Assembly: GCA_900095095.1 (NCBI GenBank)
Contig: FMBT01000291.1
Location: 1-64,000, forward strand
Source: Fragilariopsis cylindrus CCMP1102
Taxonomy: Eukaryota > Bacillariophyta > Bacillariophyceae > Bacillariales > Bacillariaceae
Direction: 5' to 3'
Length of the DNA stretch: 64,000 nt
Part shown: positions 1 to 64,000 of the stretch, piece by piece
Layout: each line of letters starts with the position of its first letter
Numbering within the stretch: position 1 is the first letter of the stretch
Made by a program: the position numbers and the translations under genes
The notes under the pieces: model-generated
Databases searched by the model: none
Seen by the model: only the letters and a program-made list of their open reading frames with translations
Told to the model about the DNA's origin: nothing

Positions 1-815
1 TGAAAGAGCAACATTCTTAGTGATTTCACAGGCTCAGGGAACTACTGCCGAGGATGATCTACTCGAGGATGGACAACAGCATGGTATGGGCCACAGCGGA
101 ACGATGACAACCCCACCATCTTCTCTATCAGATCATGGTGCAGCCGGTACCGGTGACCCGCATATTATGACATTGAGTCCATCTCGTACCAGTATGGGTG
201 GTGGAATGGGAGAAGACACCGGTAGTGAAATGGTCGCAAATTCTATGGATGCTGCAAGTTCTGCTGGTGGGATGGCCAGTGCGAATCTTAGCAGCCATCC
301 TCCAAGTGAAATTCCTGCCGATATGGATTCAGCGGCCATTACACCCATGCCCTCTTCCTCTCACGACATTACACATCGTCATCAATCCAGAACACCTCAC
401 TTTGATGCACATCGGTTTGAAAAGATATCTAATATTATCAAACAATTTAAATTAAGTTGTGGCAAGGCACAATCTCAATTCCATGGAATGGAGGTTCAAA
501 ATTCACGATTTACAGCCTACATAGATCAATTTACTGTCAATACATATATTATGGTAAGTTCCGAAGAAGAAGGAAAAAAAGAATCTGATGATATTCGAAT
601 CTTTGCTTAGTGTCTTTCTTGTTTGTCTTCCGATCTTCCACCGAATTGAACGGAGATGTATTTTACAGTCTTACTTACAATTATTATTATTATTATTATT
701 ATTATTTATATTACTAAAGGTTATTGTAAGCAACCCAAGTGTCCACACGGCTGCAACAGTATGGAACATACAGAACGCAAGAAACGATTTCGAGCGTTTC
801 ATTCCACGAGTCTAG
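1..815 (+). CDS. RagA/Gtr1-type Rag GTPase, C-terminal part
   Basis: Partial gene, cut by the left window edge. Two exons are visible: 1-553 and 720-815, with a phase-0 GT-AG intron at 554-719. The first residues read ERATFLVIS, and after a long insertion the protein resumes with [16 protein letters not shown] and later [16 protein letters not shown]. Exon 2 starts [20 protein letters not shown]. These blocks match the C-terminal roadblock-like half of RagA/Gtr1, the small GTPase that signals amino-acid status to TORC1 at the lysosome or vacuole. The G domain lies outside the window. Between ERATFLVIS and RFEKIS there are about 128 residues rich in Gly, Met, Ser and Thr, where human RagA has about ten. 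Family assignment is firm; the insertion could in principle hide an unspliced intron, but no GT-AG pair of normal quality was obvious to me. Confidence 0.85.
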
Positions 816-1217
816 TGTTAAATTCTGACACGATCAATGAATGGATTCACAATACAATATCACTCGGATGGAGAAGTCGTCGTTAATATAAATTAATTGA
901 GTATGTGTGTGTGTGTGTGTGTGTGTATACAATGATGATGATTTACAATAGCATAAAAATGATCTCATCGATCGTTAAATTTTAGAATGCTTCTAATTTT
1001 TTCTATATACTATATTTGAACGATATCCTATATTGTGCATATCTTCCTAGTCGGCCATCCATTTATTTGTCTTCCTGATTAAATTAATTGAAGGTATTCT
1101 TAAATTAAAGAATCCTTCGCCTAAAACAGTTTATATCAGAATTTATATTCTAAAAAAAATAAGGAGTGTTATGTTATTTTATGTTTTTATTGTGAATAGC
1201 GGTATTACAGTTACTAG
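816..1217. other. Intergenic, convergent gene ends
   Basis: This stretch lies between two converging genes. It is AT-rich and holds a (GT)n microsatellite at about 903-926. I see no gene in it. Confidence 0.6.
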
Positions 1218-1634
1218 CTAGTATTTGTCCCAGTTGAGTGGTGACTTTGTTACCAATCCTTGACGGGCGGGGGTTCGTGTATTAATAATTGTTGATCGTA
1301 TTGGTTGTAATGGAGCTAGACCGTATTTCTTAACCTCACGATCATTTTCACGATATCCTAACATACGTGATCGTACCGTTTGCATGGTATGGAACATAGC
1401 GAAGGTAAAACCAGCTGATGCACACATAACAGCAGTCGGTCCACGTACCGGTTTCCCTAACAAGAACCCGTATGCGTATGTTCCTGCCATAGCACTTGAA
1501 ATAAATAAGTAATCACTTGTTCTCATCCCTTTCACAACATCATCAACATTTGGATCTGCTTTAATGATGGGATATTTAGGATCCAAATACTTTGCTTCAA
1601 AGTATTGAATTTTTTGTTCTGCTTCTTCGGCCAT
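1218..1634 (-). CDS. Mitochondrial complex I 21-kDa-type subunit
   Basis: A 138-residue protein resembling the fungal 21-kDa / plant 20.9-kDa accessory subunit of NADH:ubiquinone oxidoreductase (PF10785 family). The N-terminal part has the family's YPIIKADPNVDDVVKG and SDYLF region. The middle, about residues 43-85, has one or two hydrophobic segments with GKPVRGPTAVMCASAG, followed by MQTVRSRMLGYRENDREV and KKYG, the most conserved part. The length is normal for protist members. There is no clear cleavable presequence, as is usual for this subunit. The start is the only ATG ahead of the conserved region and is followed downstream by a clean TAG. The role, a peripheral membrane-arm subunit of complex I in the inner mitochondrial membrane, is known from the family and is not shown here. 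Confidence 0.75.
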   Translation of the reverse strand: MAEEAEQKIQYFEAKYLDPKYPIIKADPNVDDVVKGMRTSDYLFISSAMAGTYAYGFLLGKPVRGPTAVMCASAGFTFAMFHTMQTVRSRMLGYRENDREVKKYGLAPLQPIRSTIINTRTPARQGLVTKSPLNWDKY

Positions 1635-2375
1635 TTTTGTTTTTGTTCTGTTTTGTTTTGGTTCTTATTTCTGATTTAATTTATTTCGGGAACACGGGTA
1701 TAAAAGGAGAAAACGTGAGACAATAATTAGGAAGGCAAAATAATTTTGGTTGCACTGTCAGTTTCCGAAATAAGACAAAAACATTATTTACGGATTTCAA
1801 GGAACAAACTTGAATAAATACAAATAATAAAACTCTCTGTTCGATTGATTGATTCATTTCGATCATTATCGCCCTTCACAGCGTCATAAATCCCCTATCA
1901 TACTTACTGTAATTTGGATTTAAAAGGATGATGATACGCAACAGCAACAGTGACAGCAACAGCGATGGCGATAGCTTTGTACTTGGCACAGTCTACGATA
2001 TTTGAATATGAGTTTCTTTCGTTTATTGAATGTTGCACTGTACTAGCTACACTGTTATATTACTCCACTACTTTACGATGCCAATGTTATTGCTGTTATT
2101 GGAGAACAACAAGTATCGTAAAGCAGTATCGTATGAAGTGTGTCCTACATACCATAAGTACTAACCTACAACAACAAAATATTTTTTGCCGTCGTCTGTC
2201 CTACGTAACTTTACTACGTGCGATCTACTATTAAGATCATCGTCCTTACACAACCATAAAAATGGTGTTGTCGAAGTCATTTAAGATTGACGACGACACA
2301 AAAAGCAAAGTGAGAAGAAAAACTATATATATTTAAATATAGTATCAAGAGAACTTAATAGTCAGCTATAACAAC
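1635..2375. other. Intergenic between divergent genes
   Basis: This is the shared upstream region of the complex I subunit gene (leftward) and the RRM gene (rightward). A 94-codon open frame at 1950-2234 has no recognisable protein character and was not called. I see no RNA gene. Confidence 0.5.
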
Positions 2376-3880
2376 ATGGTAAAGCGTACTTCACATCATA
2401 CACCGTCGTTTGATGACGGTGGAGGTCAAGGAGGTGGTGGAGAAGCAATAAACGTCGTAAACCATCTCCTGCTGATGGTAATAACAGTGGTGGTGGTGAC
2501 ACTGCATGTAATGTATTCGTTGGAAATTTAAAATATGGAACGACGTGGTGGGCACTAAAAGATCATATGCGTCAGGCAGGTAATGTTGATTCAGCAAATA
2601 TCTTAGAATCCAATGATGGTCGTAGTAAAGGTTGTGCAGTTGTAAAGTATCAACATCCGAAAGAAGCTCAACGAGCTATTCGTGAATTAAATGAAAGTTT
2701 ATTGGACGATCGTAAAATTTTCGTACAACCCGATACCAGCTCTCGTGACTCCTCCTCTAATAGCAACAACAATGGTGGTGGTAGTCGTGGTAGTGGTGAT
2801 GTAAGTAGACACGAAAACAATAACACATCATCATCGGGCGGTTCGAATGGTATATACGTTGGAAATTTGCCATACGAATGTTCATGGCAAGCATTAAAGG
2901 ATTTCTTTCGATCATGTGGTCAGATTGATCGAGCAGATGTTATCGAAGATCCGGTCACTAAACGAAAAAAGGGATGGGGTGTCGTTTTCTTTTCTAATGA
3001 TCGATCGGTTGAAACAGCGATTCGTAAATTTCATGGAGCAGACTTTCAGGGTAGAACGTTGGAAGTACGACGTGACAAGAAGTCGTCACAACAACAACAA
3101 CAACCTCGTGGTGGTAACGATGACAATGATAATGATGAATTCAAGTTACATGTTGGAAATTTGGACTACGATTGTTCGTGGCAGGACTTGAAAGATCTTG
3201 TTCAGAATCGGTGTGGACAGGTCGAACACGCAGATATTCCTAAGCGAGGATGGGGAGTCGTTACATTTGCCACCCATCGTGATGGAGCTGCAGCGATTTC
3301 TCGATTGGATGGAAGCGTCTTCCAAAACCGTCCGTTAGAAGTTCGTTGGTATCGGCCCGCTCGAAAGACTGGGGGTAAGGATCAACACGACGACGAATAT
3401 CGTGATAATCGTAATCCTTCATCATCGTCATCGTCATCTCTCTATGTTGGGAATCTATCCTATGATTGTACCTGGCAGGACCTGAAGGACGCTTTCAAAC
3501 GATACGGTCACGTAAGCCATGCGGAAGTATGTGAAACGGCTGGTGGTAAATCCACTGGATTTGGTATCGTCCTTTTTTCTGATGGAAAATCTGCAACAAA
3601 AGCCATGGATTCCATGGATGGTGTTGAGTTTCAAGGAAGGCAATTATCCGTTCGATGGGATCGTAGTCCTGATAAGTTACAATCCTCTGAAAGGGGTGGT
3701 GGCAGCAAACGGGACCAGCGCGATAATAACTCGCGTGAGAAGAAAGACAACCACCGTGGGCGTCAACAAAAAAACAAAAGTGTATCATCATCAAATACTA
3801 CAAATAATCGTGATGATGACAAGATCGATGATGAAGAGATGGGAGATCCATTGGATAATGCCTTGTCATGTCCAAGGTAA
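2376..3880 (+). CDS. Four-RRM RNA-binding protein
   Basis: An RNA-binding protein with four RNA recognition motifs separated by Gly/Ser/Asn-rich linkers and ending in a basic then acidic tail. RRM1 begins near 2514 (NVFVGNLKYGTTWWALKD), RRM2 near 2850 (IYVGNLPYECSWQALKD), RRM3 near 3147 (LHVGNLDYDCSWQDLKD) and RRM4 near 3441 (LYVGNLSYDCTWQDLKD). RNP2 (VGNL) is present in all four. RNP1-like strands (KGWGVVFF, RGWGVVTF, TGFGIVLF) are clear in RRM2-4. The architecture resembles Gbp2/hnRNP-M-type shuttling or telomere/mRNA-binding proteins, but the exact orthologue is unclear. The only upstream ATG, at 2376, opens a Gly-rich N-terminus in a different frame from RRM1. A one-base frame break near 2435-2450, before RRM1, is needed to connect them. 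In the RRM frame itself two TGA codons lie upstream. Confidence 0.8.
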
Positions 3881-4842
3881 ATTTATATTCTAAGTGATTG
3901 CTATACTTATATTTGTTAAGTTGTTGTTTCTATATGTGAGGGACACTTTTTAATCCCGACCTTTTTCCACGAACGAAAGAAAAGAACGAGCAAGCAAAAA
4001 ACAACAACAGTGGATTAGATCGGTTTTAGGAGGAAGATCAGAAAAGAATAAATGTTGATAAACCACTACTCGTGTAATTCCTAATTTAAAAAAGAAAAAT
4101 ACGTATGAGTACTTTTAAGAGATGCAAGACTGCAATGAGTAGTCGTAGACAACTTCTAAATAACTATCAATAGGATAGGACCAGAACTCAATAGGATAGG
4201 ACCCAGAACTATGGTTACCTTTTTTATGCTATCTAGCTAGTGTGTAGATGTAATGGGTTGCAGGGGTAATAATACTTACTAGTAGTAGTTCTTTTTCCAG
4301 TACGACTAGACCTCCTACATTGGGTTGGATGTTTGACTGTAGTTTTTGCTACTTGGTTTCTACACTACTTGTTGATGGAACCTTCGTCTATGACTACCAC
4401 AAACATACAAAATCTCTATATCAACATCATTATTAATTGCCGCTTCTCATCAAATTTTACAAACTTGAAGAATCATAATATATATTAGAAACAAAATACT
4501 TCAAAGTATTGTAGCTTACTAGCCTACATAGATGGTATTGTTATACAATTTAGCGTATTAATGCTTTGTCTTCAAATTAACTATTTTTCATTAATTATTA
4601 ATTACTTTCTACTGTTGGTCGGTTATTTCACAAGTACGTAATTGACAAAGACAAATCTTACGGAAGCCTCACAGACAAAAATCAACTCCGTGTTTGATGA
4701 ATAGATTGATAGCATTGTCTTTTTTTCTTATTTTAAAAAATAACCAGATATACTGTTGTTAAGCATTGAATTCATGCATTGCAAATGCAAAGTAATTGAT
4801 TCTTCCTCTTTAATTTTTGATTTCCCTTGTTATTGTTCATAT
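3881..4842. other. Intergenic with a short tandem repeat
   Basis: AT-rich DNA between converging genes. A 21-22-base unit containing CAATAGGATAGGACC is repeated twice at 4168-4210. No gene or RNA was recognised. Confidence 0.5.
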
Positions 4843-5714
4843 TTATTTCAGTTTAGGTTCGGGGTTGTTTCGCAGTTTTTTTTGTGATTGCTTGGTTTGC
4901 GATTGCGATGCATCCATAGCAATGAATTGATCATCTACTAATATTCCACATTTATGATGCGCACAGTTTTCACCACAATGGAATAAGCAACGGTATTCAG
5001 GCTTTGAAATATTACCTTCAGAGAGATAAGGTCCGACGCAAAGAAGCGTCATTCGAAATATTTATTTTGGATACATCATAATCAAGGCGCGGTACATGAG
5101 GATCGGCAGGGTCAATAGCTAGTATCCTATTTTTAACTTCACAGAACATTTCCTCTATGGTTGGACGATTAGAATGAACGCCCGACATCGATTTTTTCAT
5201 GAGATCAAACATAGCATCAGTAGGAACCGTTTGAAAGTCGCACTTTTCTTTTGCCCTATTTCCAAGCATATGACCCTTCACACGAGCTTTGATGGTTACC
5301 ACCGTATATATCAACTAAGATGCTACCTAAGGCAAATATATCACTTTTAAAATGTATGATATAAAGTGGACCGTCCCTGATTTGTTCTGGAGGTGCGTAT
5401 TCATCGGTTCCAGTAGGTATCGGCGAACCAACGAACGTTTGATGAGGGTCAAGCCGACGACATTCTCCGAAGTCAATAATTTTGATAGTAGAATAGTCGA
5501 CTCCATATACCATTATATTATCTGGTTTTAGATCACCGTGTATTAACCTGTTTTTGTGAAGAACCATTACTGCGATCAATATCTCCAAAAATCTATAAAG
5601 CATTTGTTTTTCAGCGTAATCGTCGTGTAGTATATATTCAGTGAACGTTTGACCGCTCACTGTTTCAAGCTCAATAAATAAAAGTCCTTTGTATGGATCA
5701 GAAGTTTTATTATC

Positions 5715-5759
<45 letters not shown>

Positions 5760-6238
5760 TGAAGATGATGACAATGACAATGACGATGATGACAATGACG
5801 ATGACAATGACGATGATGAGGACGATGATGGCGATGATGAAGAAGAGGCACCTTTTTGGTCACCAAAGTTCGCGGTAACGATTCGGTGTGCATTCAATTG
5901 CACAAAGCGAACGTTTCCATTAACTATAACATGGTTCTCAACCCTCTCTCATCACACTTGCTTTCCTTTCATCCATCGATGTTTCATCAATTGCTCCAAA
6001 TGGTATAATTTTCAATTCAATACAGCAGATGTCGTTGCTGTGGTTGTAATTTCATAAAACGCGAATTTCCTTCTACCTCGTAGATATTATTTCCTAACAA
6101 GCGAAGGCAATTATCCCATTTTTGAGGATTCACTATTTGGGGGGGGGATATTCCCATTATTACGCATATAATAACGGATGCATCGGTGGATAATTTCTTG
6201 TATATTGGAGCCTGGAAACAACGGCAGCATTGTGACAT
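4843..6238 (-). pseudogene. Protein kinase gene, frame-broken
   Basis: Protein kinase-like sequence on the minus strand spread over several frames. The catalytic loop reads LIHGDLKPDNIMV (Gly replaces the usual Arg of HRD), followed by KIIDFGECRR (DFG) and GTDEYAPPEQI (APE-like), then FALGSILVDIYGG. The C-lobe continues in another frame with LMKKSMSGVHSNRPTIEEM, the last kinase helix with its conserved Arg. Upstream, KIIPFGAIDETSMDERKASV looks like the beta-3 strand and helix C in yet another frame. I count at least three or four frame changes, near 6030, 5955, 5270 and 5045. A (GAY)n run at about 5717-5835 encodes a poly-Ser insertion inside the N-lobe. Normal-sized introns do not explain the breaks. 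It is either a decaying gene or a gene hit by several assembly indels. The kinase subfamily is not assignable. Confidence 0.6.
5717..5835. repeat. (GAY)n microsatellite inside the kinase
   Basis: A run of GAT/GAC codons on the plus strand, read as a Ser tract on the minus strand within the kinase N-lobe. It is a hypervariable trinucleotide repeat. Confidence 0.9.
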
Positions 6239-6711
6239 TTTCTCAAAGAATCATCGACTTCCATTTTTGCGAACGTGTCCTTCGATTCCTTCACCTAATT
6301 AATGATTTCAATTTCAATTTCAATTTCAATTTCAATTAAATCGTTGCTATCCGTAATCAAAAGCGTTTTGTGGCGATAACACGAAAACCCGAAAGGTAGT
6401 AAAACGATGATCATTTTTACGAAACACGAAAACCATAAAAAGAAAACGACCGTTCGAAACGTCTCTCAATTTAAGTCGTGCGTGCATCATCTTTGTAATT
6501 TTTAGCTCCCTCCACCAGCTAGCTAGAGCAGAGTAGCTCTACCATGCAGTAGCAGCAGTTACAATACACAATAACCTTGCATTACAATATAGCTTTCTAT
6601 ATTCATTGATTCCGTTATAAACCAATAATATTCAGAACAAAAACAATTCATCTATCTAAGTCAGTCGATCCATCCTGTTCAATTCCAAGAATCCAACATC
6701 GCGTAAGCAAG
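6239..6711. other. Intergenic with TTTCAA hexamer repeat
   Basis: This is the divergent upstream region of the kinase remnant and the orphan gene. It contains about five copies of TTTCAA at 6305-6337. Nothing else was recognised. Confidence 0.6.
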
Positions 6712-7689
6712 ATGGAGACAGTTTTTTTAGATCTCGAATGTGCTGCCAATATTGACATCTATGAGTTTGATTTCTTACTGACAAAAAGGGAAAAGGAATT
6801 GACGAGACAACACAAACAGCAGGTTGTTGGAAATTCGGATGGTGATGATAAAATCAAATCCAGATGCTGCTACGTTCCGCCAGATTATGATGATTTTATG
6901 GTCCGGAAAGGTGCCGAAATGATACGGAACAAGCGCAGGAACATGAACATCCATCCTGCGTACGAGGTTTTCATGCAATGGCGAGAATACGAATTGATAC
7001 AAAAAAACATCCAACAGAAAGAAGACAAAGTCGCACAAAAGATAGACGGGGAAAATTTTAACAATAGTCAGTATTTAAATAAACGTGAAAGGAAATGCTT
7101 GTGGTTGTATGGCAATAGCCTGGTGCAGAGCAATTGGAATGGCACACACAACGAACGGGGATTTATAGAATTACTCAAACAAAATAATGATAAAAATGAT
7201 GATAAGAAAGTAGTGTGCTCTCCAATAATGAAGAAATTTCAGCTTCAATTTCAGACGGAAATGAAGGAATATAAAGAAAAAGCTAATGCGTTACGATTGA
7301 TGGAAAAGAAAATCGAAATTCGGGATGATGCGAAAAGTGCCTATAAATCAGAGGAAGATTTTATCGACGATCATTTGGACACTTTATATCGATCCGTGCA
7401 TTATAATCCGGTAAATTACGGTCACGTGGATTGGAGTTTGTTGCATCATGCATGTGAAGTGGAACGAAAATATAACAAATACAATGGTATAGTTCTGTAT
7501 TCAAGCTATTATTGTTATGTGAAGAATAATGGCCGACGTCTCTTTCCGGATTATGCTAAAATGAATGAGGACGAGGAAAAAGATATTGCAGATTGGTATA
7601 GGTACTGTATTGAGTATACCCCTTGGTCCTATACCGAGATGTTCAAATCTACCCTGATAATCAATCATGTGAATTTACCAATACCTTAA
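6712..7689 (+). CDS. Orphan hypothetical protein, 325 aa
   Basis: An uninterrupted frame of 325 residues with no family I recognise. It is rich in Lys, Glu, Asp, Tyr and Trp, without a signal peptide or membrane segment. Residues 65-110 (YVPPDYDDFMVRKGAEMIR and the following basic helix) and the C-terminal third (VDWSLLHHACEVERKYNKYN, DWYRYCIEYTPWSYTEMF) look globular and are rich in aromatic residues. The middle is a charged, probably coiled-coil region (MKEYKEKANALRLMEKKIE). The start ATG follows a spliceless AT-rich leader. The frame lacks the low-complexity runs of its neighbours except short Asn/Asp stretches. It may be lineage-specific. No function can be proposed. Confidence 0.65.
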   Translation: METVFLDLECAANIDIYEFDFLLTKREKELTRQHKQQVVGNSDGDDKIKSRCCYVPPDYDDFMVRKGAEMIRNKRRNMNIHPAYEVFMQWREYELIQKNIQQKEDKVAQKIDGENFNNSQYLNKRERKCLWLYGNSLVQSNWNGTHNERGFIELLKQNNDKNDDKKVVCSPIMKKFQLQFQTEMKEYKEKANALRLMEKKIEIRDDAKSAYKSEEDFIDDHLDTLYRSVHYNPVNYGHVDWSLLHHACEVERKYNKYNGIVLYSSYYCYVKNNGRRLFPDYAKMNEDEEKDIADWYRYCIEYTPWSYTEMFKSTLIINHVNLPIP

Positions 7690-8238
7690 AATAAAATAAA
7701 AAGACACGCTTCATCTTCTAAAACTGAAATATGAACAATAAGAAAAAATAATAATAACAACATATTTTGAAGGCTACACTGTATGATTAATTTATAATGA
7801 TCAATCATATATTAAATTTATTATTATCTTTCTTTGTATACACATTAGTATCATATAGTGATACTACTTATACTTCTCGTCATAATAGTACTTTGAACAA
7901 GTAGCCACTTGCTTGATCCCACTTGTGGCACAAAGATCCGCAAAGGAACAGATCTTTACTGCAACCTTCTACCTTTAATTCCAGTGAGCAATGATGAAAG
8001 TGATAACAATCCCATCACCAACTGTCGTGATTTATGTTGTGATTAATGGGTACGATATATTTCCCTGAAACCTGGTATGTAGCTAAAATTGGAGGTGATC
8101 GTAATAACAGGGGAAGAATGGATAGTAGACTTGGTATAGACGAGTAATCTTTTGCGTAATTATGCTGATAAATAAAAAATTAAAATCATTTATATCTTTA
8201 GTATCGATTAGACTAGCCTAGAGGATACGGAATGCAAA
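7690..8238. other. Intergenic, convergent gene ends
   Basis: AT-rich DNA between converging genes. No gene or RNA was recognised. Confidence 0.5.
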
Positions 8239-9309
8239 TCAAGATGAATTCCATTTCGATGCTAGAATCCTAACAAGAGCAGTGACTGCAGCAACAAATG
8301 CAAGTGTTATACCAAACAAAGACACCGATCTAAAGATACCTGCAAGGACAAACCCCGTGATTGCGATTCCAAGCGCATTACCGTTAGTCAACAAAATCTT
8401 CCCACCAAAGAAAGGCCCTCCAATTCGTAGTAATGGAGCAGACAACGCCCAACCTAACTCGAAACCAGTATATGGATCTGGAACCCACAATGGTAGTACT
8501 TTCTTCCAAGTGTTTGCCAAACCCCCAATTGTTGTATCAGAATGAGTCTGCCATGCTATGAGGGGATGAAGTGCTACAATATCTAAGTCAGGTAAACCCC
8601 ATGCAACAACGTCAACGTGATATGATGCCCGGAGACAAGCATCGATTAACTTCGATGCTCCTCGTGGTGAAATTATATATGCATGGCAACCTAATGGACA
8701 TAACGGGACGTGTACGAAAGGCACTGATTCATCTGTTGTGCATTGATTATTGTCCAAATCAGCTAATTTAATTATCGATCTCCATTTTTTCATCCCCCCA
8801 ACTAAAGCGGGAATAATATTAAAACCATATTTCCTATCTGGGTGCACACATCCAAGTGCACCAACTAGAAGCACATCCCATTTCTCAACTAGGTCAGCCT
8901 TATTGCATCGGTTCATCGCTGACGTAACAATTTTGCGAAAATTTGGAGCCAAAACCACATCGTCCTCAAAAACTAGAAGCGGCTTCCCAGATTGAACACA
9001 TTGTTCCCAACACCGACGATGAGAAAGGAAGCAACCAATCATACCTGGTGTCATAAACCATCTTGCTAAAGCAGTGGCATTAGCAGATAATTCAGGTTGT
9101 GTCATATTCGCGCCATACGTTGCCTCCGTCCAGGAAAACTGGATATCTTGGGAAGATAATTCGTTGATAATATGTTCTCGACGAGAAGCATCACGAGGCA
9201 AGTTGATGACAGTGGTACGAGGGAATGTATGCGCTGCGTTTGCTTCCACAAATATTATTAAAAGGAAGAAGAACAAATACACGAGGATACTATTTGTTGA
9301 TGCCATCAT
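8239..9309 (-). CDS. Glycosyltransferase family 25 protein
   Basis: A 356-residue protein of glycosyltransferase family 25, which includes bacterial LPS glycosyltransferases and the collagen galactosyltransferases. It begins with a hydrophobic signal or anchor (residues about 6-25, LVYLFFFLLIIFVEANA). The family start block follows: TVINLPRDASRREHIINEL, then GMIGCFLSHRRCWEQCVQSG and LLVFEDDVVLAPNF. The EDD is the DxD-like metal and sugar-nucleotide site. The C-terminal 80 residues hold one or two further membrane segments (AITGFVLAGIF, LFGITLAFVAAVTALV), unusual for soluble GT25 enzymes and suggesting retention in ER or Golgi membranes. The acceptor is unknown. A single exon covers the whole frame. 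Family call firm; specificity unknown. Confidence 0.85.
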   Translation of the reverse strand: MMASTNSILVYLFFFLLIIFVEANAAHTFPRTTVINLPRDASRREHIINELSSQDIQFSWTEATYGANMTQPELSANATALARWFMTPGMIGCFLSHRRCWEQCVQSGKPLLVFEDDVVLAPNFRKIVTSAMNRCNKADLVEKWDVLLVGALGCVHPDRKYGFNIIPALVGGMKKWRSIIKLADLDNNQCTTDESVPFVHVPLCPLGCHAYIISPRGASKLIDACLRASYHVDVVAWGLPDLDIVALHPLIAWQTHSDTTIGGLANTWKKVLPLWVPDPYTGFELGWALSAPLLRIGGPFFGGKILLTNGNALGIAITGFVLAGIFRSVSLFGITLAFVAAVTALVRILASKWNSS

Positions 9310-9601
9310 GGTTATTGCTATTAGTACATGTAGTAAATTAGCAGCTGATACTTTATTATTTGCTGATGTGACATGAAAAAAGATCCATTTTAACGCGCGT
9401 AGCTCTATCGTGCAAAAGCGACACGATCTTTCGTCAAAATTTCTCTAATATAGAAATCGGTGCTATCATCAATTCTACACAGACAAAAGAAGCATATAGT
9501 GTATGGAATAAAATGTACTAAGGACACAAATAAGGAGAAAGAAGATTTTTTCATTGTTTTCTTTTGAATTTTATATTATAAGATCTTTCCACTACGGGAT
9601 A

Positions 9602-9961
9602 TTATCCAAATCCTTTCCCTCCTCCTCCAGTTGATGATGATGATAATGTTGTTGTTGTTTTTATTTCAGATACTACGTCGTCGTCGTCGTCGTGTAATGC
9701 TACTCCAAACAATGGTTGCTCACTCCAATATTCTGGTCCGTATGTTACAAATATTTCATCTCCTGCTTTAATAGATTTCGTTGCAATTGTTACCATATGA
9801 CAATCCTGACATGCTTGATGCATTGCATTCGATATATCATTCGATTCTATGACGTACATCGCTAATTCACTTTCACACAAGGGTGGAGAAATTACACCAT
9901 CATTAGCAAAATGTCCAAGATACGATGCAGATGCGAATGTGGATGATGAATCAAATGGATC

Positions 9962-9994
<33 letters not shown>

Positions 9995-10813
9995 ATCATT
10001 ATCATATAATTCGGGCAATGCAACAATCCCCCAATCTTCATGTATAGCTCTTAGCATATAATCGTGATTGATTTCTTCTTCTTCTGGGACATCAACACCA
10101 TCATCATCATCATCCGTCGTCGACGAGGTACTACTATGCTGTGATTTTGATTTTGATTGTGAATGTTGACGTTGTTGTGTCGTATGAGATCCCCACGTTA
10201 TACTACCGGTTGTTAAATCAACTAATGCATCACCTGGATAACATGTTAATAATGTACCTTTCGGATAATCATTACAAGCAAATAATCCACGTCCCGCGGA
10301 GGATATTTGTGACTTGGCAACATAAGTCCTATGGATATTTAAAGTTGAATTTGAAGAGGAACAGGAAGAGGAAGATTTGTTGTTGTTGTTGTTGTCGTCC
10401 AAACGACTTAATAATATTTCTTTTTGTCTTGCTACTTTTTGTTCTTTTTGTTGTGACGACGATGAATTTATTGTTGTGCTTGTTGTTGTATTATAGACGT
10501 CATTTATAATCGATAATTGAAGTAATAATTCCGAAAGTGTATCAAACGTATCACCATCACCGTCGTCATTGTCATCATTGTCAACGATATCAACATTATT
10601 ATGGATTTTTTTGCGCCGACGACGAACAGATAATACGATGGAACTGCATGTTCTTGATATTGTTGCTGTTGCTGATTTATGGTAATTATTATTCTGGATT
10701 AAAAACCCAATTGCTGTTCGTCGACTGTTGATAAAAAATAATAGAACAACAAGTATTCTTTTATTCAAGAATGGCGGTACAAATATCGATCGTTTTTTAA
10801 TCATCAGTAGCAT
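9602..10813 (-). CDS. SET-domain protein, probably plastid-targeted
   Basis: A 403-residue single-exon protein. The N-terminus has a basic then hydrophobic signal (residues about 18-36, RILVVLLFFINSRRTAIGF) ending in GF|LIQ, similar to the F-containing cleavage motif of diatom plastid precursors. Low-complexity Asp/Asn/Ser runs fill residues 60-150. The SET region begins at about residue 165 with SSAGRGLFACNDYPKGTLL and continues through YLGHFANDGV to the C-terminal IKAGDEIFVTYGPEYW, the AdoMet/Lys-pocket Tyr block. The fold implies an AdoMet-dependent protein lysine methyltransferase. The substrate is unknown, and I see no Rubisco-LSMT substrate-binding domain. It is paralogous in layout to the SET protein at 52457-53617. 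A (CT)n run lies just upstream of the start at 10818-10841. Confidence 0.75.
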
Positions 10814-11466
10814 AATACTCTCTCTCTCTCTCTCTCTCTCTTTGAGATAAATTGGGTCGTACTATCTCGGTCGTTCGGTTGCAGTCGAGTCAATGAAAAA
10901 GTATACAGTATTCAATACTGCATTGGAAAGCAAACTCTGGTATAATGCATAGGTCCTATTACCGATAACACATTCTAACTTGCCCTGGTGCTGTGTATAC
11001 GGTACGGTACATTCCATCATTGTCATGCAGGCTGATGCTCGATGAGAAGGTATTTAAATTTGTTAAAATTTCAACTTCGCGCCCAATTTATTTATACGTA
11101 TGACGAACGTACCAGTTACTGTAGCGCATTGCTCTTTTATGTTTGTTTGCCTTAAAAAGCGTGATTTTGCATCACGTAGATTTGTTTGTACGCGAGTTTA
11201 TACGACATACCTTTTTCATTTTCCACCATCATGCAACCGTCGCGGAAAAACACAGTCAAATGACAGCATAAAGAAGAAAGGGAACATTAAAAAAAATCAT
11301 TTTCTACACATCTATCATAAAATATATCATATTCTATTCTATTCTACCTACAAGTAACTTCTTGCCATTGTAAATTATAGTAAACCAAGAGGAATAAACA
11401 ATAGCAGTCACAGTATAACAAAACATTGCTCATCTTCTATCGATCCCTAGATAAAATAAATATAGC
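10814..11466. other. Divergent intergenic region with (CT)n
   Basis: This is the upstream region shared by the SET gene and the Claspin-like gene. A (CT)n microsatellite lies at 10818-10841, directly upstream of the SET start codon. An 85-codon frame at 11100-11357 lacks protein character and was not called. Confidence 0.55.
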
Positions 11467-14400
11467 ATGCCTCGTCCTCCCACCGGTATTAGTGTTAAAA
11501 CAAAAAATACGTATTCCGGTACCGGTAATCAATGGACTATCGAAGATCCTTCCTTATTGCTGAAGAAAAAGAAAAGTAATATTGTTAACAACAATGATAA
11601 CAATAATGACGATGGCAGCAGCAATGATAATAAAAACGATAACAACGACAACAATGACAAAAATATTGAAAAAGTCGTTTCAGCGCCTGCTAAGTCTAAT
11701 GTTCATGAACTCACTAAAGATCTCATGATGATGACACCTGGTGGTGATAACAACAACGATGACGATGACGACGAGGTACCACCACCAACAACAACACAAG
11801 AACTTGATTGGGATTTGGGAGAAAATGATAATGATAATAACGACGAAGGTAATGATGAGGATGAGGATAATGATGATGAGGATAATGACGACGAAGAAGA
11901 AGAATGGAACGATAAGGTGGAAACTACTTCAGGCGGTCGTCGCAAAAAGAAAAAAAATCCAGTCGACGACAATGATTCCATTGTTTCTACCACTGAGAAA
12001 AAGTTGTCGAATGAAATGAAGAGCATTAAGGAATCCGACGACGACGTAATAACACGTGGTGATGATAACGACGACGATGATGATGATAATAATAGCGATG
12101 ACAGTGATGATGATGATGATAAGACTGTAGCGATGTCTGATAGCGATGACAGTGATGATGACAAGACCGTTGCTTCTATGATGTCGATAAACAACAACAA
12201 AGACGCCGACGACGACACTAACGACGACGTTAAAGCCAATAACGATAATATGATTGCTGCTGATATGTTCACAACGAATGATATAGCAGACAAGAATAAA
12301 AATAACGATGATGGTGATGATGAAAGTGTAAATTTTGATTCGGATTTGGATAATAACATGTCTGATGATGATGATGATGATGATGACAAAAGTAACAATG
12401 ATCGAAATCGAAAACAAGGAAAAACAAAGAGGAAGGTCAACAAGAAAATCACAACGAAAGATGATGATGACGATGATGATGACGATGAAGAAGAAGACAA
12501 ATCGGATGTTTCTCTTCCTGTGAAGGCTTCTGCGGCTGATTTTGGTGAATCAGATTCGGATTCGGATGCTAATTTCGATGATAGCGACGACGACGACGAC
12601 GACAGTGACGTTGATGAAGAAGGAATCAATGATCGAAAGCGTAAGACGAAAAAGGAAAACAAAAAGAAAATCACGAAAGATGATGATGACGATGAAGAAG
12701 AAAAAAGAAAATCGGATGTTTCTTCTCCTATGAAGGCTTCTGCAGTTGATTTCTTCGGCTCAGATTCGGGTTCGGATGCCGTGTTCGGTGATAGCGACGA
12801 CGACGACGACGACGACGACGATGATGATGATGATGATGATGCTGCTGCTGCCAATGATCAAAAGCGAAAGACCAAAAAGGACAACAAAAAGAAGAAAAAT
12901 GGCGCAGATGACGATGAAGAAGAAAGCAAGATTTCTGCTGCCGAAGATGAAAAGGACGACGATGATCAGGAAAACGTAGATGCCGAAGAATCTCCAACAG
13001 AAGACGACCAAGTTGCAAAAGGCAATGATGTCAATGAGAATAATAATCTATCGACGCCTCGACGATCCATTCGTGATCGCAAGCCACGTACGCCGTACTC
13101 AGCAGAAAGTAAAGAATCTATTTTGGTTACCACCGTTGGTGGTTCGAACACAAGCAGCAGTAGCAGCCCAACGAAGAAGACGACTACGACGACCCCCAAC
13201 GCTGCTCCCAAGAAACAAGAATTGATAGCTGCTACCGATGTCATGTTTGGTGAAACGGAGGATAAATCAACTGTTACCGTGAAACAATTTTTTACCGCTA
13301 TACAAGAAAAGTTTGAATGTAAGATGACAAAACAACGTAAGGGTATTATCCGTGAACGTCTCAGAGCACTCATTGCCAAGGCAGCAGCTAAGGCAGCTAA
13401 CGAAAACAATGACACCAGTGATGACGACGACAACAACAACAACGAAAGTAGCGATGAAGAAGAAGAGTCGGAGCAGGAGGATGCTGACGACGAAGCTTCG
13501 GTGGCTTCGGATCCAGAATCCTCTGACGATGAAGGTGGTGCAAAAACTTCCAAGGCAAGAAGAATGAAAAAGAAGAAGTTATCATCAAACAAGACCAACA
13601 AGAAGCCTAAACGACTTAGCAAGCGTAAGGCCGCCCGTGCTACCAAGGTAATGGATGCCCAAAAACTCCGCCGTAAGAAACGTATGGAGGAGTTGAAAGT
13701 CCGTAATGAGGAGATGTTATTGAACCAATCAAAGGAAGACGAAGAACGACAGGAAGCTATTGCCGCCAAGTTTGAAACAAATTCAGACGAATTACGTTTG
13801 AAACGACTCGAAGATCGTTTAGATCTACTTCAGCGATTAGACAAAACACGTATTTCGGTTGTTGAGAAGAAAGAAGAAACACCCGTCAAAAAGGAAGAAG
13901 GAAAATCTACAACAATGGCCGACGAGAACAATGCTTTTAAGAAGCAGGAAGAACTATCCGAAAGTGAAGAATCTTCATCGGACGAGGAAGATCTAGTTAT
14001 CGTCGGCATGAAGAACCCCATTAAACCATTGAAACGTCTCCTCAATCATGGTCAGTCTAGTAGTCTCGCCTTCTTGAACCAAATTCGTTCTCCCACGAAC
14101 AAGAAGAAGACTTCTAGACCTAAAGCAGAGATTCAAAAGAACAACAAGGATGGTATGATTTTGTCGCCGGGTAGAAGTATGGGGGCTCGATTTGCCCTGA
14201 GAAACGCCCTTAAGCAAAAGCAACGGAGTGTAGGGAACCGTTGGTTGGCCCGAGAATTGGGATACAAGACAGAAGAGGATCATTTGAAAGACTGCAAGAC
14301 TGCTGCTGAGCAGAAGCGTGGAATAGTAGTCAAGCTAGAACAGGAACGTCTCAAGGCGAACGAACGAAAGCAATTACGTGAACGAATCATGTTACAGGAA

Positions 14401-16480
14401 CAAAATTATGTTGCTGAAATTGATCCTGACGACGATCCCGACGATGAGGCGTACGTCGAAAATGACGATGAAAGTCCACCCGCTGAAGATGCAGAGGAAG
14501 AGGACGAAGAAATGGCGAAGGAAATCGAGCAAGAAGAGGCAAAAGAAAAGGGTCCTGATGACATGGAAGTTGAAAGCCAAAGTGGAGTAGCAAATAATGA
14601 CAACGAGACGACCACTACAGAGGACAAACAAGAAATTCCCTCTGCATTGGATTTAGGAGTCGATTCGAATGGAAATTCTGTGGTCGTTGACAGTAAAGAA
14701 GTAGAAGCAGAAGCAGAAACTCAGCCGTTGGAAACCCAACAACCGTACATTTCCAAGACTATCGAAACCGAAACTAAGGAAGGTCATGAGAAAGACTCGG
14801 AATCGTTTGTCGAAGAACCTGTGCTAGGTGGGGCAAACAAAGAATGCGTATCACCGTCAAAGGATGATTTGGAGCTAGACGGCAACGATCAATCTCCCTT
14901 TGATTCAACTGTTGGAAACGATCTAGAAGTCATCACCGAGACTATTACCGCGCCTGACGAGAGTGTGGTCACTCCAGAAAAGAAAGATGACGCTTCAGAT
15001 GATGAGGAAGAACTTGAATTCGATGATAGTGTCATCCAGAATGATAAAGAGTCTCCCAAGGACCCGAATCGTTCTAGAAATGCTGGGTGGCAGGCTATGT
15101 TGAAGCGGGAGGCAGAAAAACTTAAGAAGCAGAAGAAACGAAAGGGAGGGGGAGGACTTTTGGATGAGGAAGCCGAAGAAGAGGAAGAGGAGGAAGTTGC
15201 TGGTCTTGAAGATTTCGGTTTTTCGATTTCAAAGAAAAAAAAGGACAACGAGGACGATGAAGGTCCTACTGACCAACTCGATGAGGACGACTTAAAACAT
15301 GTTGTTGATGACGTCTCCGATGATGAAGGTGACGAGGATGCTGGAAGATTAGCACGTATCCGACTAGAACAACGAGAGGAAAAGGATAGCCACAAAGAGA
15401 TGCTTCGTCGTATGCGGGAAGGTTACGATGGTCGTCGTGGAGGTATTGCCGGTGGCGGTACTGGTGCGAGAGGTATGCATCGCTTTGATCAATTAGTTGC
15501 CGCAGATAATCGAAATGATGCGAAGCGCCTTGGACTTCTTAACGATGACGAATTAGATAGTGATGATGAAAAGGAAGGAGAAAAATCAAAGTCCAATGAC
15601 GTAGACGAGGAAGAAGACGAAACTGCGCTCCTCGACAAGATGTTAAAGGACCGTTTCTTGCATCGTAGCGATGCTGACTTGGAGGAAAACTTCTCTGACG
15701 ATGAAGAGGAGGAAGAGAACGAGGTAGCAAAAGGTATGTTCTACAATTTTTTTACGATTGTCCTTTCTTAGCCACGGGAGAAAAAAATTGAACTGTACTG
15801 TTCTTTCAATATTCGATGACTAATATTCTTTCTGTATCATTTTTTTCATCTCAATCTTGCCCCAGAAAACCCGGACGAAATTCACGATGAAGACGTTAAA
15901 ACTCAGGAACGTCTAGCTAAGCGATTTGCGAAGCGTGCTAGGATGCAACGATTGGAGGAACAGTACGGGGATAGCCAAGAATTTTCTCAACAACGACTCA
16001 TCGACGAAGATGTTAGCATGAAGGAAGAGCTAAGTAATATGCGCTGTGGTCTTGTTCGTCGTTCTTCTTCCCTTTCGCGTCGCAGTTCGCAATCTTCTGG
16101 CACGAGCAGTAGTTCGGGCCTTTGTCGAGAAAACGTCAACTTAATGCTGAATTGTCTAGCTCGACAAGTAGAAGTAGTGGTGGGTCGTTTCTTCAAAAGA
16201 CGTCTGGAAGCCTTTCTATTGCTTTGCGGGCAAGTAAGAAACAAAAGCGCAAGTCGTCATTCTTGGGAGGAAGTAAGGGTGTGGATGGGAAGGAAATGAG
16301 TGGAGTTTACAAAACGTTCAGCTTGGTCATGTTATATTCAACAGCCAGACAACAAGTCAAAGTGGATTTGGATCCTTCTCCAATTCAAACCATGGGAATT
16401 CTAACACACAAACGGGTAAACGAAAGCAGGGACCATCAACTGCCAGTCTATTTAGCAAAGTTTCTGGCGTTACCAAATAG
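11467..16480 (+). CDS. Claspin/Mrc1-like acidic replication-checkpoint protein
   Basis: Exon 1 is 11467-15733 (1422 codons), the intron is 15734-15865 (132 bases, phase 1, GTATGT..CCCAG), and exon 2 starts at 15866. The protein is extremely acidic, with Asp/Glu runs over the first 500 residues and three diverged tandem repeats of about 80 residues (around 12350-12900) sharing SDV-P-KASA-DF and KRKTKK blocks. Conserved-looking parts are VKQFFTAIQEKFE, the helical FALRNALKQKQRSVGNRWLA region and a C-terminal acidic part ending QERLAKRFAKRARMQRLEEQ. That basic block plus a Ser-rich tail (SFLGGSKG, TASLFSKVSG) resembles the Mrc1/Claspin C-terminus, which links the replication fork to checkpoint kinase. 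In exon 2 the most protein-like reading changes frame near 16125 and 16310 and then stops at 16478-16480. Assignment is by overall character and is moderate. Confidence 0.55.
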
Positions 16481-16985
16481 TAGAATGGGTTTTATTTGCA
16501 TGAGAATTGGTACCATCTTTTGAAGCACAAAAAACAATAAAGGATAATAGCTATGTAAGCCTTAAAAATAATAATCTTATGAAAAAAAGACGAGCACGTA
16601 ACTTTATGAACTTTTATACTGTATATCGAATCTCTAATCTATTGAATAACTAGTAGCTAGTAACGTATACTACTTGATCAGTTTCGATAGATAGATATAC
16701 ATCTCTGCTTGTAGCTAGATAAATACTATTACTATATTATACGGGACTGGATTTGATCACGAAATAGTAAAGAATTCATTACAAAAAGGAATTTCACAAA
16801 TCAAATCACTCCCATCACACCATCATCACAAACCACAAACCACAAACCTAAATTTCTCATTCTTGTTTCATATCTGCTGTACCGCGTATGGCATGATAGT
16901 AGTTCGGATGCTGTGGTCACGAAGATAATCTATTCCGGCTGTCGTTTTCCATATACAATCTGCGTGCCATATTCAGTATCATATC
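16481..16985. other. Intergenic
   Basis: A tandem gene-to-gene spacer. AT-rich; nothing recognised. Confidence 0.5.
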
Positions 16986-18242
16986 ATGTTCTCTAGCAAT
17001 TGTGGTAAAATAGCCACGAGATTTATGCTCGGAGGGTTTCATATGACAACATCAACCGCAAAGCTATATAATCCATCCTTTTGCTATCGCACCTTTTCTA
17101 CAATACCCCCGTCGAACAGCGAAAATGACAATGGCATGAAACCGATTATGAATAGGAAGACCAGTAAACTTTCGACTATCATCGAACCACCCGTAAGAGG
17201 CCGTCCTTTTCCTCGAAATTTTCCTCGTAGTTCTGGTCCTGCCAATTCTAAATCTATTAATCATAACAGCAACAACAAGCATCGCCGTCCAGCTCCTACA
17301 ACGAAAAGAGTATTTGTCAACACCCAGAATAATGATCAACCGCAAAATCTTCCTAATCATCGAAATCAACACGAAATTAGATTTGGTCCATCATCATCGT
17401 CGTCGTCAATCAAACCAGGAGATGAACACGGGTCGTATCCTATCATTGCTCTAAACGTGGCTCGATCCATTGATCTATCGAAGGTTATCGCCAATGTTTT
17501 CACGACTAAGGGTGTGAGGAAGATGAGAGAACGACTGAGTGTGGTGTTACAGCTTCAACCGAATTCAGACATGACAGAAACTGCTAGATTCGTAGCAGTA
17601 TTCAGATACGGATCGGTTGTGTTTTTCAATGTATCCCCGAAAGAGATAGCACAATTGGTTGAAGAAATCAAACGGAATTCTGTAGGAACAGTATCGTCCG
17701 GCAAAGAGCGGAAGGAACGATATTGCGTCCACGTTCAACCCCCTGGTGTCAATACCGCAATTGATGATGACAACGTTGATGATGATGTGACGGGAGACTA
17801 TTGTATCGTTCCCTCTCTTGACATGAAATCTGTCGACGTTATCAGTAATATTATGGCACAAAGTGTTGCACTCGACGCGACCAATGATACAGTTGAGAAA
17901 TTACTATCTGATTTTGAGAACATCAATAACAAAGTCACCGTCGAGGGAAATCTTACCACAGTCGATCGAGATAAGATGTTTCGAGCGGTAGCAGAGAATA
18001 ATGCTATTTTCTTAAGGTTGACTAAGGTTGGAATAAAGGATAGGGTTGATACTGCCTGGACGCTGAGCCAGTATGAGAACGTTGACGAGAGGATGCGAGA
18101 AGAATTCGATATTGATCGACGGTTCGATCATATTGAATTCAAGCTTAATCTGATCCAACAAAATGCGAAGTTCTTCTTGGAAGTCTTAGCAAATCAAAAA
18201 AGCACTTCATTGGAGGTGATCATCATTGTTTTGATTTACTAG
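16986..18242 (+). CDS. DUF155 / RMND1-RMD1 family protein
   Basis: A 418-residue protein of the RMD1/Sif2/RMND1 (DUF155, PF02582) family. Members such as human RMND1 act in mitochondrial inner-membrane translation organisation. The N-terminus is basic and Ser/Thr-rich with RTFST near residue 38, consistent with a mitochondrial presequence. The family core starts near residue 190: ARFVAVFRYGSVVFFNVSP, then a DYCIVPSLDMKSVDVISNIM block, MAQSVALDATNDTVEKLL, and the long C-terminal helices RFDHIEFKLNLIQQNAKFFLE. These end in a hydrophobic segment (LEVIIIVLIY) that would be the membrane anchor. The frame stops at 18240-18242. One base out of frame the anchor continues as LECILMCIEMSG to a stop at 18341-18343, so a single-base break at the very end is likely. 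Confidence 0.75.
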   Translation: MFSSNCGKIATRFMLGGFHMTTSTAKLYNPSFCYRTFSTIPPSNSENDNGMKPIMNRKTSKLSTIIEPPVRGRPFPRNFPRSSGPANSKSINHNSNNKHRRPAPTTKRVFVNTQNNDQPQNLPNHRNQHEIRFGPSSSSSSIKPGDEHGSYPIIALNVARSIDLSKVIANVFTTKGVRKMRERLSVVLQLQPNSDMTETARFVAVFRYGSVVFFNVSPKEIAQLVEEIKRNSVGTVSSGKERKERYCVHVQPPGVNTAIDDDNVDDDVTGDYCIVPSLDMKSVDVISNIMAQSVALDATNDTVEKLLSDFENINNKVTVEGNLTTVDRDKMFRAVAENNAIFLRLTKVGIKDRVDTAWTLSQYENVDERMREEFDIDRRFDHIEFKLNLIQQNAKFFLEVLANQKSTSLEVIIIVLIY

Positions 18243-18455
18243 AATGTATTCTCATGTGCATCGAAATGAGCGGGATGGGAGAGCCATTTTTTACCTTCCT
18301 AAAAGAATTCGTGCCATCACGGCCGCCATCCATTTCCTCTTAAAAAAAACTTCTACCTAAAAGAAAGAAAACGACGAGGGAAAGCATTATTGATTGGGTG
18401 TGTAAAATAAAATTATGTCGTGTTATTTTGGATAGATGTTATCGCTACTTTGATA

Positions 18456-20567
18456 CTACGCTAATTTCGGTTTGGTCGCCACGATTAATTGTGTCGTGCC
18501 TGGTATCATATCTTCAACTTTTGGACCGACTAAACCATTTTCGGTTAACAGCTTTACGATGCGTCCAGGCCGAAGACCCATCCCTTCTGGATTGACGGTT
18601 ACATGAGTTAATGCCCACAAAGCTGCTTTTTTAGGACCCTCACCATTGTTATCAACAAAGAAATCATGAATCACAACCATACCTCCCGGTCGTAGAGCAC
18701 GAAAAGCGTTCTGGTATAGTCCCGATAAAGCATCAGATGATATAGAGCCGCTTACATAAGACATTAATACAACATCGAAAGATTCGTCTTCAATCATCCA
18801 ATTGCCTGGGTCAGCAGCTGATAGAGCCACGGTGGAAAGACGATTACGAACTTGTTCGTCCTCCTTTGATATAATTTCCTCTGCTACCTTGATAACATTT
18901 GGCAAATCTAAAATAACACAGTCCGCATCCTTTACCTTTCGAGCTGTGGCGATAGAAAATGCCCCGCTCCCTCCTCCTATATCTAACATTCGAAGGTTAG
19001 GATATTTTTCTCCCTGAGATAGTTCGGGGAGACGTTTAAGTAGTCCATAACCTGTTGCTAAAGATCCGTTGTGCTGAGCTTGGGTGTACTTTTCGCCGCG
19101 TCCGGATCTTTGTCGAACCATGCCTCATATCCGTCGGATGAGGTATCTCCTGTAAGAATCGTTGTATCCAAATCTTTCATTCTAACGTAGAATTGTGCAT
19201 CTACTTGTCCCACTATATAATCCCCCCAATACGTTTTGAACTTTTCACTAACTGCTCCGCCGAGGCCTCTGGAAGACTGAATACGTCTTCACCGCGCAGA
19301 ACTCTTCGATTGATCAACTTGAGTGCAACGCATGCGGATAATAATGTTCGAAGACGTTCTTTTGGGACTTTACAATGGGTTAGAATTTGGTTTAAAGTAG
19401 CGCCTCCTTCAACAGCATTATCTTCTCCCTTTGAGACGACATCAATAGCGTCGAATACACCTATCTTTAACGCAACCGATAATGCTTTACTTCCCATGAA
19501 GCCATACGCTATGTCATCAATCGCCGGTTGATCATCGTTCTTCTTCGAAACTTCGTCTTCGCCGCTACCGACAGTAGTAGGAGTTGATAGTGTCATTCTA
19601 GAGCTGTCCATGGTTTGTTCTAAAAATTCACCTACGAGTTCATGGAAGACTGTGGCATATCGTTGGTGTATATTGTGCTTTCCATCTGGAAGAACTGTCA
19701 ATGTCGCATCAGGAATCTGTCTAGCAATATATGTAGCATGTTTAATTTCACATACTACATCTTTTTTTCCATGCAGAACCAATGTCGGACAATCAACTTG
19801 GTGTAAGGCAGCTAAACAAATATCACCATTAGTTTCTGAATCTTGGAAGATATTAATCCAACCGTCAGTTGCGTCGTTGTTGAGCATTTGCAATCGTTCC
19901 AATCCCCCATGGATCTTTGCTTTCTCGTCACGATGAGTTTTTGACCAAGAGTTAATATCTCTCAACGATTCCCACGCTTGACATCATCTTGTGACACATA
20001 GGCTCCTCCACCGAATATTACCATGCTATTAACAGCCGCCTTCGTATCGGGATGAGCGCTAAATGAACTGCTGAGTTTGCACCATCAGACCACCCTAATA
20101 ACGAATAACGCTCATGTCCCAGCGCTTTCATAACTTTTGCTGCATCCAACGCGTCTCTGATATAAAAGTTGGTTGGATAATCTCTATGTACACGATCATT
20201 TTCGGCATTCGATTTGTATTGACTACCACCTAAACCACGCATGTCGAGGGCAATTACCGAAAAGTCATCTCCTACACTTTCATTATCGTACAAAAGATTC
20301 GAAAAGTCAGAAGTTCCAGTCCCTAATGCTCCAGGCAAACACAGCAAAGGTATGGTGCATCTGGATTTCGAATTGTCACTTGAAAATCAATACCATTGGC
20401 GGAAACAGTCTTTTCTACAACATTCTTGCCTGTCTTATTGTTGGTCGATGTAGTAGTACAGAAACTTCGAAATAATCGAACATAACCATCGTCTTTCTTC
20501 TGACAATTCTAGTTATAAGGCATCGATTAGTTAGTTGAAGAGATGCATTTCGTATCGAATTCATCAT
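18456..20567 (-). pseudogene. Alpha/beta hydrolase fused to O-methyltransferase, frame-broken
   Basis: Two enzymes in series on the minus strand. The first half is an alpha/beta hydrolase like human BPHL (valacyclovir hydrolase): LCLPGALGTGTSDF (oxyanion-hole turn), ALDMRGLGGS, LLGWSDGANSAVHLA (nucleophile elbow GWSDG) and CPTLVLHGKKDVVCEI, with HN of DGKHNIHQRY as the probable catalytic His. The second half is a plant/ASMT-type O-methyltransferase: dimerisation domain (GFMGSKALSVALKIGVFDAI), YWGDYIVGQVDAQF, LDIGGGSGAFSIATA (AdoMet motif I), FRALRPGGMVVIHDFF and a C-terminal TTQLIVATKP. A basic N-terminus may be an organelle presequence. The frame changes near 20490, 20345, 20060, 19985, 19240 and 19085, all apparently single bases, with conserved residues intact on both sides. 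This could be a recent pseudogene or an indel-rich stretch of assembly. Confidence 0.7.
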
Positions 20568-21025
20568 TTTTATTTTATACTAGTTCTTGGCAGTTGTTAT
20601 AGTTGTGCCTACTGCGGCCGCTGCAGCTGTTTAGCTGGTAGTTGTTGCTGTTGCTGTTGATGTTGATGCTGATGTTGCTCCTCCTGAGTACAACACTTCT
20701 CCGTGGTTTTTGTACAGGATTCTGTCGTCATCGATCGTCAAATACAAAAATGCTGTTGTACATATTGTATTACAATGACAAAAAAAATCAAATTAGCAAT
20801 CTATTCACTTTGTTTTCAAAAAATGAGGCTCTTCAATCTCGCCTTTGTCGGGACTGGATCAAATCCCGAATATCGTCCATCAATTATTTCTACACTACTA
20901 AAACAGTGTACCCTGGTAACGTTAGATGATGCATCATCATTGTACAATAGATAGGTAAATTTCATATAATAAGAATGTAAATACATTATTTAATCCTTCG
21001 TAGGTGAAGAACTTAACTATTGCTA
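20568..21025. other. Intergenic with GTT/GCT-rich repeat
   Basis: The spacer holds an imperfect TTGCTG/TTGATG repeat at about 20640-20680. No gene was recognised. Confidence 0.5.
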
Positions 21026-22243
21026 CTAATTTTTATTCAAAAAGTCTTGTTTTTTACCCTCGAAACCTGCCCGACTTAATCGTCGACCATCGTTCTTTTG
21101 TTTAGTAGGACCACCATTTTTATCATCCCCCTCCAATTCGATACGTTTACTACTTAAGTTGGCACCAGTTTGACCCCCAGCCTTACGTTGGTTAAGATTA
21201 TGATTACGAATATTCTGTCTTTCGTCCATATTCTGTTTAGTTGTGTCCATACGATTCTTCCATGCTTTCGCAGATTTCTTTTTCTTTGCAGCCTTTCGTT
21301 GTAATACCTTTTTAATTTTAGCAGGATCATCCTTAACACGTTCACCTGTTGCCTCCTTAATAACATTTCCCCAAACTATGTTATCAGCCTTTTCCTTATC
21401 TTCTGCCTTGCCACTCTTCTTCAACTCTTCGAGTCGTTGTTTCTTACTTTCTGCATCAGCTAATAACTTTTCAAGATTTTTGGATTTAGACAAATTCTTA
21501 AGAGCCTTATTGACCTCAGTATAATTACCATTCCCGATAGGATTCAAACCAGCTAATCGTCCAAAATCGACCTGTGATAGATCAGCAGCTCGATCACCTT
21601 TCGCACCATCTTCTGACATCTTAAATCGTTTGCTATTGCTATTCTTTTCAGCATTGGATGTTGTCTTTTTCTTATTCCGTTTAGTTGCCTCCTCTTGTCG
21701 TTTTTTCTTTTCAGCACGACGAGCAGCACGTTTACTAACAGTATTAGGATCCGATGGACGATTGCCTCGTTTTTCAGCTAGTTTGGCATGTAACTTTTCA
21801 CGTAACGCTTCAATACGAGATTTCTTATTATTATCGGTATCGGGATTGTGGCTGTGATTGCTGTGGTTGTTGTCGCTTCATCATCATCATCATCGTCTTT
21901 CGGTGCAACAATAACAGACTTAGAAGGAGACTTTCTACTAGCTTTTGTTGTGTTTGTGATGTCCGTTACATGTACTACCGGTTTTTGTGGTCCACCAGTA
22001 TTATCACCCTCTAATCGTCTCTTCGCTTGAGTTGTCGTTTCCGACAACTCAGGATCGAATTTAGCACGTTTCGATTGTTTGTTCTTTGCTCTTCTAGCCA
22101 CCTTACTGTCTTTCGAATGTCCCTTAAAGTATTTTGGATTGTAATCATCACCTGATTGACCTGCAATGTACAATTTAGTAGGAATCATATCAACCAATTC
22201 ATCGAAAATAGATTGTTCTCCTGAAGATCCACGAGTAGCTCAT
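21026..22243 (-). CDS. SURF6/RRP14 ribosome-biogenesis protein
   Basis: A nucleolar ribosome-assembly factor of the SURF6/Rrp14 family. The N-terminal Rrp14 motif is clear: FDELVDMIPTKLYIAGQSGD followed by DYNPKYFKG. The middle is an acidic/Thr linker. The C-terminal SURF6 domain is strongly basic and helical: SRIEALREKLHAKLAEKRG, KRAARRAEKKKRQEEATKR, NIVWGNVIKEATGERVKDDP, KKKKSAKAWKNRMDTTKQNM and DERQNIRNHN. In yeast and mammals these proteins take part in early 60S and 40S assembly. The probable start ATG is at 22243. Two single-base frame breaks are needed, one within the first few codons (about 22235) and one in the acidic linker (about 21850). Both domains read cleanly on either side, so I favour assembly indels over loss of the gene. 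Confidence 0.8.
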
Positions 22244-22731
22244 GATACATTGACATAATAATATATTATTCACTCTGATTATTGTTTTATAAAGTAGAGA
22301 TGATTTGATTTAATATACAATCGTATTAACGTTTGACTATTGTTAGTAGTAGTCTTGTTAATGTTAAAAATGTTGTTGAAGAAAAGTAGCTAGACAATGT
22401 AAGTATTATTTTTTGACCCTTCTTCGACCGACGTCGATACGACGATGGATCCCGTTGATTGACACAAATCGATCAGCATGATGATACAGCCAAAGAAATT
22501 GAAAATGAATGGCCGCGCTGTTTTGGTCTCTCCGCCCATACGCACAAATATTCGACTCGCGCGGCTTTTGCGCAATGGAATTTAGTTTTGATAACGTTAT
22601 TATTACCCTTTACAACATTCTTAAATAACAATAATAACGATACATCAACTCATCACAATACAGTACACTTACACCTTAAACTATCGTGGGATACAACAAC
22701 ATACCGAACGGAGAAAGGAATCGAATAGATC
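22244..22731. other. Divergent intergenic region
   Basis: This is the upstream region shared by SURF6 and the next gene. Nothing specific was seen. Confidence 0.5.
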
Positions 22732-24534
22732 ATGGCTAACAAGAATGAACAGAAATTTTCAACGGAGAAACATGTCCGTCCAAAGGTTCAAAGAAAACCG
22801 GTAGATACTGATAAGAATAAAAAGAGTAATGATAACAATGATAACAAAAATAATGACGACGTCGAAGAAACAAGAAAACGGATGGAATCGTGGATGGGTG
22901 TTGGTGGCATAAAAAAGAGTAATAAGAACAATAGCAGTAGCAGTAGCAGTGCACCGAATAAATCGTCCAATAATGACACAACGATCGTATCGACGAAGAA
23001 GAAGGTGACGACTATAATATCGTTTACTGACGACGCGGGAGGAGCTGCTTCACAAGAAGAAGAACAAGAACAAAAACCACCAGTGAGTATTTTACGAAGT
23101 CCGAAATATTCAACAGCAACAACAATTGTTTCACAAACAAATAATGATGATCAACAACAGAAAAAGAAAAATCAAAAGCAACAGCAACAGCAACAACGGA
23201 CTACTGGACAAACAATAGTAAGCACGAATGTCGTCGAGAGCAATAATAATAATAATAATAATATTATTAAGAAGAAGACATCAGCACGTAAAAACGTTAT
23301 TTGTAAAGATTTTGTGGTAGAACGTGATCCAACAAAAGCTACAAAGAAAATCAAGCCCTTTCGAAATGATAAGTCGAAATCGTCGGCCTCCTCCGGAGAT
23401 GTTAGTGGCAATGACAATGACAATGACAATAACAATTTCAATAGCTTATCGATAGAGGGATACGTACCTACTACCGGAATAAATGCTGCTGCAGCAGCAG
23501 CCAGTATAGGGGTAAAATTCAAAACCGATGAGGACGATGAGGTGGATACAAATGATAATGATAATGGCAAGAATAATAACAATACCGATGATGTCGTTAA
23601 TGATCCACTTGTTATCAATAGCTTGGAGGGTTTGATGAGAGCAGCGGGGGAGAACTTACCTGATAATAAAATCACCGATGAGACTAAAATGGTCGAAGCT
23701 GATATTTCATTTTCGGTTATGACTAAGGATCAGTATGAATCCAAACTACCTACCATTCAACAAGAACATGAAGAAGAACGACAACAACAATTAGAAGTTT
23801 TTATGGGAAGACATGATATTTTTGATGATGGGGAGAATAATGAATCCATTGAAGGTGGTGTGGATGGTAACGGTAACGATAATGATGATGATGACGAAGA
23901 CGATGATGATGCCTTGATGGAATTATTTATGGGATCCGATGTCGAGATTAACAACAATGACGACAATGAAGAGAGAGAAAACTCATCAAATCCTGAAATT
24001 AGAGCGTTCACTTTACTTTGGAATGCACTCACAGATTGGATGACATATGAAACGGTAGTGTGGGTGAAAGGACTAAGAGATAGTCACAATAATAATATTA
24101 AAAAGAATTCAAACAACGGGGACGATCATCGTAACAACAGTACAAGTACCATCATGAGTATGGACAACGAATGGACTCCCATGTTTGACTTGAGTGATAT
24201 TGGAGCGTCACGATGCGCTGGTGTTTTGGCTATGATTCGATTGTATCTTGGTCGATGTATGGACGAATTGAATCAAAAAACTGAGGATAGACGTAGAGCT
24301 GAAAAACGATTAAATGATATAATGAGAACATTCGATTATACGCAAGAGAATCCGAAACTAACATCAAGTTATTGGAAGGCAATGGCTTGTATTTTACTGG
24401 ATATGGTCTTGATCGAGACACGGGCATATCCTATTGTTGATATTCCTTTTTCGGTGAAAGCGGTGGGGATGACCCTAGTAGAGTTTGAGTACCTATCTCG
24501 AAAGGCCGTGTTGACATTTGACCCGACTCCGTAA
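22732..24534 (+). CDS. Low-complexity protein with conserved C-terminus, RPAP2-like?
   Basis: A 600-residue single-exon protein. Residues 1-410 are mostly Asn, Asp, Gln, Ser and Lys runs with few conserved-looking patches (RKNVICKDFVVERDPTKATK, IEGYVPTTG). The C-terminal 190 residues look globular and helical: IRAFTLLWNALTDWMTYET, SDIGASRCAGVLAMIRLYLG, SSYWKAMACILLDMVLIETR and FSVKAVGMTLVEFEYLSRKA. The order W-x-AL-x-W-x-T, then a helical block, then a final EFEYL segment is faintly like the C-terminal region of plant RPAP2/RIMA (RNA polymerase II-associated protein 2). However, I do not see the Rtr1 zinc-binding domain that defines that family. Treat the name as a guess; what is supported is a real, intact gene with one conserved C-terminal domain. 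Confidence 0.6.
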   Translation: MANKNEQKFSTEKHVRPKVQRKPVDTDKNKKSNDNNDNKNNDDVEETRKRMESWMGVGGIKKSNKNNSSSSSSAPNKSSNNDTTIVSTKKKVTTIISFTDDAGGAASQEEEQEQKPPVSILRSPKYSTATTIVSQTNNDDQQQKKKNQKQQQQQQRTTGQTIVSTNVVESNNNNNNNIIKKKTSARKNVICKDFVVERDPTKATKKIKPFRNDKSKSSASSGDVSGNDNDNDNNNFNSLSIEGYVPTTGINAAAAAASIGVKFKTDEDDEVDTNDNDNGKNNNNTDDVVNDPLVINSLEGLMRAAGENLPDNKITDETKMVEADISFSVMTKDQYESKLPTIQQEHEEERQQQLEVFMGRHDIFDDGENNESIEGGVDGNGNDNDDDDEDDDDALMELFMGSDVEINNNDDNEERENSSNPEIRAFTLLWNALTDWMTYETVVWVKGLRDSHNNNIKKNSNNGDDHRNNSTSTIMSMDNEWTPMFDLSDIGASRCAGVLAMIRLYLGRCMDELNQKTEDRRRAEKRLNDIMRTFDYTQENPKLTSSYWKAMACILLDMVLIETRAYPIVDIPFSVKAVGMTLVEFEYLSRKAVLTFDPTP

Positions 24535-24919
24535 ATGCAAGTAGCCACTACACAACTAGCCTAGAGCTAGCTCTAGCTAGCTCTAGGCTAGCTTCTTCTC
24601 TAGGCTAGAGCTAGCCTAAAGGTGCATACATATGAGATAGAAAACAAAAACAAAGTCACACTGCACCTTCACTGGTGATATTTAATAGTTCAGCTAATAA
24701 ATTCAACATATCTACTATTTTATTTGTAATATCAATGTTAAGATCAAGTAAAGACAGATAGATGCGATCACACTGGGATATTTATTTTTCATACGATACA
24801 GATGTGAAAATATCATGATCTAATACAATAGTATTACAACTTATCAAAATCGTGTGTGTTTGCGTGTGCAGAAGATCTAGATCAGGACACGAACAGCATA
24901 ATTCCAAAATGGTACCTCC
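24535..24919. other. Short intergenic region with palindrome
   Basis: This stretch lies between converging genes. It holds the long palindrome listed separately. Nothing else was recognised. Confidence 0.5.
24556..24591. repeat. 36-bp near-perfect palindrome
   Basis: The left arm CTAGCCTAGAGCTAGCT is mirrored by AGCTAGCTCTAGGCTAG, with a mismatch only at the centre. Related TAGGCTAGAGCTAGCCTA follows at 24600-24617. It lies just after the stop at 24534 and could form a strong hairpin in a 3' UTR. Confidence 0.85.
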
Positions 24920-25310
24920 TTAGATTCCGTCTTGGACCTGGGTCAATTCTGCTTTTGCCTTTTTTGCCTCTCGAGTGTGCCATTCAAGAGAACGAACAGT
25001 AGCTGTTTCTTCTCCGGATGTATTCTGTTCAAATTCTTCGTTATCGAAAGGCTTCGGTAAATCTGGGAATCAGCAGGGAATAACATCTTCATCTTCATCT
25101 GTAATTTGATGCACATACATATATATATTATATATATTTCCCGTTTGTAGTAAGTAAGACAATCGCTTGCACGACTCACTCGACTCATCACATGTGAGTC
25201 GTGCAAGGGGGGTGAGAGAAAATATGGTTTGTAAGGCATTTTCTAATTTATGGACGTCTGCGAACGTGATGTGATTTTCTTTGACAGACGAAGATTCTTT
25301 TTCTTTTTAA
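24920..25310 (-). CDS. Small two-exon gene or 3' gene fragment, unknown
   Basis: A minus-strand reading that looks coding but is short. The downstream exon, 25062 to 24920, reads LPKPFDNEEFEQ, TATVRSLEWHTREAKKAKAE and ends TQVQDGI before TAA. The upstream exon, about 25306 to 25180, reads ENHITFADVHKLENALQTIF and ends LTCDES. A GTGAGT donor at 25179 and a TTCCCAG acceptor at 25063 define a 117-base intron that joins the two in phase. No ATG opens the upstream exon, so at least one more exon is missing or the gene is truncated. The content (helical, acidic) matches no family I know. Without the intron, the frame would contain one TGA at about 25070-25072. Confidence 0.35.
25166..25207. repeat. 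13-bp perfect inverted repeat
   Basis: CTTGCACGACTCA (25166-25178) and TGAGTCGTGCAAG (25195-25207) are exact inverted copies separated by 16 bases. The left arm overlaps the proposed GTGAGT splice donor (25174-25179, minus strand). Confidence 0.9.
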
Positions 25311-25592
25311 AAGAACAATTTCATTAATCAATCATACCGGTATAATACGCTACAATTACGCTTCTCTTATTATTGTTTAATTTTACATTGTACAACAAGT
25401 CGACAACTTAGAAGCTTCTAGTTGTATCTCTCTTCGATACAATAACGTCCAGCTAGTAGGTTCCACTCTACATTCGTTGTCATTTCTTCCTAAGCCGACA
25501 CACATTTTTTTCTCTATTCTGCATTTGCTTCTCGGTACACTTAAAACTAGGTTACAAATCAAATTCTGGACTGACGATTTATTGGCAATAAT

Positions 25593-27365
25593 ATGTTGAC
25601 ATCTCCTTCGAATCACGTTGTAAATAGTGCATGTAAAAACGAAACCACTGATGAAGATCACGACTCGCACTCCAGTTCCCTCAGTTGGGAAGATATTAAT
25701 TGCCCGTTCAAGAAAATTTTCGATGATGTGACGACAACGACTTCAAATGAAATTTCCAAGGAATCGAAAATTGTTGATGCTTTGCGAAAGAAGACGGTCG
25801 ACAATAATAGAAATGTTAGCGGTGCGTGCATTTGGTAAGATCTAGACTGTCCGTTTAAGAAAATTTTCGATGAGGTGACAACGACCTCAAATGAAATTTC
25901 CAAGGAATCGAAAATGGTTGATGCTTTGCGAAAGAAGACGGTTGACAACAATAGAAGTATTAATGGTGTGAGCGATGAATTACGAATAACTGAAATGACA
26001 TATCAAATAACATTGCTTGCCGTGGAGACTGATAATCTTCGCAAAGGAAATTGCGATAAGACAAAAACAATCGAAGAACAAGCTGCACAAATCGAAGATC
26101 TTACGAAACAAATGTCAGATGGAAAAAACGATGATTTAGTTGCTGAGAGTTTGATGAAATCGACAATTATTACAGATCATGAAACGAAGATCCAAGAAAG
26201 CGAGTGTTCACTTGATCTTCAAAAATATGAAGCTTCAGAGGCTCTTCGTGCAGTAATAAATGTAAGTCTCTCGAAAGATATAGCGTCCCATCATGGAGTA
26301 ACTACGGACAACGAAGATAAGATCGGTATAGACGATAAACCAATAATGGAAACTTTCAACACGATTATGAAAGCGTCAATAGCCTTCGGTATTCCCCAGC
26401 TAGTAGAAATCGCGGATACGTTTGTCGCTTCGGCCATTGAAAAGGATTCTACTCAAGCGGTTGCTTTTTTTATAAACCATGATTTGCACCAGGAAGCATT
26501 CTCTTCTTTGCCACGTCCAGTCTCGTCGATAAACCTTGCCCTAGAGTGTATCCGTTCTGATCCAAAGATTCTTGTAGGAAGCAATGTCGTGCATTTACTA
26601 AACCCGGCGAGGATAGAAACCATCCTAATGGATCAAGAGATGCAAACTGACGAGTTTACTCTTTTTTGCATCCTCAGTAAATGGAGCGAATATAAGGAGG
26701 AACGCAACGAAGAGACGCAAGAACAAAGATTTAAAGTCGCAAAATCTATGTCAAAACTTATTTCTTTGGAGTGTATTGATCCTGCCAAGTTGTCAACAAT
26801 TGTTCGGTCTACTGGATTAGTAACGGATAGTGAGCTATGTGATGCGTTTGGTAAACAAGCAAAAGCAGGAAGTGTTGAGAAGAAATTTCGCAGTAGTAGT
26901 ACTAGCACGAAGCGTACTAATAACACGAAATCCTCCTCGCTAATTAAGGCTAATTGGGAGAAATCCGGTCTTGATATTTTGGCTGGAACTAACAATGGCT
27001 GGTTTACGGATCAAATTAGTGATCGCTGTATGAAGAAAGACGAGCTTCATGTATGGAAATTTTGTGTGGAAGAAACAGGTCCGGTCCTTTTTGGAGTAGC
27101 ATCTGCAAGCTACGATCCTATATTCGATCCGGTCAATCAGTCTGGAGTATTCTTGCCAAGAACCAATATTTCTAAGGGATCTATTGTTGTTTTGACTCTA
27201 CGTGAAAATTGTCTTAGTGCTACGATTAATGATTCCCGTTGGGCTGATGTTACTCATACGACAGGGAGGAGAGACTGTACAGACTACATACCTGAAGGCC
27301 TTTTTGTAGCTGCGTCTGTTCAAAACGGAGCAAAAGTTCAATTCCTAGGCTTTTATGGAAATTAA
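25593..27365 (+). CDS. BACK-domain protein with C-terminal SPRY-like domain
   Basis: A protein of about 590 codons in one frame, interrupted by a single TAA at 25836-25838. The N-terminal 130 residues consist of two tandem copies (25684-25826 and 25834-25970) of a unit containing CPFKKIFD-VTTT and SNEISKESK-VDALRKKTVD. The first copy has W-E-D where the second has W-stop-D, a GAA-to-TAA difference. Then comes a coiled coil, a BACK-like helical domain at about residues 220-350 of the second part (GIPQLVEIADTFVASAIEKD, ILSKWSEYKEERNEE), and a C-terminal beta-rich SPRY/B30.2-like domain (HVWKFCVEETGPVLFGVA, GSIVVLTLRENCLSATINDS). No BTB domain is visible. Proteins of this kind are often CUL3-type or cytosolic adaptors, but the role here is unknown. 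The downstream ATG at 25917 (within SKESKMVDAL) could restart translation after the stop. Confidence 0.6.
25684..25970 (+). repeat. Tandem duplication of about 150 bp inside a gene
   Basis: Two adjacent copies, about 25687-25826 and 25837-25970, are roughly 85-90 percent alike by eye. They encode the duplicated N-terminal unit of the BACK protein. The in-frame TAA sits at the junction. Confidence 0.85.
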
Positions 27366-28297
27366 CCTGAATTTCTCCCCAGACTATAAATACATACGGA
27401 ACCAAGTTGATATCTTATGCGTCTTTGCTGGACCTAATTTGGATATATATGCATATAAATATATATAATATATTCGATAGAATAGTTCTTTTATTAGGAA
27501 ATTTAATTCAGAAAAAATAGTCTAAAACGTTTCATTTTTGAATATTCAATTTGACTAGAATTCGGTTTCATTCGATCTCTGAAGAAAATTGGAAGAAATA
27601 GATAATCAATACCAAAGGTATCGAAAAAAATGTCGTCGCCCTCCATTAAGAAACAAATAGTGACATTGTATCGGAAAACGATGACGATATTGATATTAAT
27701 AATAACAATAGTAAAGGAAAGTCAAGTCAAGGATAAAAGAACAAGGGACACTTACACAAACACCCACACGCAATGACGAAGAGTGTCAAGAACTACGGCT
27801 TGAAAGCAACTACCAAAGCAAAGACGAGTAGCAATCTCTGCTAGATTGTTGATTTTGTCTTTGCTTCAAATGAAATAATGGTTACATTTGGTAGAAATTT
27901 AAAACCAATTATATTATAATATGACGTAATAGTAGTAGACCTGTCGAGACGACGACAAGACTTGAAGGAAAAAAAATGCATGATTACTTTTATTAAGCAT
28001 GGATCAGTGCTTCCAAAGATATTTAAAAAGCTGCAATCAGCTGTGATCGAAGTACAAATAAAGCTTTAACGTCATAGCCAAAAGGTACTCTTTGAAGAAA
28101 TATCCTTCAGACACGACAATATCATTCGTTTCTTTCCAGTTCACCCTGTATTATATTTCATATCAAACGACAATTTTGATTGAATGCGACATTTCTTATG
28201 ATTCGATTCATTCCAAATACCGTAATGCAAATAATCTTCAATAGATTTAACAAGATACATATAAAATGTCCATTCCCTTCCATACTGTAGCTTATCT
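27366..28297. other. Intergenic, convergent gene ends
   Basis: AT-rich, with an imperfect (AT)n stretch near 27445-27470. No gene or RNA was recognised. Confidence 0.5.
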
Positions 28298-29395
28298 TCA
28301 AGGCGACGATGATTCAACAGACAGTGACAACCATCGATCAATATCTGCTATGTTTTTCGTTTTGATTTCTTCGGGAGCGCAACTGTATTCAAATGAATGT
28401 TTCGCACATCTCGCTAGCATAGTATCGTCCATATTCAGATCATTCCGACAAATTTCATATTCAAATAGCAAAGAACACCCAAATAATAGAGGATCGTCGG
28501 AGTTGATGGTGCAAGGTATACCCCTTTCTAGCAATTTAACGAGGGGGTGGCTTTCTACCGTTGGTACTACGTTCAACAAATAATTGGAAGAAACGCAAAC
28601 ATCCAAGCAAATGTTTGAATCCACGAGAATCTGCATTGCATCTTCGTTGTCGAATGCTAACACACCATGGGCGATACGTTTGGCTTTTAAAATCTGTACA
28701 GCATCGATCGCACTTTTCGCTCCTCCTCCGGGATAGGGTGCAATCTCTCCAGCGTGAGGTAATGATACCATTGTGGATTTACTACAGCAGGCGATGTCGA
28801 ATGCATCTTTGAATTGCGAAGGTGAATTTCCTTCCTCCGGACCATGCAACCCCAGACCCAAAATTGCTGGTCTACCACAAATCTTGAGAGATTCCGCACC
28901 ACGCTTCGCGATATGAGCAAGTTTTTCCGCTTCCTCTACACCCAGATGTCTTTCCACTGATACCACAATCCCGATACCAACACCCGTCGATCGTTCTGCT
29001 TCTTCTGCTGCCTCCGCCAACAATCGCAAACATTCAAAATGTCCACCGAATCGATGTGAATAGAATGAAAAGGATGGAGCAATTTCGATCCAAACAGCAC
29101 CCGACAGTTTGACATCTTCCGCCACTTCTTGGAAGAGACGTTTGATGTCGGATACTTCCCTTATACAGTCACATGCGGCGATATACACGTCCACAAATGC
29201 TGAAAAATCATCAAAGCGTCGTCCTGCCGTATCTATTGGGATTGGAATTTCATATTTATTGCATAATTCTACGAGTGTCGTCCGACGCATCGCCCCCTCG
29301 AGATGGAGATGTAGTTCCGCTTTTGGTAGTGTCGATAATTCTCGTTGTTGTTGATCGGTAGTCATCTTGGCTGGATCTTTACGTATGTACTGCAC
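28298..29395 (-). CDS. Adenosine deaminase-family metal hydrolase
   Basis: A 365-residue single-exon protein of the adenosine/adenine deaminase family, zinc enzymes of purine salvage that turn adenosine (or a related purine) into its inosine form. All family landmarks are present: KAELHLHLEG (HxH metal site, residues about 26-35), AILGLGLHGPEEG, VSLPHAGE (third metal His and catalytic Glu), KRIAHGVLAF (catalytic His) and CTINSDDPLLFG (metal Asp). Length and domain order are normal. HLEG rather than HLDG and GLHGPE rather than GIDLVGDE place it closer to the bacterial/ADAL-like branch than to classical animal ADA, so the exact substrate is open. There is no targeting peptide; the likely location is cytosol. 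An alternative ATG ten codons in (MTTDQQQ) would also keep every motif. Confidence 0.85.
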   Translation of the reverse strand: MQYIRKDPAKMTTDQQQRELSTLPKAELHLHLEGAMRRTTLVELCNKYEIPIPIDTAGRRFDDFSAFVDVYIAACDCIREVSDIKRLFQEVAEDVKLSGAVWIEIAPSFSFYSHRFGGHFECLRLLAEAAEEAERSTGVGIGIVVSVERHLGVEEAEKLAHIAKRGAESLKICGRPAILGLGLHGPEEGNSPSQFKDAFDIACCSKSTMVSLPHAGEIAPYPGGGAKSAIDAVQILKAKRIAHGVLAFDNEDAMQILVDSNICLDVCVSSNYLLNVVPTVESHPLVKLLERGIPCTINSDDPLLFGCSLLFEYEICRNDLNMDDTMLARCAKHSFEYSCAPEEIKTKNIADIDRWLSLSVESSSP

Positions 29396-29862
29396 TAGCG
29401 AATTCTAGTTTGTAATCATAGTTGCTTCCTTCCGTCGTTGATCGTGTCGTGGAAAATAGTCCTTCTTTTTTTTTTTTACATCGGCATTCCGTATATTATG
29501 ATGCGTCGATGATGTCAGCTCATCATCATCCCTACAGTATTATCCGCTATTCCATTCGTGTTCGACTAATAATAAGTAGGGAGCGTCCGTTCATACTTCG
29601 AGAAGTAATGTAGCAAAAAAACGTGTCGCTGCTAACTGCGGGGTTAATGGTTCCACATGGTACTGTAAGGTTAAGGTGTAAGGGTAAGGTATATTAAAAG
29701 GAACTAAAGTATGTCAAAATGTAGTTGGATCCAATTTTTGACAATCCAAGATGTCAGAATAAAAAGTTATGCTGATTCGAACATACGGTATATCTGAACA
29801 TACATTAAACATATTATAAATACAATCGACTTCGAACTAATCGCCGTATCACGATTCTGACC
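29396..29862. other. Divergent intergenic region
   Basis: This is the upstream DNA shared by the deaminase gene and the DEG protease gene. A run of T at 29466-29477 is visible. Nothing else was recognised. Confidence 0.5.
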
Positions 29863-31786
<1,924 letters not shown>

Positions 31787-31870
31787 GGATTTAACCACTG
31801 AAAATTAAGCTTCCACAATGTAAACAGAGGCTGGAATCATTATTAAACCTTGTATGAAATTATTTGTTAG

Positions 31871-33832
31871 CTACTTGTAGTCCAATACCTCGTCGCTTCC
31901 TATCTTAGCCATAGGATCAGAAGTGTTATCCTTGCGCAGTCGATACGCTTCCATTTCTTCCGCTGTCACGTCGACTTCGGCATTCATAGAGTTATACTTT
32001 CGTTTGTTACCATCTCCTTTCATGGTCTTTTCTTCTCGCTTAAATTTTTCTAACGCTTCCTTCACCTTATCCTTATCTATTTCAGCTTTTTGATCGGCTT
32101 CGCCGTACAGTTTCGAGCGACTCGAGGGAGGTTCCATTAAATTTTTAGAGCCATTGCTATTTGTATTTTTAGGTAGGGCTTTGAGCATTCCCCGTGCTTG
32201 CGCCAACGCAGCACTTCCTGCCACTCCGGTACCATACCGCATCTCATTAGCCTCGATATTCGCTCTCCGTCCTGCGTCTCCTGTACAATATGAGTTTCGA
32301 ATCAATGAATGATCGTCTGCGTATCCCCAACTAAAAGCTCCCATATGGAAGAAACTACCCCATACCGTGGTATGACCATTAGTGAGAATATCTTCTTCGT
32401 ACTTGGACTTTTGTGCCACCATCTTGTTGGCTTTGCCAGCAGGACCCTTAAGCAAACGACCGTCTCGACTGTATTCTTCGGTGGTCGTACTGACACCAAA
32501 TCGTATCTTTCTCTCTTCCACATTGCTGGCTTTAACACTCGAATAATTCTTTTCTTCGATGGCGTCGGCTAACCCACCACTTCCGTCCAAATATTCTCCT
32601 CCTCCGTACTTGTCCAGGACTTTTTTCTTCTTTTGCAATTGAATATCAGCCGACTTCGTTGTGAATTTCTTCTTCATAAGTTCTGCTTGGGATGGATTTG
32701 CTTGTGGATGAAGTTCCGAAACACCTTTGTCCGCTGCATCCCATGCAAATAGCTGTGTTTGGGCTAATTGAACGGCGTCTCCCGAAATCCGTGCAAAGTT
32801 ATCACCAGCAAATTGCAATTCTTCTGGTGCCACTTCCGGGTTGGGGTTGTCTCTCATTGACCGCGATTTTGGATCGTAATATGCTGAATTGGTGTCAAGA
32901 TTACGAAGATACTTAGCCGTGTCTTCGCGGATACGAAGATTACGAGCAGTAACCTTCATTTGGGCTCCACCTACACCACCCTGTCGTGCAAGACGTGAAG
33001 TAAAAAGTTTTTCTTCCTTATTAGCAAATTCATCACCTGAATCATCATCACTTCCCTCAGCATCCGAATCAACATCCGAATCCGAATCCGACGCTGCACT
33101 TTGTTGTTTCTTAACTCCATTTCCTTCTTTCCCTTCTTCTTCCTTTTCTTTCTTTAGTTTTTGCTTTTGTTCCTCTCGTAACTTGCGTCTCAATTCATCA
33201 CGATGCTGAAATACTTTTTCCACCTTCTTAGTGTGAGTGTCAGCATCATAACCTAAATATTTGTCTCTTTTAGCATCATACGATTCTTTTCCGTACTTGT
33301 CGGTGTCAATTTGAAGAGTTCGCGTTCCAGATTTAGTCATTCGGATCCGCGGTTTAAACATACTTTTAGATTTTGGTTTGAACTTAACTTTCTTTTCGAT
33401 GGTCCCGTCTTCGTATTTCAAATCGAACAATGTGTCCTTTTTCCCAAGTTTCACGATTTGGCATATCTTATATGTCCCCTTGTTACTTTTGAGCGCTTCG
33501 ACCCACATCCCAACTTCGTATTGTTGCTTCTTTCGTTTATCCTTTTCCTGTTGACGATCCTGCTTCAGTAATAAATCAGCTGATTTCATGCTTAGTAAAG
33601 CTCTATCGCTAGAATTCGGATCGAGAGCTTGATGGTCCAAAGATGGACCCTCGTCGTTATTTCCAAGATACCATGGTCGTTTCGTAATAAATTCTGGATT
33701 GTGTGGATTGATTATCTTGTTTGTATTGACATCAACAGCGGGAGCCACAGCACCGGATGCCCGAGCTTCCTGCAGTTCTCTTGCAGACCTTCGGTCTGAT
33801 GCACTCTCTGTTGTATGCGTTGGAGCGGGCAT
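31871..33832 (-). CDS. SLU7: Pre-mRNA splicing factor SLU7, zinc knuckle replaced
   Basis: A 653-residue single-exon SLU7, the second-step splicing factor that helps choose the 3' splice site. Landmarks run in order: IINPHNPEFITKRPWYLG near residue 40, YDAKRDKYLGYDADTH at 185-200, ARNLRIREDTAKYLRNLD and SAYYDPKSRSMRDNPNPE, then QLAQTQLFAWDA, ILTNGHTTVWGSFFHMG, SYCTGDAG and a C-terminal RKYNSMNAEVDVTAEEMEAY. Other SLU7 proteins have a CCHC zinc knuckle (CENCGAMTHKKKDC) between the first two blocks. Here that place (residues about 85-185) holds a basic helix and YEVGMWVEALKSN..TYKICQIVKLG..LFDLKYEDGTIEK, which looks like a Tudor/Agenet-type barrel. Only two cysteines occur in the whole protein, so no zinc site is possible there. 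The gene converges with the DEG protease gene (84 bases between stops). Confidence 0.9.
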   Translation of the reverse strand: MPAPTHTTESASDRRSARELQEARASGAVAPAVDVNTNKIINPHNPEFITKRPWYLGNNDEGPSLDHQALDPNSSDRALLSMKSADLLLKQDRQQEKDKRKKQQYEVGMWVEALKSNKGTYKICQIVKLGKKDTLFDLKYEDGTIEKKVKFKPKSKSMFKPRIRMTKSGTRTLQIDTDKYGKESYDAKRDKYLGYDADTHTKKVEKVFQHRDELRRKLREEQKQKLKKEKEEEGKEGNGVKKQQSAASDSDSDVDSDAEGSDDDSGDEFANKEEKLFTSRLARQGGVGGAQMKVTARNLRIREDTAKYLRNLDTNSAYYDPKSRSMRDNPNPEVAPEELQFAGDNFARISGDAVQLAQTQLFAWDAADKGVSELHPQANPSQAELMKKKFTTKSADIQLQKKKKVLDKYGGGEYLDGSGGLADAIEEKNYSSVKASNVEERKIRFGVSTTTEEYSRDGRLLKGPAGKANKMVAQKSKYEEDILTNGHTTVWGSFFHMGAFSWGYADDHSLIRNSYCTGDAGRRANIEANEMRYGTGVAGSAALAQARGMLKALPKNTNSNGSKNLMEPPSSRSKLYGEADQKAEIDKDKVKEALEKFKREEKTMKGDGNKRKYNSMNAEVDVTAEEMEAYRLRKDNTSDPMAKIGSDEVLDYK

Positions 33833-34422
33833 GATGATAGTGAAATTGAATCAATCTCTGTGTTGTGGTATTAATTGTTTTTGATTTTGATCGACGCCGT
33901 AATTTGTTGATCGGTCCTAGTTAGCTAGCCTGTTATTGTTGTCTTGTTGTTGGTGGTGATGGTGATGGTGGTTGTGTTCTATTTGTTCATGTTCACATGT
34001 TCATCCTGTTGTGATTTTGATAAGTTCTCGTGCTCTCACTGCACGTTCAACGTACATCTCAATCACTGTGAAAAAAGGAATATTGAATATACCGGGAAAA
34101 TCGCTTCCCCCTCAAATCAGAAAAAATTGTGCTAAAATATATATGAAAAATCATCTCCGCCATAAATCTTTTGTTACTTGTCTGTAACTATTGTATCTAC
34201 TAGTAGCTAATATAATATAGAAAGTCGCCAATACTCACTATAAAAGCAGTAATATTTAGAAGATTTCTGTCAAATTGAAAGTTTAATTAAGGATACACTA
34301 TTAGGCAGAGAGCGTGAAATTGCAAGCAAAAACTTTTGGTGTTTGTACTCACACGTTATGAATAGGGTAAAGCGATTAACTACAGTACTTTAACTTGGAA
34401 TAGCTGGTACCCAAAAGAAGCT
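33833..34422. other. Intergenic
   Basis: AT-rich spacer upstream of SLU7 and downstream of the methyltransferase gene. A GGTGAT repeat lies near 33952-33972. No gene was recognised. Confidence 0.5.
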
Positions 34423-36420
34423 CTACCGTCTACGAAAGATACATAGAGTTTCAACATGGTTACTTCCAGGGAAAAGTATATATCCGGTTGCACTCTCTAA
34501 TTTCCATCCTCCTCCACTTGATAAAAGCTTTTCGCAGTCCCGAGCTAATGCATCAAATCCACAACTGACATATATTAAAGTTTGTACGTCATTTACCCAA
34601 TTTACCAAATGATCTGGCACGGTAAGCATATCTGAAGATTCCACACACGGTTGTTTCGGATTAAATGGTTTGCAGAGTTCATCTAAAACATAGTCTTCTA
34701 GTCCTTTTCTCGGGGGGTCTACAATTAAAATGTCCGCCCCTAAAGCTTGTCCAGCTTTCAATGCTTCCGCTGCACTAGCAACCATATATGATGCTTTTGG
34801 ACCCGTTCGATCAGCAGCTTCGCCTTCATAATCTCCGCCAGCCTCCATTGTCTTCATCAAATCTCCCAACGTAACCGTTTTTTGTTCTTCTTCTTTACGA
34901 GGGTATTCTGTTATCTTTTGAGGTCTTTTTTTGTTCAGTTTGTGCAGGGTAATTGAATAATTTGTTAGTTTTTATCGTCGGAAAACAACAGAAGCAAGCA
35001 ACAACGACCGAAGCGAGGAGTGGATCTCGAATTACAAAATAGCATTAGTGTAGTAGTGTACTTACAAGGATCGTAACGACGCAGAAAAACATCTAGGATT
35101 GGCTGGATTTTCATCACTGCATCGTATCCACGTCAATGGTTCACTATAACCTTCAACTCGATCTCGGTAATATTCATGATTATTATGATGAAAAATGAGA
35201 GCCGACAAGCCTAGCATACCAACTCCAGCATATAACTCACAAACCTTGCTACCTGGTGCAACCGCTCGTGCTACGTCATTGGCAATAATGTCAAATCCAT
35301 CAATATTACCCTGTCTAAATGCAAGAGGGGAAAAGTACAACCAACCCAGATCACCAACGGGTATAGGCTCTCGGACGAATTCAGGGCCCGACAATCGATG
35401 CCAATTACGAGGACTTCTAGTAAATATGTTATTTCCAGTACCGTCGTTACAATGACACCACATACTGTGCCATAAATCCGGTTCAATTTTACTTAGTTCC
35501 TTTGTGAGACGTGACAAATATGGATGCGTCTCTTTAAGTTCGGATTCGTTCCACACTACAGTCAGGCAGATTTTACCGGTCGTTCGTTCTACTTGTAGTT
35601 GTACGTAACGTAACCCACCAGTCCATTCGTCACTGTACGCATGTGTTCCCGTCTTGGCTGTTGCCTTTTCTAATGCTAGAATTGCTCTATTGATGGAAGG
35701 GTGATGAACTTTACAGTTGGGGATACTGATTACATTATGAGTCCCACGTTGGTATAGTCCAAAAATACATCCCTCCTTTGTCCATTGACCGCCCGATTTA
35801 GATGCAGCTACGAGTTTGGCTTGAGTTCTCCATTCACTTGTTTCAGTTGGTACCACCACCTCATAGAATCCATCTTCTTCAGCTTCTACTACCCAATCTT
35901 CTCCAGACCGTTCTACGTCAAGACGATTTTTACGAATTGATGTACTAGAGAAGAAACGTGCAGCAGATCGAACGATGTCAGTTTCGCCTACATTAGTATT
36001 GGTGACGCATCCAGGACATGAGTCAAAGTGTTCGCATACGATATTTTTTCTCTTTTCGTTTACTTCATCGTTCCGTTCGTCTTCATATATAGTAAGGACA
36101 GGTCTAGGCTGTCCAGCAGATGCATTCGTATTTGTTTTTTGTCGACGACGATCCCCTCCTCCTGCTTTGTTGCTGCTTTTGTTCTTTCCGGAATTATTTT
36201 TCTTTCCCTTAAACGTAGAACCCCCTTTTGTTTTTCGCCGATGTACAGCCGATAGAAATGTTACCGCAGATGACGAAGATTTCGTTCTGACACATTGACT
36301 ATGACCCTCATCGTGTTGTCTTGTCAGCAGTAAATGAGAAGGACGAGATACAAAACTCTCACACACTGTTGCAAGGCATAAAATAGCGATAACGAAACTG
36401 ACGGTCTGGTACATCGTCAT
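34423..36420 (-). CDS. Plastid-type RNA m5U methyltransferase (TrmA/RlmD-like)
   Basis: Two exons, 36420-35066 and 34924-34423, with a 141-base GT-AG intron at 34925-35065. The N-terminus is a signal peptide ending in ESF|VSR (residues 3-25), the plastid-precursor style, followed by a basic low-complexity linker. The enzyme starts with a cysteine cluster, CEHFDSCPGC (residues about 128-137). It continues with YEVVVPTETSEWRTQAKL, GTHNVISIPNCKVHHPSIN and the AdoMet motif KVCELYAGVGMLGL. Exon 2 carries ILIVDPPRKGLEDYVLDEL and LIYVSCGFDALARDCEKL, whose Cys is the catalytic nucleophile of RNA m5U methyltransferases. The layout matches the plant chloroplast-type members of this family. It probably methylates tRNA or rRNA uridine in the plastid; the exact target is not known. 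Confidence 0.8.
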
Positions 36421-36814
36421 TTGAATTAATTCTGGTTTATTGTGCCGAATTGAGTTGTTGTAGCAGAGCTTATATGACTGTTTCTATTGTTATTGTTAAT
36501 CTTGGCGATGATGTTGATGATTTATGAATAGATGTGTTGCTCATCTGTTCGATCGTTGATTTCAATCAGGATTTATGATTGTTGGAATGATGGAATGATG
36601 GATGATTGATGGCATGAAAAATTTAAAAATAATGATTGGGCGGTGAGCGAAGCGACGACACAATTCGGGGGCATATATATTTTTATCCCCTTTATGCTCA
36701 TTCAATAAGTCCCCTCGAAAATAAATTTTAACACAGCCAATTGACAATATACTTGAAGTACTACAGTAGAAACATTTTTAACAAGTCTTTTACATCTACT
36801 ACAGTAACCAAGAG
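36421..36814. other. Divergent intergenic region
   Basis: This is the upstream DNA shared by the methyltransferase and DUF3128 genes. Nothing specific was seen. Confidence 0.5.
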
Positions 36815-37240
36815 TTGAATAGTAGTATGTCACAAACAAACTCTACACCATCTGCGTCGGAGTCTTCGGCACCAATGATGCCTAATGCGGACGAGGTCCT
36901 GTCCGAAACGACAGAAATGAGTAATATGTTTTCCTCATTGTCGTCGTCGTTGTCATCGTCGTCGTCTACTTCCGCTGAAGTAAAAGTGGGAATGTATTAT
37001 GATGAATGGGCTAGATGCGTCGGATCATCCTATCAGATAGATCATCTATATCGGCTTGGACGATTTGATAGTTGTAAAAAACAATGGGGTGATGTAAAAA
37101 CAGCCATTAAAATAAAGTTTACCCGAGATCCAAAGAAAGCTCAAGAATTGTTAGATTCAACTTATTTCAAGAAACGAACAACAATATCACCAACTGCTGG
37201 AGCAATTTGGGAATTGAAAGAACGACCCGGATGGGATTGA
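36815..37240 (+). CDS. DUF3128 (PANTS-like) small protein
   Basis: A 141-residue protein. The N-terminal 55 residues are Ser-rich low complexity. The C-terminal 85 residues form a DUF3128 domain: YYDEWARCVGSSYQIDHLYR, then LGRFDSCKKQWGDVKTAIKI, and a terminal IWELKERPGWD. The two cysteines (ARC and DSC) with the H-x2-YR-x-G spacing are typical of the family, which includes human C22orf39/PANTS and fungal homologues and is distantly CHCH-like. Family function is poorly known. The start ATG (AGTATGTCA) is the first in frame. Single exon, intact. Confidence 0.7.
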   Translation: MNSSMSQTNSTPSASESSAPMMPNADEVLSETTEMSNMFSSLSSSLSSSSSTSAEVKVGMYYDEWARCVGSSYQIDHLYRLGRFDSCKKQWGDVKTAIKIKFTRDPKKAQELLDSTYFKKRTTISPTAGAIWELKERPGWD

Positions 37241-37863
37241 GAAGAAAAGGAAAGATTACCTTCATATCTTTCGGACTAAAGGAAAAGGTACATGGGCATG
37301 ACAACGAAGTCTTCTTCTTTCTATCTGGAATTCAATCTACCGGTATGCATGCGTCCAAGCAAATGTATACGAATTAGCTTTCTTCATTTTTTCGAAGGCA
37401 GAATAGCAAAAGGTGCTGGTAACGTTTTATCTTATATTCTACTTATTTCGGATTCAAAGGCTTACTTGCCTACTATAAATGGGAAAAGATGCTGAACGGA
37501 TCATCAGACAATCCTATTTGAAAAGGAGACAAGTAAAATATACGAAAATTAAAGAATGAAAGATAGCATTCGATGTTTAATATACGGCAATATTAATTCA
37601 TGCTTCAGTTCCTTTTCCTTACGATAATAATTTGCTTTTGAATACTATATTAAATTCATGCATTTAAAGTAAAATAAAGATATGTTATATAAAGTGCAAA
37701 AAATAGTATCAAAGTAGATTGAGCGTTTGAAAATCCCCAGTTGCAAATATTTCTTCGGTTACATATTTTTGTTTCGCGTCATATTATTGTATTCGAGCGG
37801 TACACTTCTTTGCCCTCTATCAGTAGTTCATTGATTGTACCGCTACTACTTCCACTACCACTA
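37241..37863. other. Intergenic, convergent gene ends
   Basis: AT-rich spacer. A 67-codon frame at 37292-37495 lacks protein character. Nothing else was recognised. Confidence 0.5.
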
Positions 37864-39747
37864 CTAATATCGATAGTGTTGTCCATCTACTGCACCTTTA
37901 GTCTTTCCAATTAATACAAATGTTATTCCAGCTGTAATAGCAGAACACAAACCAATAGTAACGAAGACAAGAGCCGATCCTACTTTGGGCGGAAAAGCAC
38001 CTGACGAAATTCCAGATGACATTAACAATCCAGCAAAAATTGGACCTAATCCTTTTGCAATACTTCCCCCCAGCATTGAAAGACCGTTCATAGTTCCTCT
38101 GTGTGAGGGGATCACAGTGCGATTGGTCGCAATAGTTATACTTGAAAAGAATACAAGACCAAATATTCGAATGAAGCTCAGTAGAAGACTGAGATAAATA
38201 AATGAACCCCATGTTAAAGAGTTGGATGTCGGTTTCCCCCCCTCACCTTCATCATTCCAAAGTAACGAGAGGGGAACAAAAGCTACCAACGGTGCACTTA
38301 ATAGAGCTCCAAGTTGAATCGATCGACGTAGACCGTACGTGTCTACGATCCATGTATATACATGATACTGAGTGAGAGCGAAGATTATCCCTGTTGCAGA
38401 AAGAAGCTTACCGATCGAACCTTCGGATAGTCCTAAGCCTCCACCTTTTGAAATACAATACAGTGGAAATGCTTCGTCAATTGCAATAGCTACAAAAGAA
38501 AATATCCAGAACACGATCAGATGATTCCTTGTATCAATTTTAGACCAAAGGAAAGCCATAGTTGCCTTTCGTGGTGGTGATTGACAAGAAGTATTGGGGT
38601 CGTCGTCGTCGTTGCATATCTCATTGTTGGAAGATGGTAATTGTATTGAGGAAGTCGATAGTAGCGATATAGATTCGTAGTGAGTCATGTGGTCGTGTAT
38701 AGAAACATTCTCTTCTTCATCTTCTGCGACCATCTGTGATCCGTTCTGTGACAATTGCCGATAGTTTATTACATCATTGGTATTTGCAGGTTGGATCGAG
38801 GAAGAAGAGGAAAAACTCCGCAGCCAATACCAGAAGTCCATTGGTATCATATTTGCACTCCGTACATCCGTTTCTGGTAGAGTTTCTGGTACCCACAATA
38901 CTACAGCAATGAAATCGATTATGCATAGTAACACCGAAATGAGGTTAGGCAAGAGAAAGGGATAGGATTCAAGAACTTTGTATATTGTTTGATCTTTTGA
39001 TACCCAAAGATTAAAAGTAGGAAATTGTTTTATTGGATCTGATAAAAATCCTGCAATAGCAGGAGATAAAAGGAAACCCCATGCCCACATACCCATTGAC
39101 ATTGACATCCCTCTCGTTTCTAACTGTACATTCCCTCGAGCAGTTTCCGACACAACAGCTTTACTAATCCCCACTAAACCGTTGCCAGCTCCTAGGAGAA
39201 AACGCCAAAAAAATGCGACACCGAATGATGATGAAAGTCCAAAAAAGAGAGAGAAAATAGCCGATAAAACTAAGGAAGTGTAGAATACAATTTTTCGTCC
39301 ATATATATCAGCGATTCGACCCCAAGAATAACTTGTTATTGCTCTTCCAATCATAAATGCTGCTGCTAATAATCCAGCATACGAACCAGCATTCTCTTCA
39401 TTTGTTCCTGGAACAAGCTTGATAACCATAAATCCACTATATGGAAATACAGAAACAAGTAACCAAGAATGTGTAAAAGTGCATAGACACATAGCTATTG
39501 TCGATGAATAATGTATTCTTGCTAACTCAGTCTCGTCGTCGTCGTCGTCGTCGTCGTCATCATCATCCCTTATGTCCAATTCGGATTGTTGTATTCCCAT
39601 AACGCCATTCTGATTATTTGGAGAATGGTTGTTGCTGTTACTAGATAGCTTTATTGTATTGTTCATTGTCGTGTTTATTAATGTTTCATGTTCGTTATGC
39701 TGTTCCAAGTCTTCTGTTGTGTCGTAACAAGTCAATGGGAGGCGCAA
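37864..39747 (-). CDS. Major facilitator superfamily transporter
   Basis: A 627-residue MFS membrane transporter. After an acidic N-terminus (an Asp run from a GAC/GAT repeat at about 39532-39567) come twelve predicted membrane helices in two sets of six, split by a long Ser/Asn-rich cytosolic loop at about residues 315-400. MFS motif A is visible between helices 2 and 3 as SWGRIADIYGRKIVFY. The second half has AFPLYCISKGGGLGLSEGSIG and VIPSHRGTMNGLSMLGGSIAKGLGP-type helix-11 sequence, which resembles plant ZIFL and fungal/protist drug:H+ antiporter-like members. The substrate cannot be told. Single exon, no breaks. The gene is divergent from the next one with 343 bases between starts. Confidence 0.8.
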   Translation of the reverse strand: MRLPLTCYDTTEDLEQHNEHETLINTTMNNTIKLSSNSNNHSPNNQNGVMGIQQSELDIRDDDDDDDDDDDETELARIHYSSTIAMCLCTFTHSWLLVSVFPYSGFMVIKLVPGTNEENAGSYAGLLAAAFMIGRAITSYSWGRIADIYGRKIVFYTSLVLSAIFSLFFGLSSSFGVAFFWRFLLGAGNGLVGISKAVVSETARGNVQLETRGMSMSMGMWAWGFLLSPAIAGFLSDPIKQFPTFNLWVSKDQTIYKVLESYPFLLPNLISVLLCIIDFIAVVLWVPETLPETDVRSANMIPMDFWYWLRSFSSSSSIQPANTNDVINYRQLSQNGSQMVAEDEEENVSIHDHMTHYESISLLSTSSIQLPSSNNEICNDDDDPNTSCQSPPRKATMAFLWSKIDTRNHLIVFWIFSFVAIAIDEAFPLYCISKGGGLGLSEGSIGKLLSATGIIFALTQYHVYTWIVDTYGLRRSIQLGALLSAPLVAFVPLSLLWNDEGEGGKPTSNSLTWGSFIYLSLLLSFIRIFGLVFFSSITIATNRTVIPSHRGTMNGLSMLGGSIAKGLGPIFAGLLMSSGISSGAFPPKVGSALVFVTIGLCSAITAGITFVLIGKTKGAVDGQHYRY

Positions 39748-40090
39748 GCAACAAGAAACAAGAGTTCGAAAGTAAAGATAATTCTAATGAAAACGCAATA
39801 AACTTTGGACGTGTGTGTGTACTCCGCTGTTCTCATCTAGAACTCCTAATTAAATAATCTGACGTGGAAAATTTAATTAACATCTCAAAAGGATTAATTG
39901 TATTTATTTAACAGTTTTGTGTATAAAAAAATAAGAATTGTGAATGAATCTTGTCAACCGCCCGTTCAAAAATCTCTTTCTGAGTTCAGAGTGAAGACCA
40001 GCTAGCTAACTTAAAATACAGTGGACTAGAGACTCTAGAAAAACGTTACCATAACAGGTACAAAAATTGAATCAATAGAAGCAAATAAAA
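39748..40090. other. Divergent intergenic region
   Basis: Short shared upstream region, AT-rich. Nothing specific was seen. Confidence 0.5.
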
Positions 40091-41155
40091 ATGAGATCGT
40101 CATCACGCTTACGTTTAGCTCTCTCTACTAGTAGCAAATCATTATACAGGATATTGCATTTATCCAAGTACAATTCCGTCGTTGGTGTTCATTCCCCTTA
40201 TCCAACAAGAAACTATGCAACTAGCAGCTGTCTTTCGACGAAGACGACTACTTATTATGATTCTCAATCTGGATTACACCTTCCGATTCACAATCAACAA
40301 GAGATTCGATTATTTCTTGATGTTAATACTTCATCAGATACAAGTATTGCCTTTGAAATACCACATCAACTAAATAAGCATAGAGATGAAGCCGATGAAA
40401 TGTCAGATAAATTAAACCAACTTACTGGGATGGGTATCCATGGAGTTATACTTCCACCATTCAAATATCCACGAGATTATCGGAACTTCCAAACACTTGT
40501 TTCTATCGCTCCACCAAACTTTTACTTTATATGCTCTACTGATGATGATGATGGTGCAGTACTAAAAGCTCAAGACTACTCATCCTCTACAAATTTGAGT
40601 AAGGTTTTTCAATACAACAACAACAACAACAACAGCAGCGAGAAGGATAATGAGAATAGATCTCATGATTCCTTCCGAAACTCTATTGAAAATGGTCTTC
40701 ATACGACTTTATCGATTACAAAAGAGATTTACGTAGGTGATAAGAGGGGGGATAATGTAGTAGAACCTATCACATTAGCGAATAATATTGCCTCAATGAT
40801 TGATGCTGTCGGTGGATGTAACTTTATATGGTTATCGTCAAAAACATCACTAAAGGGTGGTGATGGTAATGATGACGAGTGTAATAAGGAGGAGACTACT
40901 AGATGTCGGAAACAACAACTCCATCGTCACCAACTAGTGGCAGATACTATGATACAAATATGTGAAGAATTAATTTATCTTGATGTTGCTGGAGCGACCA
41001 TTAAAAGCCGATTATTAGTCGATTCTTTGAGTGAGGATATTGTAGAAGATACCATGTTTGCTGGTGTTAACAGCTATGTTATTGACAATGAGGAACAAGT
41101 GGAGATGGTAGAAAATGTAGCACAGGAACAGGGCAAATCTATACTTCGATCATAA
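40091..41155 (+). CDS. Mitochondrial-type hypothetical protein
   Basis: A 354-residue single-exon protein of unknown family. The N-terminus is rich in Arg, Ser and Leu without acids and ends in RNYATSS near residue 45, a good mitochondrial presequence. The mature part looks globular and alternates strands and helices: EIRLFLDVNTSSDTSIAFEI, LTGMGIHGVILPPFKYP, NFYFICSTDD, ICEELIYLDVAGATIKSRLL and MFAGVNSYVIDNEEQVEMV. This beta-alpha rhythm would suit a TIM-barrel, but that is only an impression. An Asn run lies at about residues 177-182. The gene is convergent with the next (135 bases between stops). Confidence 0.6.
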   Translation: MRSSSRLRLALSTSSKSLYRILHLSKYNSVVGVHSPYPTRNYATSSCLSTKTTTYYDSQSGLHLPIHNQQEIRLFLDVNTSSDTSIAFEIPHQLNKHRDEADEMSDKLNQLTGMGIHGVILPPFKYPRDYRNFQTLVSIAPPNFYFICSTDDDDGAVLKAQDYSSSTNLSKVFQYNNNNNNSSEKDNENRSHDSFRNSIENGLHTTLSITKEIYVGDKRGDNVVEPITLANNIASMIDAVGGCNFIWLSSKTSLKGGDGNDDECNKEETTRCRKQQLHRHQLVADTMIQICEELIYLDVAGATIKSRLLVDSLSEDIVEDTMFAGVNSYVIDNEEQVEMVENVAQEQGKSILRS

Positions 41156-41290
41156 TCTAGCATAATTTTGTCCAGTAAAGAATAATTTTTATATTACCAA
41201 AATACTATTCAATAAAAGTATGGTTGTAGAAAAGTTGTTCTTTTTTTTGTATCTTTTATGATTACATTATTAGCGAAGTTTGTATCTCTT

Positions 41291-41953
41291 TTATACTATT
41301 CCCAATGCAGCTGAAAAGTTCGGCCATGTCAATCCTGCTTCACCTTCTGATAATTTTGTCAGGGAAAGGTGCATCTTGTGACGTGTAAGTTTTTCTTTCC
41401 CTTCTGCTAATATATCAAATAGATATTCTGCACCGGTTGGATCTTCTAATGTACCTGCTGACTTCGATACGAATGGTCCACCCAATGGCGTTGCAAAGTC
41501 TAATTCTAATATAGATTCCACAAATTCATCCTTCGTCACAAAAAGTTTACCATCAAAGATCGAGCTTCTCCATTTTGCAGTATGTTCTTTTCCTTGATTT
41601 GCAAAGACTCTTTCTTCATACACTGGAATCCATTTTGGTCGACTGGCACTTTGATCTGCCATCCGATATCCACCACCCGGTAGTCTAAATTCACAATCCT
41701 TACAGGCAGAATAACAACACATCCCACCACTTTCATCCAGCATAATATATTTTTCTGCCAAACGACCAAAAAGTTTCACACCATCCTTTGGATCGATAGT
41801 TAGAGCGTCAGTAGTAACTTCTTCGGTTGTAGAGTATAGCACTGATGTGCGATGGTGAAGATGCTGATGATGATTCGATACGAATCCCTCTATTGCATGG
41901 CCGCCGTACAGAATTCCCCCGACCAATAAGATTGCTTTATTAACTATTCTCAT
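41291..41953 (-). CDS. Plastid-type protein with CC-x-S-A-C-x2-C motif
   Basis: A 220-residue protein. The N-terminus is a signal peptide (KAILLVGGILYGGHAIEGF) with GF|VSN, in the style of diatom plastid precursors. The mature part has a compact cysteine cluster, GGMCCYSACKDCEFRLPGGG (residues about 76-95), followed by RPKWIPVYEERVFANQG and a helical C-terminus. The CC-x-S-x-C-x2-C pattern recalls the oxidoreductase-like domain (PF09791), which could bind metal or be redox active. The rest does not match a family I know. Single exon, intact. It is likely a conserved algal plastid protein of unknown role. Confidence 0.6.
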   Translation of the reverse strand: MRIVNKAILLVGGILYGGHAIEGFVSNHHQHLHHRTSVLYSTTEEVTTDALTIDPKDGVKLFGRLAEKYIMLDESGGMCCYSACKDCEFRLPGGGYRMADQSASRPKWIPVYEERVFANQGKEHTAKWRSSIFDGKLFVTKDEFVESILELDFATPLGGPFVSKSAGTLEDPTGAEYLFDILAEGKEKLTRHKMHLSLTKLSEGEAGLTWPNFSAALGIV

Positions 41954-42548
41954 GATGCCGATAGGAATAGTGGTTGTTAATCAGCGAGTTTACACCGAAT
42001 TATTTGATTCTAATTCAATCGGCCAGGGTCTAAGAAGAATTGATGTCTGATAGCCTATGATGCTATTACAATACGATACGAGTGTTACTCAATAGCAGCT
42101 CTGTTGCTTCAGTCGAATGAGTAAGTATGATCGTCATATACGGTATACATTTCCTTCTCCTCTTTTCTCTTTTTCCATCGATTTTTCTCTCGAATGTGAA
42201 TTTTGATAGGTTTTTTGGCCGTTCGAACATGAAACACGTCATCTGATTATCCTCTCACAATTCAAGAATATACCCCTCTTTAATTCATATCCCCCCGCCC
42301 GGACGCCCCCGTTTCCACTTTTCTGCAAGATGTATCGAGTCACGAGAAATGAAGATCGCCTGAATGAATCAATCAAATAAGGCGAGCGATGATGATCTTC
42401 GAATTTGAGAATAGCATGACTAAACAACACAGACAAACCCAAACAAACAACATTCCGACATTCCGACATTATTGCATATATCATCGTTAACGAGGTACAG
42501 TACTTATAATTCATTTAATTTAAACACAAGGTATAATTAATAGACACA
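41954..42548. other. Divergent intergenic region
   Basis: This is the upstream DNA of the plastid-type protein and HslV genes. It includes a C-rich stretch near 42290-42310. Nothing else was recognised. Confidence 0.5.
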
Positions 42549-43622
42549 ATGAACTCTGCTTTTATTCGAGGATCGACTAAAGTTTTCGCCGGCGCATCGA
42601 AATTGCGGGTCAATAATAATCAGACGGCGACGATTTTTGCCAACTCTCCTGCTATTAGTACTGCTACAAGTAGTACTAGTACTACCAGTGTTCCGTCGTC
42701 GTTTGGATCAGAAGGAGGACGACGTTCCTTTCATTCTTCCAATCAATGTAATAGATCTGACAATACATACCACGGCACTACCATTTTATGTGTACGAAAG
42801 AATGGTAAAGTATGTATGATGGGTGATGGTATGGTCAGTATGGGTAATATGATTGTGAAACCGAATGCTGTGAAAATCCAACGGTTGTTTCCTAAGGGTG
42901 GATTGAATAAAGCATCGAATGGTCTCGACCAGAAAGAAAATGATCAAAAGGCAGTCATTGTTGGATTTGCCGGTGCCACGGCGGATGCCTTTACACTTCT
43001 CGAACGATTAGAGGGGAAACTGGATGAATATCCTGGTCAATTAAGTCGATCCTGTGTGGAATTGGCAAAGGGATGGAGGACTGATAAATATTTACGTCGA
43101 TTAGAAGCATCATTGATTGTGGCAGATGAAAACAAATCGTTAGAAATCACAGGTAATGGTGATGTATTAGAAATGACGGATGGAATAATTGGTATTGGAA
43201 GTGGCAGTCCATTCGCACTTGGTAAGTTTTTTTTTTAAATGAGATGACAAATGAAGAAGAAGATATGGAAAGAAGCGATTATTAAATAGCATTTGTAGCG
43301 ACAAAAGAAAGAAAAAATCTGCCGTTGTTCATATAAATGTTGTTAATACGGTTGAAATATCATCTAATATTGAATATTGTGTTGCTATATTGCTAACGTT
43401 TTGTTTCTACTTTCTCAAATCCAACTTTTTTTTCAAAATGAATGAACTTTGACAAACAATAATATAGCTGCTGCCAGGGCATTGATGAGTGTAGAGGACA
43501 TGAGTGCCGAAGAAGTCGCCACAAGAGCAATGAATGTTGCATCCGATATGTGTGTATATACCAATAAAGAATTTCTTTCGTATACTGTGGATGATATGAG
43601 TGGCATAAATGAGGAACCATAA
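42549..43622 (+). CDS. hslV: HslV-type threonine protease, mitochondrial
   Basis: Two exons, 42549-43221 and 43468-43622, with a 246-base GT-AG intron (phase 1). Residues 1-75 form a basic Ser/Thr-rich presequence with RRSFHSS, typical of mitochondrial import. Processing would expose the catalytic Thr of [14 protein letters not shown]. The proteasome-beta-like HslV core continues with [75 protein letters not shown] and exon 2 [17 protein letters not shown] and [11 protein letters not shown]. HslV is the peptidase of the bacterial-type HslUV (ClpQY) machine, kept in the mitochondria of several protists and absent from animals and fungi. Its ATPase partner HslU is not in this window. The C-terminus has about ten residues beyond the usual end. 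Confidence 0.9.
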
Positions 43623-44743
43623 TAATAATGTGAAGATGATTCACTTTCAAAGCATTATTATATTTGAATAATAATAATAGTAATAAGAATAATAATAGTA
43701 ATAATAATAAGATCTTCGTAGTTTTGAGCTATGAACGTATTAATGTATTGTCTGAAGTAATTCATTTATTTCTAATCTAGTAGAAAAAAATCTTCATGCC
43801 ATATACACTACTACCACAACAAACTTAAGAATAGTGTTTGTATCCACAAAATTTTGAATACTTGCTAGTATAGTAATGGTTGTGAGATTTTCTATAAAAG
43901 GTGTTACATGCATTTATATTATGAATCCAGTGATGTGATATAATATGAGCCAACAATTGGGATATTACTTGGAAATTGGTGCAAATATTCCAAGCACCTG
44001 TGTAGATTGTAATTTTTCCAGTATAATCCTTATGGCACTTATACACACAGATTAAATCTCAATCCCCGATCAATGTGTGTAAGTTAGGGACAGCTCCAGT
44101 TTTGTGATTGTACAACATCCTGAACATTATTAAATGTTAAGAAAAACTGGTAGAGTATTATTTATATCATTCAAGATCAACAAAAGGGTGTGACTAAAAT
44201 TGTAGAGGAAAGAACGCGAGCATCTTTCTTGATGTTAGATACTGAGGTGCCAGCAAGGTGTTTTCAGCTAACATTTCTGGTGTTAACTGCTTCCATCTTT
44301 CTTCCAAAAAGTTGACCAAACACATGAAACAAAAACTCCTTTGTTAACCGCACAAAGCACAGTACAATCAACGCTTAAAAATGGATAGGCAGAAGGAAAG
44401 AAAAGAAATTGGAATATTGAGATACTAGATCTTTCCAATAAGATGTCTGCCTGGCAGATTCAAGATATGTTACATTGTTGTAGGTGCTATTTGCAAAGTT
44501 AAAATGAATATTATTTATTTGTATGTTAATCCAGTCGTGCACGGTGTTTGATCACTTCATACGCGCCTCGGAACCACTCAAATAAAAAAATTGTGCTAGA
44601 TTTTGATTTTAGAAAAATACGTTGAAATAAATAAATAATGATAGGGACGACAACGAAAAACGGACAACAACAAAATCAGTTCAAAATTAATACCATACGT
44701 AGATTATACTTCTTAAAGTATACAAAAACTTGTCGCTGCAAAA
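43623..44743. other. Intergenic, 1.1 kb
   Basis: AT-rich DNA with an (AAT)n-like stretch at 43664-43712. I looked for exons, tRNAs and repeats and found none that I could support. Confidence 0.5.
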
Positions 44744-47700
44744 ATGGCTAGGGGTAAAAGTCCAGGGCGAAAGTCGAAGAGTAAGACGAAGTCAATTGAA
44801 CCGAAAAAGAACGATTCTCGTTCAGCTTCTCCTGCTTCTCCTCGAACGCCATTGAATCGTTTACTGGTTGGAGGTCAACTTCTCGGAAATCGTCCTACAT
44901 TAGCTCCCGATCATACCAATATCGTGTCATCGTGGGATACTTTTGAACCGATTATAACACCAGAAATAACATATGAACAACGAAAAAAACCTGAACGTCT
45001 TATTCTTCTACCTCACGCACGATACATTACTGTCTTGTCATACAAAACTGGAATCAAGATTGCTACACTGGCACCGTCTTTGAAAGATGAAGATGACAAA
45101 AACGTCATTATCGAGTGTGTTAGTCTCGTCAATTATCAACGCAAGCAATCAGAGACGACGGTACAAGATGTTCTCGATAGGATGGATGTAGAAGATGATG
45201 ATGATGATGATGAAGAGAATACGGATTTGAATGGAACAACCGATGCGGTGGATGAAACATTAGTTATGGTAGGATGTTCTGATGGAAGCGTTCGAGAATT
45301 TTCGCTTCTCGAATTGGGAAATCGAGGTAGTAGTGATAAGACGGTACATTTCGGAGCGTACAAAGTTTCGGGACCGTGTTTTCGACCCCGTCGTGTTATT
45401 CGAGTTCTTAAGAATGAACCTATTATGGACTTGACAGTCCCACATTTAAGAACACAAGTTAGAGATGATGGAATTTTGGTATACGTAGCCGCACGAAGAC
45501 TAATAAGCCAAGAGGAGGGATCCAAGGAAGCATCAAAAAGTGTTGGCTTCTCCATTGAAGTACTTCGGGTCCTTCTGCCACACTTTGATGGATCTACAAC
45601 AGATATTGATCTATCGTCAAAGGAAACTATGCGTTCACTTGATAAAATCAAATGCAGAATTAGTAAAGGAGGCAATAATAAAAAATTTGCGAACACACTC
45701 CCATTTCGAATGCTCTCAGCTGCGAAAGTCCTTCCTACTACTACTGGCGACAACACAATGCAACAGAACTGCTCGATTTTTGTGGTTCTAGCGAGAGCGA
45801 ACATTATCTCTGTCTACTACGATCAGCTCAACTCATCAGAGGTATTCACGCCTTTGACTTTTTCGATGCCATCAAATAATCCCCTAACAGCTGTCGATAT
45901 CTCTCTGAACAATGCTGATATTACGTGTGGTCATTACCGCGGAAACATTCGTGTCATGAACAATATATTAAATGATATTGAACTTTACCAAATTTCAATG
46001 AAAGAATCAAAGCAATTAAATGGAGGAACTCTGTATCTTCGTCGTTGATAAAAACAGGTAATTTGCCACAAGATCCAAGAAAAAACATGATCACTAGTAG
46101 AGTTCATTGGCATGCTCTTCCTGTTACCAGCATGGTTTATGATTCGATGAGTTATCCGATGGATCCTTTACTATACAGTGGAGGAGATGAAAGTGTGTTG
46201 GTCACATGGCAGATATCGCAGGGAAGAGACCGGCCCGTAGATGTCCATCCACGTCTTGCACTGGGAGGAATCGTTCATTTGTCTTCCTCGGATAGATGCG
46301 ATGCCAATCCTGCAAATGGGATCATAGTGTATTGCGAAGACAACACCCTACAGCTTCTCGAATCACACAATAAGGGGTGTATATGGAAAGTTCAGGGACT
46401 AGCTTGTGGTGGACAAAATAGCAGTGATAATATGCCTTCACTTCATATTGATCCCCGATCCGATGGACAGAAAAATTCGCAAGTCGTCGTCACTGGTTTG
46501 GATCAAGCTCCAGGATACATTCATTGGTTTGATCCAAAGCGAGAACGCCTAGCTTCTTCGTTAGAAGTTGTTCCTTACAATCGTATCAGTAGGACAGAAC
46601 CTGATGAATGCCCGCTTCCGAAACCTACTATCACTGGACACGCATTCAGTAAGAATGGCGAAGACTTGATTACTATTGATGAGTCTCAAACTGAAAACGT
46701 ATATATTGGAGCCCGTGAGGAGCAAGCCAAGGGCGAGGAGTATGGTACTGTGAGCACAATTCGCTTTTGGTCATGGAATGATTCTAGCTCTGCACAAGGA
46801 AAATCTGCGCCTCCTTACCACCAAATTGCTTCTATGACATATCCTCATGGACCAAAAAGTCGCATATCCGCCATTGGAATGTCCATCGACGGTACCTTTG
46901 CGTGTACTGTTAGCTACAATGAACAGTCTTTTCGAGTCTGGCAACGCGCTGGGCGAGACAAATCAATCTCTTGGGCTTGTCGTTACAAGGTTAAAATTCC
47001 TGCCGGGTTTTCCAATTGCTCCACGAAAAAATATGGTGTTACATTTTCAGATGAGAACTCTCTTCTCGCCATTGCCTTTGGGCAGGTTGGAACAATTTGG
47101 GATACAGATGGAGCCCGACTTTTGACTACCTTTGATCATTCCCAGGGAAATTCTGACATCGAACGTTTACAATTCATTAGTCCAGGTTTGCATCAGGATC
47201 TACTACTGATCCAGTCAAAGGCTTGTGTATCGCTTCGTTCACCTTATGGCCCGTACGGAAGTTCAGGAAGCTTTCAAGGCTGGTGTTGGTCTGTCCCTCA
47301 AAGTCCAAAAGGCTCTATTATAACCGCAGTCGAGCTTGTCGAAAGTCATGAATGTATTGCCATAGCTATGTATTCACCCATCCAAAACCAAAGCCGCGTA
47401 GTTTTGATCGATGTTACGACTGGAAAGGGGAAATCATCGATGAGCCTGATCGAGGACATTGATGGTTGTATAAGTGCTCTTTGTGCTGTTGGAAAGAAAC
47501 GTGTGAAATCAAACTGGGACAATGATAGCGCATTGAATGGCAAAGCTACGAAATCTACTTTGACCTTTTATGCACTGACAAGTGTTGGCGACCTCCTACT
47601 ATTCACGGAAGGTGCAACTGAAACTAAGTTCAATGGTATTATTACAACAATAGCAGACGCGTCAGCTGGACCACGGTTAGATATTGCCCCAAGTGAAAAC

Positions 47701-47904
47701 AATAGACGAAAACGACAGCGAACACAGATTTCGTCCGGTGCACTTTCTAAAGAATTAGCAAAAACGAAGAAGTTGGCCCTTGACATTTTTGGCTCTGACG
47801 CTACCAAGGATTCAACTGGGGATCGTTCGACTGCAGAGCTACCATCTCTCAGCACAAACTTTGTCAAGACATTCGTAGGACGCAATCTTTGTAAGACTAG
47901 ATAG
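44744..47904 (+). CDS. NAN1/WDR75 (UTP17) WD-repeat protein
   Basis: A large WD-repeat protein matching Nan1/Utp17/WDR75, a subunit of the t-UTP (UTP-A) complex needed for rRNA transcription and early 18S processing in the nucleolus. The N-terminus is basic and Ser-rich (KSKTKSIEPKK). The first beta-propeller half includes ERLILLPHARYITVLSYKTG, VMVGCSDGSVREFSLLELG and DITCGHYRGNIRVMNNIL. The second starts with RVHWHALPVTSMVYDSMSYP and LYSGGDESVLVTWQIS, the most conserved WDR75 block, and goes on to ISAIGMSIDGTFACTVSYNE and SLLAIAFGQVGTIWDTDGAR. The two halves lie in different frames, and the switch near 46045 costs one base in the linker between them. No normal intron fits, so an assembly indel is likely. 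The C-terminus has a basic patch (NRRKRQR). Confidence 0.8.
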
Positions 47905-49051
47905 AACAGAATAATCATATTTTATGACTTCAATACAGTAGTCTAATTTCTAATTTCATAGTAAAGCATTCTGTTATGGATTTTTACGAGGAATTCTTGT
48001 TCTATCACAGTTCAGCATCAATAGGAGGTATTAATTAAATCGGGCACTTTCAATAAGAACGCAATGACTATTCAATACTCTCTGTTTCGGCATTTGAGTT
48101 AACTTTTCGCCAAATGAAAGAACTAACTACTTTTGTGACTCCTTCGCATCTACGACAAGTGCTTCCATCGGATGATGATTGAATGGCGCGTGGAAATGAA
48201 TTAGTCTGTTCGTAACGATTTGATTGAAGTAAGATGTTACATATACGTTCTCGATCTATGCATCTAAACCTATCATTCTTTCACTATTTGATTTATGAAA
48301 CCAAAAATCAATCGCTCTTCGAAGCCTCGGACGAATAAATCATCTGATCTCTGTGTGGCGGCGGCCGCTGGTTCCTCATCGTCTTCTCCTTGGTAGTTCG
48401 TCATCTTCTCTTCTTTTTCTTTTGTGATACCTTTCGACCTTCCTTATAGTAGGTATATCAAATCAAAGATTGTTTACGCTGATTCGCCTTTTAGATGTCG
48501 TCGTCGTGCTGTCAATAGAATAGATTGAAGAAGATTAATGAAGACGAGATATTAAATAAAAATGAGACGATCTTGGTATTCAATAGAGGCAATGTTATTT
48601 TTGCGTTTTCAGTCTACGAGTGTTGATGCATGTTGAATGTGTAGGTCTTACACGTAAATATTTGTAGTTGTACGATTTGTATCAATTTTCCGCGACATAA
48701 TGTGCAGTTATTGTCTTACAGAATCTACTTTTGGTTCAGACTTTTAAAATCGCACTAGTATCATTCAATAAAGTTCGAAAGTTAGAACTAAACTGTAAAC
48801 AAAAAATAATCAAATCTACTCGTACTAGCTTGTATGGTCAAAATAGGTTGTGTACGTTTAAAGTTGATACAGTAGAGCAAAGGATTGAAGGTATGAGTAG
48901 CTACTCTCTGTGAGCTTTAAAGGTTATGACAGCTGACAATTTACTTTAGATCAACTAGAAAAGTTATTATACTACTAGAGTAGATTTTTCATTGCTGCTG
49001 CTGATGTTCTTTTTCTTATTACTTCGAAGTATTACTACTTATATACTATAC

Positions 49052-49082
<31 letters not shown>

Positions 49083-49127
49083 AATATTGTTGATACATAG
49101 CACAATAGAAACTGGATTAAATTTTCT
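47905..49127. other. Intergenic, 1.2 kb, convergent gene ends
   Basis: AT-rich DNA with a (TA)n microsatellite at about 49052-49075. A 60-codon frame at 48731-48913 lacks protein character. No gene was recognised. Confidence 0.5.
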
Positions 49128-50294
49128 CTATCTTCCTTTGAGTGATTTAAATGTCATTCGATGTAAAGGACATGGACCATATCGATGAATAGCTTCAATA
49201 TGTTCCCGAGTTGCATATCCTAAATTTTGTTGGAAATCATATTCGGGGTATGTGCTGTGCCATTCCTCTAACGCCATATGATCTAAAGTTACCTTAGCAA
49301 TAATGGATGCTAATGCGACTGTTATTACTTGTTCATCAGCCTTAACCATAGGTCGGCATGGGAAGGATGGAATAGTCGTTAGTTTCGGTGCCTTCTTTCC
49401 ATCAACGATACTATAACACCTACAATCATCATCTTCCCCAAATTTATTTGGTGGTATCATCGTAGTAGTGGATGTTGATGTAGCTATATTACTATCACTT
49501 TTGTCATTATCTCCGCCATTATTATTATCTTCGTTTGATTGACTTTGTTGTTGTTGTTGTTGTTGTCGTGACGATAAAATATATGGAAATAATTTGTTTT
49601 TTGTCAGTTCTTCAATCGATTCTTGGAAACATTCCATCGTCGACGTTACTATATTATTTGTATTATCGATTTCAGTATTTGATCGTTGAGCAACCGTAAA
49701 TATAATTTGTTCTGGATTATTAACAATCAATTCATATATTCGTTCACGATCTATTGGTGATAATTGTTTACTATCTTTAATCAGATTTCCACTTCCACCA
49801 CCAAAACCACCATCACTGTTTTTCATGATCTCAGCAATAGTAGCAATAGCATCAGTAGTAGTTTTAACTTCGCTGCTTTTGTTCTTGTTGTTGCTGTTCT
49901 TGGTAAGGGTAAGAATACAACAAGATGCAGTCACAACAGGTCCAGCAATAGATCCTCTACCAGTTTCGTCACTTCCAATAATATAAGAAAAGTCTCGATC
50001 TCGATTCTCAAATATTGATTTTTCATATGCAAAAATATCATCAGTGTCCAATTTTTTCTTCTTGGATGTGTTTTGACGACTATATTTCCCCATCCAGCAT
50101 TTTGTTAATGATGTTGATGCTGCTGTTGTTGTTGATGTTGGTGTTGGATAGTATGAATGTGAATGTGAATTGTCGTGGCGAATTAGAAAGGCAGTAGTGG
50201 ATGGATGTAATCGAGCTGCTAGTAGTAGAGAAATTGAAATTAATATTATATTGTAATTCCAATAATACTTGTACGATGACGAGAGAACAACCAT
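49128..50294 (-). CDS. RNase HII, plastid-type precursor
   Basis: A 388-residue single-exon RNase HII, which cuts RNA in RNA:DNA hybrids and at single ribonucleotides. The N-terminus is a signal peptide (YNIILISISLLLAARL) with TAF|LIR, in the plastid-precursor style, so it probably serves the plastid genome. The four acidic catalytic residues are visible: Asp and Glu in IIGSDETGRGSIAGPVV, Asp in YSIVDGKKAP, and Asp in ASIIAKVTLDHMALE. KDSKQLSPIDRERIYELI and YGPCPLHRMTFKSLKG are also classic blocks of bacterial-type RnhB. An insertion of Gln, Asn, Ser and Thr runs (about residues 240-290, including a CAA/GTT repeat) interrupts the core and makes it longer than the usual 200-260 residues. Confidence 0.9.
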   Translation of the reverse strand: MVVLSSSYKYYWNYNIILISISLLLAARLHPSTTAFLIRHDNSHSHSYYPTPTSTTTAASTSLTKCWMGKYSRQNTSKKKKLDTDDIFAYEKSIFENRDRDFSYIIGSDETGRGSIAGPVVTASCCILTLTKNSNNKNKSSEVKTTTDAIATIAEIMKNSDGGFGGGSGNLIKDSKQLSPIDRERIYELIVNNPEQIIFTVAQRSNTEIDNTNNIVTSTMECFQESIEELTKNKLFPYILSSRQQQQQQQSQSNEDNNNGGDNDKSDSNIATSTSTTTMIPPNKFGEDDDCRCYSIVDGKKAPKLTTIPSFPCRPMVKADEQVITVALASIIAKVTLDHMALEEWHSTYPEYDFQQNLGYATREHIEAIHRYGPCPLHRMTFKSLKGR

Positions 50295-50681
50295 GATCGG
50301 AAGAACAAAAATTCGGATATGATCGTTTTCAGTACTTCACAGTGTATTCGAAAAGGATGCGACTTCGTCTGAATTCGTAAGTCAGTGTGTGTGTGTGTGT
50401 CACGCGATATATTTACTTGCTAGCTAGAGGACTTCAGGGGTTGCTGTCCAAGCAAAGTGGTAGTATGTATTGTACAGGATTTTTGGGTTGTTCTGTCGTA
50501 TCATAGATTGATTATTGATGAGATGATTGATTATTATTCGAAGATGAGATTGATGGTTGTTCGATCGATGTAATGGAAAAATGGGCGCGGAAAAAATAAG
50601 TATGTGCGTCGTACGTTCAATGCGGCGATAACGCGCTGAGAATGGATCTCTAATAAATGAGATCTTTTTTTACATCACGTA
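50295..50681. other. Intergenic left of the TIR element
   Basis: Upstream DNA of the RNase HII gene with a (GT)n run at about 50385-50400. Nothing else was recognised. Confidence 0.5.
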
Positions 50682-50705
50682 CAGTCTGCTCGCGTTAACA
50701 AATAC
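50682..50705 (+). repeat. Left terminal inverted repeat
   Basis: A 24-bp repeat beginning CAGTCTGCTCGCG, exact inverse of 52344-52367, preceded by TA. Confidence 0.9.
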
Positions 50706-51341
50706 AAAATAGCAAATACACTCTCATTAACAAATACACCATATCGGTTTACACGTGATTCAGACCGTTGGGTCCCGTGTAGTGATTGATGGTTCGTGAT
50801 TCGTGACTAAATAGCCTGTAGTGGGTCCCGCGTAGTGACTTATTGATATAAGAACTAAATCATGCCCAAAATTTTACTAGTATTTGTTAGTGTAGTATGT
50901 AATAATAACTTTAGCATCAAATATATACACCTAAAGAGTCTTTTTTTTGGAAAATTAAACTATGAAGTTTACAATTGACCTATTGGATGGAGAATTATTA
51001 TATTCCTTAGTCTCCTTAGCCTACTGGTATCTCATAATGTAGGCTCACACACGGCCCACATCAAATAACCCCCCAAAATGGCCCATTTGCAGTGTTTTGT
51101 GGACATACAGTACGCTCAAAAAGGTGAATCATCCCAAAATATATGGATGGGGTGCACTATATATTCCAAAGGGAACTAACTCTTGGTGCTTTGTGTTGAT
51201 CATCCAGCTTAGGTGCGCACAAAAGTGGAAAAACCAATTTTGAGGCCTAAATGGCCCATTTTGTGGTTAATGCGGCCCTACAACTTCATCACCTCCATTG
51301 AAAACTAAGCGTTATTAAGACCTTGTAGGTATAGGTATAAT

Positions 51342-51975
51342 GGATGCTAGTGCACCAACCCAGAAGGTTTTGTCCTCTGCAACCCTTTCAAATAAGATAT
51401 TCTGTTGTTCATTTGTTGTGTGTGTGTGCGCCTTCCACAACAACAGATTGTAATTTATTCAACAACCACAGTGACAAGAAAGTGGGAGGAGGCAACTATA
51501 ATCTTCTAGTATAATATAAGAATGCTACTGCACCCAAACCAGAAGTTGTTGTCCTCTGCAACACTTTCAAATAAGATATTGAGTTGTTCATTTTGATTGA
51601 AAATCATTTTGTTTGTGTGCCTTCCACAATAACATATTGTAATTTATTCAACAATCACAGTGACAAAAAAATGGTAGGAGGCAACTACAGTGTTCTAGTA
51701 TAATATAAGAATGATACTGCACCCAAACCAGAAGTTGTTGTCCTCTGCAACACTTTCGAGTAAGATATTTTGTGGTTCATTTTGATGAAAAATATTGATA
51801 TTTGTGTGCATACCACAACAGTAAAATGAGTTTTACTCTTCAACTACAGGAACAAAAAATTGGTAGGGGGCAACTAAATTGTTCTAGTACACTATCATAA
51901 TCTTATTGTACCCAACCCAGCTGGTGTTGTCCTTTGCAACACTTTCAAATGATATATTTTGTTAGGTGTACACAT
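51342..51975. repeat. Tandem 180-190-bp repeat inside the TIR element
   Basis: Three to four diverged copies. The shared word TTGTCCTCTGCAAC recurs at about 51370, 51549, 51738 and 51927 (spacing 179, 189, 189). Each unit also has ACCCAAACCAGAAG, TTCCACAACA and TAGGAGGCAACTA blocks. No coding potential. Confidence 0.85.
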
Positions 51976-52343
51976 ACATTTTAAAATCTCTAAAATGTGT
52001 GCTGTGTGTGAGCCTACATTGCGACATGCCAGTAGGCTCAAAAGTCTAAGGAATATGATAGTTGTCCATTAAATAGGTCGATTGTAAACTTCATAATCAA
52101 TTTTTCCAAAAAAATGACTTGTCAGGTGTATATATTTGATGCTAAAGTTGCTATTACATACAGTACTACACTAACAAATACTAGTAAAATTTGGGCATGA
52201 TTTAGTTTTTATATTGGCATATTTGGGCATTATTTAGTGTTTATACAGGCATATTTGGGCATTATTTAGTTTTTTTATTCGTACCAATATCACGTAACAA
52301 ACACCTTTCGTTAACAAATACATCAGACCGGTTTACAGGGTAT

Positions 52344-52367
52344 GTATTTGTTAACGCGAGCAGACTG
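52344..52367 (-). repeat. Right terminal inverted repeat
   Basis: The exact inverse of 50682-50705, followed by TA, consistent with a TA target-site duplication. Confidence 0.9.
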
Positions 52368-52456
52368 TACTTATATCATGAAGTCAACAACAAACAAAAA
52401 ACAACACAAACACACATCAAAAATACGTTCACAGTTTGAAGATTTAAAATAAAAAC

Positions 52457-53617
52457 ATGACAATGATGACATTGATGGCAAGAAAGGTGTCGTCATCAAA
52501 ACAACTAATAATACTTGCACTTTTCTTTATTTCATCGCGATTATCATATGCATTCATTGCTGTCTCGTCGCCCCATCAATCAAAATGCAGCTGCGCACGA
52601 CGACGACGAAGCAACGACAATGACAATGACAATGACGACAACAAAATAATAAATGGATACCATCATCATCGAACGACGACGACAGCAACAACAACAACAA
52701 TAAGACTACAATTAAGACAATCATTTGGTATCGATGATGTCACCGACGATCGTTTTGTTGACATTCGTACTGCGTTGGATCGAATGCAGTCACTGCAGCA
52801 ACAAGATGGTGGTGAAATAATGAAAGATTTTCAGAAACGTATTCAAAAAGTAGTATCATGTCGTGAATCGTCAATACAAGGAGCTGGACAAGGTTTGTTT
52901 GCAACAAAAAATATCAAAGCAGGGACGGTTATTGGATTTTATCCAGTCCATGGCATCGGTGTTGATTTTAATGATGATACATCATCTTCTATCTGTTTGG
53001 GTATAACACCAGAAGATCAAACGTATTTCGATAGTGAAAACGAGGATGCTGCGAATGATAACAATGATAGCCGAAGAAAGATAGAAGCAGCAAATTATAT
53101 TCAATACCTGATTGGTTCCCGAAAACTCGGTGAAGCAGATTATGGACCAGATGCACAATTGTTCGTTAATGTGAATCCAGATCGAATAGAAGAAGAAAAT
53201 AATGATAATGATGATTCAGATATTGCTAGTAATTGTTGGATCAGTCATTATATTAATGATGGTGCAACCGTTCTTAAAAATAGTGAAATAGGTATGTTAG
53301 ATTACTATACTGAATCAAAACGTAAAAAGAATTGTGTGCATATACCATTCGGTCCAGCACCAATTATTGCAACAGTAACAACAAAGAAAGTAAAAAAAGG
53401 TGAAGAATTATTTACGAGTTATGGATGTATATATTGGGCAGAATCTATAATTAATAATAATGAGGATGAGGACGGCGAATGTGTTGTTGATATAACAGAT
53501 GCTGTACAAATCAAAGCAAAAGAAACGGCACAAGATATATTCACTGCATGGAAAAATTCTCAAACTATACATGAAAGTCAACAGATACAATTACAGGAAA
53601 GCTTTGGAAAGATTTAA
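52457..53617 (+). CDS. SET-domain protein, probably plastid-targeted (second copy)
   Basis: A 386-residue single-exon protein. The N-terminus is a signal peptide (KQLIILALFFISSRLSYAF) ending in YAF|IAV, close to the diatom plastid motif, followed by a Cys/Arg cluster and Asp/Asn and Thr runs. The SET region starts near residue 138 with SSIQGAGQGLFATKNIKAGT, and continues with SNCWISHYINDGATVL (the NH-like AdoMet block) and VKKGEELFTSYGCIYWAE at the end. It would be a protein lysine methyltransferase of unknown substrate. Its design matches the SET protein at 9602-10813: signal plus linker, GxGLF start, GDE/GEE-x-F-x-TYG/SYG-x-x-YW end. The start codon lies 89 bases to the right of the TIR element, so the transposon has landed in this gene's promoter or 5' leader region. 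Confidence 0.75.
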   Translation: MTMMTLMARKVSSSKQLIILALFFISSRLSYAFIAVSSPHQSKCSCARRRRSNDNDNDNDDNKIINGYHHHRTTTTATTTTIRLQLRQSFGIDDVTDDRFVDIRTALDRMQSLQQQDGGEIMKDFQKRIQKVVSCRESSIQGAGQGLFATKNIKAGTVIGFYPVHGIGVDFNDDTSSSICLGITPEDQTYFDSENEDAANDNNDSRRKIEAANYIQYLIGSRKLGEADYGPDAQLFVNVNPDRIEEENNDNDDSDIASNCWISHYINDGATVLKNSEIGMLDYYTESKRKKNCVHIPFGPAPIIATVTTKKVKKGEELFTSYGCIYWAESIINNNEDEDGECVVDITDAVQIKAKETAQDIFTAWKNSQTIHESQQIQLQESFGKI

Positions 53618-54204
53618 GGCATCATTGCTTTATTTCCAAGCCACTATGTTTATTCAAACATCATTCAATAATAGTATTTTTTTAAAACTAGCTTAAGATT
53701 AACTAAAAGGAAGCAGTTAATTGATAGTCAACTAAACGTCAACCAAACTCAATGACGCTCACTTCTTTTCTACAATATTCTCAACTCACTAATAAGAACT
53801 AGGATCTATATAGTCTAAATGGTGTGTCGAAAATATCCATCGATCAGAGAAAAACAGGTCTGCTTAACGTTACTTCTTAATAAATACTGTACACCAAAAA
53901 GAAAGATTATACCTGTTTTGAGTCACGAGTCCAGCCCTGCGTAAAAATATTTCGTCAGTCGCGCCGCGAATTTTGATAGAGACCGGTCATGATGCAATAA
54001 AAAAATGTTTCGTAGCGGGTGATCATTCGCACTACGGTACAACCAGTGACCACTGAGAGAATGTTCTATTGTTGGTTCTCGCAAGTTCTCAGGTCGCTCG
54101 TTTCTTGATAACTTCGAAAGCCCAACAATTCTTTTCCTCATAAGACAAAAAAGTCAAAATAATAAAACACAAATTTAAAAGAAAAACTTAAAACAATCAT
54201 CAAA
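53618..54204. other. Intergenic
   Basis: Spacer between two rightward genes. A 72-codon minus-strand frame at 53923-54141 was not called. Nothing else was recognised. Confidence 0.5.
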
Positions 54205-54711
54205 ATGAAATTCACTATCCCATCTTCCGTTACTTTCTTGGCATTCGTCGCTGTATCCAACAACAGCCGCGTCGTTCGAGGAATGCTCTCTCCTGCTGTT
54301 ACATGCTGCAAGAACAACGGAGGTTCATATGAAATTGTTGATGGTGGAGATGCTATCTGCTCAAAAAATGGAAGTTTTTTCGATGCGAATACTTTTATGA
54401 ACAACAACTGCCCAATCAATGAGGAATATGAAGTATACGCATTCAATAGCTGCACTTCAACCGTTGGCGCTGAGTTTGCTCTAAATGATGACTACAATGG
54501 TGGAGCTTATGAAGTTGACGTTTACCTTGGGGTTAACGCATGTAAGAGTGTTGGATTTACGGATCAAGCTGATAAAATAACCTTCAAGGCAGTAGGAAGT
54601 TATGTATCTGGCGGACAACCAAGCTGCAAAGCCATCGGAAACTCTGGGAATAAGCAGTGTGGTGGTATTAAAGATATGCCTGATAATTCGTGCATTATTG
54701 ATATTTGTTAA
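54205..54711 (+). CDS. Secreted cysteine-rich protein, unknown
   Basis: A 168-residue protein with a signal peptide (SSVTFLAFVAVSNN, cleavage probably near residue 25). The mature part is about 140 residues with ten to eleven cysteines (VTCCKNNGG, AICSKNG, NNCPINE, FNSCTS, VNACKSVG, PSCKAIG, KQCGGI, NSCIIDIC). The even spread suggests four or five disulfides. Gly, Asn and Asp are frequent, and the protein is acidic overall. The codon use is cleaner and less repetitive than neighbouring genes. I know no family for it. An exported or cell-wall/surface protein is the likeliest kind. The ATG lies in a purine-rich context (ATCAAAATGAAA). Intact single exon. Confidence 0.7.
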   Translation: MKFTIPSSVTFLAFVAVSNNSRVVRGMLSPAVTCCKNNGGSYEIVDGGDAICSKNGSFFDANTFMNNNCPINEEYEVYAFNSCTSTVGAEFALNDDYNGGAYEVDVYLGVNACKSVGFTDQADKITFKAVGSYVSGGQPSCKAIGNSGNKQCGGIKDMPDNSCIIDIC

Positions 54712-54886
54712 GAGATAGAGTATAATATTTCATTTACGTAGACCAAAAAGACTAAGTTAAACAACGACTATTTTTCTACTAAATTTGAACTACAACACAA
54801 GCAAAAGGTATCTACAATTGTTCTCCTGCTTGTCTTTTTTTCGTCGTAGGTACTGGGTGCTCGTATAACGAATTACCATCGGTAAA

Positions 54887-55925
54887 TTAGTCATCACTGA
54901 AATCTGATTCGACTTGTTCGTCTCTCACAGTAGCGGCGGTGGTAGTAGTTTCGGTGGCGCTTTACGATGATATACTGTGTTACAACTAACCGAACTCAAA
55001 AAAGCTCACTTTTCTACAGTACTACAGTACTCTCAGCTCTCTAATAAAAAATGAGCTATACATATTCCAAATCCCAATGTAAATTCTTACATTTCTTATT
55101 CCTCTATCACGATGATCGACTGCTTCTGTTGCTGTTGCTAATGTTGCTAATGTTGCTAATGTTGCTAATGTTGCTGCTGATGGTGCAGCGGGTGAAACTT
55201 TTTCTGCGTCCTGTTCTTGTTCTTCTCGTAGCGCTGGCGGTGGTCGTTTCGGTGTTCGTTGTTGTTATTCTCGACGAATGATACCTTTGTTGATTCTGCT
55301 AAAAATGTTGATGCTGTATCGTTCTCATTACTCATAAATGATTCCGTAACGTTTATAAAAAATGTCTCTTCAACGTCACCTTTGCAAAATTTGGGAAGGA
55401 ATGTATTCTACCCTTATATTCAACTTCGGTAGCGGATGATGACGAGGATGTTGATGCTGATGTTGATTTGTTGCTGTTGTTGTTCCTATTAGTATTGTTG
55501 TTCTTCTTTTTACTACTATTACTATTACAAGTATTCCTCTTCCGCTTTCTCTCGCTTTTCTTTGTCGTCGCCGTGGACGAAGTAACAGCAGTTGATACAC
55601 CTGCAGCAGTAGTAGCATCAGTAGCATCCTACCCATCCCAAGCTTACGCAATATGACGTAGCGTCTGATCGTAATTGTTATCGAATTCTGGTGCTTGTTT
55701 ATCTAAGTCCTCGTCATTAATATACATACCATGAAGCTGTTGTAATTGATTGCTAGATATATGCTTGGTACTACAAATTCTCATTGATTCCAGACGATGA
55801 TGAATAGTAGTAGTAGTAGTAGTAGTAGTAGTAATAGTAGCAGCATCGGAACGCGACGATGATGAACCGGTAACAGATGCTGATGGTGACGAAGTCCTGC
55901 CGGATCGACGATTACGCTTGACCAT
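54887..55925 (-). pseudogene. Low-complexity basic/Ser-Thr-rich gene, frame-broken
   Basis: Minus-strand coding character from ATG 55925 (MVKRNRRSGRTSSPSASVTG, a likely nuclear signal) through HISSNQLQQLHGMYINDEDL and APEFDNNYDQTLRHI, then in other frames through KKSERKRKRN, EVEYKGRIHSFPNFAKV and GDVEETFFINVTESFMSNEN. It ends with RDEQVESDFSDD before a TAA at 54887-54889. The frame changes at least twice (near 55655 and 55385), and the final acidic tail needs an intron (a possible GTAAGA donor near 55078) or another change. The protein would be Ser/Thr/Asn/Lys-rich with basic patches. The family is not recognised. Whether it is a decayed gene or a victim of assembly indels is open. A TTGCTAATG repeat sits near 55130-55175. 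Confidence 0.35.
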
Positions 55926-55933
55926 AGTAGTGC

Positions 55934-55994
55934 TATTGGTATTGGTATATATTCGGTATCGGTATAGGTATATATTCGGTATGGGTATCGGTAT
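55934..55994. repeat. GGTATA-type direct repeats
   Basis: GGTATATATTCGGTAT occurs at 55944-55959 and 55967-55982 within a GGTAT-rich stretch just upstream of the previous gene's start. Confidence 0.85.
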
Positions 55995-56263
55995 TATCAA
56001 TCTGATTCCGCAACTAACTTACTATCGATTGTTAGATACCAACCTGAGGGCTGACAGTATGACAGAGTAATGCTACTCTATTATAGTTGTTTCTTGAATA
56101 CTTCAGAAGTAATAATCATGTGTGTAGGAAGAAATCGGAACGGCCGAGAGAATGATTTTCTCGACTACCGGTAGATTTGTAGTGTGGTGTCTTATATTAT
56201 GTTATTATGATTTATTGTACCAAAATTTTGGCGGAATCGACAGCAAAACAGCAAGTAACGCGT

Positions 56264-56347
56264 CTCGTCGTAGCTCAGTTGGTAGAGCGGTGGACTGTAG
56301 AAGGTACTGAAATCCATCGGTCACTGGTTCGATTCCGGTCGACGAGA
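56264..56347 (+). tRNA. tRNA-Tyr (GTA) with an 11-nt intron
   Basis: A full cloverleaf. The acceptor stem is CTCGTCG/CGACGAG with discriminator A, and C1-G72 is the normal identity pair of eukaryotic tRNA-Tyr. The D arm is GCTC..GAGC, the anticodon stem GTGGA/TCCAT, and the loop CTGTAG..A has anticodon GTA at 56297-56299. The T arm is ACTGG/CCGGT with TTCGATT. An 11-base intron at 56301-56311 lies one base 3' of the anticodon, where nearly all eukaryotic tRNA-Tyr genes have one. The A box (TAGCTCAGTTGG) and B box (GGTTCGATTCC) are intact, and a T run for RNA polymerase III termination starts at 56350. Confidence 0.93.
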
Positions 56348-56349
56348 TC

Positions 56350-56353
56350 TTTT
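56350..56353 (+). terminator. Pol III T-run terminator
   Basis: TTTT three bases after the tRNA-Tyr 3' end, with a second T7 run at about 56357-56363. Confidence 0.7.
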
Positions 56354-58030
56354 GTCTTTTTTTATTTCATGTCGTATTAAATGAAACAGACAAAAGTGAA
56401 GAGAATTTCTTTTGGTTGACATGGTCCATGTCGACTACAGTATCATCTCTCATTATTACTGTGGGAGATGTTGGAGTTGTTTAGTTTAGTTACTATATGC
56501 AGTCTCTTTTAAAAGTAAGTCACATTGTCAATATATACAAGGAAGTGCCTCTCTTGCTTGGTGCCTCTGACTCTGCCTATTTCTTACCAACACATAATAA
56601 ACATCTAAAGCATGAGCTATTTTTCTGTCATGTGTACTGATTTTTTGTTGTGTACTGATTTTTTGTTTGAATTGAAGTGACATCAAACAACAGCAAAGCT
56701 GAATTACTATTCACATTAGTAGAAAGTTAGTACTACTACTGATTGAAATATTGTTGAACATTTGTTATCACACATTGTTGAACATTGAGTGTGTTGAATC
56801 ATTTGTACTCCTGTAGTTTATTTCTAAAGCACACCTTTAAATTATTATCAGGGGGTTGTGGCCCCTCCTTTAAATGCCACACATACCTAGGTTAATACAT
56901 GGGAATACTGCAGTGCAATACCAACCCACTGCTGTTGTTCATTGCAGCTTTGTTTGACTAATGGGGATTTATCTGTGCATGGTGCAACTAAATGAATACA
57001 GACAGAGGATCAAACAGTACTAAGTGTTGCTCACAGTGGAAAGGAGAAAAATAATACCTATCAATCAAATGATGTCCACATTATACCTTCAGAGAACATT
57101 CTTTACTAGACCACCAAACTTACTCCTTTTGCCTTGAATATATTTATAGCATAGTGCTGCATGTTCCTCATTCCTTTGAGTGAGATACTAATATTGGCAG
57201 TTTTTAATTCCCATGCTGCACACATAAATTGGCAGAGTTACAAGAGTGTCAGGAGCTGCTGGAAAAATTACTCAGTAGTTGGATATAATGAGGGGCAGAT
57301 GCTCATTTTCCCTGGGAAATATTGTTGTTTTCCACAAGACTCGATTTGAGTCATCAATGATATTGAACTTTCTTTATGATCTTTTCTTCAGAATCACTTA
57401 AACGCCTATCTTTGTTGCTGGCAAATAGAATTAATCACTTAACTTTTAATACGCTATTTAAACTAGTATATTGAAATTCAACAGGTTATTGAGCCCTTAC
57501 TCTTGATAATTCTTATCATTAGTATTCGTTCCTGTTTCCAACTTCGGGATTAGTAAGATTTGAGTATCTTCGTTCTTGTCGGAAAGTATTGATACATTCT
57601 TCGAAGGGATTAGCGAGTTTTGAGTAACTTCGTTCCTGTTCTCTGAATTTTATCGTACATTGGAAGAATAAATAATAACTTGATATTATTCTATCCTTCC
57701 TCTCCAGTAACATATATCTTTATTTGAATTATCTGAGCTACGAGATTTAATTTTCAACGACCATACCATCTTTTGGTGAGGTCTTCTAATTTTATTTCTC
57801 TTTTCCAACTGGATCACCTCGCTTGCCGTTGGAACTTTTGTCGACTATTTTGTGTCGCCAAATTTGTTCACCTTATCCCGACTCAATTTTGACTTCTGTC
57901 TTTATTGTTGTTGGTTCCCTGTCATCAATTTTGGCCTGTGTCTCTATTGATTCGCTCTTCGTCACCAAATTTTGACTCCTCTCTACTCTCCTCCCGCTTC
58001 CGTTCGACGATCAGTTGGACAGTTGCCACT
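56354..58030. other. Non-coding stretch between tRNA-Tyr and the copia ORFs
   Basis: About 1.7 kb with no gene that I can support. It includes direct repeats of TGTGTACTGATTTTTTGTT (56633-56668). A 35-bp unit GGGATTAG..TTGAGTA..TTCGTTC is repeated 60 bases apart (57546-57580 and 57606-57640). The block near 56900-56960 vaguely resembles the tandem unit of the TIR element at 51.3-52 kb. The right part (after about 57.4 kb) may include the left LTR and leader of the copia element, but I could not define its edges. Confidence 0.4.
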
Positions 58031-58915
58031 ATGTTTAACGATTTTAGTTTCGGGGAGGCATGCGTTATTTCTCTTTTCTACTTTGGACTAATTTGTGTAT
58101 GTGTACCTGTACTTGAATATTTCACTTCCGTAAATAACAACTACAGATATCACTATCATTACAAATACAGAAAGAAGAAATACAAAAGGCAAAAGAGACT
58201 GAAACTAATATCGATCTTATCTTTTATCGCGACGATGGCGACCTACAATGTGGATGCAACTAAGCTAGAAGGTATTCTACTACAGTTCAAATACCACCGA
58301 CAACCAACGCTAAACACCTTCCATCATATTCTGAATGAAGCATATGGTCTATCTATCTATGGTACTGATATCAACTTCTTGTTTGACGATGTACCGACTA
58401 ACGGATTAACCAAGATTCTTGATACTGCACCGACTTTGTTACGTACGAAAATGATTGACAACATCAAGGACCTATCCGGCGCTACCTCAAGAAGCGAAAC
58501 AGATAAGGTAGATAATCTATTTGGTAAAATGAAGATGGGATATCGATTAAAGAACGGAGACGACATTGAATTCGAACGTGCACAAGAATTGGCAAAAGGT
58601 ATTGATTTCAATCTTAAGAAACCAATTGACGGTGTACCTGACAACTGTGTCGTTATCTATTTCTCTTGCTCGGCCGTATACCCAAGTCTTGTTGGCATGA
58701 TCGATGGATTCGATATGGATCAATTATTTACAAGAAGACAAGCCGCTCCTGCCTCTGTAACGTCACCCTCATCTGGTGATAAAAGTCTAGAAGCCATTTC
58801 CACAGCGATGACTAACATCAGTAGCAAGAACGCAGCTCGATCAGCTGATAATGATAAGGAGGAAACAATCGACTACAAGGATATGCCAAAAGACGTCCGT
58901 GTGTTCAATTATTAG
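58031..58915 (+). CDS. Accessory ORF of the copia element, unknown
   Basis: A 294-residue frame between the presumed left LTR and gag. The first ATG is at 58031 (MFNDFSFGEACVIS); the open frame extends further left without one. It has a hydrophobic segment near residues 10-32 (CVISLFYFGLICVCVPVLEY), a very basic Tyr/Lys/Arg patch, and a second hydrophobic stretch (LISILSFIATMATY). A globular middle follows (YGLSIYGTDINFLFDDVPTN) and then an acidic tail. I know no homologue. Its placement before gag and same-strand orientation suggest it belongs to the element, but it could also be a host sequence next to it. Confidence 0.45.
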   Translation: MFNDFSFGEACVISLFYFGLICVCVPVLEYFTSVNNNYRYHYHYKYRKKKYKRQKRLKLISILSFIATMATYNVDATKLEGILLQFKYHRQPTLNTFHHILNEAYGLSIYGTDINFLFDDVPTNGLTKILDTAPTLLRTKMIDNIKDLSGATSRSETDKVDNLFGKMKMGYRLKNGDDIEFERAQELAKGIDFNLKKPIDGVPDNCVVIYFSCSAVYPSLVGMIDGFDMDQLFTRRQAAPASVTSPSSGDKSLEAISTAMTNISSKNAARSADNDKEETIDYKDMPKDVRVFNY

Positions 58916-59135
58916 CGCGATAGTCGACCACTTCGATTAACTATCCAACAACTGTGATACAACCGAGGTGCAGTTAAATAACAGTTATGGGATATGATTC
59001 ACACTTGGCTTGCTTGGCTGTAAGATCCAATACAAGACCTATCGTATCGCCCAATAATAGATGAAGATAGCTTTGAACACAAGAAACACAAACACATGCG
59101 ATTAGATCACAGGATGTAACAACATACTGCGCTCA

Positions 59136-59228
59136 CTTTAATCTCTAACATCATTGTAACTCTAATACTAACTAGTTAACAAACTACTGTATGTATTCGT
59201 ATTTACTTCTAATAGTTAGAGATTAAAG
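59136..59228. repeat. 14-bp inverted repeat before gag
   Basis: CTTTAATCTCTAAC (59136-59149) and GTTAGAGATTAAAG (59215-59228) are exact inverses, ending 19 bases before the gag ATG. This could form a hairpin in the element's leader RNA. Confidence 0.85.
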
Positions 59229-59247
59229 GAGCTACAACAACAAGTAC

Positions 59248-61128
59248 ATGATACCAACTACTCCTACCGGTTGGAACACTGTACCTAATCGTAACAGGAT
59301 CATCAGTCCAGACGACAACGATCAAGATATCGATTACGACAACAACAACAACAACGACAACAACCCATTTGGCCTATTGGAAGATTCCGACTCCGAAGAC
59401 GACGCATCGACCACATCCAGTACCACCAGTGTTGTAGAAACAGCACAAGGCATCAGCGACGCAGCATACTTAGTAGATCCTGTTTCAACATTAAACAGCA
59501 TCGCAGCTACAACATCAAGCGTCATAGTAGATTCAGGCTCAACGGACCACATCGTAACGACGTATCGAACCGTTGACATCAGTAGAAGATACTTAGAATT
59601 AGTACCAACTGCGGGAACCCAATTAGAATATACCGTATTACGTAACCAACCATATATCGATAATATATTAGAAAACTTCTACCATACAGTACCTGACGAG
59701 TTACCAGCCCTCTACACACCGAACAGCGACGACGACGACACAGCATCAACCGTATCGATATCTAGCATTGGCAGTATGGGAAAGGATCTACCATCGATCG
59801 ATGATCACCTAGGCCGGGAATACCAATCACCAGAAAGGAGCAACTTTAACTTTGCTGATGCTGTTGTATTCCGGGAGGCATTAGGTAATGCACTAGAAGG
59901 ATGCCAACACACCGAAAGAGATGCAGGACATGCATATCTGGTGGATACCCTGAAGCGCAACTGCGAGAGATATGGAGACGATCTTGCCCGACTCCCACCA
60001 CCGGCAAAGAAAGTGGCCTTACCCACCGGCGATGCCAGTGGAACATGGAGAAGGTATGAAGCGCTGAAGAAGATCTACGAGAAGGAGACCCATTGGAATG
60101 CTGAAGCTCTACAAGCGACAGTAAGAAGATTTCCCGAAACCATGAAGGAGCAGATGAATGATTATGGAACACTTCCATTGAACTATACCGTCCGCCTAGC
60201 TCTCAACTTCATTGAAGGAAAAGTATCAGATCGTGTTAAGAAACAGAAAGCATATATCGATCTAATGGGGTGCATCACTGCACGAGCGTACGTGCCATCA
60301 CCTGAAGGACCGGTATCATACTTGAAGAAAATGGAACATGATAAACATTGTATCGATATCCTTTCAGGGAGTTCCAATGTTGAATTCGAATATTCATGGG
60401 ATACCCTCATCATCAACTGCCAGACCAAGATCCGTAGTAGTGGGAGCCACAACAACACGTATCTCCGATTGATTGAAGACAAGTGGGAAGCCGATATGCT
60501 ACACAAACCCGTCATCGGTCGATGGAAACGGTTTAAGCAGCTATACATTAAGGAACTGCAGAAACTGACCGAAGATGGCATTGACAATAGTGCAATGAGT
60601 GTTCAACAAGCCCTCATCGCCCGCGTCGACGCATTTGAATCAAAATACGAGACAGAAGTGCAAACCCTCAATAACAATCAACTACATTTGGAGACTGCCT
60701 TCCAATCTTCAAGCGTCCCATCAGTCGTTGACACCGACGGTACCGGTACTGTATCAGGATCCATTTCGGGTACTGCTGCCTCCGGTATGCAGTTAGCTGC
60801 AATGTCCGATCTACTCCGTGAAGTGAAGGCTCTAAAAGCTGAAATCAATACCATGAAATCAACCAATACAGGTGGTGGAAAGGGAGGAAGGAAGGAAAAG
60901 GCAACTAAGGAATTGTACAACGTATGGCGTCAGTGGAAGTTCTGGTGCTACTCGTGTGGCTGTAACTTGAACCATGACAGCAAGGGTTGCCATTCATTCA
61001 AGAAAAAGAAAGACCATAAAGATGATGCGACCATGCAGAATCCTATGGGAGGTAATGAATCCAGGAACGAGTTCCATAACAAGTGGTGGAGCCCAGTAGA
61101 TCATAAGCCGTACGACAATCCAGAATGA
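59248..61128 (+). CDS. Gag-like protein of the copia element
   Basis: A 626-residue frame. The first 200 residues are acidic with Asn/Asp runs. The middle (about residues 270-470) is helical and resembles CoDi-type Gag: RRYEALKKIYEKETHWNAE, NYTVRLALNFIEGKVSDRVK, VSYLKKMEHDKHCIDILSG. A nucleocapsid-like knuckle, CYSCGCNLNHDSKGC (C-x2-C-x5-H-x4-C), sits near residue 570 before a basic patch. An aspartic-protease-like word, VIVDSGSTDHIV, occurs near residue 92, which is unusual for a Gag. The protein would form the particle and bind the element RNA. Confidence 0.7.
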   Translation: MIPTTPTGWNTVPNRNRIISPDDNDQDIDYDNNNNNDNNPFGLLEDSDSEDDASTTSSTTSVVETAQGISDAAYLVDPVSTLNSIAATTSSVIVDSGSTDHIVTTYRTVDISRRYLELVPTAGTQLEYTVLRNQPYIDNILENFYHTVPDELPALYTPNSDDDDTASTVSISSIGSMGKDLPSIDDHLGREYQSPERSNFNFADAVVFREALGNALEGCQHTERDAGHAYLVDTLKRNCERYGDDLARLPPPAKKVALPTGDASGTWRRYEALKKIYEKETHWNAEALQATVRRFPETMKEQMNDYGTLPLNYTVRLALNFIEGKVSDRVKKQKAYIDLMGCITARAYVPSPEGPVSYLKKMEHDKHCIDILSGSSNVEFEYSWDTLIINCQTKIRSSGSHNNTYLRLIEDKWEADMLHKPVIGRWKRFKQLYIKELQKLTEDGIDNSAMSVQQALIARVDAFESKYETEVQTLNNNQLHLETAFQSSSVPSVVDTDGTGTVSGSISGTAASGMQLAAMSDLLREVKALKAEINTMKSTNTGGGKGGRKEKATKELYNVWRQWKFWCYSCGCNLNHDSKGCHSFKKKKDHKDDATMQNPMGGNESRNEFHNKWWSPVDHKPYDNPE

Positions 61129-61203
61129 GGACGTGGGAAGGTGATGGATATTGATAAATGTAGTGACTGTGTATTAACCATTAATAATAATAATAATAAT
61201 TAT

Positions 61204-64000
61204 ATGTTAAAAGCAACTACATATCTATCCCCTTCGAGAAATCTATATCAACAACCACGTACGCCTATTGTATATCGTAAACAACTTGTACCATGCACTC
61301 CGAATGCCAACAGGAGATCACTCCGTGTATCGTTTCCATCCAATCTAATATGCGGACCAACACGAAAACCTGCAGCCTTAAAAGTTTGCAACGTATTGAT
61401 CGACAGGTACCCCGTAACAAGAGGTGCTATTGATTCTGGAGCAACAGACCATTTCTTACCAACAACGTACCACGGAGACAACCATCAGGCGACGTCCAAT
61501 GGCATGAAAGTGAAGTGTGCAAATAACTCCATAATGACGTCCACATCTACAGACGTCCTGTCGCTCGCAAAGCTCCCACCACTAGCACGTACCTGCCACA
61601 AGTTTGATGACGTATCAACGCCCCTCTTATCAGTGGGAAAGCTCTGTGACAACAACTTACACGTCCTCTTTTCACAAAACAAAGTGACAGTCACCGACAA
61701 GCCCCCAATCCTTACAGGTACAACCGTTATGGAAGGACGACGGCAAAATGGACTCTATTCGGTGCCAATACACGACGAGGCACATACACTTCCAAGGGTG
61801 GATGCACTTCCAAGGGTGGATGCACTTCCAAGGGTGAATCACACCGCAGGGATTGCTACTGCAGCTAGCGCATATGAAGTGCAAACAGTCGGAGCATTGA
61901 CAAACTTCTTCCACATGACGTTAGGCTCACCCTCTATACCAGAATGGATCAACTGTATCAACAACAATTGGTTCAAGTCATGGCCGGGACTGAGCGCAGA
62001 TAGAGTACGAAAATACTGCACCAAGAAAGAACAAACTACACTTGGGAACCAGAAAATGATCAAGAAGAATGTCAGAACATCGAATATCATTGACCTATCA
62101 GTTAGAAAAGAACGTATTGAACTTAGGAAGAAATTACATGACATAGGTACCTTCTTAATTGATGGTAATGATATGAAACAACTAATTGCAATGGATTTGC
62201 CAGGACGATATCCTGTTACATCAGCAAGAGGTCACAAATACATCATGGTTATGTACGATTATGACACTAACTACATCAATGCAGTGCCTCTAAAATCAAG
62301 GAAGTCAAGTGAACTCGTAGCAGCATTCAAGTTTTGTTATGATGAACTCAAGGAAAGAGGTTTCACAGCGCGTGTAATGCGATTAGATAATGAAATCTCA
62401 ACAGAACTTATTGCAGCAATAGGGGAACTGAATTTAGACTACCAGATCGTATCGCCAGGAGACCATAGATTGAACCATGCAGAACGTGCCATTCAAACCT
62501 TCAAGTCCAAGCTCATTGCTTTCAGAGAAGGCGCTGATCCGAGTTTTCCGAAGAACTGTTGGGACCTGTTTATTAAACAAACAGTATTAGCTATGAATCT
62601 AATGCGCCCATCAAGGATCAACCCGTTAATATCAGCATATACACTGGTCCATGGTGAATTTGATTTCAATCGAACTCCAATGGCCCCAGTTGGATGTAAA
62701 GTTATTGTTCATGATCGAAGAGGTGAACGCGGTAGCTGGTCCAACCATGGCAGTCATGGGTTTTACATTGAAAGAGCCCCTCATCACTACAGAAACTATA
62801 CTTGCTACATGCGTGATACCAAGCAAAATCGTATCTCCAATACGGTTGAGTTCTTTCCATCACATTGTTCACTACCCAAGGTCACACCTATCGATCGTCT
62901 AACCTTGGTACTACAAGACCTCCATCAAGTATTATCTCAACCTCCAAGCTATTTTCCATTTCTGAACCAAGGTACGGACCTACATACAGCCATAACTGCA
63001 ATCCAGAAGATACTCTGCTTACAAGTAGATGATACAGCAACTAAGGCACCAACAAGGCCTGTGCCACCTCCAAGGGTGGAAACTATAAACAATACCACCC
63101 AACGAGTAACAAGGTCCAGCACAGAAACAAACAGAGTGTTTATCAACGGTACCATTGTACGCCGAAAATTCAGCAGTGGCTACCACGAAGGAGAAATCAC
63201 AAAATATGATCCAATTGAACAGTACTACAAGATAGTGTACCGAGATGGTGATACAGAAGAGATGACCTACAATGAAATCAAGCAATACAGGAAGAAGAGT
63301 CAACAGTATACTAAACCAACCAAAAAGGCATTGCTCCTACTTCCAATTCGGCATCACGTACCAACCAACATTCATATACCTACAGCCAAAAGCCAACGTC
63401 CTAAAAAGGTACAACGTCTGAACCGATATAACCAAAATCCTACAGTGCAACAAAAACCAAATAGGTTTAGCAATGGATACAGCAAGGCAGTAGAACAGCT
63501 ACAACCAAACTTTGCTTTCGGAGCTTCAGGCGCCGTCTGGGACGACAGCCTCAATAAGATGGCGAAGTATCGAGATCTAATCAACCACAAGAATCCTGTA
63601 ATCAAAAATCGTTGGCTCCAATCAGGAGAAAACGAATTTGCCCGTTTATTCCAAGGTTATGGTGAAACTGAAGGAGTAGATGTACTGGATTGGATCCGCA
63701 AAGGGGACGTACCCCGTAACAAACAAGTAACGTATCCAAGATATGTAGTTGCTGTTAGACCAGAAAAGTCAGAACCATACCGTACTAGAATCACAGCAGG
63801 AGGCGATAGGATTGACTACGAAGGCAACGTAACAACGCATACAGCTTCAATGGAAACAATCAAGATGCATTGGAACTCAGTCGTTTCCACTCCAGGTGCC
63901 AAGTACTGCACCGCAGATATATCGAACATGTACTTATGCTCGCTATTGCCGGACGAAGAGTATGTCCGATTCAAATATGATATGATACCACCAAACATAA
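61204..64000 (+). CDS. Copia Pol: protease, integrase, start of reverse transcriptase
   Basis: An open frame from ATG 61204 to the window edge. The aspartic protease motif is AIDSGATDHFLP (about 61427). The integrase follows with the acidic triad in IAMDLPGRY (about 62188), MRLDNEIST (about 62385) and NHAERAIQTFK (about 62475), and its C-terminal block GFYIERAPHHYRNYTCYMRD leads to the usual NTVEFFPSHC. The reverse transcriptase begins near 63750 with EPYRTRITAGGDRIDYEGNV and CTADISNMYL, the first catalytic Asp block. The order protease-integrase-RT is diagnostic for copia. An 18-bp unit encoding LPRVDA is present three times in tandem at 61788-61841. Confidence 0.85.
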   Translation, partial: MLKATTYLSPSRNLYQQPRTPIVYRKQLVPCTPNANRRSLRVSFPSNLICGPTRKPAALKVCNVLIDRYPVTRGAIDSGATDHFLPTTYHGDNHQATSNGMKVKCANNSIMTSTSTDVLSLAKLPPLARTCHKFDDVSTPLLSVGKLCDNNLHVLFSQNKVTVTDKPPILTGTTVMEGRRQNGLYSVPIHDEAHTLPRVDALPRVDALPRVNHTAGIATAASAYEVQTVGALTNFFHMTLGSPSIPEWINCINNNWFKSWPGLSADRVRKYCTKKEQTTLGNQKMIKKNVRTSNIIDLSVRKERIELRKKLHDIGTFLIDGNDMKQLIAMDLPGRYPVTSARGHKYIMVMYDYDTNYINAVPLKSRKSSELVAAFKFCYDELKERGFTARVMRLDNEISTELIAAIGELNLDYQIVSPGDHRLNHAERAIQTFKSKLIAFREGADPSFPKNCWDLFIKQTVLAMNLMRPSRINPLISAYTLVHGEFDFNRTPMAPVGCKVIVHDRRGERGSWSNHGSHGFYIERAPHHYRNYTCYMRDTKQNRISNTVEFFPSHCSLPKVTPIDRLTLVLQDLHQVLSQPPSYFPFLNQGTDLHTAITAIQKILCLQVDDTATKAPTRPVPPPRVETINNTTQRVTRSSTETNRVFINGTIVRRKFSSGYHEGEITKYDPIEQYYKIVYRDGDTEEMTYNEIKQYRKKSQQYTKPTKKALLLLPIRHHVPTNIHIPTAKSQRPKKVQRLNRYNQNPTVQQKPNRFSNGYSKAVEQLQPNFAFGASGAVWDDSLNKMAKYRDLINHKNPVIKNRWLQSGENEFARLFQGYGETEGVDVLDWIRKGDVPRNKQVTYPRYVVAVRPEKSEPYRTRITAGGDRIDYEGNVTTHTASMETIKMHWNSVVSTPGAKYCTADISNMYLCSLLPDEEYVRFKYDMIPPNI
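61788..61841 (+). repeat. Three tandem 18-bp units in copia pol
   Basis: ACTTCCAAGGGTGGATGC is repeated at 61788-61805, 61806-61823 and 61824-61841 (the last copy with small changes), in frame within the protease-integrase linker. Confidence 0.9.

What the first reader, a model, noticed from the sequence alone, without database searches (positions are those of the whole stretch)
33383..33520. SLU7 with its zinc knuckle replaced by a Tudor/Agenet-like segment
Everything on either side is clearly SLU7 (INPHNPEFITKRPWYL before; KRDKYLGYDADTH, NLRIREDTAKYLRNLD, SYCTGDAG after). Where other SLU7 proteins carry a CCHC zinc knuckle, this one has VGMWVEALKSN..TYKICQIVKLG..LFDLKYEDGTIEKKV, a pattern of short strands like a Tudor/Agenet barrel. 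The protein has only two cysteines, so no zinc knuckle exists elsewhere. In animals the knuckle matters for SLU7 nuclear retention and 3' splice-site choice, so a swap to a possible methyl-arginine/lysine or RNA-binding module would change how this step-2 factor is recruited.
Basis: partly seen in the sequence, partly recalled or inferred. Interest (0 to 1): 0.7.

Follow-up and report, generated by a model that had tools for sequence, protein, structure and literature searches.

The report
Splicing factor SLU7 without zinc knuckle
In this alga, probably a diatom, the splicing protein SLU7 lacks the zinc-binding knot seen in the four other SLU7 proteins we could compare and carries a different small, possibly Tudor-like, domain there, which suggests one piece of the splicing machine was swapped for another.

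Summary
The window encodes an intact 653-residue SLU7 (31871-33832, minus strand; Pfam Slu7 E 9.5e-72), the only SLU7 found in its 67.9 Mb assembly. Between the conserved PWY and YDxKRD anchors, where the four SLU7s I could compare (human, yeast, PDB 9if7, eukaryotic contig L036) carry a CCHC knuckle, it has 129 residues with one cysteine and no detectable knuckle remnant, 40 to 45 more than human or L036. Residues 104-152 resemble Tudor domains: 15.8 bits against a 15-sequence Tudor profile built without it; 0 of 5000 shuffles reach that. This is twilight level: PDB-scale E is 0.059, the full-length protein scores 8.4 bits (E 13), no Pfam Tudor model reports it, and single-sequence AlphaFold gives strands but no convincing barrel. 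A methyl-reader role is not supported: by hand alignment at most two of four cage positions are aromatic. Best reading: a working SLU7 in which a small beta, probably Tudor-like, docking module replaces the knuckle that binds Prp8 in yeast. How widespread this is could not be tested; no other stramenopile SLU7 was reachable.

The parts
31871..33832 (-). SLU7 coding sequence, 653 aa plus stop, no intron needed
33665..33712 (-). N-terminal anchor INPHNPEFITKRPWYL (aa 41-56), shared with human and L036 SLU7
33377..33523 (-). aa 104-152: small beta-strand, Tudor-like segment in place of the CCHC zinc knuckle
33323..33382 (-). basic tail aa 151-170 (KFKPKSKSMFKPRIRMTKSG), at the place of the basic stretch that follows the knuckle in human SLU7
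   Evidence: role inferred
32354..33283 (-). Pfam Slu7 domain (aa 184-493), starts at the YDAKRDKYLGYD anchor
32270..32293 (-). C-terminal SYCTGDAG motif (aa 514-521), shared in part with human and L036 SLU7

Best explanation
This is the sole detected, and probably working, SLU7 of a photosynthetic alga, most likely a diatom. Its CCHC zinc knuckle is gone, and a roughly 50-residue zinc-free beta-strand module, most likely of the Tudor (royal) class, sits in its place between conserved flanks. The likely job is structural. In yeast the knuckle docks SLU7 on the Prp8 N-terminal domain; here the new module, with the basic stretches on both sides, would clamp the same arm on Prp8 or a neighbour without zinc, while the rest of SLU7 keeps its usual step-2 role. 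Shown: the SLU7 identity, the missing knuckle, no second SLU7 in the assembly, predicted strands and the Tudor-like profile score. Inferred: the barrel fold, absence of zinc, docking to Prp8, and retained step-2 function.
For: SLU7 identity and intact frame. One SLU7 in the assembly, with Prp8 and Prp18 matches present. All four comparison SLU7s have the knuckle here. No knuckle remnant reported. Tudor profile built without the segment: 15.8 bits, 0 of 5000 shuffles; of 1828 other frame windows, 1 scores higher, and that one ends in the window's retroelement Tudor. PDB-only Tudor profile: 12.1 bits, 0 of 5000 shuffles, 0 of 1828 windows. Whole 129-aa inter-anchor region: 13.9 and 10.1 bits, 0 of 5000 each. 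Both AlphaFold runs give successive strands over about aa 106-153, at low to middling confidence. Yeast knuckle binds the Prp8 NTD (PMC8022279, passages), and a yeast P complex class lacks the N-terminal half of Slu7 yet keeps the 3' splice site docked (PMC11651659, passages), so this arm can plausibly be remodelled.
Against: No Pfam Tudor model reports the segment; only CX at E 0.027 and 0.066, below its cut-off. On a PDB-sized search the segment's E is 0.059, next to the best non-Tudor hit at 15.9 bits; in the full-length protein the same profile gives 8.4 bits, E 13, and nothing with HMMER's filters on. The own-genome-only profile gives 8.0 bits with 5 of 5000 shuffles and 2 of 1828 windows reaching it. 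The better AlphaFold model (pLDDT 70.7; the other four of that run 44 to 54) has four strands, and none of the 50 listed rows of 450 Foldseek matches or of 559 VIA-align matches is a Tudor as I read the titles. Prp8 docking was not tested.
Confidence: 0.58

Rival explanations
1. The knuckle was lost and the stretch became a lineage-specific linker or a beta insert that is not a Tudor domain. The Tudor likeness comes from a short hairpin plus a YEDG turn.
For: The PDB-only Tudor profile aligns only a 26-residue core. Neither AlphaFold model has a Tudor among its listed structure matches. Twilight score on a PDB scale, and not significant in the full protein. Residues 98-165 hold 20 K/R in 68, as charged linkers do.
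Against: 0 of 5000 shuffles reach the score with two of three profiles and with the longer region. Strands appear in both predictions.
Confidence: 0.29
2. The segment is a true methyl-arginine or methyl-lysine reader that recruits SLU7 to methylated Sm tails or histones, as SMN or SPF30 do with their Tudor domains.
For: Tudor-like profile score. [quoted passage not shown]
Against: With the TDRD3 cage spacing (Y566, Y573, F591, Y594) the segment has L114, Y121, Y140 (after a one-residue shift) and G143: 2 of 4 aromatic, or 1 of 4 without the shift, and no asparagine at the N596 place. This is a hand alignment.
Confidence: 0.05
3. Artefact: this is a decayed or extra copy, an intron is read as coding, or a normal SLU7 is missing from the assembly.
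For: The assembly is in 818 contigs and appears to hold duplicate copies of some loci; its completeness is not known.
Against: Intact 653-codon frame with conserved ends. No in-frame intron with the tested splice signals in codons 86-190. A single PF11708 match in the assembly. The frame's first 515 residues hold one cysteine, so splicing within it cannot make a CCHC knuckle.
Confidence: 0.08

Closest known systems
SLU7 / Slu7 (PF11708), exon-ligation factor; human 5xjc, yeast 5mps
   Same: N-terminal INPH..PWY anchor, YDxKRD anchor, Slu7 domain, NLRIRED..YLRNLD and SYCTG motifs (compared with human)
   Different: No CCHC knuckle; the spacing between the PWY and YDxKRD anchors is 130 instead of 90 (human) or 85 (L036); GYADDHS where human has GYKCCHS
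Tudor domains of the LBR, KDM4A/C and PTM/DIR17 type (PF09465, PF21743)
   Same: VG..V start, YK/YY strand, LF/LY..KY.DG turn, length about 50 aa (alignments)
   Different: Not reported by Pfam; identity 23 to 26% to the six Tudor pieces aligned; no other match at E <= 10 in its own genome, where the first look gave one candidate; barrel not confirmed
SMN and SPF30, Tudor proteins of snRNP assembly and splicing
   Same: A Tudor-like module in a splicing protein
   Different: At least two of four cage positions are not aromatic (hand alignment); direct comparison with their sequences was not run

Membership tests
SLU7 (PF11708) | Match to the Slu7 domain over the curated cut-off (the Pfam model starts after the knuckle, so it does not ask for one) | tested here: met
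   242.4 bits against a cut-off of 27.9
SLU7 (PF11708) | Conserved N- and C-terminal anchors outside the domain | tested here: met
   Alignments with human and L036
SLU7 (PF11708) | Step-2 splicing activity and binding to Prp8 and Prp18 | not testable with these tools
   Prp8 N-terminal and Prp18 family matches are present in the genome
Canonical, knuckle-bearing SLU7 | CCHC zinc knuckle between the anchors, described as seen in all eukaryotic homologs (PMC11142667, passage) | tested here: not met
   One Cys in the first 515 aa; knuckle profile does not report the region
Tudor domain (royal superfamily) | Sequence match to a Tudor family model over its cut-off | tested here: not met
   Pfam scan of the segment; the SLU7 locus is not among the 21 own-genome PF09465 matches
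Tudor domain (royal superfamily) | Sequence pattern beyond chance | tested here: met
   0 of 5000 shuffles with two profiles; 5 of 5000 with the own-genome-only profile. Profiles were chosen after seeing the segment
Tudor domain (royal superfamily) | Five-strand barrel fold | tested here: inconclusive
   Strands in order but no confident barrel
Methyl-arginine reader Tudor | Aromatic cage of four residues | tested here: inconclusive
   2 of 4 (1 of 4 without a one-residue shift) by hand alignment with the TDRD3 spacing given in PMC3281842; rests on an unconfirmed fold

The most novel reading that the evidence does not exclude
A core exon-ligation factor has exchanged its zinc knuckle for a zinc-free Tudor-fold module that reads a modified or peptide ligand on the spliceosome, so that 3' splice-site choice in this algal lineage is tied to a different recruitment signal than in animals and fungi.
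Probability: 0.1. Interest if true: 0.75.

Novelty: new variant of a known kind. Interest (0 to 1): 0.5.

Why it matters
[quoted passage not shown] An intact SLU7 without it, the only one found in its assembly, would show that the knuckle is not universal and gives a natural experiment on what that arm does. It bears on whether the arm is a zinc-specific part or a replaceable clamp on Prp8.

Tried and rejected
Knuckle degenerated in place: phmmer pairs the region with the human knuckle only by running through from the flanks, and a knuckle profile does not report the region. Second SLU7 at C164 or C595: short chance matches or none. CCHC pattern elsewhere in the window: one His-repeat match. 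The CX module hit: below its cut-off, and the segment has one Cys. SMN_Tudor in the genome: nothing rang anywhere, uninformative. Origin from the genome's many Tudor copies: the segment finds only itself at E <= 10, with a first look that gave one candidate, so no recent copy was found.

More SLU7 sequences were sought in viral contigs with four queries: none. Genome contigs gave one (L036). Structure searches: for the first, low-confidence model, 50 listed of 643 Foldseek matches and 50 of 179 VIA-align matches hold no Tudor as I read the titles, apart from an MRG2 chromodomain at E 1.9; for the second, 50 of 450 and 50 of 559 hold none. Literature: Slu7 with zinc knuckle, 6 papers; Slu7 with diatom, 0; Slu7 with Tudor, 9, listing only, none relevant by title; further Slu7 searches (listings; several read in passages). 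A mixed stramenopile search had Slu7 in none of the 10 listed of 2,486. 9IF7, 0 papers, so its organism is unknown to me. James et al. 2002 is not held; my memory that the yeast knuckle is dispensable is recall only and is not used as evidence. Passages of PMC11833078, PMC5728500 and PMC6461851 were also seen; the first lists SLU7 among factors present in the human C* complex beyond the Chlamydomonas one, the second matched only in its reference list.

The Tudor profiles were chosen after looking at the segment, and three were tried (own genome, own plus PDB, PDB only); all three results are given. The own-genome set is 10 pieces that I picked from 30 fetched loci of 150 scored matches.

Full report
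What is there. The minus strand of 31871-33832 holds one continuous frame of 653 codons plus stop. Pfam finds only Slu7 (PF11708), residues 184-493, E 9.5e-72. phmmer aligns it to human SLU7 (5xjc) at 4.1e-77, including the INPH..PWY anchor before and the NLRIRED, YLRNLD and SYCTG motifs after, and to 9if7 SLU7 at 5.9e-17. The gene is the only PF11708 match in the 67.9 Mb, 818-contig assembly. Two weak full-length matches elsewhere do not hold up: one gives only short alignments, the longest 37 residues, and the other none.

The organism. No name is given. The genome has 104 matches to the light-harvesting family at E <= 0.001, counting exon pieces and apparent duplicates. One light-harvesting protein is closest to solved chains named FCPI-7 (6ly5) and Lhcr11 (6l4u), E 1.5e-87 and 1.6e-83; I recall both as diatom photosystem I structures. 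A second gave nothing at 1e-60 and only 9vfj LHCI chains at E <= 1e-30, which says little. A diatom is therefore likely but not proven; 18S could not be searched, and no RuBisCO large subunit was found.

The missing knuckle. Human, yeast and 9if7 SLU7 carry CxxCxxxxHxxxxC ahead of the YDxKRD anchor. So does SLU7 on L036, a contig filed under a gammaproteobacterial MAG that carries eukaryotic genes. The window protein has cysteines only at 124 and 516. Counting from the Tyr of PWY to the Tyr (Phe in L036) of the YDxKRD anchor, the distance is 130 here, 85 in L036 and 90 in human. A profile of the four knuckles does not report the 129-residue stretch at all, while leave-one-out controls score 75.0, 78.7, 39.1 and 30.6 bits. 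So the knuckle is absent, not merely drifted. A scan of codons 86-190 for strong-donor GT and YAG acceptor finds no in-frame pair that would remove the segment; in any case the first 515 residues hold only one cysteine.

What replaced it. Residues 104-152 read QYEVGMWVEALKSNKGTYKICQIVKLGKKDTLFDLKYEDGTIEKKVKFK. I built Tudor profiles that do not include it: T1 from 10 own-genome PF21743 Tudor pieces (picked from 30 fetched loci of 150 scored matches), T3 from 5 PDB Tudor pieces (LBR twice, KDM4A, KDM4C, 7de9), and T2 from all 15 (profiles and decoys, which then stopped; scores). Scores for residues 98-165 were 8.0, 12.1 and 15.8 bits for T1, T3 and T2. Of 5000 shuffles, 5, 0 and 0 reached them. 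The other decoys were 1895 windows of 68 residues from six-frame translations of 220 or more codons, so antisense frames are among them. Of these, 59 are from SLU7 itself and 8 were set aside as covering the window's retroelement Tudor; of the remaining 1828, 2, 0 and 1 score as high, and these overlap or adjoin that same Tudor. With the whole 129-residue region, the 15-sequence profile gives 13.9 and T3 10.1 bits, each with 0 of 5000 shuffles.

How strong that is. Searching PDB with the 15-sequence profile, 45 of the 55 listed sequences score 17.3 bits or more, and all 45 are Tudor proteins as far as I recognise the names; the 13 best are the profile's own members or their close kin. The best non-Tudor is at 15.9 bits, and two further proteins that I recall as having Tudor domains, MTF2 and ZGPAT (titles in the list: metal-response element-binding transcription factor 2; zinc finger CCCH-type with G patch), lie at 12.7 and 11.9. 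The segment at 15.8 bits (E 0.059 on that scale) therefore lies at the noise border of a database search, though it is beyond chance for one chosen site. In the full 653-residue protein the same profile gives 8.4 bits, E 13, and with HMMER's filters on it reports nothing. Pfam reports no Tudor model, and the SLU7 locus is not among 21 LBR_tudor matches in its genome.

How it may work. In yeast the knuckle binds the N-terminal domain of Prp8 in an early intermediate and is one of two ways Slu7 is recruited there (PMC8022279, passages). In human, segments 62-196 and 265-371 of SLU7 contact PRP8 and CWC22, and N-terminal basic patches take part in 3' splice-site choice; the knuckle is said to keep SLU7 in the nucleus (PMC9658179, passages). 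A yeast P complex class lacking the N-terminal half of Slu7 still holds the 3' splice site (PMC11651659, passages), and Slu7 and Prp18 are marked as not found in Stentor (PMC9505925, table passage). So this arm can tolerate change. Prp8 and Prp18 family matches are present here. I infer that the new module, with basic stretches beside it (20 K/R and 8 D/E in residues 98-165), clamps the same arm on Prp8 without zinc. A methyl-reader role is unlikely: with the TDRD3 cage spacing the four places are L114, Y121, Y140 (one-residue shift) and G143.

Known or new. SLU7 is known; a knuckle-less SLU7 contradicts the statement that the motif is in all eukaryotic homologs (PMC11142667, passage). I found no paper on it among my searches: (open-licence library only). 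It may be ordinary across diatoms and simply unremarked; that could not be tested here.

Noticed in passing
window 61129-64000 (continues to contig 65241; L043:630-4742): Copia-like retroelement frame of 1371 aa with a PTM/DIR17 Tudor domain (window 63148-63285) and a reverse transcriptase match just below its cut-off. The genome gave 150 scored PF21743 matches at E <= 10 from 169 candidates, many in frames of similar length.
   Followed up: partly
L036:1-8043: A contig filed under a gammaproteobacterial MAG carries eukaryotic SLU7 and PSMD13-like genes beside a carboxyl transferase gene that looks bacterial: contamination or a chimeric contig.
   Followed up: partly
window 32270-32326: The SLU7 C-terminal motif reads GYADDHS where human has GYKCCHS and L036 GYACCRS, so two cysteines shared by those two are also gone.
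   Followed up: no
window 33353-33532: Third-position G+C of codons 101-160 is 0.517 against 0.34 before and 0.383 after; with 60 codons this is only a hint of different origin.
   Followed up: no
L044 and L045: Prp18 is found on two contigs with identical scores and frame lengths, suggesting haplotype duplicates in the assembly; SLU7 is found once.
   Followed up: no
window 56263-56349: A tRNA gene (Rfam 58.6 bits) for which ARAGORN gives a four-base anticodon gtag and no amino acid.
   Followed up: no
window 34423-36483: Two minus-strand frames upstream of SLU7 look like one RNA methyltransferase gene split by an intron, by motif recall only; Pfam gave nothing at E <= 0.001 for the larger frame.
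   Followed up: no
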